A DNA stretch of 64,000 nucleotides from Natronobacterium gregoryi SP2 (GTDB taxonomy: Archaea; Halobacteriota; Halobacteria; Halobacteriales; Natrialbaceae): contig NC_019792.1 in the NCBI RefSeq assembly GCF_000230715.2, positions 310,001 through 374,000 of the forward strand. The letters run 5' to 3'. Within the stretch, counting starts at the first letter, position 1. Each line of letters opens with the position of its first letter. Under the pieces are notes generated by a model. The model was not told the DNA's origin and did no database searches. It saw nothing but the letters and a program-made list of their open reading frames with translations. A program made the position numbers and the translations under genes. Of this stretch, positions 1 to 64,000 are shown piece by piece.

Positions 1-325
1 CTTCGACGACCACGTGCGATTTGGTCTTCGACAGTGGTCGGGTCTCTGCGATCTTGACCGAGTCGCCGACCGAGAGCGGCTCGAGCACGCCCGGAACGTG
101 TGCCGGGATGCGCGAGCGACGTTTCATGTACCGGTCGTACTTCGGTACAGCCACGTCGTACTCTCGTTCGACGACTACAGTCTTGTCCATGTCCGTCGAG
201 ACGACGGTTCCCTCGAGGATCTGCCCTCGAACGGGAAGCTCGCCATAAAACGGACACGTCTCGTAGTCGTATTCCTCCGGGTTTTCTGGTTCCGGAGGGG
301 TTTCAACGTCTAGTCCTATTGCCAT
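1..325 (-). CDS. rps17: 30S ribosomal protein S17 (uS17), 3' end cut by window edge
   Basis: Encodes uS17, a 16S rRNA-binding protein of the small subunit. Translation from the ATG at 323-325 begins MAIGLDVETPPEPENPEEY and about 108 residues are visible. It contains the OB-fold strands around LEGTVVSTDMDKTVVVER and ends in SKTKSHVVVE at base 1, so only a few C-terminal residues are missing. The first 10 bases overlap the end of the RNase P subunit gene, as expected for the co-transcribed archaeal S10 cluster. Confidence 0.96.
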   Translation of the reverse strand, partial: MAIGLDVETPPEPENPEEYDYETCPFYGELPVRGQILEGTVVSTDMDKTVVVEREYDVAVPKYDRYMKRRSRIPAHVPGVLEPLSVGDSVKIAETRPLSKTKSHVVVE

Positions 326-768
326 GGTGAGTCACCATTCGTTTCCGTGCGTCGGGCGGGTCGTGAGAGCAGTCGCGAGCCATCGACCGTAACGTAGGCT
401 ACGCCCTCGCCAGCTCCGTCCGACTCGTCCGAGTTGGACGAATCAGGTTGAGTGTTGGCCAGTTTGGACGTAGTCCCCGACTCCTTGGCGGAGTCGGCGG
501 CGTCATCTGTGATCGCGAACTCGAACGTCGAGCCCGATTTCGGCACCATAACCACCCGAGACTCGCTGTCTTCGCGCTGCTCGACGGCGTCGCCGTCTCG
601 CCATCGTTCCGCCTCCGGCGGAACGCAAACCTCGATCGAGAGGGTATTGGTCGTCTCGATGACGACACGCCCCTCTATACCGACCCGCGACGCGTCGTCG
701 CTCTCGACGACGCGGACCGGTAATCCGTTGAGTTCGTGTCGCGGCAACGTCTCGGGTGTCAGTGCCAT
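316..768 (-). CDS. rnp1: RNase P protein component 1 (Rpp29/POP4 family)
   Basis: Protein subunit of archaeal RNase P, which trims tRNA 5' leaders; homologous to eukaryotic Rpp29. The 150-residue product has the family's Sm-like barrel, seen as GLPVRVVESDDASRVGIEG, then VVIETTNTLSIEV and VVMVPKSGSTFEF. The haloarchaeal version carries an acidic, Asn/Ser-rich insertion at about residues 90-120 before the last strand (VAYVTVDGSRLLSRPARR). It lies between rpl29 and rps17, the standard archaeal position, so the family call rests on both sequence and synteny. Confidence 0.93.
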   Translation of the reverse strand: MALTPETLPRHELNGLPVRVVESDDASRVGIEGRVVIETTNTLSIEVCVPPEAERWRDGDAVEQREDSESRVVMVPKSGSTFEFAITDDAADSAKESGTTSKLANTQPDSSNSDESDGAGEGVAYVTVDGSRLLSRPARRTETNGDSPWQ

Positions 769-771
769 CGA

Positions 772-987
772 TTAGTCCTCGTCTTCGAAGTCGCCTTCCT
801 CGGTCTGGATCGTCTTGATCCGTGCGATGGTGCGGCTAATCTCGCCGATTCGACCCGGGTTCTCCGGAGCACCACCGGCTGCGAGGACGGACTTCTGGTT
901 CAGCAGTTCGGTTTCGAGCTCTTCGAGTTCTTCCTGCCGTTCGGCAGGCGTCATGTCGCGGATCTCTTCGACGTGGAGAATCGCCAT
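772..987 (-). CDS. rpl29: 50S ribosomal protein L29 (uL29)
   Basis: Encodes uL29, a two-helix protein near the exit tunnel of the large subunit that helps dock chaperones and SRP. The 71 residues start [17 protein letters not shown] and continue with the charged helix [21 protein letters not shown] and the typical [17 protein letters not shown] segment. An acidic haloarchaeal tail (EEGDFEDED) ends it. The start codon shares its first base with the end of rps3, which indicates tight coupling. Confidence 0.96.
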
Positions 988-1940
988 CAGGCGTCACCTC
1001 CCTCGTCTTCGTCTTCGTCTTCGTCTTCGTCTTCCGCTTCCATCTCTTCGACCAGCTCTTCAGCCTCGGCCTCGACGTCTTCCTCGAGTTCCTCGAGTTC
1101 TTCTTCGACGTCTTCCTCACCGCTGGGGACGTCGACTTCTTCGAACTCTTCGTCGGCGTCGGCGTCGGCATCGAGTTCTTCTTCGATAACTTCCTCGACG
1201 ACCGCTTCGTCGTCGGCCTCGTTGGCCGCCGCTTCGGCACTCTCTGGAGCCGCGTCGTCCTCGTCAGGCTCGCCCTCGAGCAGTTCCTCGACACCTTCGG
1301 CCTCGTTGGCCTCGACGGCGTCGGGAACGAGCTCTTCGGGATCGAGGTCCTCGTGGACGTGGAAGTCGTCGGGAAGCTGGGCGTTCGGCGGGATAATCTT
1401 GACCGTGACGCCGATCGTTCCGAGCTTCATAACGGCCGTCGCCTGGCCTTCGTCGACGATTTCCTCGGCTGGCTGGCCGTTGTGCTTGATGTAGCCCCGG
1501 TTGAACTTCTCGACGCGCGAGCGAGCGCCCGTGACCTTCCCGGAGAGGACGATCTCGGCACCCAGTGCGCCGGCTTCCATGATCCGGTCGATCGTCGTGT
1601 GACCGGCCTTCCGGAAGTACCAGCCACGCTCCAAGGCGTTGGCCAGGCGGTCGGCGACGATCCGCGCGTTGAGGTCGGGTTCGTCGACTTCCTGGACGTC
1701 GACCTGCGGGTCCTCGAGATCGAACCGTTCCTCGAGGGCGGTCGTGACCTTGCGGATGTTCTCGCCGCCTTTGCCGATGACCATCCCGGGCTTTTCGGCC
1801 TTGAGGACGATCTGGGTTCCCATCGGCGTCTTGGCGACGTCCATACCACCGTAGCCCGCGCGGCCGAGCTCTTCCTGGAAGAACTCGTCGATCTGGGACC
1901 GCTGCAGGCCGTTTTCGATGAACTGTTGTTCGTCAGCCAT
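987..1940 (-). CDS. rps3: 30S ribosomal protein S3 (uS3) with long acidic tail
   Basis: Encodes uS3, which lines the mRNA entry channel of the small subunit. The N-terminal KH domain carries GMVIGKGGE at about residues 52-60, and the C-terminal S3 domain follows ([18 protein letters not shown]). From about residue 205 the protein becomes an approximately 110-residue tail of almost only Asp, Glu, Ala and Val, making it 317 residues, longer than non-halophilic S3. Such tails are common in haloarchaeal ribosomal proteins. It overlaps rpl22 by one base. Confidence 0.96.
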
Positions 1941-2434
1941 TAGTTATCACCCTCCTCGTCGTCGTCCTCTGAGTCAGAGTCGGTTTCCTCGACGACGATC
2001 TCGACGTCGACCTCCGGCGAGTTCCACGCCGAGGCACGCCCCATCGCGCGAGGCTTGCGGCCGACCGACTCGCCGACCTTGTGGGCGGCGACGTGGGCGA
2101 TCTCCATCGACTCGCCGTCGAAACCCTGGTGGTCGGCGTTCGCTTCGACGTTCTCGAGCAGATCGAGGAACGCTCCCGAGACCTTCTCGGGGTAGCGGCC
2201 GGCGTCCCAGCCGTCGATGTCCGATCGGTGTCCGACACCGCTGTTGTGGGACTTGAACGGTACCGACTGTGTTTCGTCGATCACGTCCTGGAGGTACGCA
2301 CGGGCCTCGCCGACGGTTCGGCCTTTGATTTCGCGAGCGACCTCCTTGCTGTGCTTGTGGCTCATCTGACGCTCCCGAAGCATCGCTTTCGCGGTGGCGT
2401 CCGGGTCGGCGTCGACTGAGTAGTTGATTCCCAT
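1940..2434 (-). CDS. rpl22: 50S ribosomal protein L22 (uL22)
   Basis: Encodes uL22, a structural protein of the nascent-chain exit tunnel. It begins MGINYSVDADPDATAKAM, has the family segments KHSKEVAREIKGRTV and FLDLLENVEANAD, and the tunnel hairpin region HKVGESVGRKPRAMGRASAW. The last 15 or so residues are acidic. The stop codon overlaps the start of rps3, consistent with co-translation in the S10 operon. Confidence 0.96.
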   Translation of the reverse strand: MGINYSVDADPDATAKAMLRERQMSHKHSKEVAREIKGRTVGEARAYLQDVIDETQSVPFKSHNSGVGHRSDIDGWDAGRYPEKVSGAFLDLLENVEANADHQGFDGESMEIAHVAAHKVGESVGRKPRAMGRASAWNSPEVDVEIVVEETDSDSEDDDEEGDN

Positions 2435-2441
2435 ACGATGA

Positions 2442-2864
2442 TCACTTCAGTGGGACGAACTTCGAGGATCGGGTCGCGCCGATACCGGCCTGTCCGTGTT
2501 CGACCGACGTGCGTGTCAGCTGGAACTCGCCGAGATAGTGACCGATCATCTCTGGCTCGATCCGGACGCGCTCGAAGGCCTGTCCGTTGTGGACCTCGAA
2601 CGTCAGTCCGACGAACTCCGGCAGGATCGGCATGTCACGCAGGTGCGTGCGGATCGGCGCGTTTGCCGTCTCGTCCTCGTCTTTTTCGCGGGCCTCCTCG
2701 AGAAGCTTCTGCTTCTCGACGGAGAGACCGCGTTCGATACTTCGCCGCTTTCGTGCGGGTAGCAGTTCCGCGACTTCCTCGAGCTCCATGTCCTGCAGCT
2801 CGTCGAGCGTGTGGCCGCGGTAGGTGAACTCACCTTCACGGCCGGTTCGGTACTCCTGGCTCAT
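2442..2864 (-). CDS. rps19: 30S ribosomal protein S19 (uS19)
   Basis: Encodes uS19 of the small-subunit head, which contacts the A-site finger and forms a pair with S13. The 140-residue product starts [17 protein letters not shown]. It carries the archaeal-type N-terminal helix region ([20 protein letters not shown]) and the conserved C-terminal core ending [19 protein letters not shown] and [12 protein letters not shown]. Its start overlaps the rpl2 stop by four bases. Confidence 0.96.
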
Positions 2865-3583
2865 TTGTTTCCACCTCGCCCGGTTCGGCGCGAGGAGATG
2901 TCACCGACTTTCCGTCCTGGCGGGGCGTCCCGCGAGACGGACTTTGGCTTGCCGGGGTGCTGGCGGCCGCCGCCACCGAACGGGTGGTCGACGGCGTTCA
3001 TCGCGACACCACGGACGCGGGGCCAGATACCGCCCCGCGATTTCATCTTGTGATGTTTGTTCCCTGCCTTGACGAACGGCTTCTCCGTTCGGCCGCCACC
3101 GGCGACGACGCCGATGGTGGCACGACACTGCGGATCGAGGCGTTTGACCTCGCCGCTTGGCAGCTGGATGACCGCCGCGTTGCGGTCGTGCGTGATCAAG
3201 TCCGCGTTGACACCGGAGGCGCGAGCGAACTTGCCGCCGTCGCCCGGATTCGCTTCGACGTTACAGACCGGAACTCCTTCGGGGATCTCCGCGAGCGGGA
3301 GCGTGTTACCCGGCTTGATCTCCGCGGAGACACCGACCTGTAGCTCCTCGCCGACACCGATGCCCTCGGGAGCGAGGACGAGTCGCTGGTCGCCGTCTTC
3401 GAACTCGACGGCCGCGACAGGTGCCGATCGCGCAGGGTCGTGTTCGATGTCTACGACCGTCCCGCGAACGATGTCGCCGTCTTCCTCTTTCTTGTGGTCG
3501 AGCTTCGCCTTGTAGCGGTGTGACGGGGCACGGAACGTGGAGGTACCGCGTCCGCGTCGTTGTCCGAGGATGCGTCGTCCCAT
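2861..3583 (-). CDS. rpl2: 50S ribosomal protein L2 (uL2)
   Basis: Encodes uL2, required for peptidyl-transferase-centre assembly. The 240-residue protein starts [18 protein letters not shown] and contains the central SH3-like and OB segments. It ends with the strongly conserved loop [18 protein letters not shown], whose histidine lies near the catalytic centre. It sits two bases downstream of rpl23. Length and motifs match archaeal L2. Confidence 0.97.
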
Positions 3584-3585
3584 CG

Positions 3586-3840
3586 TTAGAACACCCCGAT
3601 CCGCGAGGCGACTTCCTGTGCGTCGTCGTCCTCGCTGAGTCGAACTGTTGCTTTCTTCTTCCCGTTCATCGTCACTTGCGTGTTGATATCGTCGACCGTT
3701 ACCTGGAAACGCTCCTCGACGACGTTCCGAATCTCCGGTTTGGCGGCGTCGGGATTGACGACGAACTGGAGTTTGTTCTCGTAGTCCATGTCGTTCATCG
3801 CCTTCTCCGTGACGAGCGGGTGTTCGATAACGGTGCTCAT
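3586..3840 (-). CDS. rpl23: 50S ribosomal protein L23 (uL23)
   Basis: Encodes uL23, the tunnel-exit protein that anchors SRP. The 84 residues start MSTVIEHPLVTEKAMNDM and show the canonical pattern NKLQFVVNPDAAKPEI, then VDDINTQVTMNGKKKATV. The start overlaps the rpl4 stop by four bases, so translation of the two is probably coupled. Confidence 0.96.
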   Translation of the reverse strand: MSTVIEHPLVTEKAMNDMDYENKLQFVVNPDAAKPEIRNVVEERFQVTVDDINTQVTMNGKKKATVRLSEDDDAQEVASRIGVF

Positions 3841-4589
3841 CGGTCTGCCACCTCCTCGAGTGCGCTTTCGGTCCAGACGGTCAGTCGACCCGGCTGTGCG
3901 CCGGGCGCGAGGTCTTCTGCATTGACCTCCGCAGCGGTCGTGACATCTGCGCCAGCGAGGTTCCGGGCCGCACGCGATGGCCCGGTCTCGCTCGTGGTCA
4001 CGAACAGGAGCGACTTGGGCTGTTTGTACTTTCGCCCACGGGTCTTGCCGCGGCCCGAGCGAACGCTGCGACCTTCGTCGGCTCGTTCGACGTCAGCGTG
4101 GAGGCCTGCTCCCTCGAGGAACTCGACGACTTCTTTCGTCTTCGTCAAGTCCTCGAATTCGTCGTCGACGACGACCGGCAACTCGGCGTCTTCGTCGAAC
4201 TCGTGGCCTCGGTCGGCGACGAGTTCCGCGTCGGTCGTCGCGGCGATGGCGCTGCGAACGGCCAGCTTCTTTTCTTTCGTGTTGATCGATTCGGTCCAGT
4301 CTTTCTCGGCCTTCGGCGGGTGGGCCTTGCGTCCTTTGATGGACTGTGGAACGCGTCGTGCGCGTCCGTCCTGTCGCGGGACGTGGGCCATCCCTCGGCC
4401 GCTACCGAACGATTCCGCCGGCGTGCGGAGGCCGGCGAACTCGTCGGCACCGTAGTCCTGCTTTCGGTTGGCCTGTGCGGCGCGAACGGCGCGGCCGATC
4501 AGGTCCGGACGGTACTGCGTCTCGAAGATGTCCGGCAGATCGACCGAGCCCGCGTCCGAGCCGTCCAGGTCGTATACTGTTGCTTCCAT
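3837..4589 (-). CDS. rpl4: 50S ribosomal protein L4 (archaeal L4/L1e type)
   Basis: Encodes uL4, whose extended loop reaches into the exit tunnel. The 250-residue protein starts MEATVYDLDGSDAGSVDLP. It has the loop region GRGMAHVPRQDGRARRVPQ and ends with a Rossmann-like domain (SLLFVTTSETGPSRAARNLA, then VNAEDLAPGAQPGRLTVWT). It lies seven bases downstream of rpl3 in the same operon. Confidence 0.96.
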   Translation of the reverse strand: MEATVYDLDGSDAGSVDLPDIFETQYRPDLIGRAVRAAQANRKQDYGADEFAGLRTPAESFGSGRGMAHVPRQDGRARRVPQSIKGRKAHPPKAEKDWTESINTKEKKLAVRSAIAATTDAELVADRGHEFDEDAELPVVVDDEFEDLTKTKEVVEFLEGAGLHADVERADEGRSVRSGRGKTRGRKYKQPKSLLFVTTSETGPSRAARNLAGADVTTAAEVNAEDLAPGAQPGRLTVWTESALEEVADR

Positions 4590-4596
4590 ATGCTAT

Positions 4597-5616
4597 CTAC
4601 CCCTGATTGGATGCGGTGGAGACGTACCGGACCTCGGGGTCGAGGCGCGGCTGGTCTCCGGGTCGGATCGCCGGGCGGAAGCGAACGAGACGCTTCTCCG
4701 GCCCGGGGAGCGAGCCCTTGATGAGCGCGTGTGGTCCGTCGACTTCGCCGTAGTTGACGAAGCCGCCGTCGACCGTCGCATCGGCACCGTTGCCCATGTC
4801 GACGAGGCGCTTGTTCAGTTCCGTCCGCTGGTGGTAGCCGGTCTGGCCCTGCTGTGGGACCGTCGACCGGACGCGGGACGGGTTCCATGGACCCAGGTTC
4901 CCGATGCGGCGACGCCATCCCTGCCGGGCGTGCTTGCCCTTTCGTTTCTGGACGCCCCATCGCTTGACGGGACCCTGCGTACCTTTTCCTTTCGTGACGC
5001 CGCTCGCGTCGACGTACTCTCCGGCGCGGAACACGTCGTTCATGACGTGCTCGCCACCATCGACGAGCAGTTCGAGACCGAAGTCGACGCGCTCCTCGAC
5101 GGAGCCGCCACCGACTCGAGTCTCCATGACGTCCGGCTTCTTCTTAGGCATGGACGGTACCTCGCTGGGTACCGTATGCGTGATCACACGAACGTCGTCG
5201 ACACGACCCTCTTCGAGGAGGCCCCGAAGCTCGTCTTCGGCGGCGTCAGAGTCGTAGTCGTCGCCGGGGAGGTCCAGAACGCGATCGAGTTCGTCGGCGA
5301 ACTCGTCGGTCCAGACCTCGGTCACGGGGTTCAATCCGTACGGCGTGTCTTCGTACGCACGCAGGGCGACGGCGCGCATCGGCGGCGTCTCCACGATCGT
5401 CACGGGGACGGTCTGTTCCATCCCCTCGGTCGGCGAGTTCGCTTGGTCGTCGACCATCACGACGTGGGTCATGCCGGCCTTGTAGCCCGCGAAGCCCTGG
5501 AGCGTCGGCTGTCCGTCGTCGTCCGGCCACGAATTAAAGCGCGGAACCTCCGAGGTTGCGCGCTTCCGTGGACCGAACCCGAGTGAGCCTTTGCGTGGTG
5601 CGTTTGATTGTGGCAT
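4597..5616 (-). CDS. rpl3: 50S ribosomal protein L3 (uL3)
   Basis: Encodes uL3, an early-assembling large-subunit protein whose loop reaches the peptidyl-transferase centre. The 339-residue product starts MPQSNAPRKGSLGFGPRKRA and includes GYKAGMTHVVMVDDQANSP and the archaeal/eukaryal-type core GVTKGKGTQGPVKRWGVQKR. It begins four bases after the SPOUT methyltransferase gene, the first gene of this operon. Confidence 0.97.
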   Translation of the reverse strand: MPQSNAPRKGSLGFGPRKRATSEVPRFNSWPDDDGQPTLQGFAGYKAGMTHVVMVDDQANSPTEGMEQTVPVTIVETPPMRAVALRAYEDTPYGLNPVTEVWTDEFADELDRVLDLPGDDYDSDAAEDELRGLLEEGRVDDVRVITHTVPSEVPSMPKKKPDVMETRVGGGSVEERVDFGLELLVDGGEHVMNDVFRAGEYVDASGVTKGKGTQGPVKRWGVQKRKGKHARQGWRRRIGNLGPWNPSRVRSTVPQQGQTGYHQRTELNKRLVDMGNGADATVDGGFVNYGEVDGPHALIKGSLPGPEKRLVRFRPAIRPGDQPRLDPEVRYVSTASNQG

Positions 5617-5620
5617 TCTA

Positions 5621-6487
5621 TCACTCTCTGAGTGAGAGGGGAGCGAGCGTAGCGAACAGAGCTTCCTCCGTTCGCACGACGTCGCTTCCCTGGTTCGGAA
5701 CCGTGTTCAGCCAGAGGTCGAACCCCGGATCGGCTGTGGGTTCGACTCCGTCGTCGCCCCCCTCGTCGCTCGAGGAGATGGCAGACGCCTCGATTCCGAG
5801 GATGTCCGGCAGCCCTCTCTCGGGCGCGCCGAAGGCGACGGTCATCCCGTCGCCCTCGATGCGTCCGGCCAGCGTCTCGAGCCGCCCGACGGTGAGGTGC
5901 TCACCGAATCGAGAGGCGGCAATACGGACGCCAGCATCCTCACGGCCGAGTGCTGCCGATAGGTCCGTCCGCTCGATCGAAAGCCCCGGAAGGGGGCAAT
6001 CGACGAGTTTCGCCCGGACCGGTCGTCGCGAAGAGATCCTGATGGTCACGCGCTCCCCCTCGGCGACCTCCACGTCGGGAGGTGTGTTGAGGGAGATCGG
6101 GTGTTGCAAGCCGCAATTGACCCGGACGCGCCCTTCAGGTCCGACCTCGGTCACGATCCCTTGTCTTGTCGACCCCGAACCGTTCGATTCGGAGCCGGTC
6201 TGTGACGTGGCGCGGAGCGGCGGCAGGACGCCGACGTACTCCAGTTCGTCTCGCATCCCCCACACCTCGTTGCGGAGGTAGGGGGGTGTTGCGGCGTACC
6301 GCAAAACGGTACTGACGAACCCATCGCCGAATCGCCCCGTTTCGCCGTCCCGATCTGGGTAGACGACGAGGCGATCCACCCCGAAGATCGTCGCCGCACG
6401 GGCGACGTACCCGAGTTTGCGAGTTGCCTCGCGTTTGTCCTCGGCTTCCCGGGTGAGCGACGACGGCACGAGCACGCTGACGGTCAT
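5621..6487 (-). CDS. SPOUT-superfamily RNA methyltransferase (PF02598 type) heading the S10 operon
   Basis: Probably a knotted SPOUT-fold RNA methyltransferase of the family known as DUF171/PF02598; its RNA target is not clear from sequence. The product starts MTVSVLVPSSLTREAEDKRE and has the family's RKLGYVARAATIFGVDRLV region. An inserted OB-like segment (GIVTEVGPEGRVRVNCGLQH) is followed by a C-terminal knot region (GAPERGLPDILGIE). I chose the internal ATG at 6487 over one 18 bases upstream, because the first six residues (MPKRYG) look non-homologous. Its place directly before rpl3 is conserved in haloarchaea and suggests an rRNA role. Confidence 0.85.
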   Translation of the reverse strand: MTVSVLVPSSLTREAEDKREATRKLGYVARAATIFGVDRLVVYPDRDGETGRFGDGFVSTVLRYAATPPYLRNEVWGMRDELEYVGVLPPLRATSQTGSESNGSGSTRQGIVTEVGPEGRVRVNCGLQHPISLNTPPDVEVAEGERVTIRISSRRPVRAKLVDCPLPGLSIERTDLSAALGREDAGVRIAASRFGEHLTVGRLETLAGRIEGDGMTVAFGAPERGLPDILGIEASAISSSDEGGDDGVEPTADPGFDLWLNTVPNQGSDVVRTEEALFATLAPLSLRE

Positions 6488-6505
6488 ACCGTAACGCTTC
6501 GGCAC

Positions 6506-6866
6506 CGCGTCACTAGACTGTAGCGATGTATTGCCGATAGGGTCTTAAAAGAATAGCGGATTCGATTACGGCTGTGAACGGCTCACAGGCCCGATTTCGT
6601 GACATTCACGACCACGATCGGATTCGGACGCCGCTTTAGTGCCGGCCCCTTCCCCACGACCCCAGGACCACCGTTTGAGTATCGTCCATACGATAAGCCA
6701 ACCCACCATATATTGGCTATATTAGGGCCTGAGAAGGGCGAATTCGGCAATTACACCAAACCGAATATGGCGATTGCACGACGAGTTGCTGACGTATGAC
6801 ACCATCGCGTGACGCCAATTCGGCTCTGGTGACAGACCTGTGGTCCCACATCGGAGGGGGTGAGTC
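6506..6866. other. 361-bp divergent spacer between the ribosomal operon and cydAB
   Basis: The left part holds the ribosomal-operon promoter. For cydA, AT-rich TATA candidates lie at 6707-6714 (CATATATT) and 6717-6724 (CTATATTA), which would leave a long leader of about 125-135 nt. That leader contains an interrupted inverted repeat (ATTCGG at 6742-6747, CCGAAT at 6761-6766) and a 10-codon ORF (MAIARRVADV, 6767-6799). No longer gene is convincing here. Confidence 0.5.
6543..6552 (-). promoter_or_regulatory. TATA box for the SPOUT-L3 ribosomal operon
   Basis: On the minus strand the sequence reads TCTTTTAAGACC, an archaeal TATA-like element. Transcription would be expected to begin about 25 nt downstream, near 6520, giving a short leader before the methyltransferase start. 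It is the only good TATA match in the 50 bases upstream of this operon. Confidence 0.55.
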
Positions 6867-8258
6867 GTGCTCGACCCGATCCTAGCCGGCCGACTGCAGT
6901 TCGGCGTCGCGACGACGATTCACATCGTCTTCGCGTCGCTGTCGATCGGTCTCGGACCGTTTCTCGTCTACTTCGTGATCCAGGAGATCCGAACCGGCAC
7001 GGAGCGGTACGCACGTCTCCGACGGTTCTTCACGAAGGTATTCGCACTCGGTTTCGTGATGGGGACGGTCACCGGCATTCCGCTCGGGTTCCTGTTCGGA
7101 ACGAACTTCGCCGAGTTCTCGACGATGGCCGGCGAAGTGATCGGCGGACCGTTATCGTTCGAGGTCCAAATGGCGTTCTTCCTCGAGGCCGTATTCCTCG
7201 GTGTCTTGTTGTTCGGTCGGGACCGCGTCGCAGACTGGTTCTACGCGCTGTCAGCAGTGCTCGTCGCACTCGGTGCCTGGATCTCGGCGTTCTGGATTCT
7301 GGTCGTCAACTCCTGGATGCAGACGCCACGCGGGTTCGAACTCGTCGAACGCGGTGGCACCGAAGTCGTCCAGCTTACCGATCCACTCGCGGCGTTTTTC
7401 AACCCGCGATTCCCCTGGATGTTCGTCCACATGCAAACCGCCGCGTTGCTCTCGGTCGCGCTTCTGGTTGCCGGGATCGCCGCGTACTTCGTCTGGCGAA
7501 ACCGTGGTGGGGCAGCCTGGCGACCGACGCTCAAACTGGCCGTCGGCGTGGTGTTTGTCACCTCGATCTTCCAGGTTCTGCACGGTGACTTCTACGGCCG
7601 TCACGTCTTCGAAACCCAGCCCCACAAGTTCGCCGCGATGGAGGCGGTCTTCGAGACGACCCGTGGGGCCGACCTGCACATTTTCGCGATTCCGACGAGT
7701 CTCGAGTCGTTTACCGACCCACGCGCCGAGAACCTGTTCACGATCAGCATTCCCTACCTGGCGTCGTTTCTCGCCAGCGGCGGCGATCTAGCGACCGAAG
7801 TGACTGGGCTGAACGACTTCCCATACGAGGCCCCGCCAGTCGCGTTCGTCTTCTGGTCGTTCCGATTCATGGTCGGCCTCGGCATCTGGTTCGTCGTGCT
7901 CGGCGTCTGGGGTGCCTACCGGTCGTACCGAGGCGAACTCTTCGACGCCGACCGCTATCTACAGGCACTCGTGATGTCTGGCCCGCTCGGGTTCGTCGCC
8001 CTGATTCTGGGCTGGTACGTCGCCGAGATCGGCCGCCAGCCCTGGCTCATCCAGGACGTGCTTACGACGTCCGCTGGGAGTTCGGCCGGGCTCTCGGGGA
8101 CCGAAGCGACACTCTCACTCGTCGGCGTCACCGTCGCCTACGTCGGCATGATGGTGGTGTTCTGCCTACTCGTCAGACGCTACGTCCGCTCTGAACTCGG
8201 CGAAGAGCCCGCCACGGACGACGCGACAGGTCGGTCTGGGGTGGTCGCGAATGATTGA
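6867..8258 (+). CDS. cydA: Cytochrome bd ubiquinol oxidase subunit I
   Basis: Membrane quinol oxidase subunit that carries the bd-type haems and reduces O2. The 463-residue protein has the family opening (LAGRLQFGVATTIHIVFASL, with the haem-ligand His), about eight or nine membrane helices, and conserved stretches such as PRFPWMFVHMQTAALLS and GWYVAEIGRQPW. The GTG start follows a strong GGAGGGGG ribosome-binding site at 6852-6859. The Q-loop is short, as in CydA/CioA proteins of many non-enteric microbes. It overlaps cydB by eight bases. Confidence 0.93.
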   Translation: MLDPILAGRLQFGVATTIHIVFASLSIGLGPFLVYFVIQEIRTGTERYARLRRFFTKVFALGFVMGTVTGIPLGFLFGTNFAEFSTMAGEVIGGPLSFEVQMAFFLEAVFLGVLLFGRDRVADWFYALSAVLVALGAWISAFWILVVNSWMQTPRGFELVERGGTEVVQLTDPLAAFFNPRFPWMFVHMQTAALLSVALLVAGIAAYFVWRNRGGAAWRPTLKLAVGVVFVTSIFQVLHGDFYGRHVFETQPHKFAAMEAVFETTRGADLHIFAIPTSLESFTDPRAENLFTISIPYLASFLASGGDLATEVTGLNDFPYEAPPVAFVFWSFRFMVGLGIWFVVLGVWGAYRSYRGELFDADRYLQALVMSGPLGFVALILGWYVAEIGRQPWLIQDVLTTSAGSSAGLSGTEATLSLVGVTVAYVGMMVVFCLLVRRYVRSELGEEPATDDATGRSGVVAND

Positions 8259-9237
8259 CTTTCCGACCGAGCACTACCTGCTCGAGTCCCTCCCAGAGCT
8301 GTGGTTCGCGTTCGTCTTTTTCGCGTTCGGGACGTATCTGTTGCTCGACGGGTTCGACTTCGGCATCGGCATCCTCTCTGCCGACGTCGATCCGGCCGGC
8401 CGATCGACGATGCTTGCTGCGTTCGGGCCGGTCTGGAAGGCAAACGAGGTCTGGCTCGTCCTGTTCGGGACTGTCCTCTTTGCCTCGTTTCCGGTAGTGT
8501 ATTCGAACCTGCTGTCGCGGCTGTACCTACTCGTGTTTGCGATCCTCGGTGCGCTCGCGCTCCGGGCGCTCGGGTCGAAACTTCGCGCCGAACGAGACGA
8601 CGACTGGTGGGTTCGGGTCTGTGACCGCTCGTTCGTCGCCGGGAGCGTCCTGTCTCCGTTCCTGCTCGGCGTCCTCGTCGCAAACTGGTGGTTCGGCCGC
8701 GAGACGATTCTGACCGTTCCGGGAATCGCCGTCGGGCTCGTCTTCGTCGCCCTGTCGACCGTCCTCGGCGCAGCCTACGCCGCGATCAAGACGCGTGGTC
8801 GCCTGCAAGAACGGGTGCGCACCCGCGGGCTACAGGCGACGGTCGGCTACGTCGCCCTGGTCGCGGTGACGGTCGCCTACGCCGTCGTCGTCGAAGGCGG
8901 CCCCACCGCGCCGTCACCGACCGCAGCCGGGCTCGCAGCGGTCGTCACCGTCGTCTTAGCAGGGGCCGCAGTCGCCGCGATCAGAACCGGGCGAGACCCC
9001 GAGTGGTTCGTCGCAGCTGCCGGGATGGCCGTCGTGCTCGTAGGCCTCGTCGCGTGGTCGATGTTCCCACTCGTCGATCCAGCAACCGGTCTCGCCGTCC
9101 GCGACGCCGTGGTCGCCCCACTCGCGCTCAACGTGAGCTCGGTTTTCGCCGCGACGTTCGTCCCGATCATCCTGGCGTACTTCGTGGTGCTTTACTCGGT
9201 GTTTCGCGGCCCGGTCGAGGACGGCCACAGCTACTGA
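8251..9237 (+). CDS. cydB: Cytochrome bd ubiquinol oxidase subunit II
   Basis: Partner subunit of the bd oxidase, homologous to CydA but without haem. The 328 residues form about eight membrane helices. The protein shows the CydB hallmark LLLDGFDFGIGIL near residue 30, followed by WLVLFGTVLFASFPVVYSNL. The start overlaps the cydA stop, so the two are translationally coupled. Haloarchaea use cydAB as one of several terminal oxidases, often under low oxygen; no cydDC assembly genes are in the window. Confidence 0.93.
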   Translation: MIDFPTEHYLLESLPELWFAFVFFAFGTYLLLDGFDFGIGILSADVDPAGRSTMLAAFGPVWKANEVWLVLFGTVLFASFPVVYSNLLSRLYLLVFAILGALALRALGSKLRAERDDDWWVRVCDRSFVAGSVLSPFLLGVLVANWWFGRETILTVPGIAVGLVFVALSTVLGAAYAAIKTRGRLQERVRTRGLQATVGYVALVAVTVAYAVVVEGGPTAPSPTAAGLAAVVTVVLAGAAVAAIRTGRDPEWFVAAAGMAVVLVGLVAWSMFPLVDPATGLAVRDAVVAPLALNVSSVFAATFVPIILAYFVVLYSVFRGPVEDGHSY

Positions 9238-9398
9238 GACGGACGACTAGCCGTCGTTGCCGGCGTTTCACCGGTCCGGCAGTTGTGACGGAACGTCGTG
9301 CTACCGTCGCAGCTGAAACGGTTTCCACACCGATCGTAAGCCGTCGTGCAATCGAGTGTCCACTGACGTTCAGTCGTCACGACAGCGGCTGTCTCGCT

Positions 9399-9480
9399 AC
9401 TCAGGACTGCTGTCCCGATAGACCGGTACAACGCCGCCCGGGGTGCGACCGTGCCGGCACTGACGGCCAGTGGCCCGTAT
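9399..9480 (-). repeat. Long-armed palindromic repeat, copy B (diverged)
   Basis: Read on the minus strand this starts ATACGGGCCACTGGCCGTCA and ends ATCGGGACAGCAGTCC, matching the family defined by the copies at 37954 and 56340. The left arm has drifted and the terminal CCGTAT is degraded to CCTGAG. It lies in the convergent gap between cydB and lig. Confidence 0.7.
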
Positions 9481-9519
9481 GAGACCGTTTGGCGCTCGAG
9501 CGATTCGATCCGAGACAGT

Positions 9520-11241
9520 TTAGGATCGCAGTCGTTCGACGCGCTCGAGCGTGTCCGCGCCCTCGATAGCCTTGTCGTCTCGAACTGCCTGAAAGCGAGG
9601 AAACCGAAGCGCGTATCCCGACGAGTACGTCGGCGAGGACTGGATCTCCTCGTAGCCGACCTCGAAGACGACCGCAGGCTCTATCTCGACTTCTTGTCCC
9701 TCCTCTGTAGCGATGTGGGGCTCGAGCAGCTCTGTCAGTTCGGCGAGTTGCTCGTCGGTGATGCCGGTCGCGACCTTGCCGACGGTCTCTAGTTCGCCCG
9801 TCGTCTCGTTCCTGACAGAGAGTTCGAACGTGCCCAGGAAGGTCGCTCGTCGACCTTCGCCCCACTCGGCTCCCGTGACGACGCAGTCTAACGTCTCGAC
9901 GTCGGGTTTGCGCTTTCGCCAGTTCTTGCCACGCCGCCCCGGCGAGTACGCCGACTCGGGGTTTTTGAGCATGATCCCCTCGTGACCCGACTCGAGCGCC
10001 TCCGCGTCGATCGACTCGATCTCGTCGGGGTCGTCGGTCAGCCACAGCAGGGAGAGTCCGGCAACGTCCTCGGGTCGTCCGTCGCCGGTGAGAACGACCT
10101 CGAGTCGTTCGTGTCTGGTCGTCAGTGGCTCCTCGAGCAGGTCCACACCGTCGGCGTGCAGGCAGTCGAAGCAGACCGGCCGAACGGCGACGTCCTCGCG
10201 AGCCTTCGCGACGTCGTGTTTCCGGCGGAACCGCTTGAGCACCTCCTGAAACGGGAGTGGATCGCCGGCGTCGTCGACCGCGACGACCTCGCCGTCCAGG
10301 ATCACGGGGACCGCGAGCGTCTTCTCGGCGAATTCCACGACCTCCGGGAGTGCGGCGGTGACGTCTTCCATGTTCCTCGAGAAGACCCGCGTCGTCCCGT
10401 CTCCCTCCTCGAGTCCGTCAGGATCGTAGTGTAACTGGATGCGAGCGCCGTCGTACTTCCACTCGACTGCGGCTTCCTCCCACGCCTCGAGTGCGTCCGT
10501 CACCGTCCCCGTTTGGGCGAGCATCGCCTGGACGGGCCGGCCGACTTCGAGGGCCATCGCGTCCAGTCCATCGAGTCCCTCGTCGCGGGCGACGCGGGCG
10601 ACTTCGCCGTAGTCGTTCGAGACCTGCAGTGCCCGTTCGACGTGCTCCTGGGGGATGTCGAAGGCCGCGGCGATGGCGTCCCGGACGGTCCCTTCGCCGA
10701 CGCCGATGCGCATCTCCGAGAGGACGAGTCGGGCGAGGTACCGAGCTTCGTCGCTCGAGCACCGGTTGAAGAGCCCGAAGAGGGCGTCGATTTTCCGGTC
10801 TTCGCTGCCTTCCCCTTCGGCAGCCGCGAGAGCGACGAGGTCGTCGTAGACCTCGCGGACGGTGAGGGCGCCGCTTCCGTTACCAGCCCCGAACGCGTCC
10901 AGCCCCTGTTGGCCGCCGAACTCGTAGCTCGCGGCCACCTCACCGATCTCGCCGACGTCGGCGAGTCGATCCTCGACGTCATTCGTGTCTACGTTTCGCC
11001 CGGCCGCGCGTGAGATCGCCTCGTAACAGGCGCTCGGCCCGATGTCGAGCGTCGTCGAATCCCACGCGGGGAAGACCCGTCCCTGGACGAACCGGGCGAC
11101 GATTTCGATGGTCCGGGGCTCACCGGACTCCGCATCGCCGTCGGTGTCCGCGAGGAGGTCCTGCACGTGTTCGATGATCGCCAGATCGGCAGGCTCGGCT
11201 TCGATCGCAGCGGCTCGGTCGGCGAACGTGGCGAACTCCAT
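9520..11241 (-). CDS. lig: ATP-dependent DNA ligase
   Basis: Archaeal/eukaryal-type replicative DNA ligase that seals nicks using ATP. The 573-residue protein has an N-terminal DNA-binding domain (residues 1-240) and the nucleotidyltransferase domain with the adenylation motif EWKYDGARIQ; Lys272 is the expected covalent AMP acceptor. Later motifs are visible (FSRNMEDVT, VPVILDGEVVA, GHEGIMLKNP, RKRKPDVETLD). The C-terminal OB domain ends ALRFPRFQAVRDDKA. Length fits haloarchaeal LigA/LigB proteins, and it stands alone, divergent from the next gene. Confidence 0.95.
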   Translation of the reverse strand: MEFATFADRAAAIEAEPADLAIIEHVQDLLADTDGDAESGEPRTIEIVARFVQGRVFPAWDSTTLDIGPSACYEAISRAAGRNVDTNDVEDRLADVGEIGEVAASYEFGGQQGLDAFGAGNGSGALTVREVYDDLVALAAAEGEGSEDRKIDALFGLFNRCSSDEARYLARLVLSEMRIGVGEGTVRDAIAAAFDIPQEHVERALQVSNDYGEVARVARDEGLDGLDAMALEVGRPVQAMLAQTGTVTDALEAWEEAAVEWKYDGARIQLHYDPDGLEEGDGTTRVFSRNMEDVTAALPEVVEFAEKTLAVPVILDGEVVAVDDAGDPLPFQEVLKRFRRKHDVAKAREDVAVRPVCFDCLHADGVDLLEEPLTTRHERLEVVLTGDGRPEDVAGLSLLWLTDDPDEIESIDAEALESGHEGIMLKNPESAYSPGRRGKNWRKRKPDVETLDCVVTGAEWGEGRRATFLGTFELSVRNETTGELETVGKVATGITDEQLAELTELLEPHIATEEGQEVEIEPAVVFEVGYEEIQSSPTYSSGYALRFPRFQAVRDDKAIEGADTLERVERLRS

Positions 11242-11314
11242 CGGGGTCGTCTACCGGCGGTAACAGTAAAACCGTTCTGTGATTCGATCGGGCGACGTTG
11301 GATCGGGACGCGTC

Positions 11315-11395
11315 AGACGGATTGCTGTAACTATTTACCGCCGATCGCCGACCTCGTTCTGGCGATCGGCGGTAATTGAATACAGCAAACCGTAT
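11315..11395. repeat. Long-armed palindromic repeat, copy A (variant core)
   Basis: An 81-bp near-perfect inverted repeat in the divergent gap between lig and the next gene. The left arm AGACGGATTGCTGTAA pairs with the right end TACAGCAAACCGTAT. The inner arms TTACCGCCGATCGCC and GGCGATCGGCGGTAA are fully complementary around an 11-nt loop. The outer ends match the family at 37954 and 56340, but the inner 12 bases do not, although pairing is kept. Confidence 0.85.
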
Positions 11396-11507
11396 CACTC
11401 CCGTCGGCAGACGAGTACGTGCTGTGCCCGCTCCCATCGTCGAGTTCGAGGGCCGTAGCGTCCCGAGTGGTGTGCTTTAAAGACTGTCGGGCCCGCATCC
11501 GGGTAGT

Positions 11508-13076
11508 ATGACAGAAGCGGGACTCGCAACGCAAGTCGCGGAGGTCCTGAGCGTCGACGCCGACGACTTCCGGCAGCGTGCCAAGGAGGACGCAGCGGTG
11601 ATCAAAGACGCGATCGAGGACGGCGCGTTCGACAACCCACAGGCGATCGTCGGCCTCGAGTACGAGTTCTACGCGATCAAAGACGACGACTGTACCCTCC
11701 GTCGGGTTCCGCGGCGACTGCTCGAACTCATCGGCTTCGAGAAGGAACTGGGGTTGCACAACGCCGAGATGACGACCAGTCCACAACCGCTGAACGAAGA
11801 CGGGATCGTCGCCCAGGAGGCGGAGGTCAAGGCCCGCTTGCGGACTGCGCTGGACGTGACCCAGTCCGAACGCATGCGGCTGGTCAGCGACGCCCTCTGG
11901 ACGCTTCCCCCCGAAGGCGAGAAGGCGACGACGTACCTGACCGACAGCGTCGAGCGGATGGTCGGCGAGACCGATCGGACGGTTCGAGTTGCGACGAACA
12001 TGAGCGACTCGGCGCGTTACCACGCGATGGCAAACACCGACCGCGCCCAGTCTGCCGGGATGCGCATCGAGGTACCTCACGTCTCTCTGCAGGGCGACAC
12101 CGTCATGCCCGAGAGCGTCATCACGTCGATCCAGCCCCACTACCAGGTTCCACACGCGATCGACCTCCCGAACTACTTCAACTACGCCCTGCGGGTCGCG
12201 GGCCCACTGCTCGCGCTCGGGGCCAACTCGCCGTTTTTCCCTGCGGACCTCTACGACGACGACGCGACAGCCGAGGACGTTCTCGCGGATGGCTGGATGG
12301 AACACCGGATCAGCGTCTTCGAGACAGTCCTCAACGACCCCTCGACCGGCGAGGGGAAAGTCCGATTTCCCCGTGACCTCGAGACCGTCGAGGAGGCCGT
12401 CGACCGGGTTGCCACCGACGACACGATGGTGCCGATGCCCGTCGAGGCTGGCAAGCGGTTCGACGACCAGTTCCCGCACTTTCGGCGCAAACACGGCACC
12501 TACTGGCGCTGGGTCCGGCCGGTCTTTGGCGGTCCGACCCGCTCGGCCGCGAACGCCCGCATCGAGTTCCGACCGATTCCCGCCCAGCCGACAGTTCGGG
12601 ACTCCGTCTCCTTTCTCGCGGCCTTTGCCGGTCTGATGGAGAGTCTGGTCCGACTCGAGCACCCCGTCCACGAACTCGACTGGCCGGTTGCTCGCGAGAA
12701 CTTCTACGCCGCGATGCGAGACGGCCTCGAGGCCGACCTGACCTGGATCACCAACGACGGCAAAGAGACGACCGACACCCTCACAGTCTACGAGGACCTG
12801 CTGGCCCACGCCGAGGACGGACTGACCAACCGCGGACTCTCCGAGGAACAGGCCGCGAAGTATCTCTACCCGCTTCGACGGCGCGTGCGACAGAAAGTAT
12901 CGCCGGCCAGCTGGAAACGCGACCAGGTCCAGTCGGCCCTCGACGAAGGAGCGACGTTTCCCGAGGCACTCGAGCGGATGCAACGTCGGTACGTCGAGCG
13001 ACAGCGCGAGACACTACTCGACGGCAGCTTCGCCGACTGGATCGTCGAGAACGGTCGCGAGTGGAACCGAAGCTGA
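11508..13076 (+). CDS. Glutamate-cysteine ligase-like (GCS2-fold) enzyme
   Basis: A 522-residue protein related to the carboxylate-amine ligase/GCS2 group. It has a metal-binding-type motif GLEYEFYAIKDD near residue 48 and FGGPTRSAANARIEFRPIPA in the middle, equivalent to the R-x-E-x-RP signature of the family. Haloarchaea use gamma-glutamylcysteine as main thiol, so that product is plausible. The protein is, however, longer than the Halobacterium gshA product, and the substrate cannot be read from sequence. A TATA-like TGCTTTAAAGA lies about 35 bases before the ATG, suggesting a very short leader. Confidence 0.65.
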   Translation: MTEAGLATQVAEVLSVDADDFRQRAKEDAAVIKDAIEDGAFDNPQAIVGLEYEFYAIKDDDCTLRRVPRRLLELIGFEKELGLHNAEMTTSPQPLNEDGIVAQEAEVKARLRTALDVTQSERMRLVSDALWTLPPEGEKATTYLTDSVERMVGETDRTVRVATNMSDSARYHAMANTDRAQSAGMRIEVPHVSLQGDTVMPESVITSIQPHYQVPHAIDLPNYFNYALRVAGPLLALGANSPFFPADLYDDDATAEDVLADGWMEHRISVFETVLNDPSTGEGKVRFPRDLETVEEAVDRVATDDTMVPMPVEAGKRFDDQFPHFRRKHGTYWRWVRPVFGGPTRSAANARIEFRPIPAQPTVRDSVSFLAAFAGLMESLVRLEHPVHELDWPVARENFYAAMRDGLEADLTWITNDGKETTDTLTVYEDLLAHAEDGLTNRGLSEEQAAKYLYPLRRRVRQKVSPASWKRDQVQSALDEGATFPEALERMQRRYVERQRETLLDGSFADWIVENGREWNRS

Positions 13077-13152
13077 CGATAACTGCGAACTGGTATCGCT
13101 CGACTTGCCGCTTTCCCTACCGACGAGTACTCCCCCTCCGTAGCGCACGACG

Positions 13153-13953
13153 ATGACCACGACTGAGATCCCACAGCCGGGCTTTGGCACGTCCGGCCAC
13201 GAGGGCGAGACCTGCACCGAGTCGGTGATCGAGGCCCTCGAGACGGGGTATCGCCACGTCGACACCGCACAGATGTACGACAACGAACGGGAGGTCGGTC
13301 GTGCGTTGGCGGACGCCGATGTCGACCGCGAGGACGTCTTCCTCGCGACGAAGGTCCACCCCTCGAACCTCGCGTCCGACGACGTACTCGAGACGACCGA
13401 GGAGAGCCTCGAGCGACTCGGCGTCGATCAGGTCGACCTGCTGTATGTCCACTGGCCGATGAACGCCTACGACCCCGAAGAGACGTTGCCCGCGTTCGAC
13501 GAGGTCCGCGACCGTGGCTGGACTCGCCACGTCGGCGTCAGCAACTTCACCGTCGACCTGCTCGAGGAGGCCGTCGACGTGCTGGAGTCGCCGATCGCCG
13601 CCCACCAGGTCGAACTCCACCCGCGCCTCCAGCAGGACGAACTCGTCTCGGTCGGACTGGAACACGACATCGAGACGGTCGCGTACTGCCCGATCGCACA
13701 GGGTGACGTCACAGCGGTCGAGACGCTCCAAGAGATCGCCGACGACCACGACACCACCCCCGTCCAGATCGCGCTCGCGTGGCACTACGACCGGGACGGC
13801 GTCGTCCCCATCCCGAAAGCGACCGGCGACCACGTCCGGGAAAACTACGCAGCCCTCGAGATCGATCTCACGGCGGGCGAGAGAGAGCGGATTGCCGACC
13901 TCGATCGCGGCGAGCGGCTGATCGATCCCGACGAGGCGGCCTGGAACCGGTAG
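13153..13953 (+). CDS. Aldo/keto reductase
   Basis: NAD(P)H-dependent oxidoreductase with the aldo/keto reductase TIM barrel, 266 residues. Visible signatures are GYRHVDTAQMYDNEREVGRA (catalytic Asp and Tyr), the Lys in LATKVHPSNL, the His in LLYVHWPMNAY, and the cofactor-loop region VVPIPKATGDHVRENY. Closest in layout to 2,5-diketo-gluconate-reductase-like members; the physiological substrate is unknown. It stands alone between the GCS-like gene and cofD. Confidence 0.88.
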   Translation: MTTTEIPQPGFGTSGHEGETCTESVIEALETGYRHVDTAQMYDNEREVGRALADADVDREDVFLATKVHPSNLASDDVLETTEESLERLGVDQVDLLYVHWPMNAYDPEETLPAFDEVRDRGWTRHVGVSNFTVDLLEEAVDVLESPIAAHQVELHPRLQQDELVSVGLEHDIETVAYCPIAQGDVTAVETLQEIADDHDTTPVQIALAWHYDRDGVVPIPKATGDHVRENYAALEIDLTAGERERIADLDRGERLIDPDEAAWNR

Positions 13954-14025
13954 CGAGTGGGGTCGTCCACTGGCGACAGACCTGGGCATAAGCGATTAAG
14001 TGGCCGCGGGGAAGAACTGTTGCGT

Positions 14026-15018
14026 ATGGTAACTTTCCTCTCCGGGGGCACTGGAACGCCGAAGCTTCTGGACGGTGCCGGAGCCGTGTTCTCGCCGGAG
14101 GAGACCACGATCGTCGCCAATACGGGCGACGACATCGAGATCGGCGGTCTCTTCGTCTCGCCGGACGTCGACACGCTGCTCTTCCAAGGTGGTGGCCTGC
14201 TCGACCGAGAGACGTGGTGGGGCATCGAGGACGACACCCACCGGACGAACGCGGCGCTGCTGGATCTCGCCGACGCCGCGGACCTTCCAGCGGGGCCGCA
14301 GTACCTTCCGGACGAGAAACAGACCGAGGGTCGACGGCTCGCCAACTGGCGGCGGTTCTCCGGCGTCGCCGAGTTCATGACGATCGGCGACCAAGACCGG
14401 GCCCTCCACATCACACGAACGAGCCTCCTCGACCAGGGGGACACGCTGAGCGAGGCCACCCAGCGACTCGCCGACGCCTTCGACCTCTCGGTCGAACTCC
14501 TCCCGATGAGCGACGACCCCGTCGCCAGCCTCATCCACACCACCGAGGGAACGATGCACTTCCAGGAGTACTGGGTCGGCCACCGGGGCGAACCCGGCGT
14601 CGAGACCGTCGAGTTCCGCGGCTCCTCGTCGGCCGAACCAGCACCGGGCGTCCTCGAGGCGCTTTCCGACACCGTCGTCATCGGCCCCTCGAACCCCGTC
14701 ACCAGTATCGGTCCGATGCTTTCCCTGCCGGGCGTTCCCGACGCACTCGCGCGGACGACTGTCGTCGCAGTGTCGCCGTTTCTCGGCGACGACGCCTTCT
14801 CCGGCCCGGCTGGTGAACTAATGGAGTCGGTCGACGCCGAACCGAGTACGGCGGGGCTGGCGACCGCCTACCCGTTCGCCGACGCCTACGTGATCGACAG
14901 CGACGACGACGCGACGTTCGACGAACCGACCATCACGACCGACATCCGGATCGACGACCCCGAGGACGCAAAACGCGTCGTCCGGGCGATCGAGGAGGCG
15001 ATCACCCTCGTCGAGTGA
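14026..15018 (+). CDS. cofD: 2-phospho-L-lactate transferase (coenzyme F420 synthesis)
   Basis: Transfers a phospholactyl-type group to the deazaflavin FO to make F420-0. The 330-residue product opens with the CofD nucleotide-binding motif [17 protein letters not shown] and continues [19 protein letters not shown], both family hallmarks. [18 protein letters not shown] is near the end. I placed the start at 14026 because the upstream extension carries no family sequence. The stop overlaps the start of the next gene (TGATG). Confidence 0.93.
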
Positions 15019-15761
15019 TGTTTCGGCCACCACTCGCCCTCGCGAGTCTCAGCGGCGAAGCCGACGCGGCGTGGGCCCGCCAGGGTGTTGACTACGCCGG
15101 TGCCGCCTTTCTCGGCGGAATCGCGCTCGACGATGACTCGAGGGCAGCGGCTCGGAAACTGGTCGAACGCGACCGCACCGAGTTCCTCCCGGCGGACCCG
15201 GTCGCGTTCGTCGACCGACAACTCGAGGCTCTCGAGGACGTTCCCATCCAGCCAGCGTTCAACGTCCGCAGCGCGACCCCAGAACCGGTCGCCGACGCCG
15301 CACGTGTCTGTCGGGACCGGGAGGCCTACCTCGAGATCAACGCCCACTGCCGGCAGGCGGAACTGTGTGCAGTTGGCTGCGGAGAGACGCTGCTGAAAGA
15401 CACTGAACGGCTCGCACGCCACGTCGAGACGGCCGCCGACACCGGCGCGACTGTCGGCGTCAAGGTCCGCGCGGAGGTGTCGGGCGTCGACCTGCCCGCA
15501 CTCGCCGGCCGACTCGAGGACGCGGGCGCGACCTTCGTCCACGTCGACGCGATGGACACCGAGTCGGTGATCGAGGACGTCGTCGACGCTTCCGACCTGT
15601 TCGTGATCGCCAACAACGGCGTCCGGGACGACGAGACCGTCCGCAAGTACGTCGACTACGGCGCCGACGCCGTCAGCGTCGGTCGGCCCAGTGATAATCA
15701 GACCGTACTCGAGCGGGTGCTCGCGGCCGTCGAGCGGCGGCTCGTGACGGGAACGCCGTGA
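15018..15761 (+). CDS. Dihydrouridine-synthase-like TIM-barrel protein (MJ0144 type)
   Basis: A flavin-binding TIM-barrel protein of the Dus/dihydropyrimidine-dehydrogenase superfamily, 247 residues from the ATG that overlaps the cofD stop. Visible are EINAHCRQAELCAVGCGETL, at the site of the usual catalytic Cys region, and GVKVRAEVSGVDLPALAG. The C-terminal phosphate-binding strand is seen as NNGVRDDETVRKYV followed by GADAVSVGRP. This gene follows cofD in many haloarchaea and methanogens, which hints at a link to F420, but no reaction is established from sequence. A true tRNA-modifying role is less certain. Confidence 0.75.
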   Translation: MFRPPLALASLSGEADAAWARQGVDYAGAAFLGGIALDDDSRAAARKLVERDRTEFLPADPVAFVDRQLEALEDVPIQPAFNVRSATPEPVADAARVCRDREAYLEINAHCRQAELCAVGCGETLLKDTERLARHVETAADTGATVGVKVRAEVSGVDLPALAGRLEDAGATFVHVDAMDTESVIEDVVDASDLFVIANNGVRDDETVRKYVDYGADAVSVGRPSDNQTVLERVLAAVERRLVTGTP

Positions 15762-15821
15762 TCGGCCCCGGTTCGTGACGCCGTCACGAAGAGTATAACC
15801 GGCTGTCACGAGTGGCTGTGG

Positions 15822-16276
15822 ATGATGTCGACATCTACGCCCGAACTGGGTCCGCTCGAGTCCTTCGATGAAACGTTCTGGTGGCTGCTACGCGAAGGAT
15901 TGTTCGTCGCTAGCATCGTCCTGTTCTGGATCGTCGCCGCGGTCGGAGTCCGGATCGCTCTCGAAGTGGTGGGGCCGTTCTCGAATTGGCATCGATCGGT
16001 CCACTATTCGGGCCAAGAATCGTAGAGACGGCGGTTCTCCAGCAAATCTTCTCCCTGATCATCGTCGCGATGGTCGCGCTCTACGTTCTCGTTCGAGCGG
16101 GGACGGTAGTCGTCGACTACCACCATCGGGAGGGTTCCGACGACCATTCGGAGAGTTCGTAATTCTGGTGATTCGAACTCCACTCCTTGCCCTCCGAGGC
16201 ACAGGCGCTGCACCTGACGATCAAAATCGGACTCGCTGCACTGGTCTTGGCCGTCTACTGGTTCGCTCGGGGGTAG
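15822..16276 (+). pseudogene. Small multi-helix membrane protein, apparently frameshifted
   Basis: The first frame gives 67 residues (MMSTSTPELGPLESFDETFW...) with one strong membrane helix, stopping at 16025. A second helix-rich stretch starts in another frame at about 15970 and runs to 16162: AVLELASIGPLFGPRIVETA, then LIIVAMVALYVLVRAG and DYHHREGSDDHSESS. Restoring one base in the GGGG run near 15970 joins them into about 116 residues. A third hydrophobic piece (LHLTIKIGLAALVLAVYWFA) ends at 16276 in the second frame after two stops. Either a decayed gene or sequencing error. I recognise no family. Confidence 0.5.
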
Positions 16277-16311
16277 CGACCGAGGTGTGACTGGGTAGCG
16301 AACAGACCCGC

Positions 16312-17313
16312 TCACACGTCCTCGAGACCGAGAACGTCGTCGACGACCCGCTGGACCCGCGTCGCCTCCTCGAAGGAGACGAGGTCGCCGTCGCCGCCCT
16401 CGAGATCGGTTACGAACTCGTCGACCAGCGCGAGCGTCGTCTCGCCCGCTTCCTCGGTGATCACGCGCTCGTTCGTCTCACCGGGGTCGGCGACGAGGCG
16501 GCGCCATGCCTGTAGCGACAGCGAACCTTCGGTTCCCTCGACGGTGAGGCTGTTTTCCTCGCTGCCGTCGCAGTCACAGAGGAGATCGATCGTTCCGTGG
16601 ACGCTCTCCTCGAGGCCGACAGCGCCGGCGTCGTCGGTAGCATCTTCGCCCCTGTCGTCACCTGCGAGAAACGTGCCGACGATGGACTCTTCGTACTTCT
16701 CCGGGGCCGTGTACCGGACATCCGCAGTGACGTCGGTGAGATCGCCGAACAGTTCCTGCGTCCCGAACACGAAGTGGCTCCCGACCTCCCGGAGCGGGCC
16801 GCCCTGCTCGCGGCCGGCGAGCCAGTCGACGTCCTGCCACTCGCGGGGCCACTGCGGGAAGCGAAACCGGAGCGCGACGCGTTTCGGCGTGCCGATCTCG
16901 CCGGCCACGATCCGCTCGCGCATCTCGAGAAATCCCGGCGTGTAGCGAAACGGGAAGTTGATCGCCGTCGTCCGATCGCTCTCGCGTGCGAGTGTGGTCA
17001 GTTCGTCCCCAACCGCCGCGTTCTCCGCGATGGGTTTCTCACAGATCACGTGTTTTTCCGCCTCGAGTGCGGCCCGGACGACGGCCGCGTGATGTTTCGG
17101 CGGGACGCCGACGTAGACGATATCGATCGCGTCGATCCCGACCAGTTCCTCGATCGCAGTGACCGACTCGCAGTCGTAGGTCTCCGCCATCGACGCTGCT
17201 TTCTCGGCGACGCGATCACAGCCTGCCCGAATTTCGGTTCGTTCGTGCTCGTCGAATGCCTCTGCGAGGCGTGAGCCGATGACGCCACAGCCGACGATGC
17301 CGACCTGATACAT
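16312..17313 (-). CDS. Gfo/Idh/MocA-family oxidoreductase
   Basis: NAD(P)-dependent dehydrogenase of the glucose-fructose oxidoreductase/inositol dehydrogenase family, 333 residues. The N-terminal Rossmann motif is MYQVGIVGCGVIGSRLAEAF, followed by the family signature HVICEKPIAENAAVG. The C-terminal half is the substrate domain, with GGPLREVGSHFVFG carrying the usual His. I start at the ATG before YQVGIVG because the 13 residues upstream do not fit the fold. The sugar or other substrate is unknown. Confidence 0.85.
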   Translation of the reverse strand: MYQVGIVGCGVIGSRLAEAFDEHERTEIRAGCDRVAEKAASMAETYDCESVTAIEELVGIDAIDIVYVGVPPKHHAAVVRAALEAEKHVICEKPIAENAAVGDELTTLARESDRTTAINFPFRYTPGFLEMRERIVAGEIGTPKRVALRFRFPQWPREWQDVDWLAGREQGGPLREVGSHFVFGTQELFGDLTDVTADVRYTAPEKYEESIVGTFLAGDDRGEDATDDAGAVGLEESVHGTIDLLCDCDGSEENSLTVEGTEGSLSLQAWRRLVADPGETNERVITEEAGETTLALVDEFVTDLEGGDGDLVSFEEATRVQRVVDDVLGLEDV

Positions 17314-17466
17314 GACGGAGAGATAGACCGTGTGGCCCAAGAAGGTGCCCATCGAAGCCTCTCCTCGGCGCTCGACCTGCCGGAGACCGGTCGGCGACCT
17401 CGAGACTGTCGCCGACCGGTTTCCGACACAAACTCATGCTTGGGAAACACTAATCGGAGACGCGAC

Positions 17467-17736
17467 ATGTCCGCTCTCCACTTCGACACTCCGTTCGAAA
17501 GACGGATAGTCGAACCCGTCCCCGCCGTCCTCACGGTCTCCCTTGTGGCTCTGATACTCGACGAATCCACGCTTCTCTCCGAGTCCGCCCTCGACGTGAT
17601 CTGTATTCCAGTACCGATACTCGTGCCAGGGCTGCTTGCCTGTTCCGTGCTGACTGGGGTATGGAACACGGATTCCGACTCGGTTCGGCAGTGCTCGGTT
17701 CCGGGAATCGGCTCCAGCCCGATGATGCGGCGGTGA
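17467..17736 (+). CDS. Hypothetical small membrane protein
   Basis: Encodes 89 residues (MSALHFDTPFERRIVEPVPA...) with hydrophobic segments at about 20-32 and 45-66. No family is recognised. Support comes from a TGATG overlap with the next small ORF, which suggests translational coupling, and from a clear gap between flanking genes. The polar tail after residue 68 looks less protein-like, so the C-terminus may have drifted. Confidence 0.4.
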   Translation: MSALHFDTPFERRIVEPVPAVLTVSLVALILDESTLLSESALDVICIPVPILVPGLLACSVLTGVWNTDSDSVRQCSVPGIGSSPMMRR

Positions 17737-17945
17737 TGCGGGTCGTCGCCTCGGTCGTGCTCGGAGTCCTCGCCGCCGACACTCTGTGGTGGGTGGTTGC
17801 GAGCCTGTCCGTCCACTATTTAGCGGCAGTCGGCGGCGTTTCTCCAGCGATCTGGCCGCCGTTGTTTGGCGGAGTACTCGGTGCCCTCGTCCTGGAAGCG
17901 GTCGTGTTCGTCCGGTTTTCCCGGAAGGACCACTGGTTCGGCTGA
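17736..17945 (+). CDS. Hypothetical two-helix membrane protein
   Basis: Encodes 69 residues from an ATG overlapping the stop of the preceding ORF. The two predicted membrane helices are VVASVVLGVLAADTLWWVVA and a second around FGGVLGALVLEAVVFVRF, with a short basic tail (RKDHWFG). Unrecognised. The two ORFs together could also be one ancestral gene split by a frameshift, since their hydrophobic profiles are complementary. Confidence 0.45.
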   Translation: MRVVASVVLGVLAADTLWWVVASLSVHYLAAVGGVSPAIWPPLFGGVLGALVLEAVVFVRFSRKDHWFG

Positions 17946-18136
17946 GTGGCCCGTCCGTAGAGTGAGCGCGGTTTCGTACCGACGCATCTGTACTAGTGCG
18001 TTCAACTGTACTTGGTGGAGTTTCGTCTATCGCGTGCTCGAGTTATACGACCGCGAAACCAGTCTCGTGAAGCCACTCCGAACACGTGCGAGTCGACCAC
18101 GAAAGGACTATCCACCGCGCTCTCTTGTTCTCGGCC

Positions 18137-18460
18137 ATGAGCCTCGAGGATCTCAACGAGGACGTACAGGAATCGTACTCGGCATTTGGCGACGAGCTCT
18201 CCGTCTCGCTCGACCGGGAGACGAAGAACGAACTCGCCTTGCTCGAGACGGCCCTCGAGCCGGAGGAGACGGACGAACTCGTCCGGCGGGCGGTTCACAT
18301 GCTGTTCCAGACGACCGTCGAGACGGGGACGCTCGATTTCCACCTGCGGTCTGGGTTCGACGTCACCTACGACGAGTACCTCTCGGGGATGACGTTCGAC
18401 GAGATGACGGGCGGCGATCAGTATCCGTCGATGGACGACGAGCGGCGATACCAGTTCTGA
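18137..18460 (+). CDS. Conserved-looking acidic haloarchaeal protein, unknown function
   Basis: Encodes 107 residues starting MSLEDLNEDVQESYSAFGDE. It is strongly acidic with helical segments (LALLETALEPEETDELVRRA, then VHMLFQTTVETGTLDFHLRS) and a C-terminal region rich in Asp, Glu and Tyr. I chose the internal ATG because the 17 upstream residues lack haloarchaeal composition. No catalytic motif or membrane segment is visible, and the gene stands alone before the NAD kinase gene. Confidence 0.6.
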   Translation: MSLEDLNEDVQESYSAFGDELSVSLDRETKNELALLETALEPEETDELVRRAVHMLFQTTVETGTLDFHLRSGFDVTYDEYLSGMTFDEMTGGDQYPSMDDERRYQF

Positions 18461-18547
18461 CGGTTCGGTCGGCCGTCGAACGTGTCTGTGAGCCACTAGT
18501 TCTTCGAACCGTGAGTATTATCGTGGGTCGCTCGCGCGTCTAGGACG

Positions 18548-20251
18548 ATGCGTGGGAGACGGTTAGCTACGACGGAAGAACTTGTTGCGATAGTGAGTCC
18601 GGCCGAAGAGAGTGAAGCGGCCGTTCAGCGACTCGAGACGTGGGCCGACGACAACGGCCTGGGACTACAGACGGTCGACGTCGGGGACGACATCGACGAC
18701 GTCTACGCTCCCGACAGCGAGACGCTGGGCGTGACGGTCGGCGGCGACGGCACTTTTCTCGAGGGGATCAAACAGTTCTCACCGAGAAACGTGCCGATCC
18801 TGGGGGTCAACACTGGGACACTTGCCTTCCTCGTCCGGGTCGACGTCGACGACCTCGAGGCGGCGCTGACGGAGGTCGTCCAGGGACGGGCGACGATCGA
18901 CGAGCGCCAGCAGGTCGCCGTCGAGGCCAACGGCCTCGAAGCGACGGGGATCAACGACGTCATGGTCAAGAACGTTCGGCCAGAGAACCCGATCGATCGA
19001 AAGATCACGAAACTCGACGTGTTCGCCGACGGCCAGTACGTCGGCGAGTACGACGGCACTGGCCTTGCGATCGCGACGCCGACGGGGTCGACCGGTATCT
19101 CGCTGTCCGCGAACGGGCCGGTCCACAACCCGACGAACAACTCGTGTCTGCAGATCGTCCCGTTGCACACTCACCGGATGGGGGTTCGGCCGCTGATCGT
19201 CAGCGAGAACACGGAGATTCGTATCGTCTGTTCCGAGGAGACGGACCTACTGGTCGACGGCGGCCGGTTTCACGAACAACTCGAGACCGACGACGTCATC
19301 ACCGTTACGGGTGCCAAAAGCACTGCGAACGTCGTGCGAACGAGTTACGACGACGACTTCTTCACGGCGATCAGCGAGTTGCTGGGCTGGGGGGCACGTG
19401 ACACGGCGGGGAAATCCATTCCGCCGACCATCTCGAGCGAGAGCGAGCCGGATTCTTTCGAGGAACGGGCGTGTGAACTCGCAAAGGAGGCCGTCCGGAG
19501 CGTCAGGAATCCGCTCAGGAACCTCCACGGAAAAGTCGAGAAAGAGCGGTACAAGACCGACGCGTCGGACGTCATCACGGAGGCCGACTACCTTTCGGAG
19601 AACATCATCACGACTGCCATCGAGAACGAGTATCCCGCCCACACGATCCTGACCGAGGAGGGAGTCCACACCGAGACCGGCAGCGAGTACACCTGGCTGA
19701 TCGACCCCCTCGACGGCACCGGGAACTACGCCAACGGCAACCCCAACTACGCCGTCTCGCTCGCCCTGCTGGAAAACGACGAGCCAATCGTCGGCGTCGT
19801 CTACGCACCCGAGACGGACGAACTCTGGAGCGCGATCGCCGGCGAGGGTGCCTACAAGAACGGGGTGCCGGTCACGGTGACCGACCGGAACGCCCTCGAG
19901 GAGAGCATGCTGATGTCCGGCTACGATCCCGAAGGGACTTTCCTCTCGTACTTCTACGACGGCACGCGTGGCGTCCGACGACTGGGATCGGCTGCGCTCC
20001 ACCTTTGCTATCTCGCCAACGGGAGCGCCGACGCAGTCTGGGAGTACGACACCTATCCCTGGGACGTCGCGGCGGGGATCGTCATCGCGCGGGAAGCGGG
20101 GGCGTCCGTGACCGACTCGAGTGGGACGCCGTTCGAAGTGTACGGCGAAAAGGATCGACAGGAACTCGTCGCGTCGAACGGGCACATTCACGACGACCTG
20201 ACGACGCGACTCCGTGACAACGAACACCTCTACAACACGGTCGACAACTGA
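18548..20251 (+). CDS. NAD kinase fused to inositol-monophosphatase-type phosphatase
   Basis: A 567-residue fusion. Residues 1-285 form an NAD kinase with the GGDGTFLEG motif (65-73), NTGTLAFL, and the substrate loop TPTGSTGISLSANGP, so it should make NADP from NAD. Residues 300-567 form a Mg-dependent IMPase-type phosphatase with ILTEEG (metal ligand Glu), IDPLDGTGNYANG (386-396) and YPWDVAAG. A similar pairing in Methanocaldococcus MJ0917 makes and removes NADP, but there the phosphatase comes first. A regulated NADP(H) pool role is therefore likely; the phosphatase substrate is inferred. Confidence 0.88.
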   Translation: MRGRRLATTEELVAIVSPAEESEAAVQRLETWADDNGLGLQTVDVGDDIDDVYAPDSETLGVTVGGDGTFLEGIKQFSPRNVPILGVNTGTLAFLVRVDVDDLEAALTEVVQGRATIDERQQVAVEANGLEATGINDVMVKNVRPENPIDRKITKLDVFADGQYVGEYDGTGLAIATPTGSTGISLSANGPVHNPTNNSCLQIVPLHTHRMGVRPLIVSENTEIRIVCSEETDLLVDGGRFHEQLETDDVITVTGAKSTANVVRTSYDDDFFTAISELLGWGARDTAGKSIPPTISSESEPDSFEERACELAKEAVRSVRNPLRNLHGKVEKERYKTDASDVITEADYLSENIITTAIENEYPAHTILTEEGVHTETGSEYTWLIDPLDGTGNYANGNPNYAVSLALLENDEPIVGVVYAPETDELWSAIAGEGAYKNGVPVTVTDRNALEESMLMSGYDPEGTFLSYFYDGTRGVRRLGSAALHLCYLANGSADAVWEYDTYPWDVAAGIVIAREAGASVTDSSGTPFEVYGEKDRQELVASNGHIHDDLTTRLRDNEHLYNTVDN

Positions 20252-20463
20252 TTCCGTCGCAACTGTCGACCGATGGGAAGAACCGGCCCACACGACCGGG
20301 TTCGATCCGGCAGTGCAGGCTTTGCCCCGTTCGACAGACGAGATCCGAGCACACTGCGGTTCGAGATTTCGGGGACCACGGTGGAGGGTGTGGGTCCATT
20401 GTGAACTGAACCGAAAGACTGGATTCGAACCCGTTACCAGCGACTGGGAACGATCACTTCCGC

Positions 20464-20474
20464 CTTTTTATTTA
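20464..20474 (+). promoter_or_regulatory. TATA box of the iron island
   Basis: The AT run TTTTTATTTA lies about 25 nt before the ATG at 20493. The transcript would therefore start at or next to the start codon (leaderless). The operator at 20470-20487 overlaps its end and covers the start site. Confidence 0.6.
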
Positions 20475-20487
20475 GGCTAGCCTAAAT
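20470..20487. promoter_or_regulatory. DtxR/IdeR-type metal-dependent operator (perfect palindrome)
   Basis: ATTTAGGCTAGCCTAAAT is a perfect 18-bp palindrome with the TTAGG...CCTAA core bound by DtxR-family iron or manganese repressors, which haloarchaea possess (SirR/Idr proteins). It sits between the TATA box and the start codon of the first nicotianamine-synthase-like gene, a position that would block transcription. A related site precedes the FeoA-fusion gene. Confidence 0.8.
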
Positions 20488-20492
20488 CATCT

Positions 20493-21062
20493 ATGGGGAA
20501 GATAGCGAAAACCGTGGCGGGACTCGAGAAGTCGTGTACTCCGGCACCGCTGGCGTTCAGTTGGTACACCCGGTTTTACCGGTCCGTCGTCGACAGAGAG
20601 ATAGAACTCGCAGATATCGACGCGGAAGATCGGATTCTCAACGTCGGATGTGGGGGGATGCCGTTTACGACTGCCTTACTCGCGAAACGAACTGGCGCAA
20701 CCGTCTACGCTCTCGATCACGATCCCGCGGTCGTCCAGGAGGCACGACGGAACCTCGAGCGTGCCGGTGTCGCAAACGAAGTTGAAATCGTCGTCGGAGA
20801 CGGACGGGACGTTCTCGGCGATGGGTCCAGACTTCCCGAGTCGTGCTCGGTCGCAGTCGTCGCTTTGCAGGCCGAACCGAAAGACGAGATCCTGCACCAG
20901 TACCGAAATACGACCGATGGCCCCGAACGAGTCGTCGTGCGCCAACCGCGCGCGCTCGTCGCCGGCGACTACGATCGGGTAACCGACTGTGAGGATCGAA
21001 CTGGGGCCGTCAGACATCGGATGCCGACCTTCGACCGGTCGCTATTGTTCGGCTCGGCATGA
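20493..21062 (+). CDS. Nicotianamine-synthase-like / Rossmann methyltransferase-fold protein
   Basis: A 189-residue SAM-binding Rossmann protein. The loop ILNVGCGGMPFTTALLAKR (48-66) and VYALDHDP (71-78) resemble the SAM-binding region of nicotianamine synthases (pattern G-C/S-G-x-x-P-x-T) more than typical methyltransferases. It is a short paralogue of the protein at 22357, sharing YxRxFYxxVVxRE and this loop. If it is NAS-like, it would transfer aminocarboxypropyl groups from SAM to build a metal chelator; that is inference. The operator and leaderless promoter directly upstream indicate iron control. Its stop overlaps the next start (ATGA). Confidence 0.65.
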   Translation: MGKIAKTVAGLEKSCTPAPLAFSWYTRFYRSVVDREIELADIDAEDRILNVGCGGMPFTTALLAKRTGATVYALDHDPAVVQEARRNLERAGVANEVEIVVGDGRDVLGDGSRLPESCSVAVVALQAEPKDEILHQYRNTTDGPERVVVRQPRALVAGDYDRVTDCEDRTGAVRHRMPTFDRSLLFGSA

Positions 21063-22093
21063 AGCGTAACGTGGCGCTCTGGGCGCTTGGCTGTGGGGTT
21101 CTCGTCCTCCTGGTCGTCGCTGCCGGCTGGTCGGAGCTACGCGCTGGCGTCGCTCACGCCCAGGGTCGCATCATGGTCGGGCTCCTGGCGCTTCAGGTGC
21201 TCACGCTCGGGCTGATCGCCTACCAGTGGCAGTTCGTACTCCGGCGGGCCGACGTCGACCTTCACTATCGAGAGGTGCTCGCAGTCACGCTCGCGGGTGG
21301 GTTCGTAGAGAGCGTGACGCCGTCGTCGAAACTGGGTGGGGAAGCCGCCAAAGTGTACCTGTTTCGGCGGTTGAGCGGAGCGGAGTACGGAACGCTGTCG
21401 TCGGCGTTGCTGGTACACAAGTTCGTCTCCCTGCTCCCGTTTTTCGGACTCTGTCTCCTCTTTGCCACCGTCGGTCTGCTGAGACTGGAACTCGCGCTCC
21501 CGTCGTCCGCACTGCTGGCCATCGGCGCTACTGGTGCTTTGGCCGGCATCGTGGGAGGAACGCTCGTGCTGATGCGGACAGAGCAGTTTCCGGGCACGCT
21601 CCCCGGTTTCGGCCGTATCGACCTGCCAACCTGGGTCGGGCAGCGTGTCGGTGACGCGATAGCGTTCGCTCGGGACGCCGTTGTGGGAGCGACGACGGTG
21701 CTTTCGCCGTGGGAACGGCGCTGGCTCTACGGGATCTCACTCGTCGTCTGGGGTCTGTACCCGATCAAGATCTACGTCGTCGCGCTCATGCTCGGGCTAG
21801 ACGTGAGTCTCTTCCTCGCGACGATCGGGACGGGACTCGCGTATCTCGCCAGTATCGTGCCGTTTTCGCCGGGCGGACTCGGTTCGTTCGAAGGCGTGCT
21901 TGCAGGCGTCTTCGTCGCTGGTGGGACGACGTTCGCCGACGGGATGGCGGTCTCGGTGCTGTCACGACTCGTCACGTTCTGGTTCCCGCTCGTGGTGTCT
22001 GCGCTCGCGACGGCGTGGCTACTCGGTTCCGACTATCGACTGTCGCCCGACGACCTCGGGCTTCCGTCGCTTTCCGACCGACTCCGAAAGTGA
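21059..22093 (+). CDS. UPF0104/lysylphosphatidylglycerol-synthase-TM family membrane protein
   Basis: A 344-residue integral membrane protein with about eight helices, related to the TM domain of MprF and to the AglD C-terminal region. Family landmarks are FVESVTPSSKLGGEAAKVYL near residue 80 and FSPGGLGSFEGVLAGVF near 275, which match the conserved P-x-x-x-G-E and PGGLG-x-E motifs. The start overlaps the preceding gene's stop, so it is coupled to the NAS-like protein. In this context it may move the partner's product or a lipid-linked molecule across the membrane, but that is inference. Confidence 0.8.
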   Translation: MKRNVALWALGCGVLVLLVVAAGWSELRAGVAHAQGRIMVGLLALQVLTLGLIAYQWQFVLRRADVDLHYREVLAVTLAGGFVESVTPSSKLGGEAAKVYLFRRLSGAEYGTLSSALLVHKFVSLLPFFGLCLLFATVGLLRLELALPSSALLAIGATGALAGIVGGTLVLMRTEQFPGTLPGFGRIDLPTWVGQRVGDAIAFARDAVVGATTVLSPWERRWLYGISLVVWGLYPIKIYVVALMLGLDVSLFLATIGTGLAYLASIVPFSPGGLGSFEGVLAGVFVAGGTTFADGMAVSVLSRLVTFWFPLVVSALATAWLLGSDYRLSPDDLGLPSLSDRLRK

Positions 22094-22120
22094 CAATGAT
22101 CAGCGGAAGTCCACGGATTC

Positions 22121-22140
22121 ATACGGTTTGTTGTCCGTAT
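22121..22140. repeat. 20-bp solo palindrome, deletion derivative of the repeat family
   Basis: ATACGGTTTGTTGTCCGTAT keeps both outer ends of the long-armed palindrome (ATACGG and CCGTAT) but lacks the whole interior, as if the element had collapsed. It lies 27 bases after the stop of the membrane-protein gene inside the iron island. Confidence 0.6.
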
Positions 22141-22318
22141 CAGTCCTGTCCCTTACCCCACAAGTCTCAGAAGTTTAGTCGGGGTGAGGACGTCAACCCG
22201 CCACACCCCGAACTGCGGACTGTTCCGCTGCAAGAAGCGCGAGTAGTATTTAAACGCGGCATATGAGGGGATGGCGTTGCTGAATTACTAACTGGTGGGA
22301 ATCGGATTTTCACTTTAC

Positions 22319-22334
22319 TTTAGGAGGGCCTAAA
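22319..22334. promoter_or_regulatory. Second DtxR-type operator, before the FeoA fusion
   Basis: TTTAGGAGGGCCTAAA has the same six-base arms (TTTAGG, CCTAAA) as the perfect site at 20471-20486, with a different centre (13 of 16 identical). It is 22 bases before the ATG of the NAS-like/FeoA fusion gene. The pair implies that both halves of the island respond to the same metal-sensing repressor. Confidence 0.72.
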
Positions 22335-22356
22335 ATCAGACACGAGTCACTCTTCC

Positions 22357-23397
22357 ATGTTGGCATCGCAAGCGTACGAGGGGGGCCAGAAACAGGAAAC
22401 TGGTGAACGACCGACCGAACAAGTGGGTGGAAAACGGTCTCACGATGGACGTCTGGAAGCCGAAGAGTCCGATCCGCCGTCACGCACGTTGTCGACGAGC
22501 AATGCGATACTACAGCGGTTCGAGCGACTCGATGGGGTCTCACAGACGTTCGGCGACCTCTACTCTCGACTCTTCTACGAACACGTCGTCGAGCGGGAAC
22601 TCGGTATCGCCGATCCGGACGAGCAAGCGACCGTACTCCAGATCGGTTGCGGGCCGCTCCCGATGACGGCGATCACCCTCGCCGAACGAGGATACGACGT
22701 CGTCGCAGTCGACATCGATCCGGACGCCGTCGGGGCTGCTCGCGACGCAATCAGCGAGCGGGAGCTAACCGACAAGATCGACATCGTCGTCAGCGACGGC
22801 TGCACGATCGATACGTCCGGATTCGACGTCATCTGGCTGGCGTTTCACGTCGCTCCCCGGTCCGAACTCGTCGACTCGACGGTGTCGAGTCTCGAGCCCG
22901 ACCAGACGCTCGTCTACCGCCGTCCCCGGAGTTGGGCTCGAGCGATCTTCCCGTCTGACTCGCCACCGATACCGGACGACGTCTCGCTCGAAACGGTCAC
23001 CCAGCGATTCGGGAAAGAGAGCGTTGTCGTCTGTCACGATCCCGGCAACTGTGCGGACTGTGACGACGCGGCCGACTGTCCAGCATCGGACGAAACGCCG
23101 GCGAGGACCGATTCGGAACTCGTTGCCGACGCGGAGTCGGCCGGACCGACGCTCGACTCGCTACAGATCGGCGAACGGGCGACCATCAGAACAGTTCCCG
23201 ACCACGACTTGTTGCCCTCGCTCGGTGTTCGACCGGGCAAGGACGTTCGCCTCGAGACTGGACAGGCGTTCAACGGCCCACTCGTGGTGACGGTCGATGA
23301 GCGAACCGTCGCACTCGATCGAACGCTGGCCGGCCGAATTCGTCTCGAATCGACGCCGCAGGGCCGGACAGAGCCGACGCCGACCGACGGATTCTGA
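22357..23397 (+). CDS. Nicotianamine-synthase-like domain fused to FeoA
   Basis: A 346-residue two-domain protein. Residues 1-45 are a polar lead. Residues 50-215 are a SAM-binding Rossmann domain with VLQIGCGPLPMTAITLAERG (93-112) and VVAVDIDPDAVGAARDA; GCGPLPMT closely resembles the GSGPLPLT loop of nicotianamine synthases. A linker holds four cysteines at 226, 232, 235 and 241 (CHDPGNCADCDDAADC), a likely metal site. Residues 256-336 are a FeoA SH3-like domain (LGVRPGKDVRLETGQAFNGP). It stops four bases before feoB, so it probably supplies the FeoA function to FeoB. The enzymatic activity is inferred. Confidence 0.75.
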   Translation: MLASQAYEGGQKQETGERPTEQVGGKRSHDGRLEAEESDPPSRTLSTSNAILQRFERLDGVSQTFGDLYSRLFYEHVVERELGIADPDEQATVLQIGCGPLPMTAITLAERGYDVVAVDIDPDAVGAARDAISERELTDKIDIVVSDGCTIDTSGFDVIWLAFHVAPRSELVDSTVSSLEPDQTLVYRRPRSWARAIFPSDSPPIPDDVSLETVTQRFGKESVVVCHDPGNCADCDDAADCPASDETPARTDSELVADAESAGPTLDSLQIGERATIRTVPDHDLLPSLGVRPGKDVRLETGQAFNGPLVVTVDERTVALDRTLAGRIRLESTPQGRTEPTPTDGF

Positions 23398-23401
23398 ATG
23401 A

Positions 23402-25264
23402 ATGTCGAACGATTCCACGGATGCCGATGCTGAACGTCCCCGCGTCGCACTGATCGGGCCGCCGAACGTCGGCAAGAGCGTGCTGTTCAACGCGTTGACT
23501 GGACTCGACGCCGGCGTCGCCAACTACTCCGGGACGACCGTCGAGTACAAGCGGGGGAGTGCCAGGTTTCGCGACCACGAGACGACGCTCGTCGACGTTC
23601 CCGGAACGTACTCGCTTGCGGCGACCAACGAGGCCGAACAACTCGCCGTCGATATGCTCGAGGGTGAGTGTGACCTCGTCATCTGCGTGCTGGACGCGGT
23701 CAACCTGGAGAACAGTCTGCATCTCTTGCTCGAGGTGCTCGAGTACGACATTCCAGTCGTCGTCGCGATCAATCGAGTCGACCTCCTCGAGAAGGAAGGC
23801 AAACGGCTGCGTCCGAACTACCTTGCTTCTGCTCTCGGTCTGCCCGTCGTTCCGACAATCGCGACGATCGGCAAGGGGTTCGACGACCTCGTCGCTGCAA
23901 CCGCAGCGACGCTTGCGGACTCTTCTCATGCCGGCCCACGACAGCACGTGGCCGGAGCTGGTCTCGCCGAGGAAAGCGATGGCGACGAAAACCCGACCGC
24001 TGGCGAGGAACCGGACGGCGTGAGAGAAGCCGAAACGATTCCACCGCTCGAAAGCAGAGTCGACGACGGCCCGAGCTGGGAGCGAGCGGGAGAACTCTGT
24101 ACAGAGGTCGTCGTCGAAGACGACGAACCGACAGCGCACGAACCCGGCTACCTGGAACGGTGGAGTGATCACCTAGTCAAACCGTGGCCTGGCCTGCCAG
24201 TTGCGGGACTCGTCCTGGTCGGGACGTTCGCACTGGTCGTCGGCGTCGGGATGGGGATCAGGCAGTATCTGATGATCCCGTTCTTCGAGGGGTTGGTATT
24301 TCCCCAGATCGAGAGTGCCGTCCAGGCAGTGACGGCACCCGGATTTTATCGGGACGTACTCATCGGCGACTACGGGTTCCTCATCAAAGGCCTCGAGTGG
24401 CCGTTCGCGCTGGTGTTGCCCTACGTCGTTTCGTTTTACTTCGCACTGAGTCTGCTAGAGGACAGTGGATACCTGCCGCGCCTGGCAGTGCTGCTCGATG
24501 GCCTGTTCGAACGGATGGGGCTGGCTGGAAGCAACGTCGTCCCCCTGTTGTTGGGGTATGGCTGTGCCATTCCCGGTATTACGGCGACGAGAGCGACGTC
24601 CAACAGCGAAAAGCAGCGGCTGACGATGATGTTGATGATCACGCTCGCAGTGCCGTGTGTCGCCCAGACCGGCGCGTTCATTGCGTTGCTGGCCGAGGCA
24701 ACCGTTTTACTGGTCGTCGCGGTCTTTGTGGTCTCGTTTGCGGCACTCGGCCTCGCAGGGCTGGTTCTCGACGCCACGCTGGAGGGGACTCGACAGCCGA
24801 CCGTCGCCGACGTTCCACCGCTTTTGATGCCACCAGTCCGTCAAACGTACCGCAAAGTCTGGATGCGGTTGAAACAGTTCGTCTCCGGTGGCGCGCTCCA
24901 CATGGTCTACGCTATCGGCTTCGCGTCTGTCCTGTACGAACTCGGCGTACTGGAAGTCGCCAGCCAGTATCTGGAACCGCTCGTCGTCGGCTGGCTCAAC
25001 CTGCCGGCAGAGGCTTCGACGCCACTGATCCTCGGAATCGTCAGGCGAGAACTGACCGTCCTTCCACTGCTCGAGATGGACCTCGCGATGGGACAGCTGT
25101 TCGTCGGAGCTGTCGTCGGCCTGTTCTACGTCCCCTGTATCGCGGTGTTTGCCACCGTCGCCCAGGAGTTCTCGCTTCGTGCTGCCGGCCTGGTCCTCGT
25201 GATGACGATGGCCGTGTCGTTCTTCGTCGGCGGCCTGTTCGCCCAACTTTTCGTGGTGTTTTGA
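23402..25264 (+). CDS. feoB: Ferrous iron transport protein B
   Basis: GTP-gated Fe(II) importer of the cytoplasmic membrane. The 620-residue protein has an N-terminal G domain with G1 GPPNVGKS (19-26), the G2 region GVANYSGTTVEYKRG, G3 DVPGTY (65-70) and G4 AINRVD. An acidic, poorly conserved linker (about 165-255) replaces most of the usual GDI region. The membrane part follows, with FeoB gate motifs PLLLGYGCAIPGITATR and VPCVAQTGAFIALL and the second gate LGIVRRELTVLPLLEMD. Regulation is expected from the iron-type operators upstream. Confidence 0.94.
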   Translation: MSNDSTDADAERPRVALIGPPNVGKSVLFNALTGLDAGVANYSGTTVEYKRGSARFRDHETTLVDVPGTYSLAATNEAEQLAVDMLEGECDLVICVLDAVNLENSLHLLLEVLEYDIPVVVAINRVDLLEKEGKRLRPNYLASALGLPVVPTIATIGKGFDDLVAATAATLADSSHAGPRQHVAGAGLAEESDGDENPTAGEEPDGVREAETIPPLESRVDDGPSWERAGELCTEVVVEDDEPTAHEPGYLERWSDHLVKPWPGLPVAGLVLVGTFALVVGVGMGIRQYLMIPFFEGLVFPQIESAVQAVTAPGFYRDVLIGDYGFLIKGLEWPFALVLPYVVSFYFALSLLEDSGYLPRLAVLLDGLFERMGLAGSNVVPLLLGYGCAIPGITATRATSNSEKQRLTMMLMITLAVPCVAQTGAFIALLAEATVLLVVAVFVVSFAALGLAGLVLDATLEGTRQPTVADVPPLLMPPVRQTYRKVWMRLKQFVSGGALHMVYAIGFASVLYELGVLEVASQYLEPLVVGWLNLPAEASTPLILGIVRRELTVLPLLEMDLAMGQLFVGAVVGLFYVPCIAVFATVAQEFSLRAAGLVLVMTMAVSFFVGGLFAQLFVVF

Positions 25265-25565
25265 TCGCGCTTTCGACGCGCTCACCGCTCTCGACTCGCA
25301 CGCGACATCGTCAGAAAGCGACGAACTCGAGTGCGAACGCGCTACTGACGGCGGCTTCGGCTTCGAGAACGCTAGGGCCGTGTGACGGGCAACGAGAGGA
25401 GCTGCTGGCGCTGTCGCTACCGAAAGCCAGGCACGACCGGTCGGGGAGAGCGGTCGTCTGCGACGCGGCCACCGTCCGTCAGGCATCTGCGCTGTGGCCA
25501 GTGTCTCCTGTCGGCTGGAAATCAGCCACAGTATCATATTCCCCGCGACTGTAGCTGCCACCACT
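25265..25565. other. 301-bp gap after feoB, no gene seen
   Basis: Both strands have only short or low-complexity reading frames with no recognisable protein features. The last 20 bases (TATCATATTCC region, 25528-25538) hold a TATA-like stretch about 30 nt before the next gene. Confidence 0.4.
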
Positions 25566-26330
25566 ATGACCGACAAGACGACGTCCGCGTCGTTCGAGCA
25601 GGTCGCCGACGTTCCAGCCGAGGCTCCGACGCTGATCGAAGGACTGCCCGGCCACGGTCTCGTCGCGTCGATCGCCGTTGACCAGATCACGACACAGCTC
25701 GACCTCGAGCACTACGGCAACGTCGCCGCCGACGAGTTTCCGCCCGTCGTCACGTTCGAGGACGGGCTCGTTCAGGATCTGGTCCGCGTCTACGCCGGCC
25801 CAGAGCCGGCCGTGATGACCCTCGAGAGTGACCTCGCGCTTCCCGAGCCAGCGTACGAGCCGCTCTCGAAGTGCGTTCTCGAGGAACTGGCCGACGATTT
25901 TAGCCGGGCGATATTTCTCGCGGGTGCGCCGGCCCAGTCCGAAGAACGGATCGGTGACGTTTCCGGTGTCGCGACGACCGACGCGATCAGAGACGACCTC
26001 GACGAGGCCGGCATCACGGTTCCGGAGGATCGGGGCGTGGTCGGCGGTATCACGGGCTCGCTCGTCCGCGAGTGCTACCAGGCGGATATCCCCGCCGCGT
26101 TGCTGATCGTCCGCTCGCATCCGTATCTGCCGGACCCACACGCGGCAAAATCCGTGATCGAAAACGCACTCGAGCCTCTCGTCGAGTTCGACATCGAGAC
26201 GGCGGCGCTCGACGAGCAGGCCGAGGAGATCCAACAGCAGATGCAACAGGTCGCCCAGCAATACCAGCAGATGACCGAAGACCAACAACAACAGCAACAG
26301 CAGCCGACCCAGACGGGAATGTTCCAGTAA
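25566..26330 (+). CDS. PAC2 / proteasome-assembly-chaperone family protein
   Basis: A 254-residue protein of the PAC2 (DUF75) family, related to archaeal PbaB and eukaryotic proteasome assembly chaperones. Key segments are APTLIEGLPGHGLVASIAVD near the N-terminus, YGNVAADEFPPVVTFEDG, and GVVGGITGSLVRECYQADIP. The C-terminal 35 residues are a Gln-rich coiled coil (EEIQQQMQQVAQQYQQMTED). Halophiles keep several paralogues, and a direct proteasome role for this one is unproven. Start chosen at the ATG before TDKTTSASF. Confidence 0.85.
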   Translation: MTDKTTSASFEQVADVPAEAPTLIEGLPGHGLVASIAVDQITTQLDLEHYGNVAADEFPPVVTFEDGLVQDLVRVYAGPEPAVMTLESDLALPEPAYEPLSKCVLEELADDFSRAIFLAGAPAQSEERIGDVSGVATTDAIRDDLDEAGITVPEDRGVVGGITGSLVRECYQADIPAALLIVRSHPYLPDPHAAKSVIENALEPLVEFDIETAALDEQAEEIQQQMQQVAQQYQQMTEDQQQQQQQPTQTGMFQ

Positions 26331-26616
26331 CTCCCGACGGCTGTTTCGAGAGAATCGCCGAGGAGATGTCCGCTCGAGATCGACGGGACGAGTGGACGAG
26401 CGACCGGCCGTTCGTGGTCGCGACCGACTGCTCGTCTGTCATCCCTCGAGCGGGTCCGGTGATCACGTTCCTGGGGTCCAGTCACACGCGATCGGCCGCG
26501 GGTTCGAACTGTGAGAGACGGAGACAGCTGGTGACACGCAGCGAGTGGAAACTCACCCCTTCAGCAGTGAGAGGATGTCAATCCGGCAGACCGGCTGTAA
26601 CGGACCGCCGGAGTCG

Positions 26617-28122
26617 TCAATCGTCTGCGGGCGCGAACGGTTTCTCCTCGGTCGCGAGCAGGCGATCGAGCGCATCGACCATCGCGTCGACACTTGCACG
26701 TGTGATATCGGCCTCACTACGAGCGACCGTGACCGACCGGTCGTCACGGCCCATCGTCACCTCGACGGTGACGACCGCGTCGGTCCCGCCAGTGACGGCG
26801 TCGACGTGGTAGGACTCGAGTTCGGCGTCGGCTCGTGAACCGATCGCCTCGCGGATCGCAGAGACGGCCGCGTCGACGGGGCCGGAGCCGGTGCCGCTTG
26901 CGACTCGCTGTTCGCCGTCGACCTCGAGACGGACGCTGGCTGTCGGAACGGCTCCGCCGCTGGTCGCCTGCACGTCGAGCAGGTCGACCATCCGTTCACG
27001 GTCGTCGCCGGTGACGTCTTCCGCGATCGCAAGCAGGTCGGCGTCGGTCACCCGACGGCCGCGGTCCCCGAGTTCCGTCACGCGCGCCGCGATCTCGGCG
27101 ACCGCGTCGTCGGTCGCCTCGACACCGTGTTCCGCGAGCGTCGCTTCGACGCCCGCTCGACCGGTGTGTTTCCCAAGCGCGAGTCGCCGTTCTCGACCGA
27201 CCGTCTCTGGTGCGTAGGGTTCGTACATCTTGTCGTCTTTGAGCGTGCCGTCCGTGTGGATGCCGCTCTCGTGGGTGAAGGCGTTCTCGCCGACGACGGC
27301 CTTGTTCGGCGGCAACTGGACGCCCGTCGCCCGCGAAACAGTCTGGGCGAGGTCGTACAGTTCCTCGAGATCGACGGTATCGATGTCGTAAACGTGTGAG
27401 AGGGCGATTGCGACTTCCTCGAGTGCGACGTTGCCGGCGCGTTCGCCAAGCCCGTCGACCGTACAGTGGATCAGGTCGGCACCTGCGGCGACGGCCGCGA
27501 GCGCGTTGGCGACGCCCAGGCCGAGGTCGTCGTGGGTGTGGGCGCTGACCGGCCCGAGTTCGGCGAGTCGGGAGACTGCTTTCGCGGTGTGTTCCGGTCC
27601 CGTGTGGCCGACCGTGTCGGCGAAGCAAAATCGGTCTGCGCCGGCGTCGAGCGCGGTTTCCGCCAGTTCCGCGAGGTAGTCGAGGTCGGCCCGCGAGCCG
27701 TCCTCACCGATGACCTCGACCCACAGGTCGTGATCCGTGGCGTACTCGACGAGTTCGGCCGTCGTCACCAGGTTGTCCCCGAGAGACGTGCCGACTTTCC
27801 CCTCGACGTGGCGGTCGCTCGAGGGGACGACGATGTGGACGCCGTCGACGTCACACTCGAGTGCGAGGTCGACGTCGCCCGTGAGCCCCCGGCAGAAACT
27901 CGTCACGCGGGCCTCGAGGTCGAGGTCGGTGACCCGCGAGATGGCCCGGCGTTCGCCGGTGCCGGTGCAGGCGCTGCCGGCCTCGATGGTCGAGACGCCG
28001 GCACGCTCGAGTGCGCGGGCGATTTCGACTTTTTCGTCGGGCGAGAGCGAGACGCCGGGGGCCTGTTCGCCGTCACGAAGCGTCGTATCGAGAATGCGGA
28101 CTGTACGGTCGGATGGAATCAT
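26617..28122 (-). CDS. Citramalate / 2-isopropylmalate synthase family enzyme
   Basis: Acetyl-CoA-dependent condensing enzyme of the LeuA/CimA group, making either (R)-citramalate (isoleucine route) or 2-isopropylmalate (leucine route). The 501-residue protein opens MIPSDRTVRILDTTLRDGEQ, has the metal site HTHDDLGLGVANALAA and GLGERAGNVALEEV, and ends with a regulatory domain (from about residue 370). I cut 44 upstream residues that precede MIPSDRT. No other branched-chain genes are adjacent, and sequence alone does not settle the substrate; citramalate is my preference. Confidence 0.82.
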   Translation of the reverse strand: MIPSDRTVRILDTTLRDGEQAPGVSLSPDEKVEIARALERAGVSTIEAGSACTGTGERRAISRVTDLDLEARVTSFCRGLTGDVDLALECDVDGVHIVVPSSDRHVEGKVGTSLGDNLVTTAELVEYATDHDLWVEVIGEDGSRADLDYLAELAETALDAGADRFCFADTVGHTGPEHTAKAVSRLAELGPVSAHTHDDLGLGVANALAAVAAGADLIHCTVDGLGERAGNVALEEVAIALSHVYDIDTVDLEELYDLAQTVSRATGVQLPPNKAVVGENAFTHESGIHTDGTLKDDKMYEPYAPETVGRERRLALGKHTGRAGVEATLAEHGVEATDDAVAEIAARVTELGDRGRRVTDADLLAIAEDVTGDDRERMVDLLDVQATSGGAVPTASVRLEVDGEQRVASGTGSGPVDAAVSAIREAIGSRADAELESYHVDAVTGGTDAVVTVEVTMGRDDRSVTVARSEADITRASVDAMVDALDRLLATEEKPFAPADD

Positions 28123-28323
28123 CTGTTCGGCCGGTTGATCGACAGGCAAGAATGGCGAACTGCGACTACGTTCGTCGCGGAATTTCGCGCCCAGCCGGGT
28201 CGCCCCGACTTCCTCTATCCTCGTCAGGCATGGAATCTCGTGCCATCGTACCACGTCCTACCGTACCACCGCTACTTAACTCCACTCCTCGAGGCGGAGT
28301 TTGCGACGCTGCGTTCCGAGACA

Positions 28324-28677
28324 TCAGCTCTCTTCTATGAAGAGCCGGTCTCCGGGTTCGATATCGTTCGCGGTTCCAGCCGGAAGTTCGACGAGCATGT
28401 CGGCTTCGGCGCGAGCGAGACCGAGCCACGGACGAAGCCGCTCGACTCGCTGTACCTCGCCGTCGACGACCCAGACGGCGTCGATCGGGAAGAAGACGAA
28501 AAGCATGTGAACGTCACGCGTGCTCGCGCCGTCGAACCGGAAGACGAGCGCCGAGTCGTCGGAGAAAGACCGGCGGAACATCAACCCGCGAGCCTGACTG
28601 ACGATCGAATCGGCGAGTTCGACGCTCGTTGCCAGAACCGACGAAGCGCCCCCTGCCGGCTTGTGTCGTAACCGCAC
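28324..28677 (-). CDS. DUF192 family protein
   Basis: Encodes 117 residues from a GTG, VRLRHKPAGGASSVLATSVE onward. It carries the DUF192 core: RGLMFRRSFSDDSALVFRF, then HMLFVFFPIDAVWVVDGEVQ and VELPAGTANDIEPGDRL. The family is a small beta-barrel of unknown biochemical role, often exported in bacteria. Here I see no signal peptide. It lies convergent with nothing and just downstream of the chemotaxis transducer on the same strand, 50 bases away. Confidence 0.82.
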   Translation of the reverse strand: MRLRHKPAGGASSVLATSVELADSIVSQARGLMFRRSFSDDSALVFRFDGASTRDVHMLFVFFPIDAVWVVDGEVQRVERLRPWLGLARAEADMLVELPAGTANDIEPGDRLFIEES

Positions 28678-28726
28678 GACCTCGAGTCGATACTGGAAGG
28701 TGAAAAATCTCTCGTCCGCGCACGGA

Positions 28727-30298
28727 TCAGTTCGCGCCGACGACCAGGTCGACCGTCGCGTCCGACCCAGCATCGGTCTCGAACCGATCGAGTACGTCCG
28801 AGAGTGCCGTCGCCTGCTGGCCCAGTTCGTCGGCTGACGCCAGAACCGACGAGAGCGCAGCCGTCTGCTCTTTGGCGGCCCCAGCCACGGTCTCTGCCTC
28901 GGCGGTCGTCGTCTCGGCGATCGTCGCAACCTCGTCGACGATCGCGACGACGCCCTGTGTGGAGGCTGCCTGCTGTTCGGTCGAGGACGAGATCTCCCTG
29001 ACGCCGTCGGTGGTCTCGGCCGCATAGTCGGCGATCTCGTCGAGCGAATCCATCACGTCGGTAACGAGCTGGTCAACGCGGTCGATCTCCTCGCTCGTCC
29101 GGTCGACCGCCGTTGCCGACCGGTCGGTCTGTTCCTGCACTGCTTCGAGCCGATCGCTGATTTGTTCGGCAGCCTTCTTGACGTCCTGTGACAGTTCCGT
29201 GACCTCGGCCGCGACCGTGCTGAAGCCGTCGGTGTCGCTCCCACCCGCGGAGCGTGAAGCCTCGATGTTGGCGTTGAGTGCCAGCACGTTCGTCTGCTCG
29301 GCGATTGCCGCGATCGTCTCGGTCAGGTCGTCGATCCGATCGACCTGCCGCTGGAGATCGTCGAACTCCTCGACCGCCGACCGATACTCCGACTCGAGGT
29401 CGTCGCAGGCTTCGATCGCTGCCCACGCGGCCGCTCGCCCCTCTCGAGTCGTCTCCGTCGTTTGCTCTGCAATGTCGACGACATCGTTGGAAGACGCGGC
29501 GATCCGTTCGGTCGTCTGTGCGAGCGTGGCCATCCGGGAATCGACGAGCTGTAGCGCCTGGTACTGGCGATTCGCTCCCTGGGATATCTCCTGGATCGAC
29601 TCGCTGACTTCCTGGTTCGCCGTCCTGACTTCCTCACTCGAGTCTGTGACGTCTGCGCTCGTTGCAACGACGTCGGTTGCGAACCCGTCGAGCCTGCAGA
29701 CCGTCGCTTCGATCCCATCGAGCATCGCGTTGAACCCTTCGGCGATCGCTCGCATCGACTCGGTTTTCCCCCTCGGCTCTATTCTGACGGTCAGCTCTCC
29801 GTTGGCCGCCGACTGCATCCGTTCGCTGTAGTCGGCTGCAATTCGCTTCAGTCGCCCGTTCTCGCGCTCGAGCGAATCGAGTTCGGCTCTCGCCGCCGCT
29901 CGCTGACGCTCGAGATCCCGGAGCCGTGCTTCGTACTGGGTACACACCGAGCCGACCTCGTCGGAGAGGCGGCCGACGGCGTCGATTCGCTCCGACTCGA
30001 TCTCGACCGTGGGGTCGCCCGCTTCTATCCGCTCGATGCTGTCGGCGAGTCGATCGATCGACTGCTCGGTGGCACGGCCGAGCGCGGCCCCTACGAGTCC
30101 GATCGTGAGCGCACCGCCGACGATAGCGACGAGTCCGTACGCCGCCGTCTCGGTCGGTCCGACACCGTCGACGACGACGGTGGCGGCGAGTCCAGCCGTT
30201 CCGAGAGCGAGCGCAGCCAAGAACAAGACGAGTCCGTACGTGAGTGTGTAGCTGCGCCTGACGAACGCCGGGGCGAGAGAGCGACGTGTCCCGATCAT
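28727..30298 (-). CDS. Methyl-accepting chemotaxis transducer (Htr family)
   Basis: Membrane signal transducer for taxis, 523 residues from the ATG at 30298. It has two membrane helices near the N-terminus (about 20-45 and 55-80) with almost no extracellular loop, so it probably senses inside the membrane or cytoplasm or through a partner. A HAMP-like segment follows (IERIEAGDPTVEIESERIDA), then a coiled-coil signalling domain with the conserved hairpin tip IAAIAEQTNVLALNANIEAS. Methylation-type Glu/Gln pairs flank the tip. No sensory rhodopsin is adjacent; the stimulus is unknown. Confidence 0.88.
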   Translation of the reverse strand: MIGTRRSLAPAFVRRSYTLTYGLVLFLAALALGTAGLAATVVVDGVGPTETAAYGLVAIVGGALTIGLVGAALGRATEQSIDRLADSIERIEAGDPTVEIESERIDAVGRLSDEVGSVCTQYEARLRDLERQRAAARAELDSLERENGRLKRIAADYSERMQSAANGELTVRIEPRGKTESMRAIAEGFNAMLDGIEATVCRLDGFATDVVATSADVTDSSEEVRTANQEVSESIQEISQGANRQYQALQLVDSRMATLAQTTERIAASSNDVVDIAEQTTETTREGRAAAWAAIEACDDLESEYRSAVEEFDDLQRQVDRIDDLTETIAAIAEQTNVLALNANIEASRSAGGSDTDGFSTVAAEVTELSQDVKKAAEQISDRLEAVQEQTDRSATAVDRTSEEIDRVDQLVTDVMDSLDEIADYAAETTDGVREISSSTEQQAASTQGVVAIVDEVATIAETTTAEAETVAGAAKEQTAALSSVLASADELGQQATALSDVLDRFETDAGSDATVDLVVGAN

Positions 30299-30428
30299 GA
30301 TCCAGAGTGTCTGTCCCCTCACGGCGATATTTCAAAAGGCTTTCCTTAAAAACAACTACTCGTTCGGAGTACGTATCGTGTGCCGCGGGTCGGTGCATTC
30401 AACACGATACGCCGCTATCGAAGGCGAC

Positions 30429-30980
30429 ATGGAGAAGACGCCCGGGGGAACGCCGGTCGGGGTCGACGATCCCTACGAGTTCGCGGGCGTCTGCGACCAC
30501 CTCACTGGCGACGGTGACTGTCGGTACGCACTCGAGTACGCCGAACACGACCCCGAGTTCGCCCGCGAGCGTGCCCAGGAAGAGTACGCGTGTCCCGTCG
30601 GCGACCCCGAATGCGAGGAGACCTGGGCCGACTGTCCGCACTTTCGCTCTCGGAACCGCGACCGCGAGTGTGCTCGCTGTGACCTCGAGGAAAAGCGGAT
30701 GGCCCACGACGACGAGCGGCCGCTGCTCGAGGAACATCACCTCTCGTACGCTCGAGATGGCGAGACACTTTCCCACGAGATCACGGTCTCTCTCTGTCGG
30801 TGGTGTCACTCGAAGGTCCATAACTCGTGGGCGCGGATCACCGACGACGCCACACCCGAACCGGACGCGATCGCAGAACTCGAGGGCCGACGCAGCCGCG
30901 AACGCGATGAACTGGGTTTTACGTCGGCCGCGGATTGGTACGACCGCGAGGGCGACAATCAGGGAACGACCGACGAGTAA
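30429..30980 (+). CDS. HNH-like zinc-binding haloarchaeal protein
   Basis: A 183-residue Cys- and His-rich protein. It has pairs around CDHLTGDGDC, ACPVGDPECEETWADCPHF and ECARCDLEEKR, then an HNH-type block: LLEEHHLSYARDGETLSHEI followed by VSLCRWCHSKVHNSW. The C-C, HH, C-x2-CH order resembles HNH endonuclease folds, although a catalytic Asn is not obvious, so it may only bind zinc. It is transcribed away from the transducer gene from a shared AT-rich spacer. Function unknown. Confidence 0.7.
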   Translation: MEKTPGGTPVGVDDPYEFAGVCDHLTGDGDCRYALEYAEHDPEFARERAQEEYACPVGDPECEETWADCPHFRSRNRDRECARCDLEEKRMAHDDERPLLEEHHLSYARDGETLSHEITVSLCRWCHSKVHNSWARITDDATPEPDAIAELEGRRSRERDELGFTSAADWYDREGDNQGTTDE

Positions 30981-31083
30981 CGGTTTTCTGTACGCTTTTC
31001 GCACGATTTTGCACCTGGTCGACTACTCGGTCGAGTGTGCACTATCCGAAAACGCCGGCCATCGATCGCCGATACACCCGGAA

Positions 31084-31281
31084 TCAGTCGATGATGTCGC
31101 CGATGCGGCGCGGTTCGCCCTGCAGGTTCGGCTGCTCGGCGACGATCTTCAGCACCTCGTGGTCGGTGACGTCGTAATAGGACTTTTCGGTCGCTTCCTC
31201 GATGAGGTCCTGCTCGAGGCGGAATTCGGTGCCTTCGTAGACAACATCGACGCCTTCGTCGTCGAACGCGAGCGTGGTCAT
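31084..31281 (-). CDS. DUF5800-type small haloarchaeal protein
   Basis: Encodes 65 residues starting MTTLAFDDEGVDVVYEGTEF and ending EPRRIGDIID, a compact acidic protein found widely in haloarchaea. The minus-strand TATA box TTTTAATA at about 31301-31310 lies roughly 25 nt before the ATG, so the mRNA is probably leaderless. This supports the short start over the 255-codon open frame that continues upstream. Function unknown. Confidence 0.8.
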   Translation of the reverse strand: MTTLAFDDEGVDVVYEGTEFRLEQDLIEEATEKSYYDVTDHEVLKIVAEQPNLQGEPRRIGDIID

Positions 31282-31569
31282 AGCCGTCCATACGAGGTAG
31301 GATATTAAAAGCGGGATGGCTGAGCGGCGGGGCACTCGAGAGAGGGAGGAAGAGGGGAGGGTGTATTTTCGACGGCGAGCCGGCAGACACTCCTCGAGTG
31401 GGTTTCCGGGTGAGCGGCACCTGCGAGCCACGTACCGGGTGTGGAGGCGAACTCGCGTTGTGACGCGACTGGACGGGTGGCCGGTCGGTAGTCGGGAGTC
31501 GACAGTTGCCACAGACGCCCGTACGCCGTCCGTCAGACGCCGGACGAGGTTTCTTATCGGGGGATCACG
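31282..31569. other. Divergent spacer between the DUF5800 gene and the bactofilin-like gene
   Basis: It holds the DUF5800 promoter at the left end and the promoter of the bactofilin-like gene at the right end (TTTCTTATC at 31550-31558). The middle 230 bases are GC-rich and purine-biased on the plus strand (31344-31360), with no convincing gene. Confidence 0.45.
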
Positions 31570-31581
31570 TTGGATAGAACT

Positions 31582-32442
31582 GTGCCGTTCAGCAGGGATC
31601 CGCTCGACGAACTCGTCGTTCCGGACGGGACGGAAGTGAAAGAGGTCGCCGTCGAGACCGACGGGGATGTCCTCGTCGGGAGCCGTGCGACGATCGATTT
31701 CGGCGTCCGTGGCCGGAACGTTCTGGCCGGTGAGAGCGTCGCCGTCGGTGGCGAGATCGAAGCCGAGGAAGACTGTCGGCTCGACATGTGGTGTGACGTC
31801 GAAGAGAACGTCCTCGTCGGTAAAGACGCCTACATCGGTGAACGCGTCCACATCGGTGGCGAACTAAAAGTCGCCGGTGACTTAGATATCGGCGACGATG
31901 TCGACATCGAACGCGGGTTCGAGGCCAACGGCTGGATCGTCATCCGGAACCCGATGCCGACGATCGTTCTCCTGTTTGTCTATCTCAAGCATCTGCTTCT
32001 GATCGGCGAGGAAGACACCGCACAGCGGCTCATCTCGGAACTCGTCGACGAGGACGAACTGGAAGGGCCCGCGACCGATCCGTTCGTCGTCCCGCCGAAC
32101 GCGACGCTGTCCGACGACGCCTGGCGCGTCTCGACGCCCGCGACGATCGGCTCGAACTGTCGGCTCCACGGCAACGTGCGCGCCGAGACACTCGAGGTCG
32201 GCGACGAGTGCAACGTCTTCGGAAGCCTGCGTGCCCGCAGCGACATCTCCATCGGGGAGGGAACCCGGATTCACGGCGACCTGACTACTCGCGACGGCGA
32301 CGTCGTCGTCGGATCGGGTGCACGCGTGCTCGGCGATGTCTCCTGTGAAAATCTGGCTCTCGAGCCAGGTTCGGAGGTCGACGGGACGATCCGGGCGGAT
32401 GGCGAGGTGACGATGGGGACGACCGAGCGCGAACTGGAGTGA
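31582..32442 (+). CDS. Bactofilin-like polymer-forming protein
   Basis: A 286-residue protein built of short beta-helix repeats rich in Gly, Val and Asp (VLVGKDAYIGERVHIGGELK, then VAGDLDIGDDVDIERGFEAN; later GEGTRIHGDLTTRDGDVVVG). Such right-handed helices form bactofilin filaments in bacteria. Two beta-helix blocks (about 20-115 and 175-275) are separated by a hydrophobic helix (PTIVLLFVYLKHLLLI) and an acidic linker, so it may attach to the membrane. The GTG at 31582 is chosen because the TATA box at 31550-31558 would start the transcript there; a TTG at 31570 is possible. Confidence 0.75.
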   Translation: MPFSRDPLDELVVPDGTEVKEVAVETDGDVLVGSRATIDFGVRGRNVLAGESVAVGGEIEAEEDCRLDMWCDVEENVLVGKDAYIGERVHIGGELKVAGDLDIGDDVDIERGFEANGWIVIRNPMPTIVLLFVYLKHLLLIGEEDTAQRLISELVDEDELEGPATDPFVVPPNATLSDDAWRVSTPATIGSNCRLHGNVRAETLEVGDECNVFGSLRARSDISIGEGTRIHGDLTTRDGDVVVGSGARVLGDVSCENLALEPGSEVDGTIRADGEVTMGTTERELE

Positions 32443-32538
32443 ACGGCCGGACACACCGGGTACGGGTACGACGAACAACAGGTAGACGGTCTTTCAGGCG
32501 CTTTCTTGGCGGTGTTTCTATTGGCGATTTTCACCCCC

Positions 32539-32550
32539 AGTATTAATACT
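32539..32550. promoter_or_regulatory. AGTATTAATACT palindrome/TATA region before the ETF operon
   Basis: A perfect 12-bp AT-rich palindrome 65 bases before the etfB ATG. It contains a good TATA-like core (TATTAATA) and is the likely promoter of the electron-transfer operon. It may also serve as an operator because of its symmetry. Confidence 0.45.
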
Positions 32551-32614
32551 CACAGTTACGATAGGGAAAGACAGGCATGGTGTTTGAGAACATACACGTC
32601 GGACGAGGGTATCC

Positions 32615-33493
32615 ATGCGATCGATCGTACTGACGAAAGGCGTTCCCGACTTCTCGGAGGGCGCAGTGTCGTTCGACGAGGACGGCCACCTCGAGAGAGG
32701 GAAGACGCCGACGGTGATGAACCCGAACGACGCGTTCGCGCTCGAGGCAGCCCTGCAGACCAGGGTTCGCCACGGCGGTCACGTCACTGGGATGAGCATG
32801 GGGCCGCCGGGATACGCCGACGTCTTGCAGGAGGCGATGGAGTCGGTCTACACCGACGACAGCTATCTGCTCTCGGACCGCGAACTGGCCGCCTCGGACA
32901 CGTGGGCGACGTCGATCACGCTGAGTGCTGGCCTCGAGAAGTACCAGGAGGAGGTCGGGGAGATCGACCTCGTCTTTGCGGGGTTCAAGTCTGCAGACGG
33001 GGAGACTGGCCAGACCGGCCCTCAAACTGCCTGGGCGATGGAGTGGTCGATCGTCACGCACGTGATCGCCCTCGAGATCGATCCCGACGAGCGTCGGCTG
33101 CGGGCGAAACGGCTCGTCGAGGGCGACGTCGACGAGATCGAGACGGTCGAGGCCCCGTTGCCCTGTTTCGTCGTCACCGATCCGGAGTTCGAGCCGACCT
33201 ACCGGAAGGCCTCACACCGGCTGACCCACAAACAGCTCCGAAAAGAGACCCAAAAGCGGGCAGCCGAACACGAGAAACACCTGACGACGTGGGATCACGT
33301 CGACTTGAATCTCGACCCCGACTACATCGGACTCGACGGCTCGCCGACGATCGTCTCGTCGGTCGATCCGATTCCGAAGGCACCGTCCGAACGGGACGCC
33401 ACGATGATCGATCCCGACGAGGACGACATGAGCGACGTACTCGAGGAGATGCAACCGTTTGCCGCCGGCGCTGGCACGGAGGCAGGTGAGTGA
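32615..33493 (+). CDS. etfB: Electron transfer flavoprotein beta subunit (FixA type)
   Basis: Beta subunit of the ETF heterodimer, which binds AMP/FAD and shuttles electrons from dehydrogenases. The 292-residue protein starts MRSIVLTKGVPDFSEGAVSF. It has the ETF-beta core VMNPNDAFALEAALQT, IDLVFAGFKSADGETGQTGP and the C-terminal RHKQ-rich region. Acidic residues dominate the last 40 positions. It overlaps etfA by four bases. Confidence 0.9.
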   Translation: MRSIVLTKGVPDFSEGAVSFDEDGHLERGKTPTVMNPNDAFALEAALQTRVRHGGHVTGMSMGPPGYADVLQEAMESVYTDDSYLLSDRELAASDTWATSITLSAGLEKYQEEVGEIDLVFAGFKSADGETGQTGPQTAWAMEWSIVTHVIALEIDPDERRLRAKRLVEGDVDEIETVEAPLPCFVVTDPEFEPTYRKASHRLTHKQLRKETQKRAAEHEKHLTTWDHVDLNLDPDYIGLDGSPTIVSSVDPIPKAPSERDATMIDPDEDDMSDVLEEMQPFAAGAGTEAGE

Positions 33494-35100
33494 CCATGAC
33501 CATCGATCCGGACGAACACACTGTCGACGAACTCGAGGAAGAGCTCGAAACGATCGACGACGAGGATACTCTCCAGTCGGTCATGGAGGCAGAGCAGGCG
33601 GGACGGGACCGCAAGACTGCCCGTGAAGCGATCCACCGCCGGCTGGAAGCGGTCGGCGCAGTCGAAGGCGAGAGCGAAGAACTCGAAGGCGACACCGAGA
33701 CCGAAGGTGAGTACGAGGAGACGAAAGAGACGGTCGGCGAGCAAGCGGAGGGAGAGGAGGTCGAAGAGGTAGACGCGGATTCCAAGGACGAACCAGCGAA
33801 CGGGGAGGAAGACGAACAAAAAGCGGAGTCCGAAGAGGAAGACGACGGACTCTCCCACCCGACCCGCGACAAGAGACACGTCCGTGCGCTGGAAGACGGC
33901 CACTACGAGGACATGTGGGTCTTCTGTGAGACCCAGGGCGGCGAATTGCTCGACATCTCGAAGGAGATGCTGGGGAAGGCCCGGCGGCTCATGGACGACT
34001 TTGCCGAAGAGAACGTCGTCGCCTTTCTGATGGGTGACGACTGCGAGGGACTGGCCGAGGAGTGTATCGCCTACGGCGCAGACGTCGCAGTCTACCACGA
34101 CGACGAGCGACTCGAGCGGTTCCTGCACAAGCCCTACACCGAAATCTCGGCGCACATGGCTCGCGGCGAGGGACCGGTCGAGAGTACGGACTGGCGCAAT
34201 TACGACGAACCACGCTACGCCCTCTTCCCGGCGACGAACAACGGCCGGGACCTCTCGGCGAAAGTACAGGCCGAACTCGACTCCGGGCTCGCCTCCGACT
34301 GTTCGGATCTGTTCATCGAGGCAAACGAGGTCTCGAACCCCGTCAAGACCGGCGAACCCGGCGTCAAGAAGACCTTCGAGAAGGTCCTTCACATGAAACG
34401 ACCCGACTTCTCCGGGTTCGAGTACTCGACGATTCTCTGTCTCGACAATCCCGGACGAGAGTTCCACCCACAAGGCGCGTCCGTCATTCCGGGCAGTTTC
34501 GACCCCATCGAGCCGGACTACGAACGGGACGGACTGGTCGTCGAACACGAGATGGACCTCGAGGACGACTGGTTCTGCGTCGAGATCACCGAGTCCGACC
34601 AGCTCGAGGCCGGAATCGACCTCACGGGCCACGAGGTGATCGTCTGTCTCGGCCGCGGCATCGCGGACGATCCCACCGAGGGGATGGAACTCGGCCTCGA
34701 CCTCGTCGACGCCTTCGAGGACGCCGAACTGGGCATCACGCGGGGAATCGTCACCTCGTCGTATCAGTTCGAGGGCCACGTCGAGGAGTACTCGAAAGAA
34801 GAGCGCCAGATCGGTGAGACTGGCCAGGTCGTCGCTCCGGATCTCTACGTCGCCGCGGGCGTCTCCGGCGCGGTCCAGCACAAGGTCGGGATGGACGAGT
34901 CCGACACTATCGTCGCAATCAACACGGACACCGACGCTCGCATCCGGGACTTCTCGGATTACTTCCTGGAGGGCGACCTGTTCGAGGTGCTCCCGCAGCT
35001 ATCGGAGGCAATCGAGGCCGGCGAGACCGAACTCGAGGCGATCGCAGACGGCAGCGGCGCGGATGCAGACGCAAACGAAAGCGACGGTGAGACGCGATGA
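33490..35100 (+). CDS. etfA: Electron transfer flavoprotein alpha subunit with acidic N-terminal extension
   Basis: FAD-binding alpha subunit of ETF, 536 residues. The first 125 residues are an extension rich in Glu (EGDTETEGEYEETKETVGE and similar) that normal ETF-alpha lacks. The conserved body starts near HYEDMWVFCETQGGELLDIS. The FAD domain is seen as LGRGIADDPTEGMELGLDLV, then SSYQFEGHVEEYSKEERQIG, QIGETGQVVAPDLYVAAGVS and VSGAVQHKVGMDESDTIVAIN. The start and stop overlap both neighbours, so the three proteins are made together and likely form one complex. Confidence 0.9.
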   Translation: MTMTIDPDEHTVDELEEELETIDDEDTLQSVMEAEQAGRDRKTAREAIHRRLEAVGAVEGESEELEGDTETEGEYEETKETVGEQAEGEEVEEVDADSKDEPANGEEDEQKAESEEEDDGLSHPTRDKRHVRALEDGHYEDMWVFCETQGGELLDISKEMLGKARRLMDDFAEENVVAFLMGDDCEGLAEECIAYGADVAVYHDDERLERFLHKPYTEISAHMARGEGPVESTDWRNYDEPRYALFPATNNGRDLSAKVQAELDSGLASDCSDLFIEANEVSNPVKTGEPGVKKTFEKVLHMKRPDFSGFEYSTILCLDNPGREFHPQGASVIPGSFDPIEPDYERDGLVVEHEMDLEDDWFCVEITESDQLEAGIDLTGHEVIVCLGRGIADDPTEGMELGLDLVDAFEDAELGITRGIVTSSYQFEGHVEEYSKEERQIGETGQVVAPDLYVAAGVSGAVQHKVGMDESDTIVAINTDTDARIRDFSDYFLEGDLFEVLPQLSEAIEAGETELEAIADGSGADADANESDGETR

Positions 35101-36779
35101 GCGCCGATGTGAATGACCGCGAACACTACGAGGCGGTTGTCGTCGGCTGTGGACCCGGTGGGGCCGCGGCCGCGGCGCGACTCGCAGCGCACGACGTCGA
35201 GACACTCGTACTCGAACGGGGAACGGAGGCAGGTTCGAAGAACGTCTCCGGCGGACTGATCTACGCCGAAAACTCCGCGCCGTACACGATCGACGATCTC
35301 TTCGACGGCTTCCGCGAGGAGGCAACCGAACGGCCCGCGACGGACTACCGGATTCACAACGTCGCGGGCAACAGCGTCAAGACCTACGACCTCACCGATC
35401 TCCACGAACACGACACCGACTGGTGTGACGCCGTCCTCCGGCGAAAGATGGACTCGTGGCTCCAGCGACGCGTCCACGAGAAGACCAGCGAGACGGGTGG
35501 CGGCGTCCTGACGAACGTCTGCGTCGACAGTCTCCTCCGAGAGAACGGCGAAATCGTCGGCGTCACCTGCGACGACCTCGATCCGATCGAAGCGGATATG
35601 ATCGTCGCGGCCGACGGCGTCAACTCCGAACTCGCCCGCGACGCGGGGCTGATGGACTGGGAGGAACCCGAAGAGTGGTTCCAGGGTGTCAAGGCAGTCG
35701 TCGATATGGAGCCCGACGTCATCGACGACCGGTTCGACCTGGAACCAGACGAGGGCGTCGCCCACCTCTTCTCGGGCGATCTGTTCGAAGACGTCCGTGG
35801 CGGCGGCTTCCTCTACACCAACGAGGACTCGCTGTCTATCGGGACCGTCTTTCACCTCGACAGCCTCGTCGAACAGCAGGCCGAACCCCACGAACTGCTC
35901 GACGCTCTGCTGACCCACCCGATGATGGCCCAGTGGCTCGGCGACGAGTACGAAGAACGCGAGTACGCAGCGAAACTCGTCCCCGACTCGAAGAAGGTGG
36001 CCCACCCCGAACCCTACCGGGACAGACTCGTCCTCGTCGGCGACGCCGCCGGCCAGATGCAGGCACAGGGACCGATCATCAAGGGGATGAACCACGCCGT
36101 CACCGCCGGCGCACTGGCGGCCGACGCCTTCGCCGTCACGCGAGGTAACGCCGACCCCGAAGCCGCGGGACGTCGGTACGCCAAGCTGCTCGCGGACTCG
36201 GGCACGATGGACAAACTCCGTCCCCGGCGGTACGAACTCGCCCGGGCGGTCGGCGAGCGCGACGCCGTCACGACCGCCGTCGAACGCGTCCTCGAGTCGC
36301 CCGTCGGTTCGCTCGCGCTCGGGAATCCGATCGCGGATCGGCTCCTGCAGCGGGCGTTCAACTCACCGTTCCTGCTGGCGATGCTCCCCGACACGAAGAC
36401 GGGCTACGTGACGATTCCGTCTATCATCGGCGAGGAACACGGCCGTACCATCCGGTGGGAAACCGGTATCGAACCGCCGAGCCTCGAAGAACGGATCGGC
36501 GACCTCACCTACGACACGGACGTCGGCAACCCCCACATCGAACTGCAAGACGAGTCCGACGAGGCAAGCGGGACGGCGGTCTACGCCTGCCCGGTCAGCG
36601 CAGAGGACTTCGGCGGCGGCTGCTACCGCTCGGAGGCGGTCAAACGAAACGGCACGACGGAGACGGTCGTCAGTCTCGACACCCAGCCCTGCGTCGAGTG
36701 TGGCACCTGTGCGATCGTCGCCGACACCGACTGGGAACACCCACGCGGCGGCAAGGGCGTCGAGTACCGGGAGGGCTGA
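35097..36779 (+). CDS. fixC: ETF:quinone oxidoreductase-like FixC fused to FixX ferredoxin
   Basis: A 560-residue flavoprotein. The N-terminus binds FAD (EAVVVGCGPGGAAAAARLAA) and the FixC/GGR-type body includes KNVSGGLIYAEN and VLVGDAAGQMQAQGPIIKGM. The last 90 residues are FixX-like: YACPVSAEDFGGGCYRSEAV, then DTQPCVECGTCAIV, with Cys residues for a [4Fe-4S] cluster. It would pass electrons from the adjacent ETF to membrane quinone, for example during fatty-acid or amino-acid oxidation. Separate fixX is unnecessary here because of the fusion. Confidence 0.88.
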   Translation: MSADVNDREHYEAVVVGCGPGGAAAAARLAAHDVETLVLERGTEAGSKNVSGGLIYAENSAPYTIDDLFDGFREEATERPATDYRIHNVAGNSVKTYDLTDLHEHDTDWCDAVLRRKMDSWLQRRVHEKTSETGGGVLTNVCVDSLLRENGEIVGVTCDDLDPIEADMIVAADGVNSELARDAGLMDWEEPEEWFQGVKAVVDMEPDVIDDRFDLEPDEGVAHLFSGDLFEDVRGGGFLYTNEDSLSIGTVFHLDSLVEQQAEPHELLDALLTHPMMAQWLGDEYEEREYAAKLVPDSKKVAHPEPYRDRLVLVGDAAGQMQAQGPIIKGMNHAVTAGALAADAFAVTRGNADPEAAGRRYAKLLADSGTMDKLRPRRYELARAVGERDAVTTAVERVLESPVGSLALGNPIADRLLQRAFNSPFLLAMLPDTKTGYVTIPSIIGEEHGRTIRWETGIEPPSLEERIGDLTYDTDVGNPHIELQDESDEASGTAVYACPVSAEDFGGGCYRSEAVKRNGTTETVVSLDTQPCVECGTCAIVADTDWEHPRGGKGVEYREG

Positions 36780-36780
36780 C

Positions 36781-37185
36781 GTGAGCCGATACGGCCCCCG
36801 AATCGCTGCCCTCGAGCGGCGTGCCGAACGCGACCGGGTCCGACTCGAGGACAGCGACGAGGAGCCGCAAGTCGAGGAACCGGCGGCCTACCTCCGTGAG
36901 GGTGCCGGACGGGCGATCTGGCTCTACGTCGAGGGTCGAACCGGCGGTCGGATGGTGCCGTTCTCGGCAGCCGAACTCGCAGCCCTCGAGCGGGCGATGA
37001 ACGCCTGGTTCGAGTGTTACGCGCTGTGTCACGGCATCGAGATTGACGCGGTGTTTACGATCCGCGACGCGGCGGAGCTATTGCTCGAGACGCACAACGT
37101 CATCGAGACGGCTCAGCTACTCCTTGGCGTCCCGAAGCACAACCCGTCAAATGGCGGAGGCAGATACGGACCGGGCGGTCAGTAG
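36781..37185 (+). CDS. Small haloarchaeal protein of the ETF operon, unknown function
   Basis: Encodes 134 residues from a GTG directly after the fixC stop, reading VSRYGPRIAALERRAERDRV. It is helical with a charged N-terminal third, then YLREGAGRAIWLYVEGRTGG and AALERAMNAWFECYALCHGI. No cofactor motif is visible; two Cys lie in the central helix. The position suggests an accessory role with ETF/FixC. Its last seven bases overlap the phoU end convergently. Confidence 0.65.
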   Translation: MSRYGPRIAALERRAERDRVRLEDSDEEPQVEEPAAYLREGAGRAIWLYVEGRTGGRMVPFSAAELAALERAMNAWFECYALCHGIEIDAVFTIRDAAELLLETHNVIETAQLLLGVPKHNPSNGGGRYGPGGQ

Positions 37186-37850
37186 ATGAGTTCGTCGTCG
37201 TTTTCGACCATGTACAGCGTCCGAGCCGCGATGTTGACCGCGTGATCGCCGACGCGCTCTAGGTCACGAACTGTAAGCAAGAGCCGCGAGACATCCTGGA
37301 GAAGCCGTTCCGCCTCGTCCGGCGAATCGAGCTCCCGGTCGATCAAGTCTCGAACGACGATGCCGCTGGCGCGTTCTGCGACCGCGTCGAGATCGTCGTC
37401 CCGCTTGGAGATTTCCCGACAACTGTCGGTGTTCTCGGTGTCGTAGGCAGTCATAGCGTCTTCGACCATCTCGAGGGTCATCTCCCCCATCGACTGGATG
37501 TCGACGTCCGGGTAGAGATCTCGCTTGGCCTCGAGGGTGTACTCACCGAGGTTGACCGCGAGGTCGCCGATCCGTTCTAAGTCGGTGATGATCTTGAACG
37601 ACGCCGCAATGAACCGGAGGTCACTGGCGACCGGCTGCTGGAGCGCAAACAGTTCGATACACTGCTGTTCCAAGTCGAGATACAGCTGGTTGATCTCGCT
37701 GTCGCCCGTGATTACCTCGCGTGCGAGTTCTTCGTCTTTCCGCTCGAGTGCGTCGAGACCCATCCGGAACCGTTCCATGACGACCTCGCTCATGTAGAGG
37801 ACGTCCTCGCGGAGTTCCGCGAGTTGTTCCTGATACGATTTTCTGGCCAT
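37179..37850 (-). CDS. phoU: Phosphate transport regulator PhoU
   Basis: Cytoplasmic negative regulator of Pst phosphate uptake, 223 residues from MARKSYQEQLAELREDVLYM. It consists of two PhoU three-helix repeats; each shows the acidic metal-binding pattern (ERKDEELAREVITGDSEINQ; ITDLERIGDLAVNLGEY and VRDLERVGDHAVNIAARTLY). It belongs to the pst operon on the same strand but is separated from pstB by 1.7 kb of insertion scar and an opposite-strand HNH gene. Confidence 0.92.
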   Translation of the reverse strand: MARKSYQEQLAELREDVLYMSEVVMERFRMGLDALERKDEELAREVITGDSEINQLYLDLEQQCIELFALQQPVASDLRFIAASFKIITDLERIGDLAVNLGEYTLEAKRDLYPDVDIQSMGEMTLEMVEDAMTAYDTENTDSCREISKRDDDLDAVAERASGIVVRDLIDRELDSPDEAERLLQDVSRLLLTVRDLERVGDHAVNIAARTLYMVENDDELIY

Positions 37851-37953
37851 GATCCACCAACCATTCCGTGCAGAAATATAGCTTGTGCTCATTCGGGCGG
37901 CCAGACTAAAGCTCCGCGCCTATCGTGTCGGTCGATCTCACCGAGAAGGCGTC

Positions 37954-38035
37954 ATACGGTTTGCTGTCCGTCATTTCCGGTGTAACCGCAGGAGGGCGCG
38001 TGGTCGCGCCGGTAGATCGGTACAGCAGTCCGTAT
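37954..38035. repeat. Long-armed palindromic repeat, copy D
   Basis: An 82-bp element from ATACGGTTTGCTGTCCGTC to GGTACAGCAGTCCGTAT, with inner arms TTCCGGTGTAACCGC and GGTCGCGCCGGTAG. Intact ends and strong dyad symmetry make it a reference copy of the family. It lies upstream of phoU in the insertion-scar region. Confidence 0.85.
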
Positions 38036-38215
38036 CAATCGAGGAGTTGCCCGCGTCGTGACCGATCGTGTGACTAAGTCCCACTCCGACGTTCGACGGC
38101 TCCGGTGACGGAAAGATCAGTCGAAACTGTTGAGTTACCCCTGGTAAACTACCCCTCCCTACTCGCTCACGGCTGACGCCGTTCGCTCCTTGAAGGAAGC
38201 GTGAGACTGTACTGA

Positions 38216-38442
38216 TCAAGATAACTTTTGCAAATATGGACTGAGGAACTGGTCGATCCAGGTCTTGGCGAATCCAAGTCGATCAGTAAGAGTGTTGAGA
38301 CGACGGCGAGCGAGAGTGTGGAACGCGCTCTCGCTCGCCACGACGATTGGTGAAGCATTCCGCGAGTACTTTCAGACCTGCTCGATTGGGTTGAGATACG
38401 GTGAGACGACCGGGAGGATCTTCTCTTTCGATTGCTCTTCAC
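38216..38442 (-). pseudogene. 3' remnant of an IS630-family transposase
   Basis: Minus-strand translation gives a transposase C-terminus: VVSPYLNPIEQV, a stop, KYSRNASPIVVASESAF, later RLGFAKTWIDQFLSPYLQ and a terminal stop. The P-x-LNPIE motif carries the last acidic catalytic residue of IS630/Tc1 enzymes. The in-frame TGA at 38372-38374 stands where the family has Trp, and the N-terminal two thirds are missing, so it is dead. It marks an old insertion between phoU and pstB. Confidence 0.75.
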
Positions 38443-38759
38443 GGAATGTCAAAACACTCTCCTTGAGCGTTCGAGCTACCTACGGCCGAAGCCGTGGCAG
38501 TCAGCGTGGACTCCCGGGAGAAAGACGGCAAGCGGCGCAAGCACGAACCAACTCACGGTCGGTCGCGCTCGTCGCTGCCTTGACGGGACGGACGGGAAAG
38601 TTCCCGCGACAGCGCGGCCGCGGCCACGGCACCAGTCACCCGAACGAACGTCCGATCACCCGACGTGTGAACACCTGGCTACCCTCGCAACTCGTCCGGC
38701 GACACATCGCAGTGACTCTGCCGATGGAACTTTCTGCTCGAGGAGACCAGTAGTGACTG
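38443..38759. other. Gap of about 315 bases between the transposase remnant and the HNH gene
   Basis: I see no gene in this stretch. Open frames are short and have no recognisable protein features; it is probably insertion-related debris together with the promoter of the HNH gene. Confidence 0.35.
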
Positions 38760-39485
38760 ATGGGGAGCGTCGGCGACGAACCGCCGGACGACCGCGGCTA
38801 CGGCGACGGCTGGGAGGAACTCCGTCAGCAGACGCTGCGACGCGACGGCTACACCTGTACTCGCTGTGGGGCTGACGGTCGAACGCTTCAGGCCCACCAC
38901 GTCGTCCCGCGCTCGCAAGGTGGCCCCGACGAACTCGAGAACTTGCTTACCCTGTGTCGGCCCTGTCACGGCGTCATCCACCAGTCGAACAGCTCTTTCG
39001 ACGACGTCCGCGACGAAGCGCCACTGTTTCCCGACCGTGACACACCGGAATCGGTCGCCCGAATGCGCGAGCCGAGTGACGGCTTCTGTAGCCGCTGTGG
39101 CCACGAGTTCGAACCGGACGAACTCGTCGCCTGGACCGACGTCCCGCCGGCCGACGACACCACCTCCGCCCCCGACCACCTCACGCTGTGTAAGCCGTGT
39201 GCTGGCTTCGTCCTCGAGACCGTCCCGGCGTGTGACCGGGAGGCGTTGACCAGCAACCACCGGTTCGGAATCCACGAACTCTCGGCGTGGCGACTCGATG
39301 CGCCGGTTCGACCGAGCGTCTTCGCTTTCTCTCAGGTTGCCGTTCGACGGGAGCCACGGACGTACCGCGAACGCCTCGTCGACGACACGCCGCTGCGGTT
39401 CGTCTGGAACCACGTCGGGATTCGGTGGCTGACGCTCGTCGCGATCGGGTACGTACTCCTGGTGCTTGCCGTTGCCTCCATCTGA
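38760..39485 (+). CDS. HNH endonuclease-like protein with C-terminal membrane anchor
   Basis: A 241-residue protein. Residues 20-80 form an HNH nuclease domain with zinc pairs C33/C36 and C66/C69 and the catalytic-type block LQAHHVVPRSQGGPDELENL (HH at 46-47, Asn61). Residues 105-185 hold a second zinc-ribbon-like pair (CSRCGHEFEPDE and LCKPCAG). The last 22 residues are one hydrophobic helix (WLTLVAIGYVLLVLAVASI), so it may face the cytoplasm from the membrane. It runs opposite to the pst genes in a scarred region. Target and role are unknown. Confidence 0.8.
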   Translation: MGSVGDEPPDDRGYGDGWEELRQQTLRRDGYTCTRCGADGRTLQAHHVVPRSQGGPDELENLLTLCRPCHGVIHQSNSSFDDVRDEAPLFPDRDTPESVARMREPSDGFCSRCGHEFEPDELVAWTDVPPADDTTSAPDHLTLCKPCAGFVLETVPACDREALTSNHRFGIHELSAWRLDAPVRPSVFAFSQVAVRREPRTYRERLVDDTPLRFVWNHVGIRWLTLVAIGYVLLVLAVASI

Positions 39486-39523
39486 CGGCGCGAGAAAGAA
39501 CGGCTTGGCGGCGGGAGTCGACC

Positions 39524-40390
39524 CTATCCGAACTTGCCCGTAATGTAGTCCTCAACGCGGTCGTGTTCGGGGTTCTCGAAGATCTTGTTCGTGTCGTCGA
39601 ACTCGACGAGTTCACCGCCAGTGAGAAAGACCGCCGTCTTATCCGAGATACGGGCGGCCTGTTGCATGTTGTGCGTGACGATGACAACTGTGTACTCTTC
39701 GGCGAGTTCCTCGACGAGATCCTCGATTTTCGACGTCGCAACGGGATCGAGCGCCGACGCCGGCTCGTCCATCAGGATAACCTCGGGGTCGGGCGCGATC
39801 GCTCGAGCGATACACAGACGCTGTTGCTGGCCACCCGAGAGGTCGAGTCCGCTCTCGTCGAGTTGATCCTCGACCTCGTCGAGCAGGGCCGCTCGCTCGA
39901 GGGCAGTTCGGACGTTCGCTTCGACGTCGCCGTCGTCTTTCCCCTGGACGCGCAGGCCGTAGGCGACGTTGTCGAAGATGCTCTTTGGGAAGGGGTTGGG
40001 TTTCTGGAAGACCATCCCGATCTTCCGGCGCAAGGCGACGGGATCGACGTCTTCGTCGTAGATGTTCTTCCCGTGGAAATAGAGGTCGCCTTCGACGCGT
40101 GCGACGTCGATGAGATCGTTCATCCGGTTGATCGACCGCAGAAACGTCGACTTCCCACAGCCGGAGGGACCGATGAGTGCGGTCACTTGGTGTTCCGGAA
40201 TCTCCATCGAGATGTCCTGTAGTGCCTGAGTGTCGCCGTAGTAGACGTCGAGATTGCGAGACTCGACGATGGCGTCGGACGTATCGGGTCCGTCGAGTGG
40301 TGCCGTCTCGGTTTCGGCGTCGGTTACGGGCTCAGAACGGCCAGTCTCGGTAGTCGATACGGTTCGTGGGCCGCCGCCGTTCACGGTCAT
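39524..40390 (-). CDS. pstB: Phosphate ABC transporter ATP-binding protein
   Basis: Energises PstSCA phosphate import. The 288-residue protein has a polar N-terminal extension (1-40), then [20 protein letters not shown], Walker [10 protein letters not shown], signature [15 protein letters not shown] and Walker [15 protein letters not shown]. It ends EDYITGKFG, typical of PstB. A 416-bp spacer separates it from pstA, where other haloarchaea have almost none. Confidence 0.95.
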
Positions 40391-40806
40391 GCGAGGTGGC
40401 TAGAGGTTCGGCCTAGTGCAGTTACTTGTTCCGAATTCGTTCGCTCGACTACTCTGGTAACCCATGACTGAACTCAAGGGCTTTCCCCGTGAAGGGTTCC
40501 GCCCTCGCTCCAACGAGTGTCGTGGGCGGGTTACACGACGCTGTGGTTCTGTCCGACCGAACTGTTCTGTTCGATCGGGCGTACTCCCGCCGGGCTTTAT
40601 CCGGCGAGGGCAGGTGGCGTCAACACACCGTGAATGAATCGCCCGACAAACATTCGCGGTGCAGACTGAAGAAATCGTATTACCAACAACTGCTAGAGGT
40701 GGACGGAGGGCAAGATACCTACCAGAACGCAACGCGTCCCGAGAACACCGTGAACAGCTGGATTCGTTCGCCTCGAGAGGATAGCCGACCAGTTCGGGAG
40801 AACGTG
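40391..40806. other. 416-bp spacer splitting pstA from pstB
   Basis: It has no convincing gene, but several GC-rich hairpins: CGCCGGGCTTTATCCGGCG at about 40588-40606 and a wider CGCCC...GGGCG pairing around 40500-40536. A plus-strand frame (LKKSYYQQLLEVDGG... near 40666-40800) is protein-like but matches nothing I know. It looks like an inserted or remnant element, or a structured RNA, within an otherwise compact operon. Confidence 0.45.
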
Positions 40807-41736
40807 TTAACTCCGGGGGTCGTACCGGTTGCGGATGTAGATCGCCACGGCGTTCATCAGCAACAGCGCGGTCAACAAGACGACGATCCCCGCCGCAGCA
40901 ACGTGTTGGAACTCGTCTTCGGGAAGTTTTGCCCACTCGAATATCTGCATCGGCATGGCACCGAACGGACCGGTCGGGTCGGTCAGATCGGGTGGTGAGA
41001 ACAGCGTCGTCGCTGCACCGACCATCAGGATCGGGGCGGTTTCGCCGATCGCCCGCGACAGCGAGAGGATGATGCCGGTCATGATTCCTGGAATCGCTTC
41101 GGGGAGGATGACGTTACGGATCGTCTGCCACTTCGTCGCGCCGGTACCGTAGGAAGCCTGGCGCATCGAGTCGGGCACCGCCCGGAGCGACTCCTGTGAC
41201 TGGACGATGACGATCGGCAAGATCAGTAGTGTAAGCGTCAATGCACCCGCGATGAGGCTCTGTCCAGTCTGGAACGCCCGGACGAACACTGCCAGTCCGA
41301 GCAGCCCGTAGACGATCGAGGGAACGCCCGCGAGGTTCGAGATGTTCGCTTCGATGAACCGCGTCAACAGATTGTCGGGTGCGTACTCCTCTAAGTAGAT
41401 CGCCGCGCCAACGCCCAGGAAGAGGGTGAAGACGGCGGTGAGCACGATCAGGTAGATCGAGCCGACGATCATCGGGTACATCCCGCCGGGGCCGGTCGGG
41501 AGGTCACCGTAGTTCGACGGATCGTAGTGTTCGACGATCTGTGACGGCGGATAGGTCAGGAATTCCCAGGTGAGCCAGCCCCACGCCTGGTTGACGACGT
41601 CGAGCAGGAGGGCAGCGAGCGCTACGATCCCGACCATCGTCGCTGCGAAACACAGCCCGAGAAACACCCTCCCGAGCTGGCGTTTGCGCCTGACTGCCGA
41701 TTCGTCGTACTCGAATTCGTTCGTTTCCGTACTCAT
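40807..41736 (-). CDS. pstA: Phosphate ABC transporter permease PstA
   Basis: One of two membrane subunits of the Pst importer. The 309-residue product (start [13 protein letters not shown]) has about six helices. It carries the permease EAA-type loop [20 protein letters not shown], followed by [21 protein letters not shown] longer upstream start would add residues that overlap pstC, so I chose the ATG at 41736, which overlaps the pstC stop by four bases. Confidence 0.94.
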
Positions 41737-42656
41737 TGGTACTCCTCCCGGTAGCGCGAGCGGACCCACATGCTGAAGACGTTCATCAGGAACGTCATCA
41801 CGAACAGCGTCAACCCGATCGCAAACAGGCTCTGATATCCGATCGAGCCAACCGACGCGTCACCGGTCCCGATCTCGACCATGTAGGCAGTCATCGTCTG
41901 AACCTCTTCGAGCGGATTTCTCGTGATCTGTGGTAGGGCACCGGCCGCGAGCGTGACAGCCATCGTCTCCCCGATCGCCCGCGAAATCGCGAGGATGTAT
42001 GCGGCGAGAATACCAGACAGCGACGCGGGGAGAACGACGTTCGTCGAGACTTCGAACTTCGTCGCGCCCAGCCCGTAAGCCGCGTTCCGCAGAGAGTCGG
42101 GAACCGCCGACATGGCGTCTTCGGAAATCGAGGACACCATCGGGAGAATCATGATGCCGACGACGATAGCACCCGCAGCGGCGTTGAACGTCCCCGTCTC
42201 CGGATAGAACTGCTGGAGGATCGGCGTGATAAACGACAGTGCGAAGAAACCGTAGACGATCGTCGGGATTCCCGCGAGAATCTCGAGGGTTGGCTTCACG
42301 ATCTGCCGGACTCGCGGATCGGCGTACTCGGCGAGGTAGATCGCGGTCAGCGTGCCGACCGGGATGGCGATCAGCGCCGAGCCGATGGTGATCATCAGTG
42401 TGCCCCAGATCAGCGGTAACACGCCGAAACTTGGCTCGTTGGCTGCCCGCGGCGACCAGTTCGTCCCCGTGAAGTACTCGGTAAACGAAACGTGCGCGAA
42501 GAAATCGATCGCACCGTCGACCAAGACGACGATAATTGCAAGCGTCGTCGCGACGGTGACGAACGCACACGCGAAAAAGACGTAGCGAGCCAGCTTGTCT
42601 CCAAGGGTCCCGACGTCGTTGCCGTCCCGGCTCAGATCAAGCGGCTCCGTACTCAT
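41733..42656 (-). CDS. pstC: Phosphate ABC transporter permease PstC
   Basis: Second membrane subunit of the phosphate importer, 307 residues with about six helices. Landmarks are [35 protein letters not shown] and the EAA-type loop [20 protein letters not shown]. It begins within the end of pstS (four-base overlap), so translation is coupled along pstS-pstC-pstA. Confidence 0.95.
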
Positions 42657-43660
42657 ACATACCTCTCGATGGCGTCCTCGAGACGCTCTCGTTGCTCTTC
42701 GATCGTCTCGTCGGGAACCGCGTAGAACCCGACATCACGTGCCGTTTCCTGGGTGGTCTCGAGATAGAACCGGACGAATTCACGGAACGCCGGCCGCTCG
42801 AGTGCGTCTTCCCGGACGTAGAGGTACAGCGGCCGGGAGAGCGGTTCGTACGGTTCGACAGTCCGGTCTTCCGGAGCCTGTTCCGACGCTTCGATCGTCT
42901 CCGGCGACGGTGAGGCGTACTCGTCGCCGTTGTAGATTTCGACGACCTCGAGGTCGTCTTCGTTTTCCTCGTAGTAGCCTGCACCCGCAAACCCGATGGC
43001 GTGTTCGTTGCCGCGAACGCCCCGGACGATGTTGTTGGTGTCCGGCGAACCGCTGAAGTCGTTCCGGATATTGCCGACGGCACCGGTTATCTGCTCGGTG
43101 AAGTAGTCGTATGTTCCCGACGCGGCGTCGCGGCCGTAGAAAGAAATCTCCTCGCCGGGCCAGTCGTCGTCGAGATCGGCCCACGTCTCGACATCGGAGC
43201 CTCGTTCCCACATCTGTCCGAGTTCGTCGACGGTGAGCTGGTCACACCAGGTGTTGTCCGGGTGTTTGATGATCGCGATCCCGTCCATCACGACCTCCAG
43301 CTCGAGCCAGTCGACGCCGTTTCCCTCACACAGCGTCCGTTCACCGTCGCCGATCCGACGGCTCGCGTTCTGGAGGTCGGCTTCCCCACGGCAGAACTGC
43401 TGGAACCCGGCTCCAGTCCCGGAACCACTGACGGAGATCCGCACCTGATTGTTCTCCCACATGAACAGTTCGGCCACGAGTGCGCTGTTTGGCAACAGCG
43501 TGTTCGAACCGTCGATGACGATTTCTCCCTCGAGGCCACTGTCTTCACCGCGGGTGAGACACCCAGCAAGGCCACCGAAACCGGTCCCCGCAGTGCCGAG
43601 TAGAACGCGCCGACGTGAAACGCCGCCGTCGGCCAGGTCCATTATCGGCTCTTTTCCCAT
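42653..43660 (-). CDS. pstS: Phosphate-binding lipoprotein PstS
   Basis: Extracellular phosphate-binding protein of the Pst importer, 335 residues. The N-terminus has a Tat-type signal (SRRRVLLGTAGTGFGG) followed by a lipobox (LAGC), as in many haloarchaeal lipoproteins. The binding fold shows VIDGSNTLLPNSALVAELF and SVSGSGTGAGFQQFCRG, both anion-binding loops, and FYGRDAASGTYDYFTEQ. A minus-strand TATA box (TATTTAGA, about 43684-43691) sits 25 nt upstream, implying a leaderless transcript. Confidence 0.94.
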   Translation of the reverse strand: MGKEPIMDLADGGVSRRRVLLGTAGTGFGGLAGCLTRGEDSGLEGEIVIDGSNTLLPNSALVAELFMWENNQVRISVSGSGTGAGFQQFCRGEADLQNASRRIGDGERTLCEGNGVDWLELEVVMDGIAIIKHPDNTWCDQLTVDELGQMWERGSDVETWADLDDDWPGEEISFYGRDAASGTYDYFTEQITGAVGNIRNDFSGSPDTNNIVRGVRGNEHAIGFAGAGYYEENEDDLEVVEIYNGDEYASPSPETIEASEQAPEDRTVEPYEPLSRPLYLYVREDALERPAFREFVRFYLETTQETARDVGFYAVPDETIEEQRERLEDAIERYV

Positions 43661-43821
43661 TGGTCTCTAGTGCGAACATCGTCTCTAAATACTCTACTAT
43701 GTTCTCTATATACTGCTATATGAGCGAATAATCCACACTAATCAATCGAATGACGCGAGCAGTTGACACGACGTACTGGCGTTGCTGGGAGCCAAAGAGT
43801 TCGTCACAGACGAATCAATAG
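43661..43821. promoter_or_regulatory. AT-rich divergent promoter region of pstS and the AbrB-PhoU gene
   Basis: The spacer is markedly AT-rich for this genome. For pstS the minus-strand TATA box lies at about 43684-43691. For the plus-strand gene, TATA candidates are TCTATATACT at 43705-43714 and the GAATAAT region at 43726. A shared phosphate-responsive site is expected here but I cannot identify it confidently. Confidence 0.5.
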
Positions 43822-44862
43822 ATGGATGTGAATTTACGTTCGGAGTCCGAACAACCGGTTATGGAGACCCGCAAGGTACAAATGACGGGTGGATCGACGT
43901 ACACCGTTTCGCTCCCGAAAGGCTGGGCGACGGACAACGACGTCGGCTCCGGAACAGTCGTCGAACTCTACCCCGAAGACGACGCGTTACTGCTGACGCC
44001 ACAGAACGATACCGAACGCCAGGAGGGAACGCTCGACGTTTCCGATCTCGAGGGCGAGCGACTCACGAGAGCCGTGATGACGATGTACGTCAGCGGTTTC
44101 GACATCATTCGCCTCGAGGCCGGCCGGATTACGACGAGTCAACGCCGAGCGATCAGGGACGCGACCCAGAGTCTCGTCGGGGTGGAAGTACTCGAGGAGA
44201 CGACAGACAGCGTCGTCATTCAGGACCTGTTGGACTCCTCGGAGCTGTCGATCGTCAACGCCGTCAGGCGGATGCGGCTGATCGCGGCCTCGATGCTCGA
44301 GGACGCGGTGCGGGCGCTGATCGAGAACGACGACGACATCGCCTACGACGTCATCGAACGCGACGACGACGTCGACCGGCTCTGGCTCGTCGTCTCCCGG
44401 ATCTTCCGGGCGACGCTTCGCTCTCCTAGAGCAGCCGAGGAGCTGGGGGTCTCCCGCGAGGACTGTTTCGATTTCCACTCGAGTGCCCGCCAACTCGAGC
44501 GAGTCGCGGATCACGCATCGAAAATCAGCCAACTCTCGCTGAAACTCGGCGGGATTCCCGACGAGGTCGCCGACGCACTCGCGGATCTACACGCCGACGC
44601 TTCGGCCGTACTCGAGAAGGCGATGGACGCGCTGTTTGCGGAGGAAACCGACGAGGCGAACCAGCTCGGCCACGCCGCTCACGAAGCCGTTCTCGAGATC
44701 GACGAACACACGCGGTACGTCGACGACATGCTCCGGGATCTCGATCCCGTTCAGGCACAGTCGCTTGGGTTGATCGTGGACTCGCTCTCTCGGAGTGCGG
44801 ACTACGGCGGCAACATCGCCGAAACGGCACTGCAAAAGGCAGCCCCCCGTCCGAGGTCCTGA
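43822..44862 (+). CDS. AbrB-domain/PhoU-domain phosphate uptake regulator
   Basis: A 346-residue regulator with an N-terminal SpoVT/AbrB DNA-binding domain (about 14-60: METRKVQMTGGSTYTVSLPK, then GWATDNDVGSGTVVELYPED) and two PhoU-like helical repeats (about 115-335). The combination is typical of haloarchaeal PhoU-type regulators that sense phosphate transport and bind DNA. It is divergent from pstS, so it likely controls the operon. Translation could instead start at the ATG at 43861. Confidence 0.88.
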   Translation: MDVNLRSESEQPVMETRKVQMTGGSTYTVSLPKGWATDNDVGSGTVVELYPEDDALLLTPQNDTERQEGTLDVSDLEGERLTRAVMTMYVSGFDIIRLEAGRITTSQRRAIRDATQSLVGVEVLEETTDSVVIQDLLDSSELSIVNAVRRMRLIAASMLEDAVRALIENDDDIAYDVIERDDDVDRLWLVVSRIFRATLRSPRAAEELGVSREDCFDFHSSARQLERVADHASKISQLSLKLGGIPDEVADALADLHADASAVLEKAMDALFAEETDEANQLGHAAHEAVLEIDEHTRYVDDMLRDLDPVQAQSLGLIVDSLSRSADYGGNIAETALQKAAPRPRS

Positions 44863-44934
44863 TCGTGTCGCCGTCTCCAGCGGACGGGTAGCCGGAAGAT
44901 AAATTTAAGCTCGGTCGGAAGTTTTCCGATACCG

Positions 44935-45399
44935 ATGATATCGAGACGCCAACTCCTCGCTGGAGGATGTTGTTCTTCTTTACTGTTTATTTCCGGCTGT
45001 ATAATGGCGAATATGGATGTCGTGGAGTACTACAAACGAGGGCATGAGGCGTACTACGACGCGGAAGAACACAGGAAGAATCGTGACTTCGAGAACGCAG
45101 TCTACCGATATCAGGTGGCGAGAGACCACTTCGACACCGCAAAGGAGTGGGCGGAGAACGAGGAAGCGAGACGGTTCTGTTACGAGGCCCGGGAGATTGC
45201 ACGCATTTACAGCGAGGCGACCGAAGACCAGATGTTCCGCGTCGACCGAGCCGACGACGGGAGCCAGTACGAGACTGCTGATCTCCAGGAGTTCATGGAC
45301 AGTGACGATCAGACGACAGTAGAAGAGTACGAGATACGGGGGACGGCGGCACTAGAACGGCGAACGCGGATTCCGTCGTGGCTCTCGGGAGGGGAGTAA
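44935..45399 (+). CDS. Tat-exported lipoprotein, unknown function
   Basis: Encodes 154 residues. The N-terminus is a twin-arginine signal with lipobox (MISRRQLLAGGCCSSLLFIS, then GC). The mature part is charged and helical, with a TPR-like rhythm (YKRGHEAYYDAEEHRKNRDF followed by ENAVYRYQVARDHFDTAKEW). A TATA-like AAATTTAAG at about 44900 is 30 nt before the ATG. Codon use matches the genome and the gene is expressed alone. No family recognised. Confidence 0.7.
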   Translation: MISRRQLLAGGCCSSLLFISGCIMANMDVVEYYKRGHEAYYDAEEHRKNRDFENAVYRYQVARDHFDTAKEWAENEEARRFCYEAREIARIYSEATEDQMFRVDRADDGSQYETADLQEFMDSDDQTTVEEYEIRGTAALERRTRIPSWLSGGE

Positions 45400-45438
45400 G
45401 AAGTCAGCTATCGCTGTCGGTTACGAAGTCGATCACCG

Positions 45439-45510
45439 ATACAGTGCTGAGCCGATTTCCGGGTGCGACCGCTTCGAGGCGCGATTACACAGGCACTGAC
45501 GGACAGTGAA
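45439..45510. repeat. Palindromic repeat, copy E1 (decayed)
   Basis: ATACAGTGCTGAGCCGATTT followed by CCGGGTGCGACCGC matches the left half of the family. The right arm is scrambled (GCACTGACGGACAGTG). It stands directly before the better-preserved copy E2, so this gap has a degenerate tandem pair. Confidence 0.5.
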
Positions 45511-45516
45511 CTGTCT

Positions 45517-45595
45517 GACATTTGCTGTCAGTTATTTCCGGGTGCGACCACGACATCCTACGGTCGCGCCGGTACATCGGTACAGCATTCCGTAT
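45517..45595. repeat. Long-armed palindromic repeat, copy E2
   Basis: The copy reads TTTGCTGTCAGTTATTTCCG to GGTACAGCATTCCGTAT. The inner arms GGGTGCGACC and GGTCGCGCC pair. The left terminus has lost ATACGG (here TGACAT). It lies between the convergent lipoprotein and S8e genes. Confidence 0.75.
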
Positions 45596-45613
45596 GCACG
45601 GATACTAACGTTT

Positions 45614-45631
45614 CCACGACTTCAGTCGTGG
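45614..45631. terminator. Perfect 8-bp hairpin between convergent genes
   Basis: CCACGACT TC AGTCGTGG is a perfect short hairpin followed by TTTT on the plus strand. It may act as a bidirectional terminator for the lipoprotein and S8e genes, or be a leftover subterminal hairpin of an IS200/IS605-type element, which in haloarchaea have similar structures. Confidence 0.4.
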
Positions 45632-45659
45632 GTTTTCGCGCTGTTTCCGCTGTAACCGG

Positions 45660-46034
45660 TCAGTCCTTGAGCAGGACGGCGTTGACCTGCCCGGTCTGTC
45701 CGGGGCGGGACATCACGCGTGCTTTTCCTTCGGAGGTCTCGATGACGGCACCTTTCGTGATGATGTTTCGGCGGACGTAGTTGGGGTTTGCCTCGTTCTC
45801 GACGACGTCTTCGATTTCGGCCGAGACGGTTTCTCCGCCCTCGTTGACGCTTGCGACGTTCGTCGCCAGCGCGCGAGTCTTGGTGTCGTTACCGCGAGCG
45901 TCGACGGTCCGGAATCGGGGCTCGCCGACCTGCGTCTCGGTCGGGAGTCGGCCGAGTTCGTTCTTTCGGCGCTTGCGGACGTTCTTCAGTCGACCACCAG
46001 TACGTTTGCGCGTAGAGCGTCCCTGGTCTTGCAT
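45660..46034 (-). CDS. rps8e: 30S ribosomal protein S8e
   Basis: Archaeal/eukaryal-specific small-subunit protein eS8, 124 residues. It starts MQDQGRSTRKRTGGRLKNVR and includes the family stretches GRLPTETQVGEPRFRTVDAR and ANPNYVRRNIITKGAVIETS, ending RVMSRPGQTGQVNAVLLKD. It stands alone, away from the S10 cluster, as is usual for this protein. Confidence 0.96.
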   Translation of the reverse strand: MQDQGRSTRKRTGGRLKNVRKRRKNELGRLPTETQVGEPRFRTVDARGNDTKTRALATNVASVNEGGETVSAEIEDVVENEANPNYVRRNIITKGAVIETSEGKARVMSRPGQTGQVNAVLLKD

Positions 46035-46221
46035 ATCCGGGAGAATGCCCGGCGACTACTTGAATGCACGCTTTCACTCCGGGCGTCCCACGGATGTCAG
46101 ATCCAGTCAGAACAGGCTAGGACAGGGCTGTATACACCGGTAACGACGCCCGCCCGCACGATCGGAAATCCGACGACGAAGACGGGAAGCGACGCGAACG
46201 GAAAATGGAAGGACAGCGTGA

Positions 46222-48477
<2,256 letters not shown>

Positions 48478-48583
48478 ATCAGGGACACTCACGGCGACCA
48501 CTAAAAACAATGTGAAGGGAGGATTCGACGCGCGTCGAACCCTCAACTCGGCGACCAACCGCGACTCGTTTCACCGAGTCGAC

Positions 48584-48592
48584 CGTTTTATA
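48584..48592 (+). promoter_or_regulatory. TATA box for coaD
   Basis: GTTTTATAC lies about 28 nt before the coaD ATG at 48617, placing the transcription start almost on the start codon, typical of leaderless haloarchaeal genes. Confidence 0.55.
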
Positions 48593-48616
48593 CGCACCGC
48601 GCCAGTCAGGAACGGT

Positions 48617-49096
48617 ATGGACGTCGCGCTTGGTGGGACGTTCGACCCCGTTCACGACGGCCACCGCAAACTGTTCGAACGGGCGTTCGAACTCGGAGAC
48701 GTGACGGTCGGACTGACGAGTGACTCCCTCGCACCGAAGACACGACAGGTCGACCGAGAGATCAGGCCCTACGACCGACGACGGGCCGACCTGGCGAACG
48801 AGCTCGAGTCGTTCGCCGACGAGTACGACCGCGCGTTCGAGATCCGACCGCTCGAGTCACCGACCGGCATCGCGACCGAGCCCCAGTTCGAGTATCTGGT
48901 CGTCTCGCCCGAGACGCGTACGGGTGGTAAGCAGATCAACGACATTCGCCGCGAGCGAGGGTACGACCCGCTCGAGGTCGTCGTCGTCCCCCACGTCCGC
49001 GCCGAAGACGACGACATCATCTCGAGTACTCGGATCGTCGAGGGAGAGATCGACGAACACGGAAACGTTCTCGACACCGACGAGAGAGCGGACTGA
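48617..49096 (+). CDS. coaD: Phosphopantetheine adenylyltransferase (archaeal type)
   Basis: Catalyses the adenylation of 4'-phosphopantetheine in coenzyme A synthesis. The 159-residue product starts MDVALGGTFDPVHDGHRKLF, with the nucleotidyltransferase motif GGTFDPVHDGH, and ends with the ISSTRI motif (DDDIISSTRIVEGEID). The start at 48617 is supported by the TATA box about 28 nt upstream. It is divergent from maeB. Confidence 0.92.
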   Translation: MDVALGGTFDPVHDGHRKLFERAFELGDVTVGLTSDSLAPKTRQVDREIRPYDRRRADLANELESFADEYDRAFEIRPLESPTGIATEPQFEYLVVSPETRTGGKQINDIRRERGYDPLEVVVVPHVRAEDDDIISSTRIVEGEIDEHGNVLDTDERAD

Positions 49097-49164
49097 AGTG
49101 ACTGCCGTCGATCGGTAACCGACCGTTACTATCGCGTCACCGCTGTATGCCGTGGTTACGGCTG

Positions 49165-49246
49165 CGACGGATTGGTGTAACTATTCAGTTCCGATCGGCA
49201 GAACAGGGTCGGCACTCGCCAGTCATTGACGACAGTAAACCGCCTG
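49165..49246. repeat. Palindromic repeat, copy F (diverged, tandem with G)
   Basis: Starts ACGGATTGGTGTAACTATTC and ends GACGACAGTAAACCGCCTGAT. The outer arms fit the family, and the start resembles copy A at 11315. Inner arms GTTCCGATCGGC and GGTCGGCAC are only partly complementary. Copy G begins at the next base. Confidence 0.6.
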
Positions 49247-49328
49247 ATACGGATTCCTGTACCGATTTACCGGCGCAACCGCCGCCCGGGTCGCGGTTGT
49301 GCCGGAAATGACCTACAGTAAACCGTAT
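49247..49328. repeat. Long-armed palindromic repeat, copy G
   Basis: An 82-bp copy from ATACGGATTCCTGTACCGAT to CTACAGTAAACCGTAT. The inner arms CCGGCGCAACCGC and GCGGTTGTGCCGG are fully complementary around a short loop. It abuts copy F on its left with no spacer. Confidence 0.88.
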
Positions 49329-49369
49329 GAGACCGTCTGTCGATGGTGGGGCCCGTCAGCGACGATTAT

Positions 49370-49406
49370 CCCTCTCCCCACCCCTACCCCTACCCCTACC
49401 CCTACC
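49370..49406 (-). repeat. G-rich hexamer tandem (GGGGTA)n at the end of the TFB-like gene
   Basis: On the minus strand the stop codon of the next gene is the first of a (TAGGGG) tandem: four TAG triplets in frame, separated by GGG, followed by GGGTGGGGAGAGGG. At least five runs of four or more G could form a G-quadruplex in the mRNA 3' region or DNA. The period is exactly six. Confidence 0.85.
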
Positions 49407-49710
49407 AGCCGGGTGGCTCGAGTCCTGCGGTCTCCAGGACGGCTTTCCAGCGCGACTGGATCGAGAGTCGGGAGACGTCTGCGGCGTCGGCGACCGCGCC
49501 TTGACTCACCCCGTCGCCGGCGACGAGCGACCCGGCGTAGATACTCGCCGCGAGGACGGCCCGTTTCGATCGGTCTGCTTCGGGCACGTCCGCGAGGAAG
49601 AGGTCGGTCGCATACGACCGCGTCTCGCTCGACAACTCGAGTCGGTCGGCGATCCGGTCGAGTTCCTCGAGCCAGGGTTCGTACTCGATGTGGTCTCTGG
49701 CGCTGTGCAT
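49402..49710 (-). CDS. Short TFIIB-like cyclin-fold protein
   Basis: Encodes 102 residues starting MHSARDHIEYEPWLEELDRI. It resembles one cyclin-like repeat of transcription factor B (LAASIYAGSLVAGDGVSQGA followed by VADAADVSRLSIQSRWKAVL). The zinc ribbon and the second repeat of a full TFB (about 320 residues) are missing. Haloarchaea have many full-length TFBs; such short relatives are conserved but uncharacterised, and may modulate TFB or bind DNA alone. Its stop lies in the G-rich tandem. Confidence 0.65.
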   Translation of the reverse strand: MHSARDHIEYEPWLEELDRIADRLELSSETRSYATDLFLADVPEADRSKRAVLAASIYAGSLVAGDGVSQGAVADAADVSRLSIQSRWKAVLETAGLEPPGW

Positions 49711-49963
49711 ACGCGACGTATCCGTTCTGTCGAAATAAATCCGTGGGCGACCTGTTTCTATCGGTCGGTCGACCGTTCCGCTCGGCCAATACGGTGCTAC
49801 TCGGTCCAACAGTCAGCGACGAACGAGTATGTAACCCAGCCGTTCTCTCCTGATTTCACTAGGTAGAAGCTACTAAAGTGGGGCGACGCCGAACGGACAG
49901 ACAACCACCGGTAGCCGACTCCGCGACCGCCGCCCGACTCCGGTCACGGCGGGACACAGTCAC
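49711..49963. other. Divergent spacer between the TFB-like gene and a small zinc-finger-like gene
   Basis: The left end holds an AT-rich TATA candidate for the minus gene (GAAATAAAT, 49730-49738). For the plus gene, CACTAGGTAGAAGCTAC at 49857-49873 is the least GC-rich part. No gene seen. Confidence 0.35.
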
Positions 49964-50137
49964 ATGAAAGAACCAACCTGCAAACTCGTCTGTACCGGCT
50001 GCGGGCTCGAGATGCCCTATCGGGATCGAGCGCTGGCGGAGCAGGCCGCAGAGCTCCACCAGTTGCGCGATCCTGAGCACGTGACGTTTATCGTTCCGCC
50101 TGACTGGTCTCCGGAGGAGCCGGTCAAACATCAGTGA
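49964..50137 (+). CDS. Small Cys/His haloarchaeal protein (57 residues)
   Basis: A short ORF reading MKEPTCKLVCTGCGLEMPYR, then ALAEQAAELHQLRDPEHVTF and ending WSPEEPVKHQ. It has a C-x2-C knuckle and two distal histidines (H-x6-H), a spacing suggestive of a small zinc finger, like several haloarchaeal mini-proteins. Codon usage is native. It precedes the tRNA-Leu gene. Confidence 0.65.
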   Translation: MKEPTCKLVCTGCGLEMPYRDRALAEQAAELHQLRDPEHVTFIVPPDWSPEEPVKHQ

Positions 50138-50185
50138 CCGCAGGATCGACAGGTTCTTACTCGATTCGTGAAAAAGGGGAGGCGA

Positions 50186-50270
50186 GCGCGGGTAGCCAAG
50201 CTAGGCCAACGGCGCAGCGCTTAGGACGCTGTCCTGTAGAGGTCCGCCGGTTCGAATCCGGTCCCGCGCA
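50186..50270 (+). tRNA. tRNA-Leu (anticodon TAG)
   Basis: An 85-nt tRNA. The acceptor stem GCGCGGG pairs with CCCGCGC, with discriminator A. The D loop contains AGCTAGGCC, the anticodon loop is CTTAGGA (anticodon TAG, reading CTA/CTG-type Leu codons), and there is a long leucine-type variable arm (GTCCTGTAGAGGTC). The T loop is GGTTCGAATCC. CCA is not encoded, and there is no intron. Confidence 0.95.
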
Positions 50271-50426
50271 CTGAACGAGTTTTCGAGCGAAGCGAGAAAA
50301 CGACGCGAGCACCACCGTCGAATCCACTCCCGCTCTTCGATTTCTTTCCTCGAAATTCACGACAAAATCAGACACCTGTCGGACGGCCCATAACGCTTAT
50401 TCCAGCGGGCACAGGTTGTATGATCA

Positions 50427-51239
50427 ATGGACGGGTTAGACGACGTGTTCGGTGATCTCTTCTCGAGCGTCGACGGTGTCATGCTGTTCTCACCGAGTGG
50501 CTCCTACTACGAGCGATTCGCAGCGGTCGAAGACATCGACGTGATCGTCGTCGGCACGGAAGACGAGGTCGGCGCGGAGACGTTCGTCGAACTGCCGCTT
50601 GCCTTCGACGACGTTGCGGATCGAATCAAGTTCGGCATCGAGGGAGCCCTCGAGCAGGAAGTGATCGAGGACGGCGACGAGTTGGCCTGTGCCACGCGAG
50701 TGTTCGCCGACGAGATCGACACGATCTCTCGAGTTCGTGCGAGCGCAGACGACCACTCGGGCATTTACGATCTGTTCGCCAAATCGCGTGCCGATCCAGG
50801 CGTTATCAAGTCCGTCCTCGAGTTGGCGATCGAACTCGGCAAGAAAGGCCAGAAGGGCAAACCTGTCGGTGCGCTGTTCGTGGTCGGCGACGCAGGCAAA
50901 GTAATGAACAAGTCTCGACCGCTGTCGTACAATCCGTTCGAGAAATCCCACGTTCACGTCGGCGATCCGATCGTCAACGTGATGCTCAAGGAGTTCTCGC
51001 GACTCGACGGTGCGTTTATCATCTCGGACGCCGGCAAGATCGTCTCAGCGTACCGGTATCTCGAGCCCTCGGCCGAAGGGATCGACATCCCGAAAGGACT
51101 GGGTGCGAGACACATGGCTGCCGGTGCGGTTACCCGGGATACGAACGCGATCGCGATCGTCCTCTCCGAGAGCGACGGGCTTGTGCGCGCGTTCAAGGGC
51201 GGTGAACTGATTCTGGAGGTCGATCCGGAGGCGTACTGA
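50427..51239 (+). CDS. dacZ: Diadenylate cyclase (c-di-AMP synthase)
   Basis: Makes the second messenger c-di-AMP from two ATP. The 270-residue protein ends with a DAC domain carrying the DGA motif (LDGAFIISDAGK, 194-196) and the RHR-equivalent GARHMAAGAVTRDT (228-232), as in archaeal DacZ. The N-terminal half (1-130) is the archaea-specific domain. It is one base before the MscS-family gene on the same strand, so a shared transcript is likely. The call is supported by both signature motifs. Confidence 0.93.
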   Translation: MDGLDDVFGDLFSSVDGVMLFSPSGSYYERFAAVEDIDVIVVGTEDEVGAETFVELPLAFDDVADRIKFGIEGALEQEVIEDGDELACATRVFADEIDTISRVRASADDHSGIYDLFAKSRADPGVIKSVLELAIELGKKGQKGKPVGALFVVGDAGKVMNKSRPLSYNPFEKSHVHVGDPIVNVMLKEFSRLDGAFIISDAGKIVSAYRYLEPSAEGIDIPKGLGARHMAAGAVTRDTNAIAIVLSESDGLVRAFKGGELILEVDPEAY

Positions 51240-51240
51240 C

Positions 51241-52005
51241 ATGGAGTGGCAGACGTTCCTCGAGGAACCGGCGGTCATCGCCGCTGCGGTGCTTGCCCTC
51301 GGGCTCGTCGCCGGCTATCTGGTCGGGCGACTCAACAACGAGTTGCTCACGGCTGCGGGTGTCCCGGACGCAGTAGAGGGGACTCCGTTCGAGCGGACGG
51401 CGCAGTCGATCGGCACTTCGACGGTCGAAATTGTCGCCCGGCTGAGTTCGTGGTTCATCTACGGGATCGCGGTCTTGACGGCGATCCACATCGCGCAGCT
51501 ACTGGATACTGACATGTTCTGGTTTCGCGTCGTCGATTTCATCCCGCAACTGTTCGTGGCGGTGTTGGTGCTCATCCTCGGCTTTATCATCGCGGACAAG
51601 TCGGAACTGATCGTCAGCGAGTATCTTCGCGGTGTAAAGCTACCCGAAGTCTCGCTGCTGCCGAAACTCGTCAAGTACTCGGTTCTCTACGTTACATTCA
51701 TCATCGCCCTGGCCCAGATCGGCATCCACGTCCTGGCGCTTTTGATCCTGCTTGCGATCTACACCGGCGGACTCGTCGTCGTCTTTGTCGTCGCCTTCAA
51801 AGGATTCCTTATCTCGAGTGCGGCGGGAATCTACCTGCTTCTCGAACAGCCTTACAGCATCGGCGACGAGATCGAGATCGGCGACCAGTCGGGGATCGTT
51901 CAGGAGGTCGATCTCTTCGTGACGAAGATCGAGAACGACTCCAAGGAGTACATCGTTCCGAATCGGAAGGTCTTCGAGGACGGGATCGTTCGCCTTCGAG
52001 AGTAG
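51241..52005 (+). CDS. MscS-family mechanosensitive channel
   Basis: A small-conductance mechanosensitive channel that releases solutes under hypo-osmotic stress. The 254-residue protein has four or five membrane helices; the pore-lining one is GLVVVFVVAFKGFLISSAAG. The MscS beta domain carries YSIGDEIEIGDQSGIVQEVD and ends at EYIVPNRKVFEDGIVRLRE, with little C-terminal cage. It is linked to dacZ, so c-di-AMP and osmoprotection may be coupled. Confidence 0.87.
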   Translation: MEWQTFLEEPAVIAAAVLALGLVAGYLVGRLNNELLTAAGVPDAVEGTPFERTAQSIGTSTVEIVARLSSWFIYGIAVLTAIHIAQLLDTDMFWFRVVDFIPQLFVAVLVLILGFIIADKSELIVSEYLRGVKLPEVSLLPKLVKYSVLYVTFIIALAQIGIHVLALLILLAIYTGGLVVVFVVAFKGFLISSAAGIYLLLEQPYSIGDEIEIGDQSGIVQEVDLFVTKIENDSKEYIVPNRKVFEDGIVRLRE

Positions 52006-52061
52006 TTGTTCGCTCCGTCCCGATGGGACCGCGTCCGCTCCTCCGCGTCGGTCGAGGAGTA

Positions 52062-52130
52062 AGACGGATTGCTGTAACGAGTAACTGGTGTAACCGCAGG
52101 ACGATTCGCGGTTGCACCGCGACTGAACCG
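52062..52130. repeat. Palindromic repeat, copy H (right end lost)
   Basis: AGACGGATTGCTGTAACGAG is followed by the paired core TAACCGCAGG...GCGGTTGCACC. Beyond about 52130 the right terminal arm is missing. It lies between the MscS gene and the convergent uridine phosphorylase gene. Confidence 0.65.
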
Positions 52131-52220
52131 GGTCGAACGCATTCGGTTCCACAATCACTGCATCCTCGACCGATCAGCCGCCCCAGAGTCCTGTCTTCGC
52201 TATCGGGTCACTATCGCGTC

Positions 52221-53048
52221 TCAGACATCCTCGAGCGAGAGGCCAGCGTGCCAGCAGTCGACGCCGGCCTCGCGTTTGACGTCGTCCATCTTCGCAAGCA
52301 GGTGGGTCGCGAGCGTCGCCGTCTCGGCAGCACGCGATTCGCCTTCGGTTCTGAACTCGCCGGTTTCGCGGTTCGCGTAGACGGAACAGACCGCACCGGC
52401 CCGCAGGCCGTAGAGATTCGCCAGCGTCATGATGGCGCTTGCTTCCATTTCGATGTTCTTGACGTTCGCGTCCCTGAGCTGGTCGACGAGTTCCTCGGAG
52501 CCGGCGGCCTCGAACCCGTCGTAGCCGGGGCGACCCTGGCCGGCGTAGAAGGAGTCGGCACTCATCGTGACGCCAGTGTGGTAGTCGTACCCCAGCCGTT
52601 CGGCCGCCGCGATGAGTGCACTGACGACTTCGTGGTCTGCGGTCGCGGGATAGTCCTCCCGGACGTACTCGTCGCTGGTCCCCTCCTGGCGGACGCCCCC
52701 GGTCGTGATCACGAGATCGCCGACGTCCATCTCGGACTGGAGCGCACCACAGGAACCCACCCGGATGAACGTGTCACAGCCCACGCGCGCCAGTTCCTCG
52801 ACGGCGATGGCGGCCGAGGGACTCCCGATGCCGGTCGAAGTCACCGAGATCGGCGTCCCCTCGTACGTGCCCGTCGCCGTCCGGTACTCGCGATGGTGGG
52901 CACGGACCTCGTGGTCGGCCCAGTGAGTGACGATCTTCTCGAGGCGTTCCGGGTTGCCCGGCAGGAGAACGGTGTCTGCGACGTCTTCGGGGCCGACCTC
53001 GAGGTGGTACTGTACGTCCGCGTTTGGGTCTTCGCTGTCGCCGGTCAT
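52221..53048 (-). CDS. udp: Uridine phosphorylase (nucleoside phosphorylase family)
   Basis: Phosphorolyses uridine or related nucleosides to base plus ribose 1-phosphate. The 275-residue product starts MTGDSEDPNADVQYHLEVGP. It has VLLPGNPERLEKIVTHW, the phosphate-binding arginine in HREYRTATGTYEGTPISVTS, GCDTFIRVGSCGALQ and the metal/ribose region NIEMEASAIMTLANLYGLRA. The start at 53048 fits homologues; the long open frame upstream is not protein-like. It lies near cytidine deaminase and a phosphomutase. Confidence 0.88.
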   Translation of the reverse strand: MTGDSEDPNADVQYHLEVGPEDVADTVLLPGNPERLEKIVTHWADHEVRAHHREYRTATGTYEGTPISVTSTGIGSPSAAIAVEELARVGCDTFIRVGSCGALQSEMDVGDLVITTGGVRQEGTSDEYVREDYPATADHEVVSALIAAAERLGYDYHTGVTMSADSFYAGQGRPGYDGFEAAGSEELVDQLRDANVKNIEMEASAIMTLANLYGLRAGAVCSVYANRETGEFRTEGESRAAETATLATHLLAKMDDVKREAGVDCWHAGLSLEDV

Positions 53049-53076
53049 TCGACGCGGACGGTTCGCGCCGACGGCG

Positions 53077-53083
53077 TATATAA
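53077..53083 (+). promoter_or_regulatory. TATATAA box before a decayed gene
   Basis: TATATAA stands about 32 bases before the ATA that begins the protein-like frame at 53111. This is the spacing expected for a leaderless haloarchaeal transcript and suggests that the region once held a plus-strand gene. Confidence 0.5.
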
Positions 53084-53110
53084 CTGCAGGACGCGCGTAC
53101 GCTCGGTACG

Positions 53111-53486
53111 ATACGCGAAACGCTGGCGGACACGCACGTCGTTGCCGTCCAGCACGACCCGGGAACCGATCGAGACGACGCTTTCCGGCGTCGTTCGGAA
53201 CACGGAACGTGGGTCCACGGCGCAGTCGACGAGAACCGGCGGGCACCCGGATCGCCGACGGAGCTGCTCGAGACAGCCACGGACGCCGAGAACGAGTTGC
53301 AACTGTCGGGGCTGTGTGCCGAGACGGGACACGATGTGGCCTGGGATCGGGCGGGGGTCGACGAGGCGTGGCGCCCCCACTTCGAGACACAGAGAATTCG
53401 AGACACCGAAACCTCGAGCGAAGCCCAGGAGCGAAGAGTTGACCGACCGGCTCGAGGCAGGTGAGTGGCTGGCGCTGGTCTGGTAG
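53111..53486 (+). pseudogene. Decayed or frameshifted haloarchaeal gene, unknown function
   Basis: A native-looking acidic frame runs from 53111: (I)RETLADTHVVAVQHDPGTDR, then GTWVHGAVDENRRAPGSPTE, ATDAENELQLSGLCAETGHD and WRPHFETQRIRDTETSSEAQ. It then shifts frame near 53430 to SEELTDRLEAGEWLALVW with a stop at 53484. There is no normal start codon; ATA stands where ATG is expected after the TATATAA box. A lost start plus a frameshift indicates decay, unless there are sequencing errors. No family recognised. Confidence 0.5.
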
Positions 53487-53566
53487 GAGCCCATGGAGAC
53501 AAAGTGGTTTCCCCGGTCGATTCTCCGGGCACGGCTCGGAGAACGACGCTCGGCAGGAGTAGCGAA

Positions 53567-53962
53567 CTACTCGAGCGTCGCTTCCGAGATCGTGTTCGGT
53601 AGCAGTTCCCCGAGCGTGTACTCGGTCGGCTGTTCGTCTCCCTCGTCGCAGACGATCACGAGGTCGTCGGCGCAGAACTCCGCGAGCGTCTGGCGACACA
53701 TTCCGCAGGGGGTGACGCCGTCCCGGCGACTCGAGCTGACGGCGATCCGGTCGAAGTCGCGATGGCCGTTCTTGACCGCCTCGGCGATGGCTACCTCCTC
53801 GGCGTGGAGGCTGTTGCTAAAGTTCGCGTTCTCGAGATTGCAGCCGACGAAGACCGCACCATCTGTCGTCTCGAGGGCGGCACCGACGCGGTACTCGGAG
53901 TAAGGGACGTGTGCGGACGACTGGATCTCACGGGCGCGCTCGAGGAGTTCGGAAACGGACAT
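53567..53962 (-). CDS. cdd: Cytidine deaminase
   Basis: Zinc enzyme that converts cytidine to uridine, feeding the adjacent uridine phosphorylase. The 131-residue product starts MSVSELLERAREIQSSAHVP. Zinc ligands and catalytic Glu are visible: HAEEVAIAEA (H53, E55) and TPCGMCRQTL (C86, C89). The substrate loop YSEYRVGAALETTDG and CNLENANFSNSL match the family. The start chosen is the ATG at 53962; 40 bases separate it from the next gene's end. Confidence 0.94.
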   Translation of the reverse strand: MSVSELLERAREIQSSAHVPYSEYRVGAALETTDGAVFVGCNLENANFSNSLHAEEVAIAEAVKNGHRDFDRIAVSSSRRDGVTPCGMCRQTLAEFCADDLVIVCDEGDEQPTEYTLGELLPNTISEATLE

Positions 53963-54002
53963 AGGGGCTGGTACGCTCGAGTCGTGGAAGAAAGCACCGA
54001 CG

Positions 54003-55370
54003 TTACGACGTGTCGGCGACCGCCGACGCGACGACCTCGCGTGCGTCTGCGACCAGCGCGTCGACGTCGTCGCTCTCGGCGTAGATCCGGACGTAGGGTT
54101 CGGTCCCACTCGGCCGGACGAGGACCCAGGAGGCGTCGTCGAACTCGAGGCGGACGCCGTAGTCGGTGTCGACGGTCGTGTTGGGGAACGCTGCGGGAAG
54201 GTCGAACTCGAGGGTTGCCATCGCGTCCGACTTGGCGTCGTCGGGACAGTCGACGCTAACTTTTCGGTAGGGACGTTCCGTGACCGGGTCGCGAAGCGTC
54301 GCCGTGTCGCCGATGTCGGCTACGAGCGCGGCGACAGCAGCAGCACTCGCGACGCCGTCGATCCAGCCGCCAAAGCGGGTGTGAATGTGCTTCCAGGGCT
54401 CGGCGGCGAAGACGACTTCGGTGCCCTCGTCGCCTGCGCGTCGCTCGCGTGCGATCCCTTCGTGGAGCGCGCCGAGTCGGACGCGTTCGACTCGTCCGCC
54501 GGCCTCGCGGACCTGTTCGTCGATGCGTGCAGAGGCGTTCGGCGTCGTGACCACGACGGGATCGTCGGCGTCGCTCTCTGTCGCGTAGTGGGCGGCGACG
54601 ACCGCGAGCACGGTATCCTCGTGGATCACCTCGCCGTCGGGGCCGAGCACGACGAGTCGGTCGGCGTCGCCGTCGTGGGCTAGTCCGAGGTCGAACGAGC
54701 CGGCCGCCAGAGACTCAGAGAACTCGACGAGCGTCTCCGGTGTCGGTTTGCTCTCACGTGCCGGGAAGTGGCCGTCGACCGTCGCGTTGACTGCGACGAC
54801 TTCGGCACCCAGTCGCTCGAGGACCTGCGGCGTCGCGACCGAGGCCATCCCGTTCCCACAGTCGACGGCGACCGATAGCCCATCGAGGGAGTCGTTGTCG
54901 TCGTCGCCGAACGCCGAACCGACGTAGTCGACTACGGCGTCGCGGTAGGACTCGAGCACCTCGAGCCGGTCGGAATCGCCCCACTCGTCCCAGGCGGCGA
55001 GTGTGTCGCCGTCGACGCGTTCTTCGATCGTTTGCTCTGCGTCGCGGTCGTACTCGACGCCATCGACGAACAGTTTGATTCCGTTATCTTCCGGCGGGTT
55101 GTGGCTCGCGGTAAGCATCGCGCCGCGTCGGCCCTGCGAAGCGAACGCGAGTGCCGGCGTCGGTACCTGGCCGAGTCGGTAGACGTCGGCACCGGCGCTT
55201 TCGAGGCCGGCTTCCATCGCCGCCGCGAGTGCCGGACCGGTCTCGCGGCCGTCGCGGCCGACGACAAACGTCTCGCCAGGCTCGCCGGCAGCCTGGCCGA
55301 CCGACAGTGCGAGTGCGGGCGTGATTTGCTCGACCGGGCCACGGATTCCGGCAGTCCCGAACAGAGTCAT
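54003..55370 (-). CDS. Phosphohexomutase-family enzyme (PGM/PMM), possible phosphopentomutase
   Basis: A 455-residue alpha-D-phosphohexomutase. It has the phosphoserine loop MLTASHNPPEDNG (S89), the metal-binding loop AHDGDADRLVV (233-238), the sugar loop VFAAEPWKHIHTRF, and the phosphate-binding RPSGTEPYVRIYAES near the end. The family interconverts hexose or pentose 1- and 6/5-phosphates. A Thermococcus phosphopentomutase belongs to this family, and the position beside uridine phosphorylase and cytidine deaminase would suit ribose 1-phosphate processing. That specificity is inferred. Confidence 0.88.
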   Translation of the reverse strand: MTLFGTAGIRGPVEQITPALALSVGQAAGEPGETFVVGRDGRETGPALAAAMEAGLESAGADVYRLGQVPTPALAFASQGRRGAMLTASHNPPEDNGIKLFVDGVEYDRDAEQTIEERVDGDTLAAWDEWGDSDRLEVLESYRDAVVDYVGSAFGDDDNDSLDGLSVAVDCGNGMASVATPQVLERLGAEVVAVNATVDGHFPARESKPTPETLVEFSESLAAGSFDLGLAHDGDADRLVVLGPDGEVIHEDTVLAVVAAHYATESDADDPVVVTTPNASARIDEQVREAGGRVERVRLGALHEGIARERRAGDEGTEVVFAAEPWKHIHTRFGGWIDGVASAAAVAALVADIGDTATLRDPVTERPYRKVSVDCPDDAKSDAMATLEFDLPAAFPNTTVDTDYGVRLEFDDASWVLVRPSGTEPYVRIYAESDDVDALVADAREVVASAVADTS

Positions 55371-55498
55371 GTGTGGTCGTTTCCAGAGGAGACACTTATA
55401 CTATCGGAGGACTCGACAGCGAGTTGGTCGAAACCGGAAGCGGGGAAAAGAGGACACCCGGTCGTACTCGACACTCGACCGAGAACGACGGTAGCGTG

Positions 55499-55579
55499 AT
55501 ACGGTTTCCTGTCTGTCAGTGCCGGGGCAACCGCGACCCGAAGCGGGCACACCGGGACCGTCGGTACAGCAATCCGTCT
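55499..55579. repeat. Long-armed palindromic repeat, copy I
   Basis: An 81-bp copy from ATACGGTTTCCTGTCTGTCA to GGTACAGCAATCCGTCT. The inner arms include GGGGCAACCGC with a weaker partner. It ends five bases after the MaoC stop, which sits close to the family's habit of occupying gene ends. Confidence 0.8.
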
Positions 55580-55583
55580 GCGT

Positions 55584-56234
55584 CTACGCGTCCGGTTGCT
55601 CGTCGATCAGGACGACAGCTTCGCCGTCGATCACCATCGCGTCGTCGCTCTCGTTGCGGATGACCGTCTCGAGGCGGAACTGTCCGTTACCGAGGTCCTC
55701 GACGATTTCCACACGCGCCGAGACGCTGTCGCCGACACCGACGGGACCGCTGAACTCGAGATTCTGCGAGAGGTAGACCGTGAGGCCGGGGAGCCGTGCC
55801 AGGGCGGCACTGATGAGGCCGGAGACGAGCGTTCCGTGGACGATCCGTTCGCCGAAGCGAGTGTCAGCGGCAAACTCCTCGTCTAAGTGGAGGCGGTTCG
55901 TGTCGCCGCTGATCGCTGCGAACGCGTGAACGTCTTCGTCGGTCAGCGTCTTCTCGAAGGTGACCGTATCGCCGACGCTGATGTTCTCCCGGTCGTCGAC
56001 GGTCCGGTCGAACTCCCAGTCGAGAGTGGAGTAATCGACCGAATCAATCGATGCGGGGATCGTCTGGTCGTTCGGGGGGTCGTCGGTCGACGGACTCGTG
56101 GTTGCCGTCGGCACCATCGCCGACACGGCGGCACGGTTAGCCGCGGTCGCGCTCTGGAAGAAACTCTGTGTCATCGACGTCCAGGCGTCGGTTACAGCCG
56201 CGATATCGGGTGTCCCGGAGTTCTGGTGGGGCAT
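55584..56234 (-). CDS. MaoC-family (R)-enoyl-CoA hydratase with phasin-like N-terminus
   Basis: Probably supplies (R)-3-hydroxyacyl-CoA for polyhydroxyalkanoate synthesis (PhaJ role). The 216-residue protein has a hot-dog hydratase domain from about residue 75, with the signature SGDTNRLHLDEEFA (D111 and H116 catalytic). Residues 1-60 are an amphipathic, Ala/Ser-rich lead (AVTDAWTSMTQSFFQSATAA) resembling phasins, which may bring it to the granule. It is divergent from the pha genes. The minus-strand TATA candidate CATAATGA lies at 56260-56267. Confidence 0.82.
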   Translation of the reverse strand: MPHQNSGTPDIAAVTDAWTSMTQSFFQSATAANRAAVSAMVPTATTSPSTDDPPNDQTIPASIDSVDYSTLDWEFDRTVDDRENISVGDTVTFEKTLTDEDVHAFAAISGDTNRLHLDEEFAADTRFGERIVHGTLVSGLISAALARLPGLTVYLSQNLEFSGPVGVGDSVSARVEIVEDLGNGQFRLETVIRNESDDAMVIDGEAVVLIDEQPDA

Positions 56235-56662
56235 CTACAGACGGACTAAGCGGGGGGTCATTATGACTTCTTTGGCTTATCCAATCGTCTCTTACTACGG
56301 AAAATTGTCCGCAAGCAACTGTTGTGCCGATTTCTCCTCATACGGTTTACTGTAAGTCATTTTCGGCACAACCGCGACCCGGGCGGCGGTTGCGCCGGTA
56401 AATCGTTACAGTAATCCGTATCAGAGAGATCTGTGTTGGCGACGCTGAAAACGAGAGGGCGGTCGATCCGGAACGGAAGTGACGACAGTCGGCGTTCGAA
56501 CTCGTCTGGACTCGAATGTGAGTATCGCCACAGGGACGTGCGGTATCGGGTCCTCTCACGCGCCACCCCGCTACCCCACTGGATACCATTCGAAACCAGT
56601 TCACCCCATTTGCTGGTATCTAGTGGAAAATCTTATTAGTACACAGGCCATCGATACTGGTG
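56235..56662. other. Divergent control region between the MaoC gene and the pha operon
   Basis: The 428-bp region holds the MaoC promoter at the left end, palindrome copy J (56340-56421), and the pha promoter at the right (ATCTTATTA at 56628-56636, about 28 nt before the first ATG). The right half is AT-rich for this genome. An AbrB-type regulator site is expected but not identified. Confidence 0.5.
56340..56421. repeat. Long-armed palindromic repeat, copy J
   Basis: An 82-bp reference copy from ATACGGTTTACTGTAAGTCA to CGTTACAGTAATCCGTAT. Arms GGCACAACCGC and GCGGTTGCGCC pair around GACCCGGGC. Both ends are intact. It lies in the divergent control region of the PHA locus. Confidence 0.88.
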
Positions 56663-56986
56663 ATGACGGACGACACCGACCGCTCGCCGTGGTTTCCACC
56701 GGCGATGGTTACAGAGCAGATGCAGGAAGCCGGCGAGCAGGTCGCCCAGTCTCAGCAGGAGATGATAAAGCAGTTCATGGAAGCGACGTCGACGACATCG
56801 AACCCGTTCGAAGAGTTGCCGACTTTCGGGCCGATGAACATGGGAACGGCAACGTTCAAGGCCCGCGTGCAAAGCGGCGGCCGGATCAGCATTCCCGGTC
56901 CCGAACGAGAAGCGCTCGATATCGAAGAGGGCGACATCGTCCAGACGATCGTCGTTCCAGTAAAACGAAACCGAAACGAAGACTAA
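56663..56986 (+). CDS. phaR: PhaR-like AbrB-type PHA regulator
   Basis: Encodes 107 residues (MTDDTDRSPWFPPAMVTEQM...). The N-terminal half is an amphipathic helix like those of granule-associated proteins (AGEQVAQSQQEMIKQFMEA). The C-terminal half is a SpoVT/AbrB swapped-hairpin domain (ARVQSGGRISIPGPEREALD, then IEEGDIVQTIVVPVKR). In Haloferax mediterranei a similar PhaR senses PHA granules and represses the cluster. A TATA box about 28 nt before the ATG implies a leaderless transcript. A GTG three bases upstream is an alternative start. Confidence 0.8.
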   Translation: MTDDTDRSPWFPPAMVTEQMQEAGEQVAQSQQEMIKQFMEATSTTSNPFEELPTFGPMNMGTATFKARVQSGGRISIPGPEREALDIEEGDIVQTIVVPVKRNRNED

Positions 56987-56990
56987 CAGC

Positions 56991-57476
56991 ATGACTCAGA
57001 ACCCACTCACCGCAATGTTCGACGCACAGCGTGTCGCACTCGAGCAGACCCAGACCATCACCCACGACGCCCTCGAGGCACAGCAGACCTCGATGAGCGC
57101 GATGGCAGATGCCGTCGAGACGTCGGAGTCGCTCGTCGAGTCCAACGCCGAGTTCACCAAGGGCGCGATCCACGCTTCCTTCGACGCGCTCGAGGCGTCG
57201 ATGCCCGAGGGAAGCGTCGACTTCGACGAGATGCGTGAACTCGTCGACGACGGCTTCGACTCCGCGACCGAAACCCAGTCACAGTCGATAGAAGCCGCCC
57301 TCGAGGCGATCGAAGAGTCCGAAGCCGCCTACGACGAGTTCGCCGAGAACTACGCCGAGGCCGTCGACAGTTCCTTCGACGCCGCGCTGGAGGCCCACGA
57401 GCAGTTCGAAGAGAACGTCTCGACGGTCACCCAGAACGTCGAGCAGGCGGCCGACGAGTTCGACGTCTCGGCGTAA
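56991..57476 (+). CDS. phaP: Phasin (PHA granule-associated protein)
   Basis: A 161-residue acidic helical protein that coats PHA granules and controls their size. It starts MTQNPLTAMFDAQRVALEQT and is coiled-coil throughout, rich in Ala, Glu, Gln and Ser (ALEAIEESEAAYDEFAENYA), with no catalytic motif. It begins four bases after the PhaR stop and is followed by phaE, the usual haloarchaeal order, which supports the name. Confidence 0.82.
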   Translation: MTQNPLTAMFDAQRVALEQTQTITHDALEAQQTSMSAMADAVETSESLVESNAEFTKGAIHASFDALEASMPEGSVDFDEMRELVDDGFDSATETQSQSIEAALEAIEESEAAYDEFAENYAEAVDSSFDAALEAHEQFEENVSTVTQNVEQAADEFDVSA

Positions 57477-57518
57477 CTCGCCCTCGAACGTTTTACCGAC
57501 CCCGTTCAATTTTACCCA

Positions 57519-58067
57519 ATGGCAGACTCACAACCTCAGAACCAGAACTGGAACGCGTTCGTCGAACAGTGGAACGAACAGTTCCTCGAGACACTCGAGG
57601 ACAACATGGAAGCACAGGCCCAGTTCGTCGAGAGCTGGTCCGAAACGGTCAGCGAAGTCAGCGAGGAACAGGAAGTCGCTGACGGCGTCGAGGGCTATGC
57701 GAACGCGTACGAGACGTGGATGACCGCCTCCGAAGAGATGGTCGAACGGATGAACGACGTCCTCGAAGGCGAAGACGTCGAGATGGAGGAGTTCCGCGAT
57801 ATCTGGCTCAACACGGCCAACGAGGCGTTCAAAGAGGTCATGTCGACGACCGCGTTCGCGAAGATGACCGGCGAAACCGTCGGTGACGTCCTCGAACTCC
57901 AGGAACAAGCCGATGAGACCTCCCAGGAGACACTCCGGTCGCTCGGCTTCGCCACCGAGGCGGACGTCCTCGAGGTCGGCGATCGACTCGTCGAACTCGA
58001 GCGACGCCAGCACGACGTCGAGCAGAAACTCGACCGTATCATCGACCACCTCGAAGACGAGCAATGA
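57519..58067 (+). CDS. phaE: PHA synthase subunit PhaE (haloarchaeal type)
   Basis: A 182-residue partner subunit of class III PHA synthase, required for PhaC activity in haloarchaea. It starts [20 protein letters not shown], with the typical aromatic pattern ([34 protein letters not shown]), and ends in a coiled coil ([20 protein letters not shown]). The start of phaC overlaps its stop (ATGA), so the two subunits are made together. Confidence 0.86.
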
Positions 58068-59524
58068 GAAACCCCTACGCAACTGCACTGGATCTGCAAC
58101 GACAGGCCTGGGAGTCGACGGCCGACCTCGCCGGCAAGGCACAGGTCGCTCCCGACCGCACCGAGACCGTCGAGAACATCGCCGTCGGGCAGACGCCAAG
58201 TGAGGTCGTCTACGAAGAGAACAAGCTCCGGTTGCTTCACTACGAATCTCGGACCGATGAACAGTACGACGTCCCCATCCTCGTCGTCTACGCGTTGATC
58301 AACAAGCCGTACATCCTCGATCTCCAGCCCGATCGCTCGGTCGTCCAGACGCTGCTTGAGGCCGGCTTCGACGTCTACATGATCGACTGGGGAGAGCCGT
58401 CCAGGCTCGATCGATCGCTGACGCTCGACGACTACGTTAACCGCTACATCGACAACTGCGTCGACGTCGTCCGCGAGCGCTCTGGGCTGGACGAGATCAA
58501 CGTCCTGGGCTACTGCATGGGCGGCACGAAGTCGGCCATGTACGCCGCCCTCTACCCCGAGAAGGTCCGAAACCTCGGGCTGATGGCGGCCGGCCTCTGT
58601 TTTGCCGGCGACGGCGGCGTCCTCGAGCTATGGGGAGCAGACGAGTACTACGACCCCGAGAAGGTGACCGACGCGTTCGACAACGTTCCGGCCGAGTTTC
58701 TCGATGTCGGCTTCGCGTTGATGGACCCGGTCGCCAACAACGTGACGAAGTACGTCAGGTTCTACGACAACGTCGAGGACGAGGACTTCGTCGAAAACTT
58801 CGCCCGGATGGAACGCTGGCTCGACGAGGGGATCGACGTCGCCGGTGCGACCTACGAACAGTTCATCAACGACATCTATCAGGATAACAAACTGATCGAC
58901 AACGAACTGCATCTGGACGGCCAGCACGTCGACATCGAGAACATCGAGATGCCGGTTCTCCAAATCGTCGCGGAGTACGACCACCTCATCCCGCCGGCAG
59001 CGTCGAAACCGTTCACCGAAGCGATCCCGTCCGCCGACACCGAAATCATGGAGTTTGCGACGGGCCACATCGGGATGTCCGTTTCCTCGCGGAGCCACGC
59101 CGAACTCTGGCCCGACGTCTGTGAGTGGTTCGCAGAACGGTCGGTCCTCGAGAGAGACGAGACGAGCGCAGAGGTCGACGCCGAGACCAGCGAGCACCAC
59201 GGCGAGAATCGCTCCGACGCGGAGATCGCTGCCCGTGGTGAAACGGACGTGCAGGCAGAGCCCGCCGACCCCGGCGAGATGACGGTCGACGACCAGGTCG
59301 TCGACGAGGTCGCCGACGCGGACACCGAGTCTGTAATCGCGGACGAAACAGACGACCTCACGGACCTGAACGGAGTTGGACAGGCCTACGCCGAGGACCT
59401 CGAAGCGGCCGGTATCGAGACGGTCGACGACCTCGAAAGCGCCGACGTGTCGACGCTCGCGGCCGAAACCGGAATCGCACCGAGTCGGATCGAAGACTGG
59501 ATTGACCAGGCCATCGAGCGGTAA
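58064..59524 (+). CDS. phaC: Class III poly(3-hydroxyalkanoate) synthase with C-terminal HhH domain
   Basis: Polymerises (R)-3-hydroxyacyl-CoA into PHA on granules with PhaE. The 486-residue protein has an alpha/beta-hydrolase core with the lipase-like box [15 protein letters not shown] (Cys151), Asp306 (AEYDHLIPP) and His335 ([10 protein letters not shown]). Residues 360-430 are a disordered acidic linker. The last 57 residues ([20 protein letters not shown] and [20 protein letters not shown]) form a helix-hairpin-helix domain, usually DNA-binding, not needed for catalysis. Confidence 0.92.
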
Positions 59525-59641
59525 CGCGCCGGAGTCTCGTCCGCGGTCGAGCGGACGTCAGCGGCCGACGACGAGTCGCTATCGTGACAACTTCTTTCAC
59601 ATCCCATTATTTATCACCGGACGTGGAACGTGTCGCCGAAC

Positions 59642-60385
59642 ATGTCTATGGAGGGACGTACCTGCGTCATAACCGGTTCCGCACGTGGCATCGGTCGGGG
59701 GATCGCCGAGCACCTCGGTAGCGAGGGTGCGAACGTAGTCGTCAACTATCGATCCTCCGAGGAAGCGGCCCAGGAGGCGGTCGACACCGTCGAGGCCGCC
59801 GGTGGAAACGCCGTCACAGCACAAGCCGACGTTTCGGATCGCGAAGCAGTCGAACACCTGCGCGAGGTCTGTCACGAGGCGTTCGGTCCGGCCGACGTGC
59901 TCGTGAACAACGCCGGTATCACAGCCGACAAGCAGTTCACCGAGATGAGCCGCGAGGAGTGGGACCGCGTGATGGACGTCAACTTGGGCGGGATGTTCAA
60001 CTGTACTCAGGCGTTCTACGACGACATCTGGAACGCTGAAGAAGGTCGGTTGATCAACATCTCGAGCATCGTCGGCAAACAGGGCAACTTCGGCCAAGCG
60101 AACTACGCGGCGGCGAAAAGCGGCATGTTCGGCTTCACCCGGACGATCGCACTCGAGTTCGCCCAGGGCGGGTCGACCGCAAACTGTGTCGCGCCGGGTT
60201 TCACGCGGACGGACATGGTCGAGGACGTCCCCGACGAGGTTCTCGACCGGATCATCTCGGGCATTCCACTCGAGCGACTCGCAGAGGTCGAGGACATCGC
60301 GGCGGTCGTCCGGTTCCTCGCGAGTGAGAAGTCCTCGTACGTGACCGGCGAAGTGATCGACGTCAACGGCGGAATGGACCTGTAG
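59642..60385 (+). CDS. phaB: Acetoacetyl-CoA reductase (SDR, PhaB/FabG type)
   Basis: NADPH-dependent short-chain dehydrogenase that makes (R)-3-hydroxybutyryl-CoA for PhaC. The 247-residue product starts MSMEGRTCVITGSARGIGRG (cofactor loop), has NNAG, and the catalytic triad Ser-Tyr-Lys in NISSIVGKQGNFGQANYAAAK. It ends in the FabG-like EVIDVNGGMDL. It follows phaC by 117 bases on the same strand; a TATA-like CCCATTATTTATC just upstream (59605-59617) suggests its own promoter as well. Confidence 0.9.
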   Translation: MSMEGRTCVITGSARGIGRGIAEHLGSEGANVVVNYRSSEEAAQEAVDTVEAAGGNAVTAQADVSDREAVEHLREVCHEAFGPADVLVNNAGITADKQFTEMSREEWDRVMDVNLGGMFNCTQAFYDDIWNAEEGRLINISSIVGKQGNFGQANYAAAKSGMFGFTRTIALEFAQGGSTANCVAPGFTRTDMVEDVPDEVLDRIISGIPLERLAEVEDIAAVVRFLASEKSSYVTGEVIDVNGGMDL

Positions 60386-60494
60386 CGGACACGATCGGTC
60401 ACACCGACAAGCGATACCTCGTCTGGGTCGCACCACTTTTCGTCCTACTGTTCCGTTCTGTGCACCCATGCCCCGGGAGCGGGAACACTGGGAC

Positions 60495-60513
60495 AGCGGG
60501 ACAGCAATCCGTC
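60495..60513. repeat. Fragment of the palindromic repeat, copy K
   Basis: GCGGGACAGCAATCCGTCC resembles the right end of the family (GGTACAGCAATCCGTAT). No matching left arm is clear in the preceding 80 bases, so it is a fragment or a chance match. It lies between phaB and moaC. Confidence 0.4.
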
Positions 60514-60610
60514 CCAGTCGCGTCCGCGAGACGACAACGGGGAGTTCGTTCTTCTCGATACGAGCAAAGCGAGGGGAGGAACCGAAGCGACGACCAGTTA
60601 GCAGCGAGAC

Positions 60611-61105
60611 CTACTCGGCACGACGCTTCTCCTTCTCGAGCACCCGCACGTTCTCGATTCCCGTTTCGGGATACTGGCCGTTCTCGTCTTTCTCGACGGC
60701 CTTGACCATGTCCCAGACGACGTTCAGGCCGGTCGTGACGCCCTCGAGGGCCTCCATCTCGCAGCCGGTCTTCCCCGTGGTCTCGACGACTACCTCGAGT
60801 TCGATCCGGTCCTCGCGGAGGGTGAAGTCGGTGTCGACGTTCGTGATCGGGATTTGGTGGCACATCGGGATCGTCTCCCAGGTGTGTTTGACGGCCTGGA
60901 TCGCACCGACGCGGGCGGTCGCGAGGACGTCACCTTTTCCGACCTGATCCTCGCGGATGGCCTCGATCGTCGACGGCTGCAGGTGGATCTCGCCGGCCGC
61001 GACGGCCCGGCGCTTGCTGTCGGGTTTGTCTCCGACGTCGACCATCTGAACCTCGCCGTCGTCGGTGGTGTGGGTGAGTTCTCCGGCGTCGCCGTCCTCA
61101 GACAT
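60611..61105 (-). CDS. moaC: Cyclic pyranopterin monophosphate synthase
   Basis: Second step of molybdenum-cofactor synthesis, forming cPMP from the MoaA product. The 164-residue protein starts MSEDGDAGELTHTTDDGEVQ. It has MVDVGDKPDSKRRAVAAGEI, then KGDVLATARVGAIQAVKHT, PMCHQIPITNVDTDF and GCEMEALEGVTTGLNVVWDM, all MoaC signatures. It overlaps the end of the NAD(P)HX repair gene by eight bases. Confidence 0.95.
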   Translation of the reverse strand: MSEDGDAGELTHTTDDGEVQMVDVGDKPDSKRRAVAAGEIHLQPSTIEAIREDQVGKGDVLATARVGAIQAVKHTWETIPMCHQIPITNVDTDFTLREDRIELEVVVETTGKTGCEMEALEGVTTGLNVVWDMVKAVEKDENGQYPETGIENVRVLEKEKRRAE

Positions 61106-62531
61106 CGCCATCACCCCACAGGACCGCCGGAATCTCTTCGAGTAGCTCCGACGCGAGAAAGCCGTACTCGTCGTCTTTGGCGAGGCGTTCGCCGGCGAGT
61201 CCGTTGACGTGAGCGCCCGCTGATGCAGCATCCAGCGGTTCCGCGTACTCTAGAAGTGCGGCGACGATGCCGGCGAGGGTGTCGCCGGTGCCGCCGACTT
61301 TCATCCCGGCCGTTCCCGAGCGGCTGATTCGGGTGCGTTCGCCGTCCGTGATCACGTCCGTAGCACCTTTCGCGAGCATGACGTCGACCTGATCGAGTTC
61401 GGCTGTGAACGTTTCGATATCGTCGGCGACCGGCCGAAGGTCGGACGCGTCGGGGCCACCCATCCCCACGAGTTCGGCCCGGTTAGGCGTACAGACCAGC
61501 GTCGCGTCGGTTTCGATCTCGGGAACAATCTCGAGTGCGTCGGCGTCGACGACCACCCGGCCGTCGTAGGAGGCGAGGAACTGCCGGGCTGCCTCGAGCG
61601 TCTCGTCCGCGGTTCCCAGTCCCGGCCCGAGTACGACGGGGTTGTCGTATTCCCTGGCTGTCTCGAGCAGGTCGTCGGCTCGCCCGGGCGTCAGGACCTC
61701 CTCCTCGTAGGGCTGGACGACGAGGTCTGCGGCGTAGCCCTGGATCTCGTCGGCGACCGATTCGGGAGCCGCGACGAAAGACAGTTCCGCACCGGCACGA
61801 AGCGCGGCCTGGGCGGCGAGTGCGGGTGCCCCGGTGTAGGGACCACCGCCGACGACGTACGGTCGCCCCTCGCGGCCGTCAGGCCGTGCGAGTGAGACGT
61901 CACCGGGACCGACGAACCGTTCCGCCGCGGCGGGAATACCGATGTCTGCGACTATCACCTCGGCCGTGAGATCCTCGAGGCCGGGCTTCGCGTCGTGGAA
62001 GGTAACCACGTGGTCTGCTTCGACGCGGTTCTCGGCGTGGTCGCCGCCGTCGGCGTCGAACCCGGTGGGGACGTCGACCGCCACGACGGTCGCCGTCGCG
62101 TCGTTGATCGCCTCGGCTGCGGTCGCGACCGGCTCTCGAAGGTCGCCGCTGATCCCCGTTCCCAACATTGCGTCGACGACCACGTCCGCGTCGGGGAGGT
62201 CGAACCCGCTCGAGTCCTCAATCTCTCGCGTGTCGTGGTCGGTCTGCTCGAGTACGTCCCAGTTCTCGCGAGCGATTTCGGTGCCGATGTTCTCGGCCCG
62301 ACCGAGCAGGAGGGTGGTGACGTCGTCCGCTTCCAGAAAGCGGGCGGCGGCGAACGCGTCCCCGCCGTTGTTCCCGCGTCCGGCGACGATCGCCACGCTC
62401 GAGTCCGGTTTTGCGACCTCTCGGATCGCACGGGCGACGGCGTTCCCGCTCGACTCCATGAGCTGCTTGCGCGGTACGCCAAGCGCCGCGGCGTTCTCGT
62501 CGACGGCGGCCATTCGACTGCCTGTGATCAT
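61098..62531 (-). CDS. nnr: Bifunctional NAD(P)HX epimerase/dehydratase
   Basis: Repairs hydrated NAD(P)H. The 477-residue protein starts MITGSRMAAVDENAAALGVP. Residues 1-210 are the YjeF-N epimerase (VAIVAGRGNNGGDAFAAARF; VVDAMLGTGISGDLREPV). Residues 225-477 are the ribokinase-like dehydratase (VVGGGPYTGAPALAAQAALR; KVGGTGDTLAGIVAALL, with the catalytic Asp). I dropped 17 upstream residues before MITGS. It is coupled to moaC by an overlap. Confidence 0.94.
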   Translation of the reverse strand: MITGSRMAAVDENAAALGVPRKQLMESSGNAVARAIREVAKPDSSVAIVAGRGNNGGDAFAAARFLEADDVTTLLLGRAENIGTEIARENWDVLEQTDHDTREIEDSSGFDLPDADVVVDAMLGTGISGDLREPVATAAEAINDATATVVAVDVPTGFDADGGDHAENRVEADHVVTFHDAKPGLEDLTAEVIVADIGIPAAAERFVGPGDVSLARPDGREGRPYVVGGGPYTGAPALAAQAALRAGAELSFVAAPESVADEIQGYAADLVVQPYEEEVLTPGRADDLLETAREYDNPVVLGPGLGTADETLEAARQFLASYDGRVVVDADALEIVPEIETDATLVCTPNRAELVGMGGPDASDLRPVADDIETFTAELDQVDVMLAKGATDVITDGERTRISRSGTAGMKVGGTGDTLAGIVAALLEYAEPLDAASAGAHVNGLAGERLAKDDEYGFLASELLEEIPAVLWGDGDV

Positions 62532-63002
62532 ACTCGAGCGTTCGACCGGCCGACCGTTCAAGATTGCGGACGCCACGCTCATGCGCCACGCTCCGCTGGT
62601 ACCGTTCCGATCGTCGACTGCTAGGTCGCTCGGGTCGCCCCAGCAGTGTAGGCTTGGCCCGCCACTAGTACTGTCCCAAGTCTACTCTGACTAGTGCACT
62701 CCACTTCTGATCGAGAATCGTGATCGGTTTTGGCCAACTTTCAACTAGTTGGTCCATGCTTAGGATAGTACTAGTACTCCGCCAAGCGTCGACTGATGAG
62801 TGAAACCAGACGACCGCATTCGGTTTCACTCATCTGTTCAGGCTTGCCAAAGCACTAGAAGCAACGTGAACGTCTTCTAGCTCGACGGCGAGCCACGGAC
62901 CCGACGAGTCTCTAGGTATCGAAGTTGCGCGTCGATGCCAGCCTCGAGTGGCGATCACTCGACCCAGCACAGTTATGTTGTCTCCGCTGTCATTACTGGA
63001 CG
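62532..63002. other. 471-bp right-side gap with mobile-element-like scars
   Basis: It contains a pair of imperfect 25-bp inverted repeats (62652-62676 and 62763-62787), a perfect 13-bp stem hairpin (62795-62834), and TATA-like ACAGTTATGTTG (62970-62981) before the next gene. No protein-coding frame is convincing. Confidence 0.5.
62652..62787. mobile_element. MITE-like element or IS remnant with 25-bp inverted repeats
   Basis: Left end GCTTGGCCCGCCACTAGTAC and right end (minus strand) GCTTGGCGGAGTACTAGTAC continue to CTGTCC and TATCC; 19 of 25 positions agree. They enclose about 86 bp with no ORF. A nearby hairpin with arms GATGAGTGAAACC and GGTTTCACTCATC follows. The structure suggests a short non-autonomous transposon, but I see no clear target duplication. 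Confidence 0.5.
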
Positions 63003-63335
63003 ATGGCCCCCATCTCCCGAGGTTCGATCTTCGAAGGCGAACTGGTCCCGGACGACCTGGACCCAATCACTCGCGCCTACCGGAACGTCGTCATCTACAC
63101 CGACGCCGACTCGGAGGATGTCCTCTACGAGGGACCGATTATTGTCCACCCGAACGGCTGGCTCGAACTCGAGGGGAACCGACTGCTCTCGCCGAACGCG
63201 GTCCACCACGTCGATATCTACGACGACGAAACCGAATCCAACCGATCCGAAGACGGCAACGACGCAGACGGGGATGACCGTCGACGCGATGGCAGTCGAG
63301 ACGACGACCGCACCAATCGATTCAGCCCGCGTTAG
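63003..63335 (+). CDS. Acidic haloarchaeal protein, unknown function
   Basis: Encodes 110 residues from the ATG before MAPISRGSIFEGELVPDDLD. A small beta-rich domain (VVIYTDADSEDVLYEGPIIV, HPNGWLELEGNRLLSPNAVH) is followed by an Asp/Arg-rich disordered tail. No family is recognised. The 26 upstream codons in the same frame lack native composition. It may be a small conserved haloarchaeal protein. Confidence 0.6.
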   Translation: MAPISRGSIFEGELVPDDLDPITRAYRNVVIYTDADSEDVLYEGPIIVHPNGWLELEGNRLLSPNAVHHVDIYDDETESNRSEDGNDADGDDRRRDGSRDDDRTNRFSPR

Positions 63336-63374
63336 TGACACAACTCCCTCGAGATTCCGAGAGCGACCGTCCGT

Positions 63375-63770
63375 CTACGCCTCCCCGTCGAGTTCGAACG
63401 GATCGAACAGGTCGAACCGCGAGACTGCCTGTCCTGGAGAGCGAGTTCGCCCCGAGCACGATCCGTTCGTGTGAGTGTCGAGCAGTTCCTGGCCGAGTGT
63501 CTCGTCGCGAGTGAGCGCGTTCCAGCCCGCCCACATGGAGCTGTCGCCGGAGACGCTGTCGTACTCCGCGAATAGCGCCCAGAGTCTGCCACGATCGTCG
63601 AGTGATCTCTCTGAGATACGCTCGAGGTCTGCCGGCCCCACGTTCGCGCCCCGTGCGTTCACCAACCGTGAGCGATGAAGTCGCCCTCTGGATACGAAGC
63701 CAGCACGCTCTCGAGCCGTGGGAGGTCGATCTGGTCCGTCGACGACTGTTTCCGACGGGGAGGATGTCAC
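63375..63770 (-). CDS. Possible haloarchaeal gene fragment
   Basis: A 131-codon frame whose later part looks protein-like (ARGANVGPADLERISERSLD, RLWALFAEYDSVSGDSSMWA), while the first 40 residues do not. No motif or family is recognised. It may be the 3' remnant of a larger gene whose start lies beyond, in another frame. Confidence 0.3.
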   Translation of the reverse strand: MTSSPSETVVDGPDRPPTARERAGFVSRGRLHRSRLVNARGANVGPADLERISERSLDDRGRLWALFAEYDSVSGDSSMWAGWNALTRDETLGQELLDTHTNGSCSGRTRSPGQAVSRFDLFDPFELDGEA

Positions 63771-63787
63771 AACGGTGTCGTGCGTAG
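63670..63787 (+). pseudogene. Short protein-like fragment
   Basis: A short frame starting at a GTG reads VSDEVALWIRSQHALEPWEV followed by DLVRRRLFPTGRMS, then stops. The composition is native but the length is about 38 residues. It may be a decayed gene. It overlaps nothing convincing on the other strand except the doubtful lead of the fragment at 63375-63770. Confidence 0.25.
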
Positions 63788-64000
63788 CCGGCGGCTACTC
63801 CGTCGCTGGGAAGCACCCGAGCGAATCGGGTCGTCGGTTCGTTACGTTGCGACCGTCTACGTAGCTGACACCGCTGCGTGAAGTACCTCGGGGTCACGCT
63901 CTGAGACACTCTCGCTGTCTCTCTGTAGACAGCGATAGACATCAATTTCGATCTGCGAATTCGTCCGCTTCGCACTCAGTACCGAATCTCGAACCCGTCC

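Follow-up and report, generated by a model that had tools for sequence, protein, structure and literature searches.

A cross-domain gene set linking compact nicotianamine synthase-like enzymes to FeoA and FeoB

In Natronobacterium gregoryi SP2, two compact enzymes (A and B), which sequence and predicted fold place in the nicotianamine synthase (NAS)/CntL superfamily, are encoded together with a flippase-like membrane protein (M), FeoA and FeoB behind two predicted DtxR-type operators. The set is found again in unrelated archaeal and bacterial lineages, mostly from alkaline soda lakes, which suggests that an undescribed way of coping with iron scarcity has been shared horizontally. The sequences establish the gene set, its homology, the co-occurrence of its members, the fusion of B to FeoA, the operators and the horizontal spread. 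The best reading of the whole is an iron-starvation module that would combine synthesis of a SAM-derived iron ligand, transport by M and docking of B on FeoB; we give it an even chance of being right.

Locus layout and predicted operators

All four genes (A, M, B-FeoA and FeoB) and both TTTAGG...CCTAAA operators described in a sequence-only reading of this DNA are present in the window, the 64,000-nt stretch that we analysed (Table 1). The start of M overlaps the end of A by 4 bp. Both operators are perfect TTTAGG-N4-CCTAAA palindromes, lying 7 bp upstream of the start codon of A (its ATG counted from the 14-bp core) and 23 bp upstream of that of B, and a TATA-like TTTTTATT adjoins operator 1 in the gene A promoter.

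Table 1 Features of the locus, given as positions in the 64,000-nt window (N. gregoryi SP2, NC_019792.1, 310,001-374,000, forward strand)
Feature	Position	Strand	Description
Operator 1, DtxR-type (predicted)	20471..20486	.	Palindrome TTTAGGCTAGCCTAAA, gene A promoter
Gene A	20493..21062	+	189 aa, compact NAS/CntL-superfamily SAM enzyme, loop GCGGMPFT
Gene M	21059..22093	+	344 aa, UPF0104/LPG-synthase-TM flippase-like membrane protein
Operator 2, DtxR-type (predicted)	22319..22334	.	Palindrome TTTAGGAGGGCCTAAA, gene B promoter
Gene B	22357..23397	+	346 aa, NAS-like domain, Cys motif and C-terminal FeoA, loop GCGPLPMT
FeoB	23402..25264	+	Ferrous iron permease, operon-specific clade

The pattern TTAGG-N4-CCTAA occurs at 12 sites in the 3.79-Mb genome as against 3 for the reversed pattern, which served as the sole comparison for these genome-wide statistics. 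Several of the other sites lie at iron-transport genes, among them an SBP_bac_6/BPD transporter, one of the FecCD/Peripla_BP_2 type and an ABC ATPase, the usual ferric-iron and siderophore transporter types. DtxR-family proteins are encoded in the genome. Elsewhere, exact DtxR boxes stand upstream of most haloarchaeal copies and in Thermoplasmata, and Fur-like, near-consensus boxes precede eight bacterial loci. The search for either box gave none or a weak one in Spirochaetes, Desulfonatronospira, Hb. polyolivorans, Dehalococcoidia and methanogen-related genomes. The operators and their genomic sites thus lend sequence-level support to the iron regulation proposed earlier. The DtxR and Fur families also include Mn, Zn and Ni regulators, and NAS-type ligands bind several metals, so that the module might instead serve another divalent metal (Mn, Ni or Zn); the presence of FeoA/FeoB and an operator common to ferric-iron and siderophore-type transporters in N. 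gregoryi make this very unlikely.

Kinship of the two enzymes with NAS and CntL

MtNAS and CntL were the top PDB matches in 3/3 profile searches (A, B and joint). Gene A matched CntL at 1.7e-15 and MtNAS at 1.5e-12, and gene B matched MtNAS at 1.4e-21; the better of the two led the next methyltransferase-fold protein by ~13 orders of magnitude for B, and by ~8 both for A and for the joint profile. MtNAS also took Foldseek ranks 1-4 for the AF2 model of A (pLDDT 89.9) and for that of B. These profile and fold searches support, at the level of the superfamily, the relationship to NAS suggested by the sequence-only reading, and they did not group the two proteins with ordinary methyltransferases.

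The best fold match, archaeal MtNAS (PF03059; PDB 3FPE/3FPJ), has in common with A and B the SAM loop GxGPxPxT/S, Tyr107, a Glu seven residues after this Tyr and a segment of the (Q/x)A-E-P-K type. The NAS-type loop GxGxxPx(T/S) is present in 27/27 A, 24/25 B and 7/7 NAS sequences. In the alignment, the Tyr107 column holds Tyr in 27/27 A, 25/25 B and 7/7 NAS; the residue corresponds to the catalytic Tyr106 of AtNAS1 and is kept in 52/52 homologues of A and B. Mutation of the catalytic Glu or Tyr leaves AtNAS1 dead (PMC10248798). An invariant Glu (Glu12 in A, Glu56 in B) lies 17-18 residues N-terminal of the Tyr (Tyr29 in A, Tyr74 in B); the spacing from Glu81 to the Tyr in NAS is 26-27, with a MAFFT gap at Glu81.

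Compared with MtNAS, A and B are small (~190 aa), occur as two paralogues and are encoded beside FeoAB and a flippase-like protein. Both lack the N-terminal helical domain, which in NAS closes the reaction chamber; their AF2 models have just two helices before the first Rossmann strand. The proposed check against PF03059 came out negative, with B scoring 23.2 bits against a gathering cut-off of 27.1 and A unlisted in the Pfam scan, and no protein of the N. gregoryi genome lies above this cut-off. Lacking the domain and falling below the cut-off, A and B are therefore NAS-like and no certified NAS. In Pfam scans with single sequences, generic methyltransferase families match both proteins as well as NAS or better, and hhalign of A and B was non-discriminating (for B, E 1.5e-18 against archaeal NAS, 4.2e-20 against generic methyltransferases). 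The Pfam matches would suit ordinary methyltransferases that lie near feo genes by chance. We regard this as barely credible, since the best matches are NAS and CntL, the loop is of the NAS type, A and B co-occur and their linkage is conserved across domains.

The other closest relative of A and B is CntL, the NAS-like aminobutyrate transferase of the staphylopine cntKLM and pseudopaline systems. Like the module described here, the opine metallophore systems pair a metal-regulated operon (predicted here from the boxes) with membrane transport. They differ in the import partner, a peptide-type ABC system rather than FeoB, and in the putative exporter, which is CntE-type rather than UPF0104. Neither an opine dehydrogenase (CntM) nor a histidine racemase was noticed among the called neighbours, read by eye.

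Association with FeoB, gene M and distribution

Gene B consists of the NAS-like domain (~residues 45-210) and FeoA (PF04023, residues 265-331, E 1.2e-11), and carries the haloarchaeal Cys motif VVVC-x6-C-x2-C-x5-CP. The FeoB of the locus is the only genuine FeoB of the genome, with FeoB_N at 5.7e-47 and Gate at 1.9e-27; FeoB_C and FeoA are also above the Pfam cut-offs, and TIGR00437 scores 316.0 against a cut-off of 315.65. The module thus shares FeoA and a FeoB with the full domain set with Feo systems, but its FeoBs form a separate clade (support 98/93) that spans archaea and bacteria, their G1 motif is mostly GPPNVGKS, and FeoA is repeatedly fused to the NAS-like enzyme, in haloarchaea, Thermoplasmata, a methanogen-related genus, Spirochaetes and Clostridia. 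No FeoC was noticed with the module. The fusion, the adjoining FeoB and the conserved linkage support the proposed coupling to FeoA/FeoB. The repeated fusions and the dedicated clade would also suit a role in which FeoB/FeoA is the target of A and B, or the two serve as SAM/MTA-binding regulators, with FeoA-docked B modifying or gating FeoB and no metabolite involved. Such a role is decidedly unlikely: the catalytic Tyr, present in all copies, and the SAM loop, present in nearly all, would be needless in a mere sensor, A is a second enzyme that has no Feo fusion, and M would be left unexplained.

The A-M-B-FeoA-FeoB set was found in haloarchaea, one methanogen-related genus and Thermoplasmata among the archaea, and in Halanaerobiales, Clostridia, Spirochaetes, Cloacimonadota, Dehalococcoidia and Desulfonatronospira. 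Linkage to FeoA/FeoB is kept in eight or more phylum-level groups, archaeal as well as bacterial, and the conserved neighbourhood foreseen by the sequence-only reading is thereby borne out. A and B occur together in 14/16 genomes checked, even where they are unlinked; Halonatronum is one source of bacterial orthologues. Among haloarchaea the module is rare (6/391 genomes), and soda-lake metagenomes account for at least 14 of the 21 loci. Neither A nor B was found in searches of plasmids, so no plasmid vector is known. The literature searched (nicotianamine/NAS-FeoB in archaea and Feo-methyltransferase fusions, with most subscription journals outside its coverage) held no description of the module. 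Of the earlier proposal of an undescribed haloarchaeal system, "undescribed" therefore stands within that literature and "haloarchaeal" does not; the set belongs to many phyla of both domains, mostly haloalkaliphiles.

Gene M falls in the family of UPF0104/MprF-type lipid flippases, above the curated cut-off (PF03706, E 1.6e-41, 143.2 against 33.4 bits; TIGR00374, 5.6e-25). It is a membrane protein, as had been claimed, and the count of eight helices is approximate, a crude hydropathy scan giving about 7-8 hydrophobic blocks. In contrast to MprF, which flips lysyl-PG to the outer leaflet, M has no aminoacyl-PG synthase domain, and its relatives form a distinct clade that travels with A. In our survey of the gene set M was found in 19/23, most absences being incomplete assemblies or remnants. 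A is nearly always accompanied by M, with Feo or without: a second pair, A2-M2, occurs in five haloarchaeal loci without Feo or iron box, and A-M alone also occurs in Desulfonatronospira. The function of A-M therefore need not concern iron.

Known PF03706 proteins act on lipids, not small chelators. Together with the near-constant pairing of A and M, and an active site that the missing N-terminal domain would open to large acceptors, this raises another route, in which A (with B) would place an aminocarboxypropyl group on a lipid of the membrane or on a head group, and M would flip the product to the outer leaflet. A charged, metal-binding lipid might then concentrate Fe(II) at FeoB or adapt the membrane to low iron and high pH. 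Such chemistry has a precedent in BtaA, which transfers aminocarboxypropyl to a lipid but has no homology to NAS (PMC10491745). The operon is found in ether-lipid archaea and ester-lipid bacteria alike, which argues against the lipid route. To our knowledge, moreover, all characterised members of the NAS superfamily make soluble metallophores, and we consider this route unlikely.

A putative ligand-assisted route for ferrous iron

In the preferred reading of an iron-starvation module, low iron would switch the genes on through DtxR-type repressors in haloarchaea and Thermoplasmata or Fur in bacteria. A and B would most likely move the 3-amino-3-carboxypropyl group from SAM, releasing MTA and not SAH, and their product would be an aminocarboxylate iron ligand. 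M may transport this product across the membrane, either as such or in a membrane-linked form, and FeoA would tether B to the cytoplasmic side of the dedicated FeoB, coupling ligand supply to Fe(II) entry. Against this reading, FeoB imports free Fe(II), and we know of no chelate uptake by FeoB. More broadly, the module could represent an unrecognised type of ferrous iron acquisition, joining an enzyme-tethered, SAM-derived ligand to FeoB, that evolved once and then crossed between the two domains, chiefly in haloalkaline waters, in which iron has very low solubility; we see the chances for and against this as evenly balanced.

FeoB is usually viewed as importing Fe(II) in bare form and as having no associated ligand biosynthesis. 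If the proposal is true, a cross-domain operon joins metallophore chemistry to the Feo pathway, and would yield unusually small NAS-type enzymes as well as a candidate for a new metallophore or lipid. The natural enzyme-FeoA fusions would offer material for the study of FeoA/FeoB control, and the module provides a testable proposal for iron supply in soda-lake microbes, which live with high carbonate, sulfide and pH.

Layout and predicted regulation of the island

In the window, which comes from a closed 3.79-Mb haloarchaeal chromosome (G000, positions 310001-374000), four co-directional genes encode A and B, two compact proteins of the superfamily of nicotianamine synthase (NAS) and CntL, together with the flippase-like membrane protein M and the ferrous iron permease FeoB. 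The reading frames of A and M share 4 bp, and 4 bp separate B from FeoB. In Pfam, A and the first part of B matched generic methyltransferase families, and the NAS (PF03059) match of B (4.9e-5) fell under the cut-off. To judge from the scores, the island FeoB is the only genuine FeoB of the genome, weaker FeoB_N matches being other GTPases. Real FeoB is uncommon in Halobacteria, occurring in 3 of the 38 other genomes of a 39-genome set at E <= 1e-40 with the query used.

Features of the island and of the second A-M pair
Feature	Coordinates	Orientation	Details
A	window 20493-21062	same direction as M, B, FeoB	
M	window 21059-22093		LPG_synthase_TM 1.6e-41 (Pfam)
B	window 22357-23397		FeoA at residues 265-331, 1.2e-11 (Pfam)
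FeoB	window 23402-25264		FeoB_N + Gate + FeoB_C (Pfam)
A2-M2	G000:C1:1961630-1963359 (locus L032:7631-9360)	- strand	pair without FeoA/FeoB

Just upstream (window 18548-20251) lies an NAD kinase fused to an inositol monophosphatase-type phosphatase (567 aa). The B linker before FeoA carries a Cys motif, VVVC-x6-C-x2-C-x5-CP (window 23025-23085), kept in the five haloarchaeal B proteins and in no others, a possible metal or Fe-S site.

The DtxR-type pattern TTAGG-N4-CCTAA precedes both A and B without mismatch and occurs 12 times across G000, versus 3 for the reversed pattern. Other sites lie before an SBP_bac_6/BPD transporter, a Peripla_BP_2/FecCD/ATPase transporter, a TOBE_2 ABC ATPase and a DUF7551/7552 gene. 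Together with the DtxR-family proteins encoded in the genome, these matches show at the sequence level that the operators mark an iron-type regulon, to which repressor binding is predicted. The DUF7551/DUF7552 protein, with two tandem operators upstream (G000:C1:1379195-1379242), is a candidate for a new iron-regulated gene of haloarchaea.

In N. gregoryi, four compared genomes (G128, G317, G359, G362) and the Thermoplasmata genome, the iron operons have exact DtxR boxes ahead of A and/or B. Upstream of eight bacterial loci there are Fur-like boxes with 1-2 mismatches. Halonatronum has a Fur-family gene immediately upstream (Pfam FUR, 9.1e-39), as do Fuchsiella and Desulfonatronospira, where it was recognised by eye. 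The haloarchaeal A2-M2 paralogues showed no iron box; their function is apparently separate from iron. The pair recurs in loci L034, L066, L088 and L090.

A and B as truncated NAS relatives

Profile searches of the PDB with six family members ranked archaeal MtNAS (1e-15) and then CntL (4e-11) at the top. With 17 A sequences the values were 1.7e-15 for CntL, 1.5e-12 for MtNAS and 1.6e-7 for the next methyltransferase-fold protein; with 16 B sequences they were 1.4e-21 for MtNAS, 6.5e-15 for CntL and 1.1e-8 for the next. AlphaFold2 gave good models of A (pLDDT 89.9, pTM 0.88) and B (pLDDT 87.2, pTM 0.82), and for both Foldseek placed MtNAS structures at ranks 1-4 with CntL close after. Both lack the N-terminal helical domain of NAS, and A (99/99), B (93/90) and NAS (100/99) form separate clades.

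In MtNAS the substrate nitrogen is deprotonated by Glu81/Tyr107 (PMC10491745), and AtNAS1 is inactivated by E77Q or Y106F (PMC10248798). When A, B and seven archaeal NAS are aligned together, every one of the 59 sequences has Tyr at the position of Tyr107, and the inspected sequences share a Glu seven residues after it. The loop G-x-G-x-x-P-x-(T/S) is present in 27/27 A and 24/25 B sequences. A and B each keep an invariant Glu at a distance of 17-18 residues ahead of the Tyr. The NAS catalytic Glu sits 26 residues before it in this alignment; the two are probably equivalent.

Distribution and probable transfer between domains

The family is rare among haloarchaea (6/391 genomes), and a wider survey, run with one pattern only over 84,980 species, yielded 21 loci. 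Across all loci read, the complete A-M-B-FeoA-FeoB set was found in variable gene order: in haloarchaea (N. gregoryi, G128, G317; in part G359 and G362), a methanogen-related genus (G428, G494, G511), a Thermoplasmata archaeon, Halonatronum, Halanaerobiaceae, Halanaerobium polyolivorans, a Spirochaetia bacterium and Dehalococcoidia, where FeoAB is convergent. Cloacimonadota, Clostridia and Spirochaetaceae have sets without an intact adjacent M. A and B are both present in 14/16 genomes, a non-adjacent partner lying elsewhere in the genome; the exceptions are one partial genome (B only) and Natronolimnohabitans (A only). M of the island clade is present in 19/23 genomes, and missing from a Cloacimonadota MAG, a Spirochaetaceae MAG (short remnant) and two fragmentary genomes. 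B is fused to FeoA in five groups and is a stand-alone gene in several bacteria. The lone Fuchsiella B gene (L142:3939-5307) adjoins a DUF4198 protein, possibly metal related. In the methanogen-related genus (L113:2717-6306, L146:11292-14870) a further FeoA and a canonical FeoB come directly after the operon FeoB and M.

Several of the isolates are alkaliphiles. Kulunda soda-lake sample names (CSSed/T1Sed/CSBr) appear on at least 14 of the 21 GTDB loci; the CSSed10 and T1Sed datasets are explained in PMC6146748, and CSSed16 and CSBr16 were taken to belong to that series.

In the FeoB tree, the 22 operon copies group in a single clade (98/93), set apart from the nine other FeoBs, some of which are canonical FeoBs from the same genomes. 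Methanogen-related sequences nest with one from a Clostridia MAG in the FeoB tree (99/98) and again in the A tree (97/91). On these tree topologies, the gene unit very probably crossed between domains.

Proposed function

A and B probably perform aminocarboxypropyl chemistry. As transferases of this kind they would produce an iron ligand, M would move the ligand or a membrane-bound form of it, and FeoA would place B on FeoB; this model as a whole we consider evenly poised between right and wrong. In its main rival, which we hold to be unlikely, A modifies a lipid that M then flips. We found no description of the A-M-B-FeoA-FeoB set in the open-access literature that we searched. Its parts are already known; what appears to be new is how the genes are combined, the truncated form of NAS and the spread across domains.
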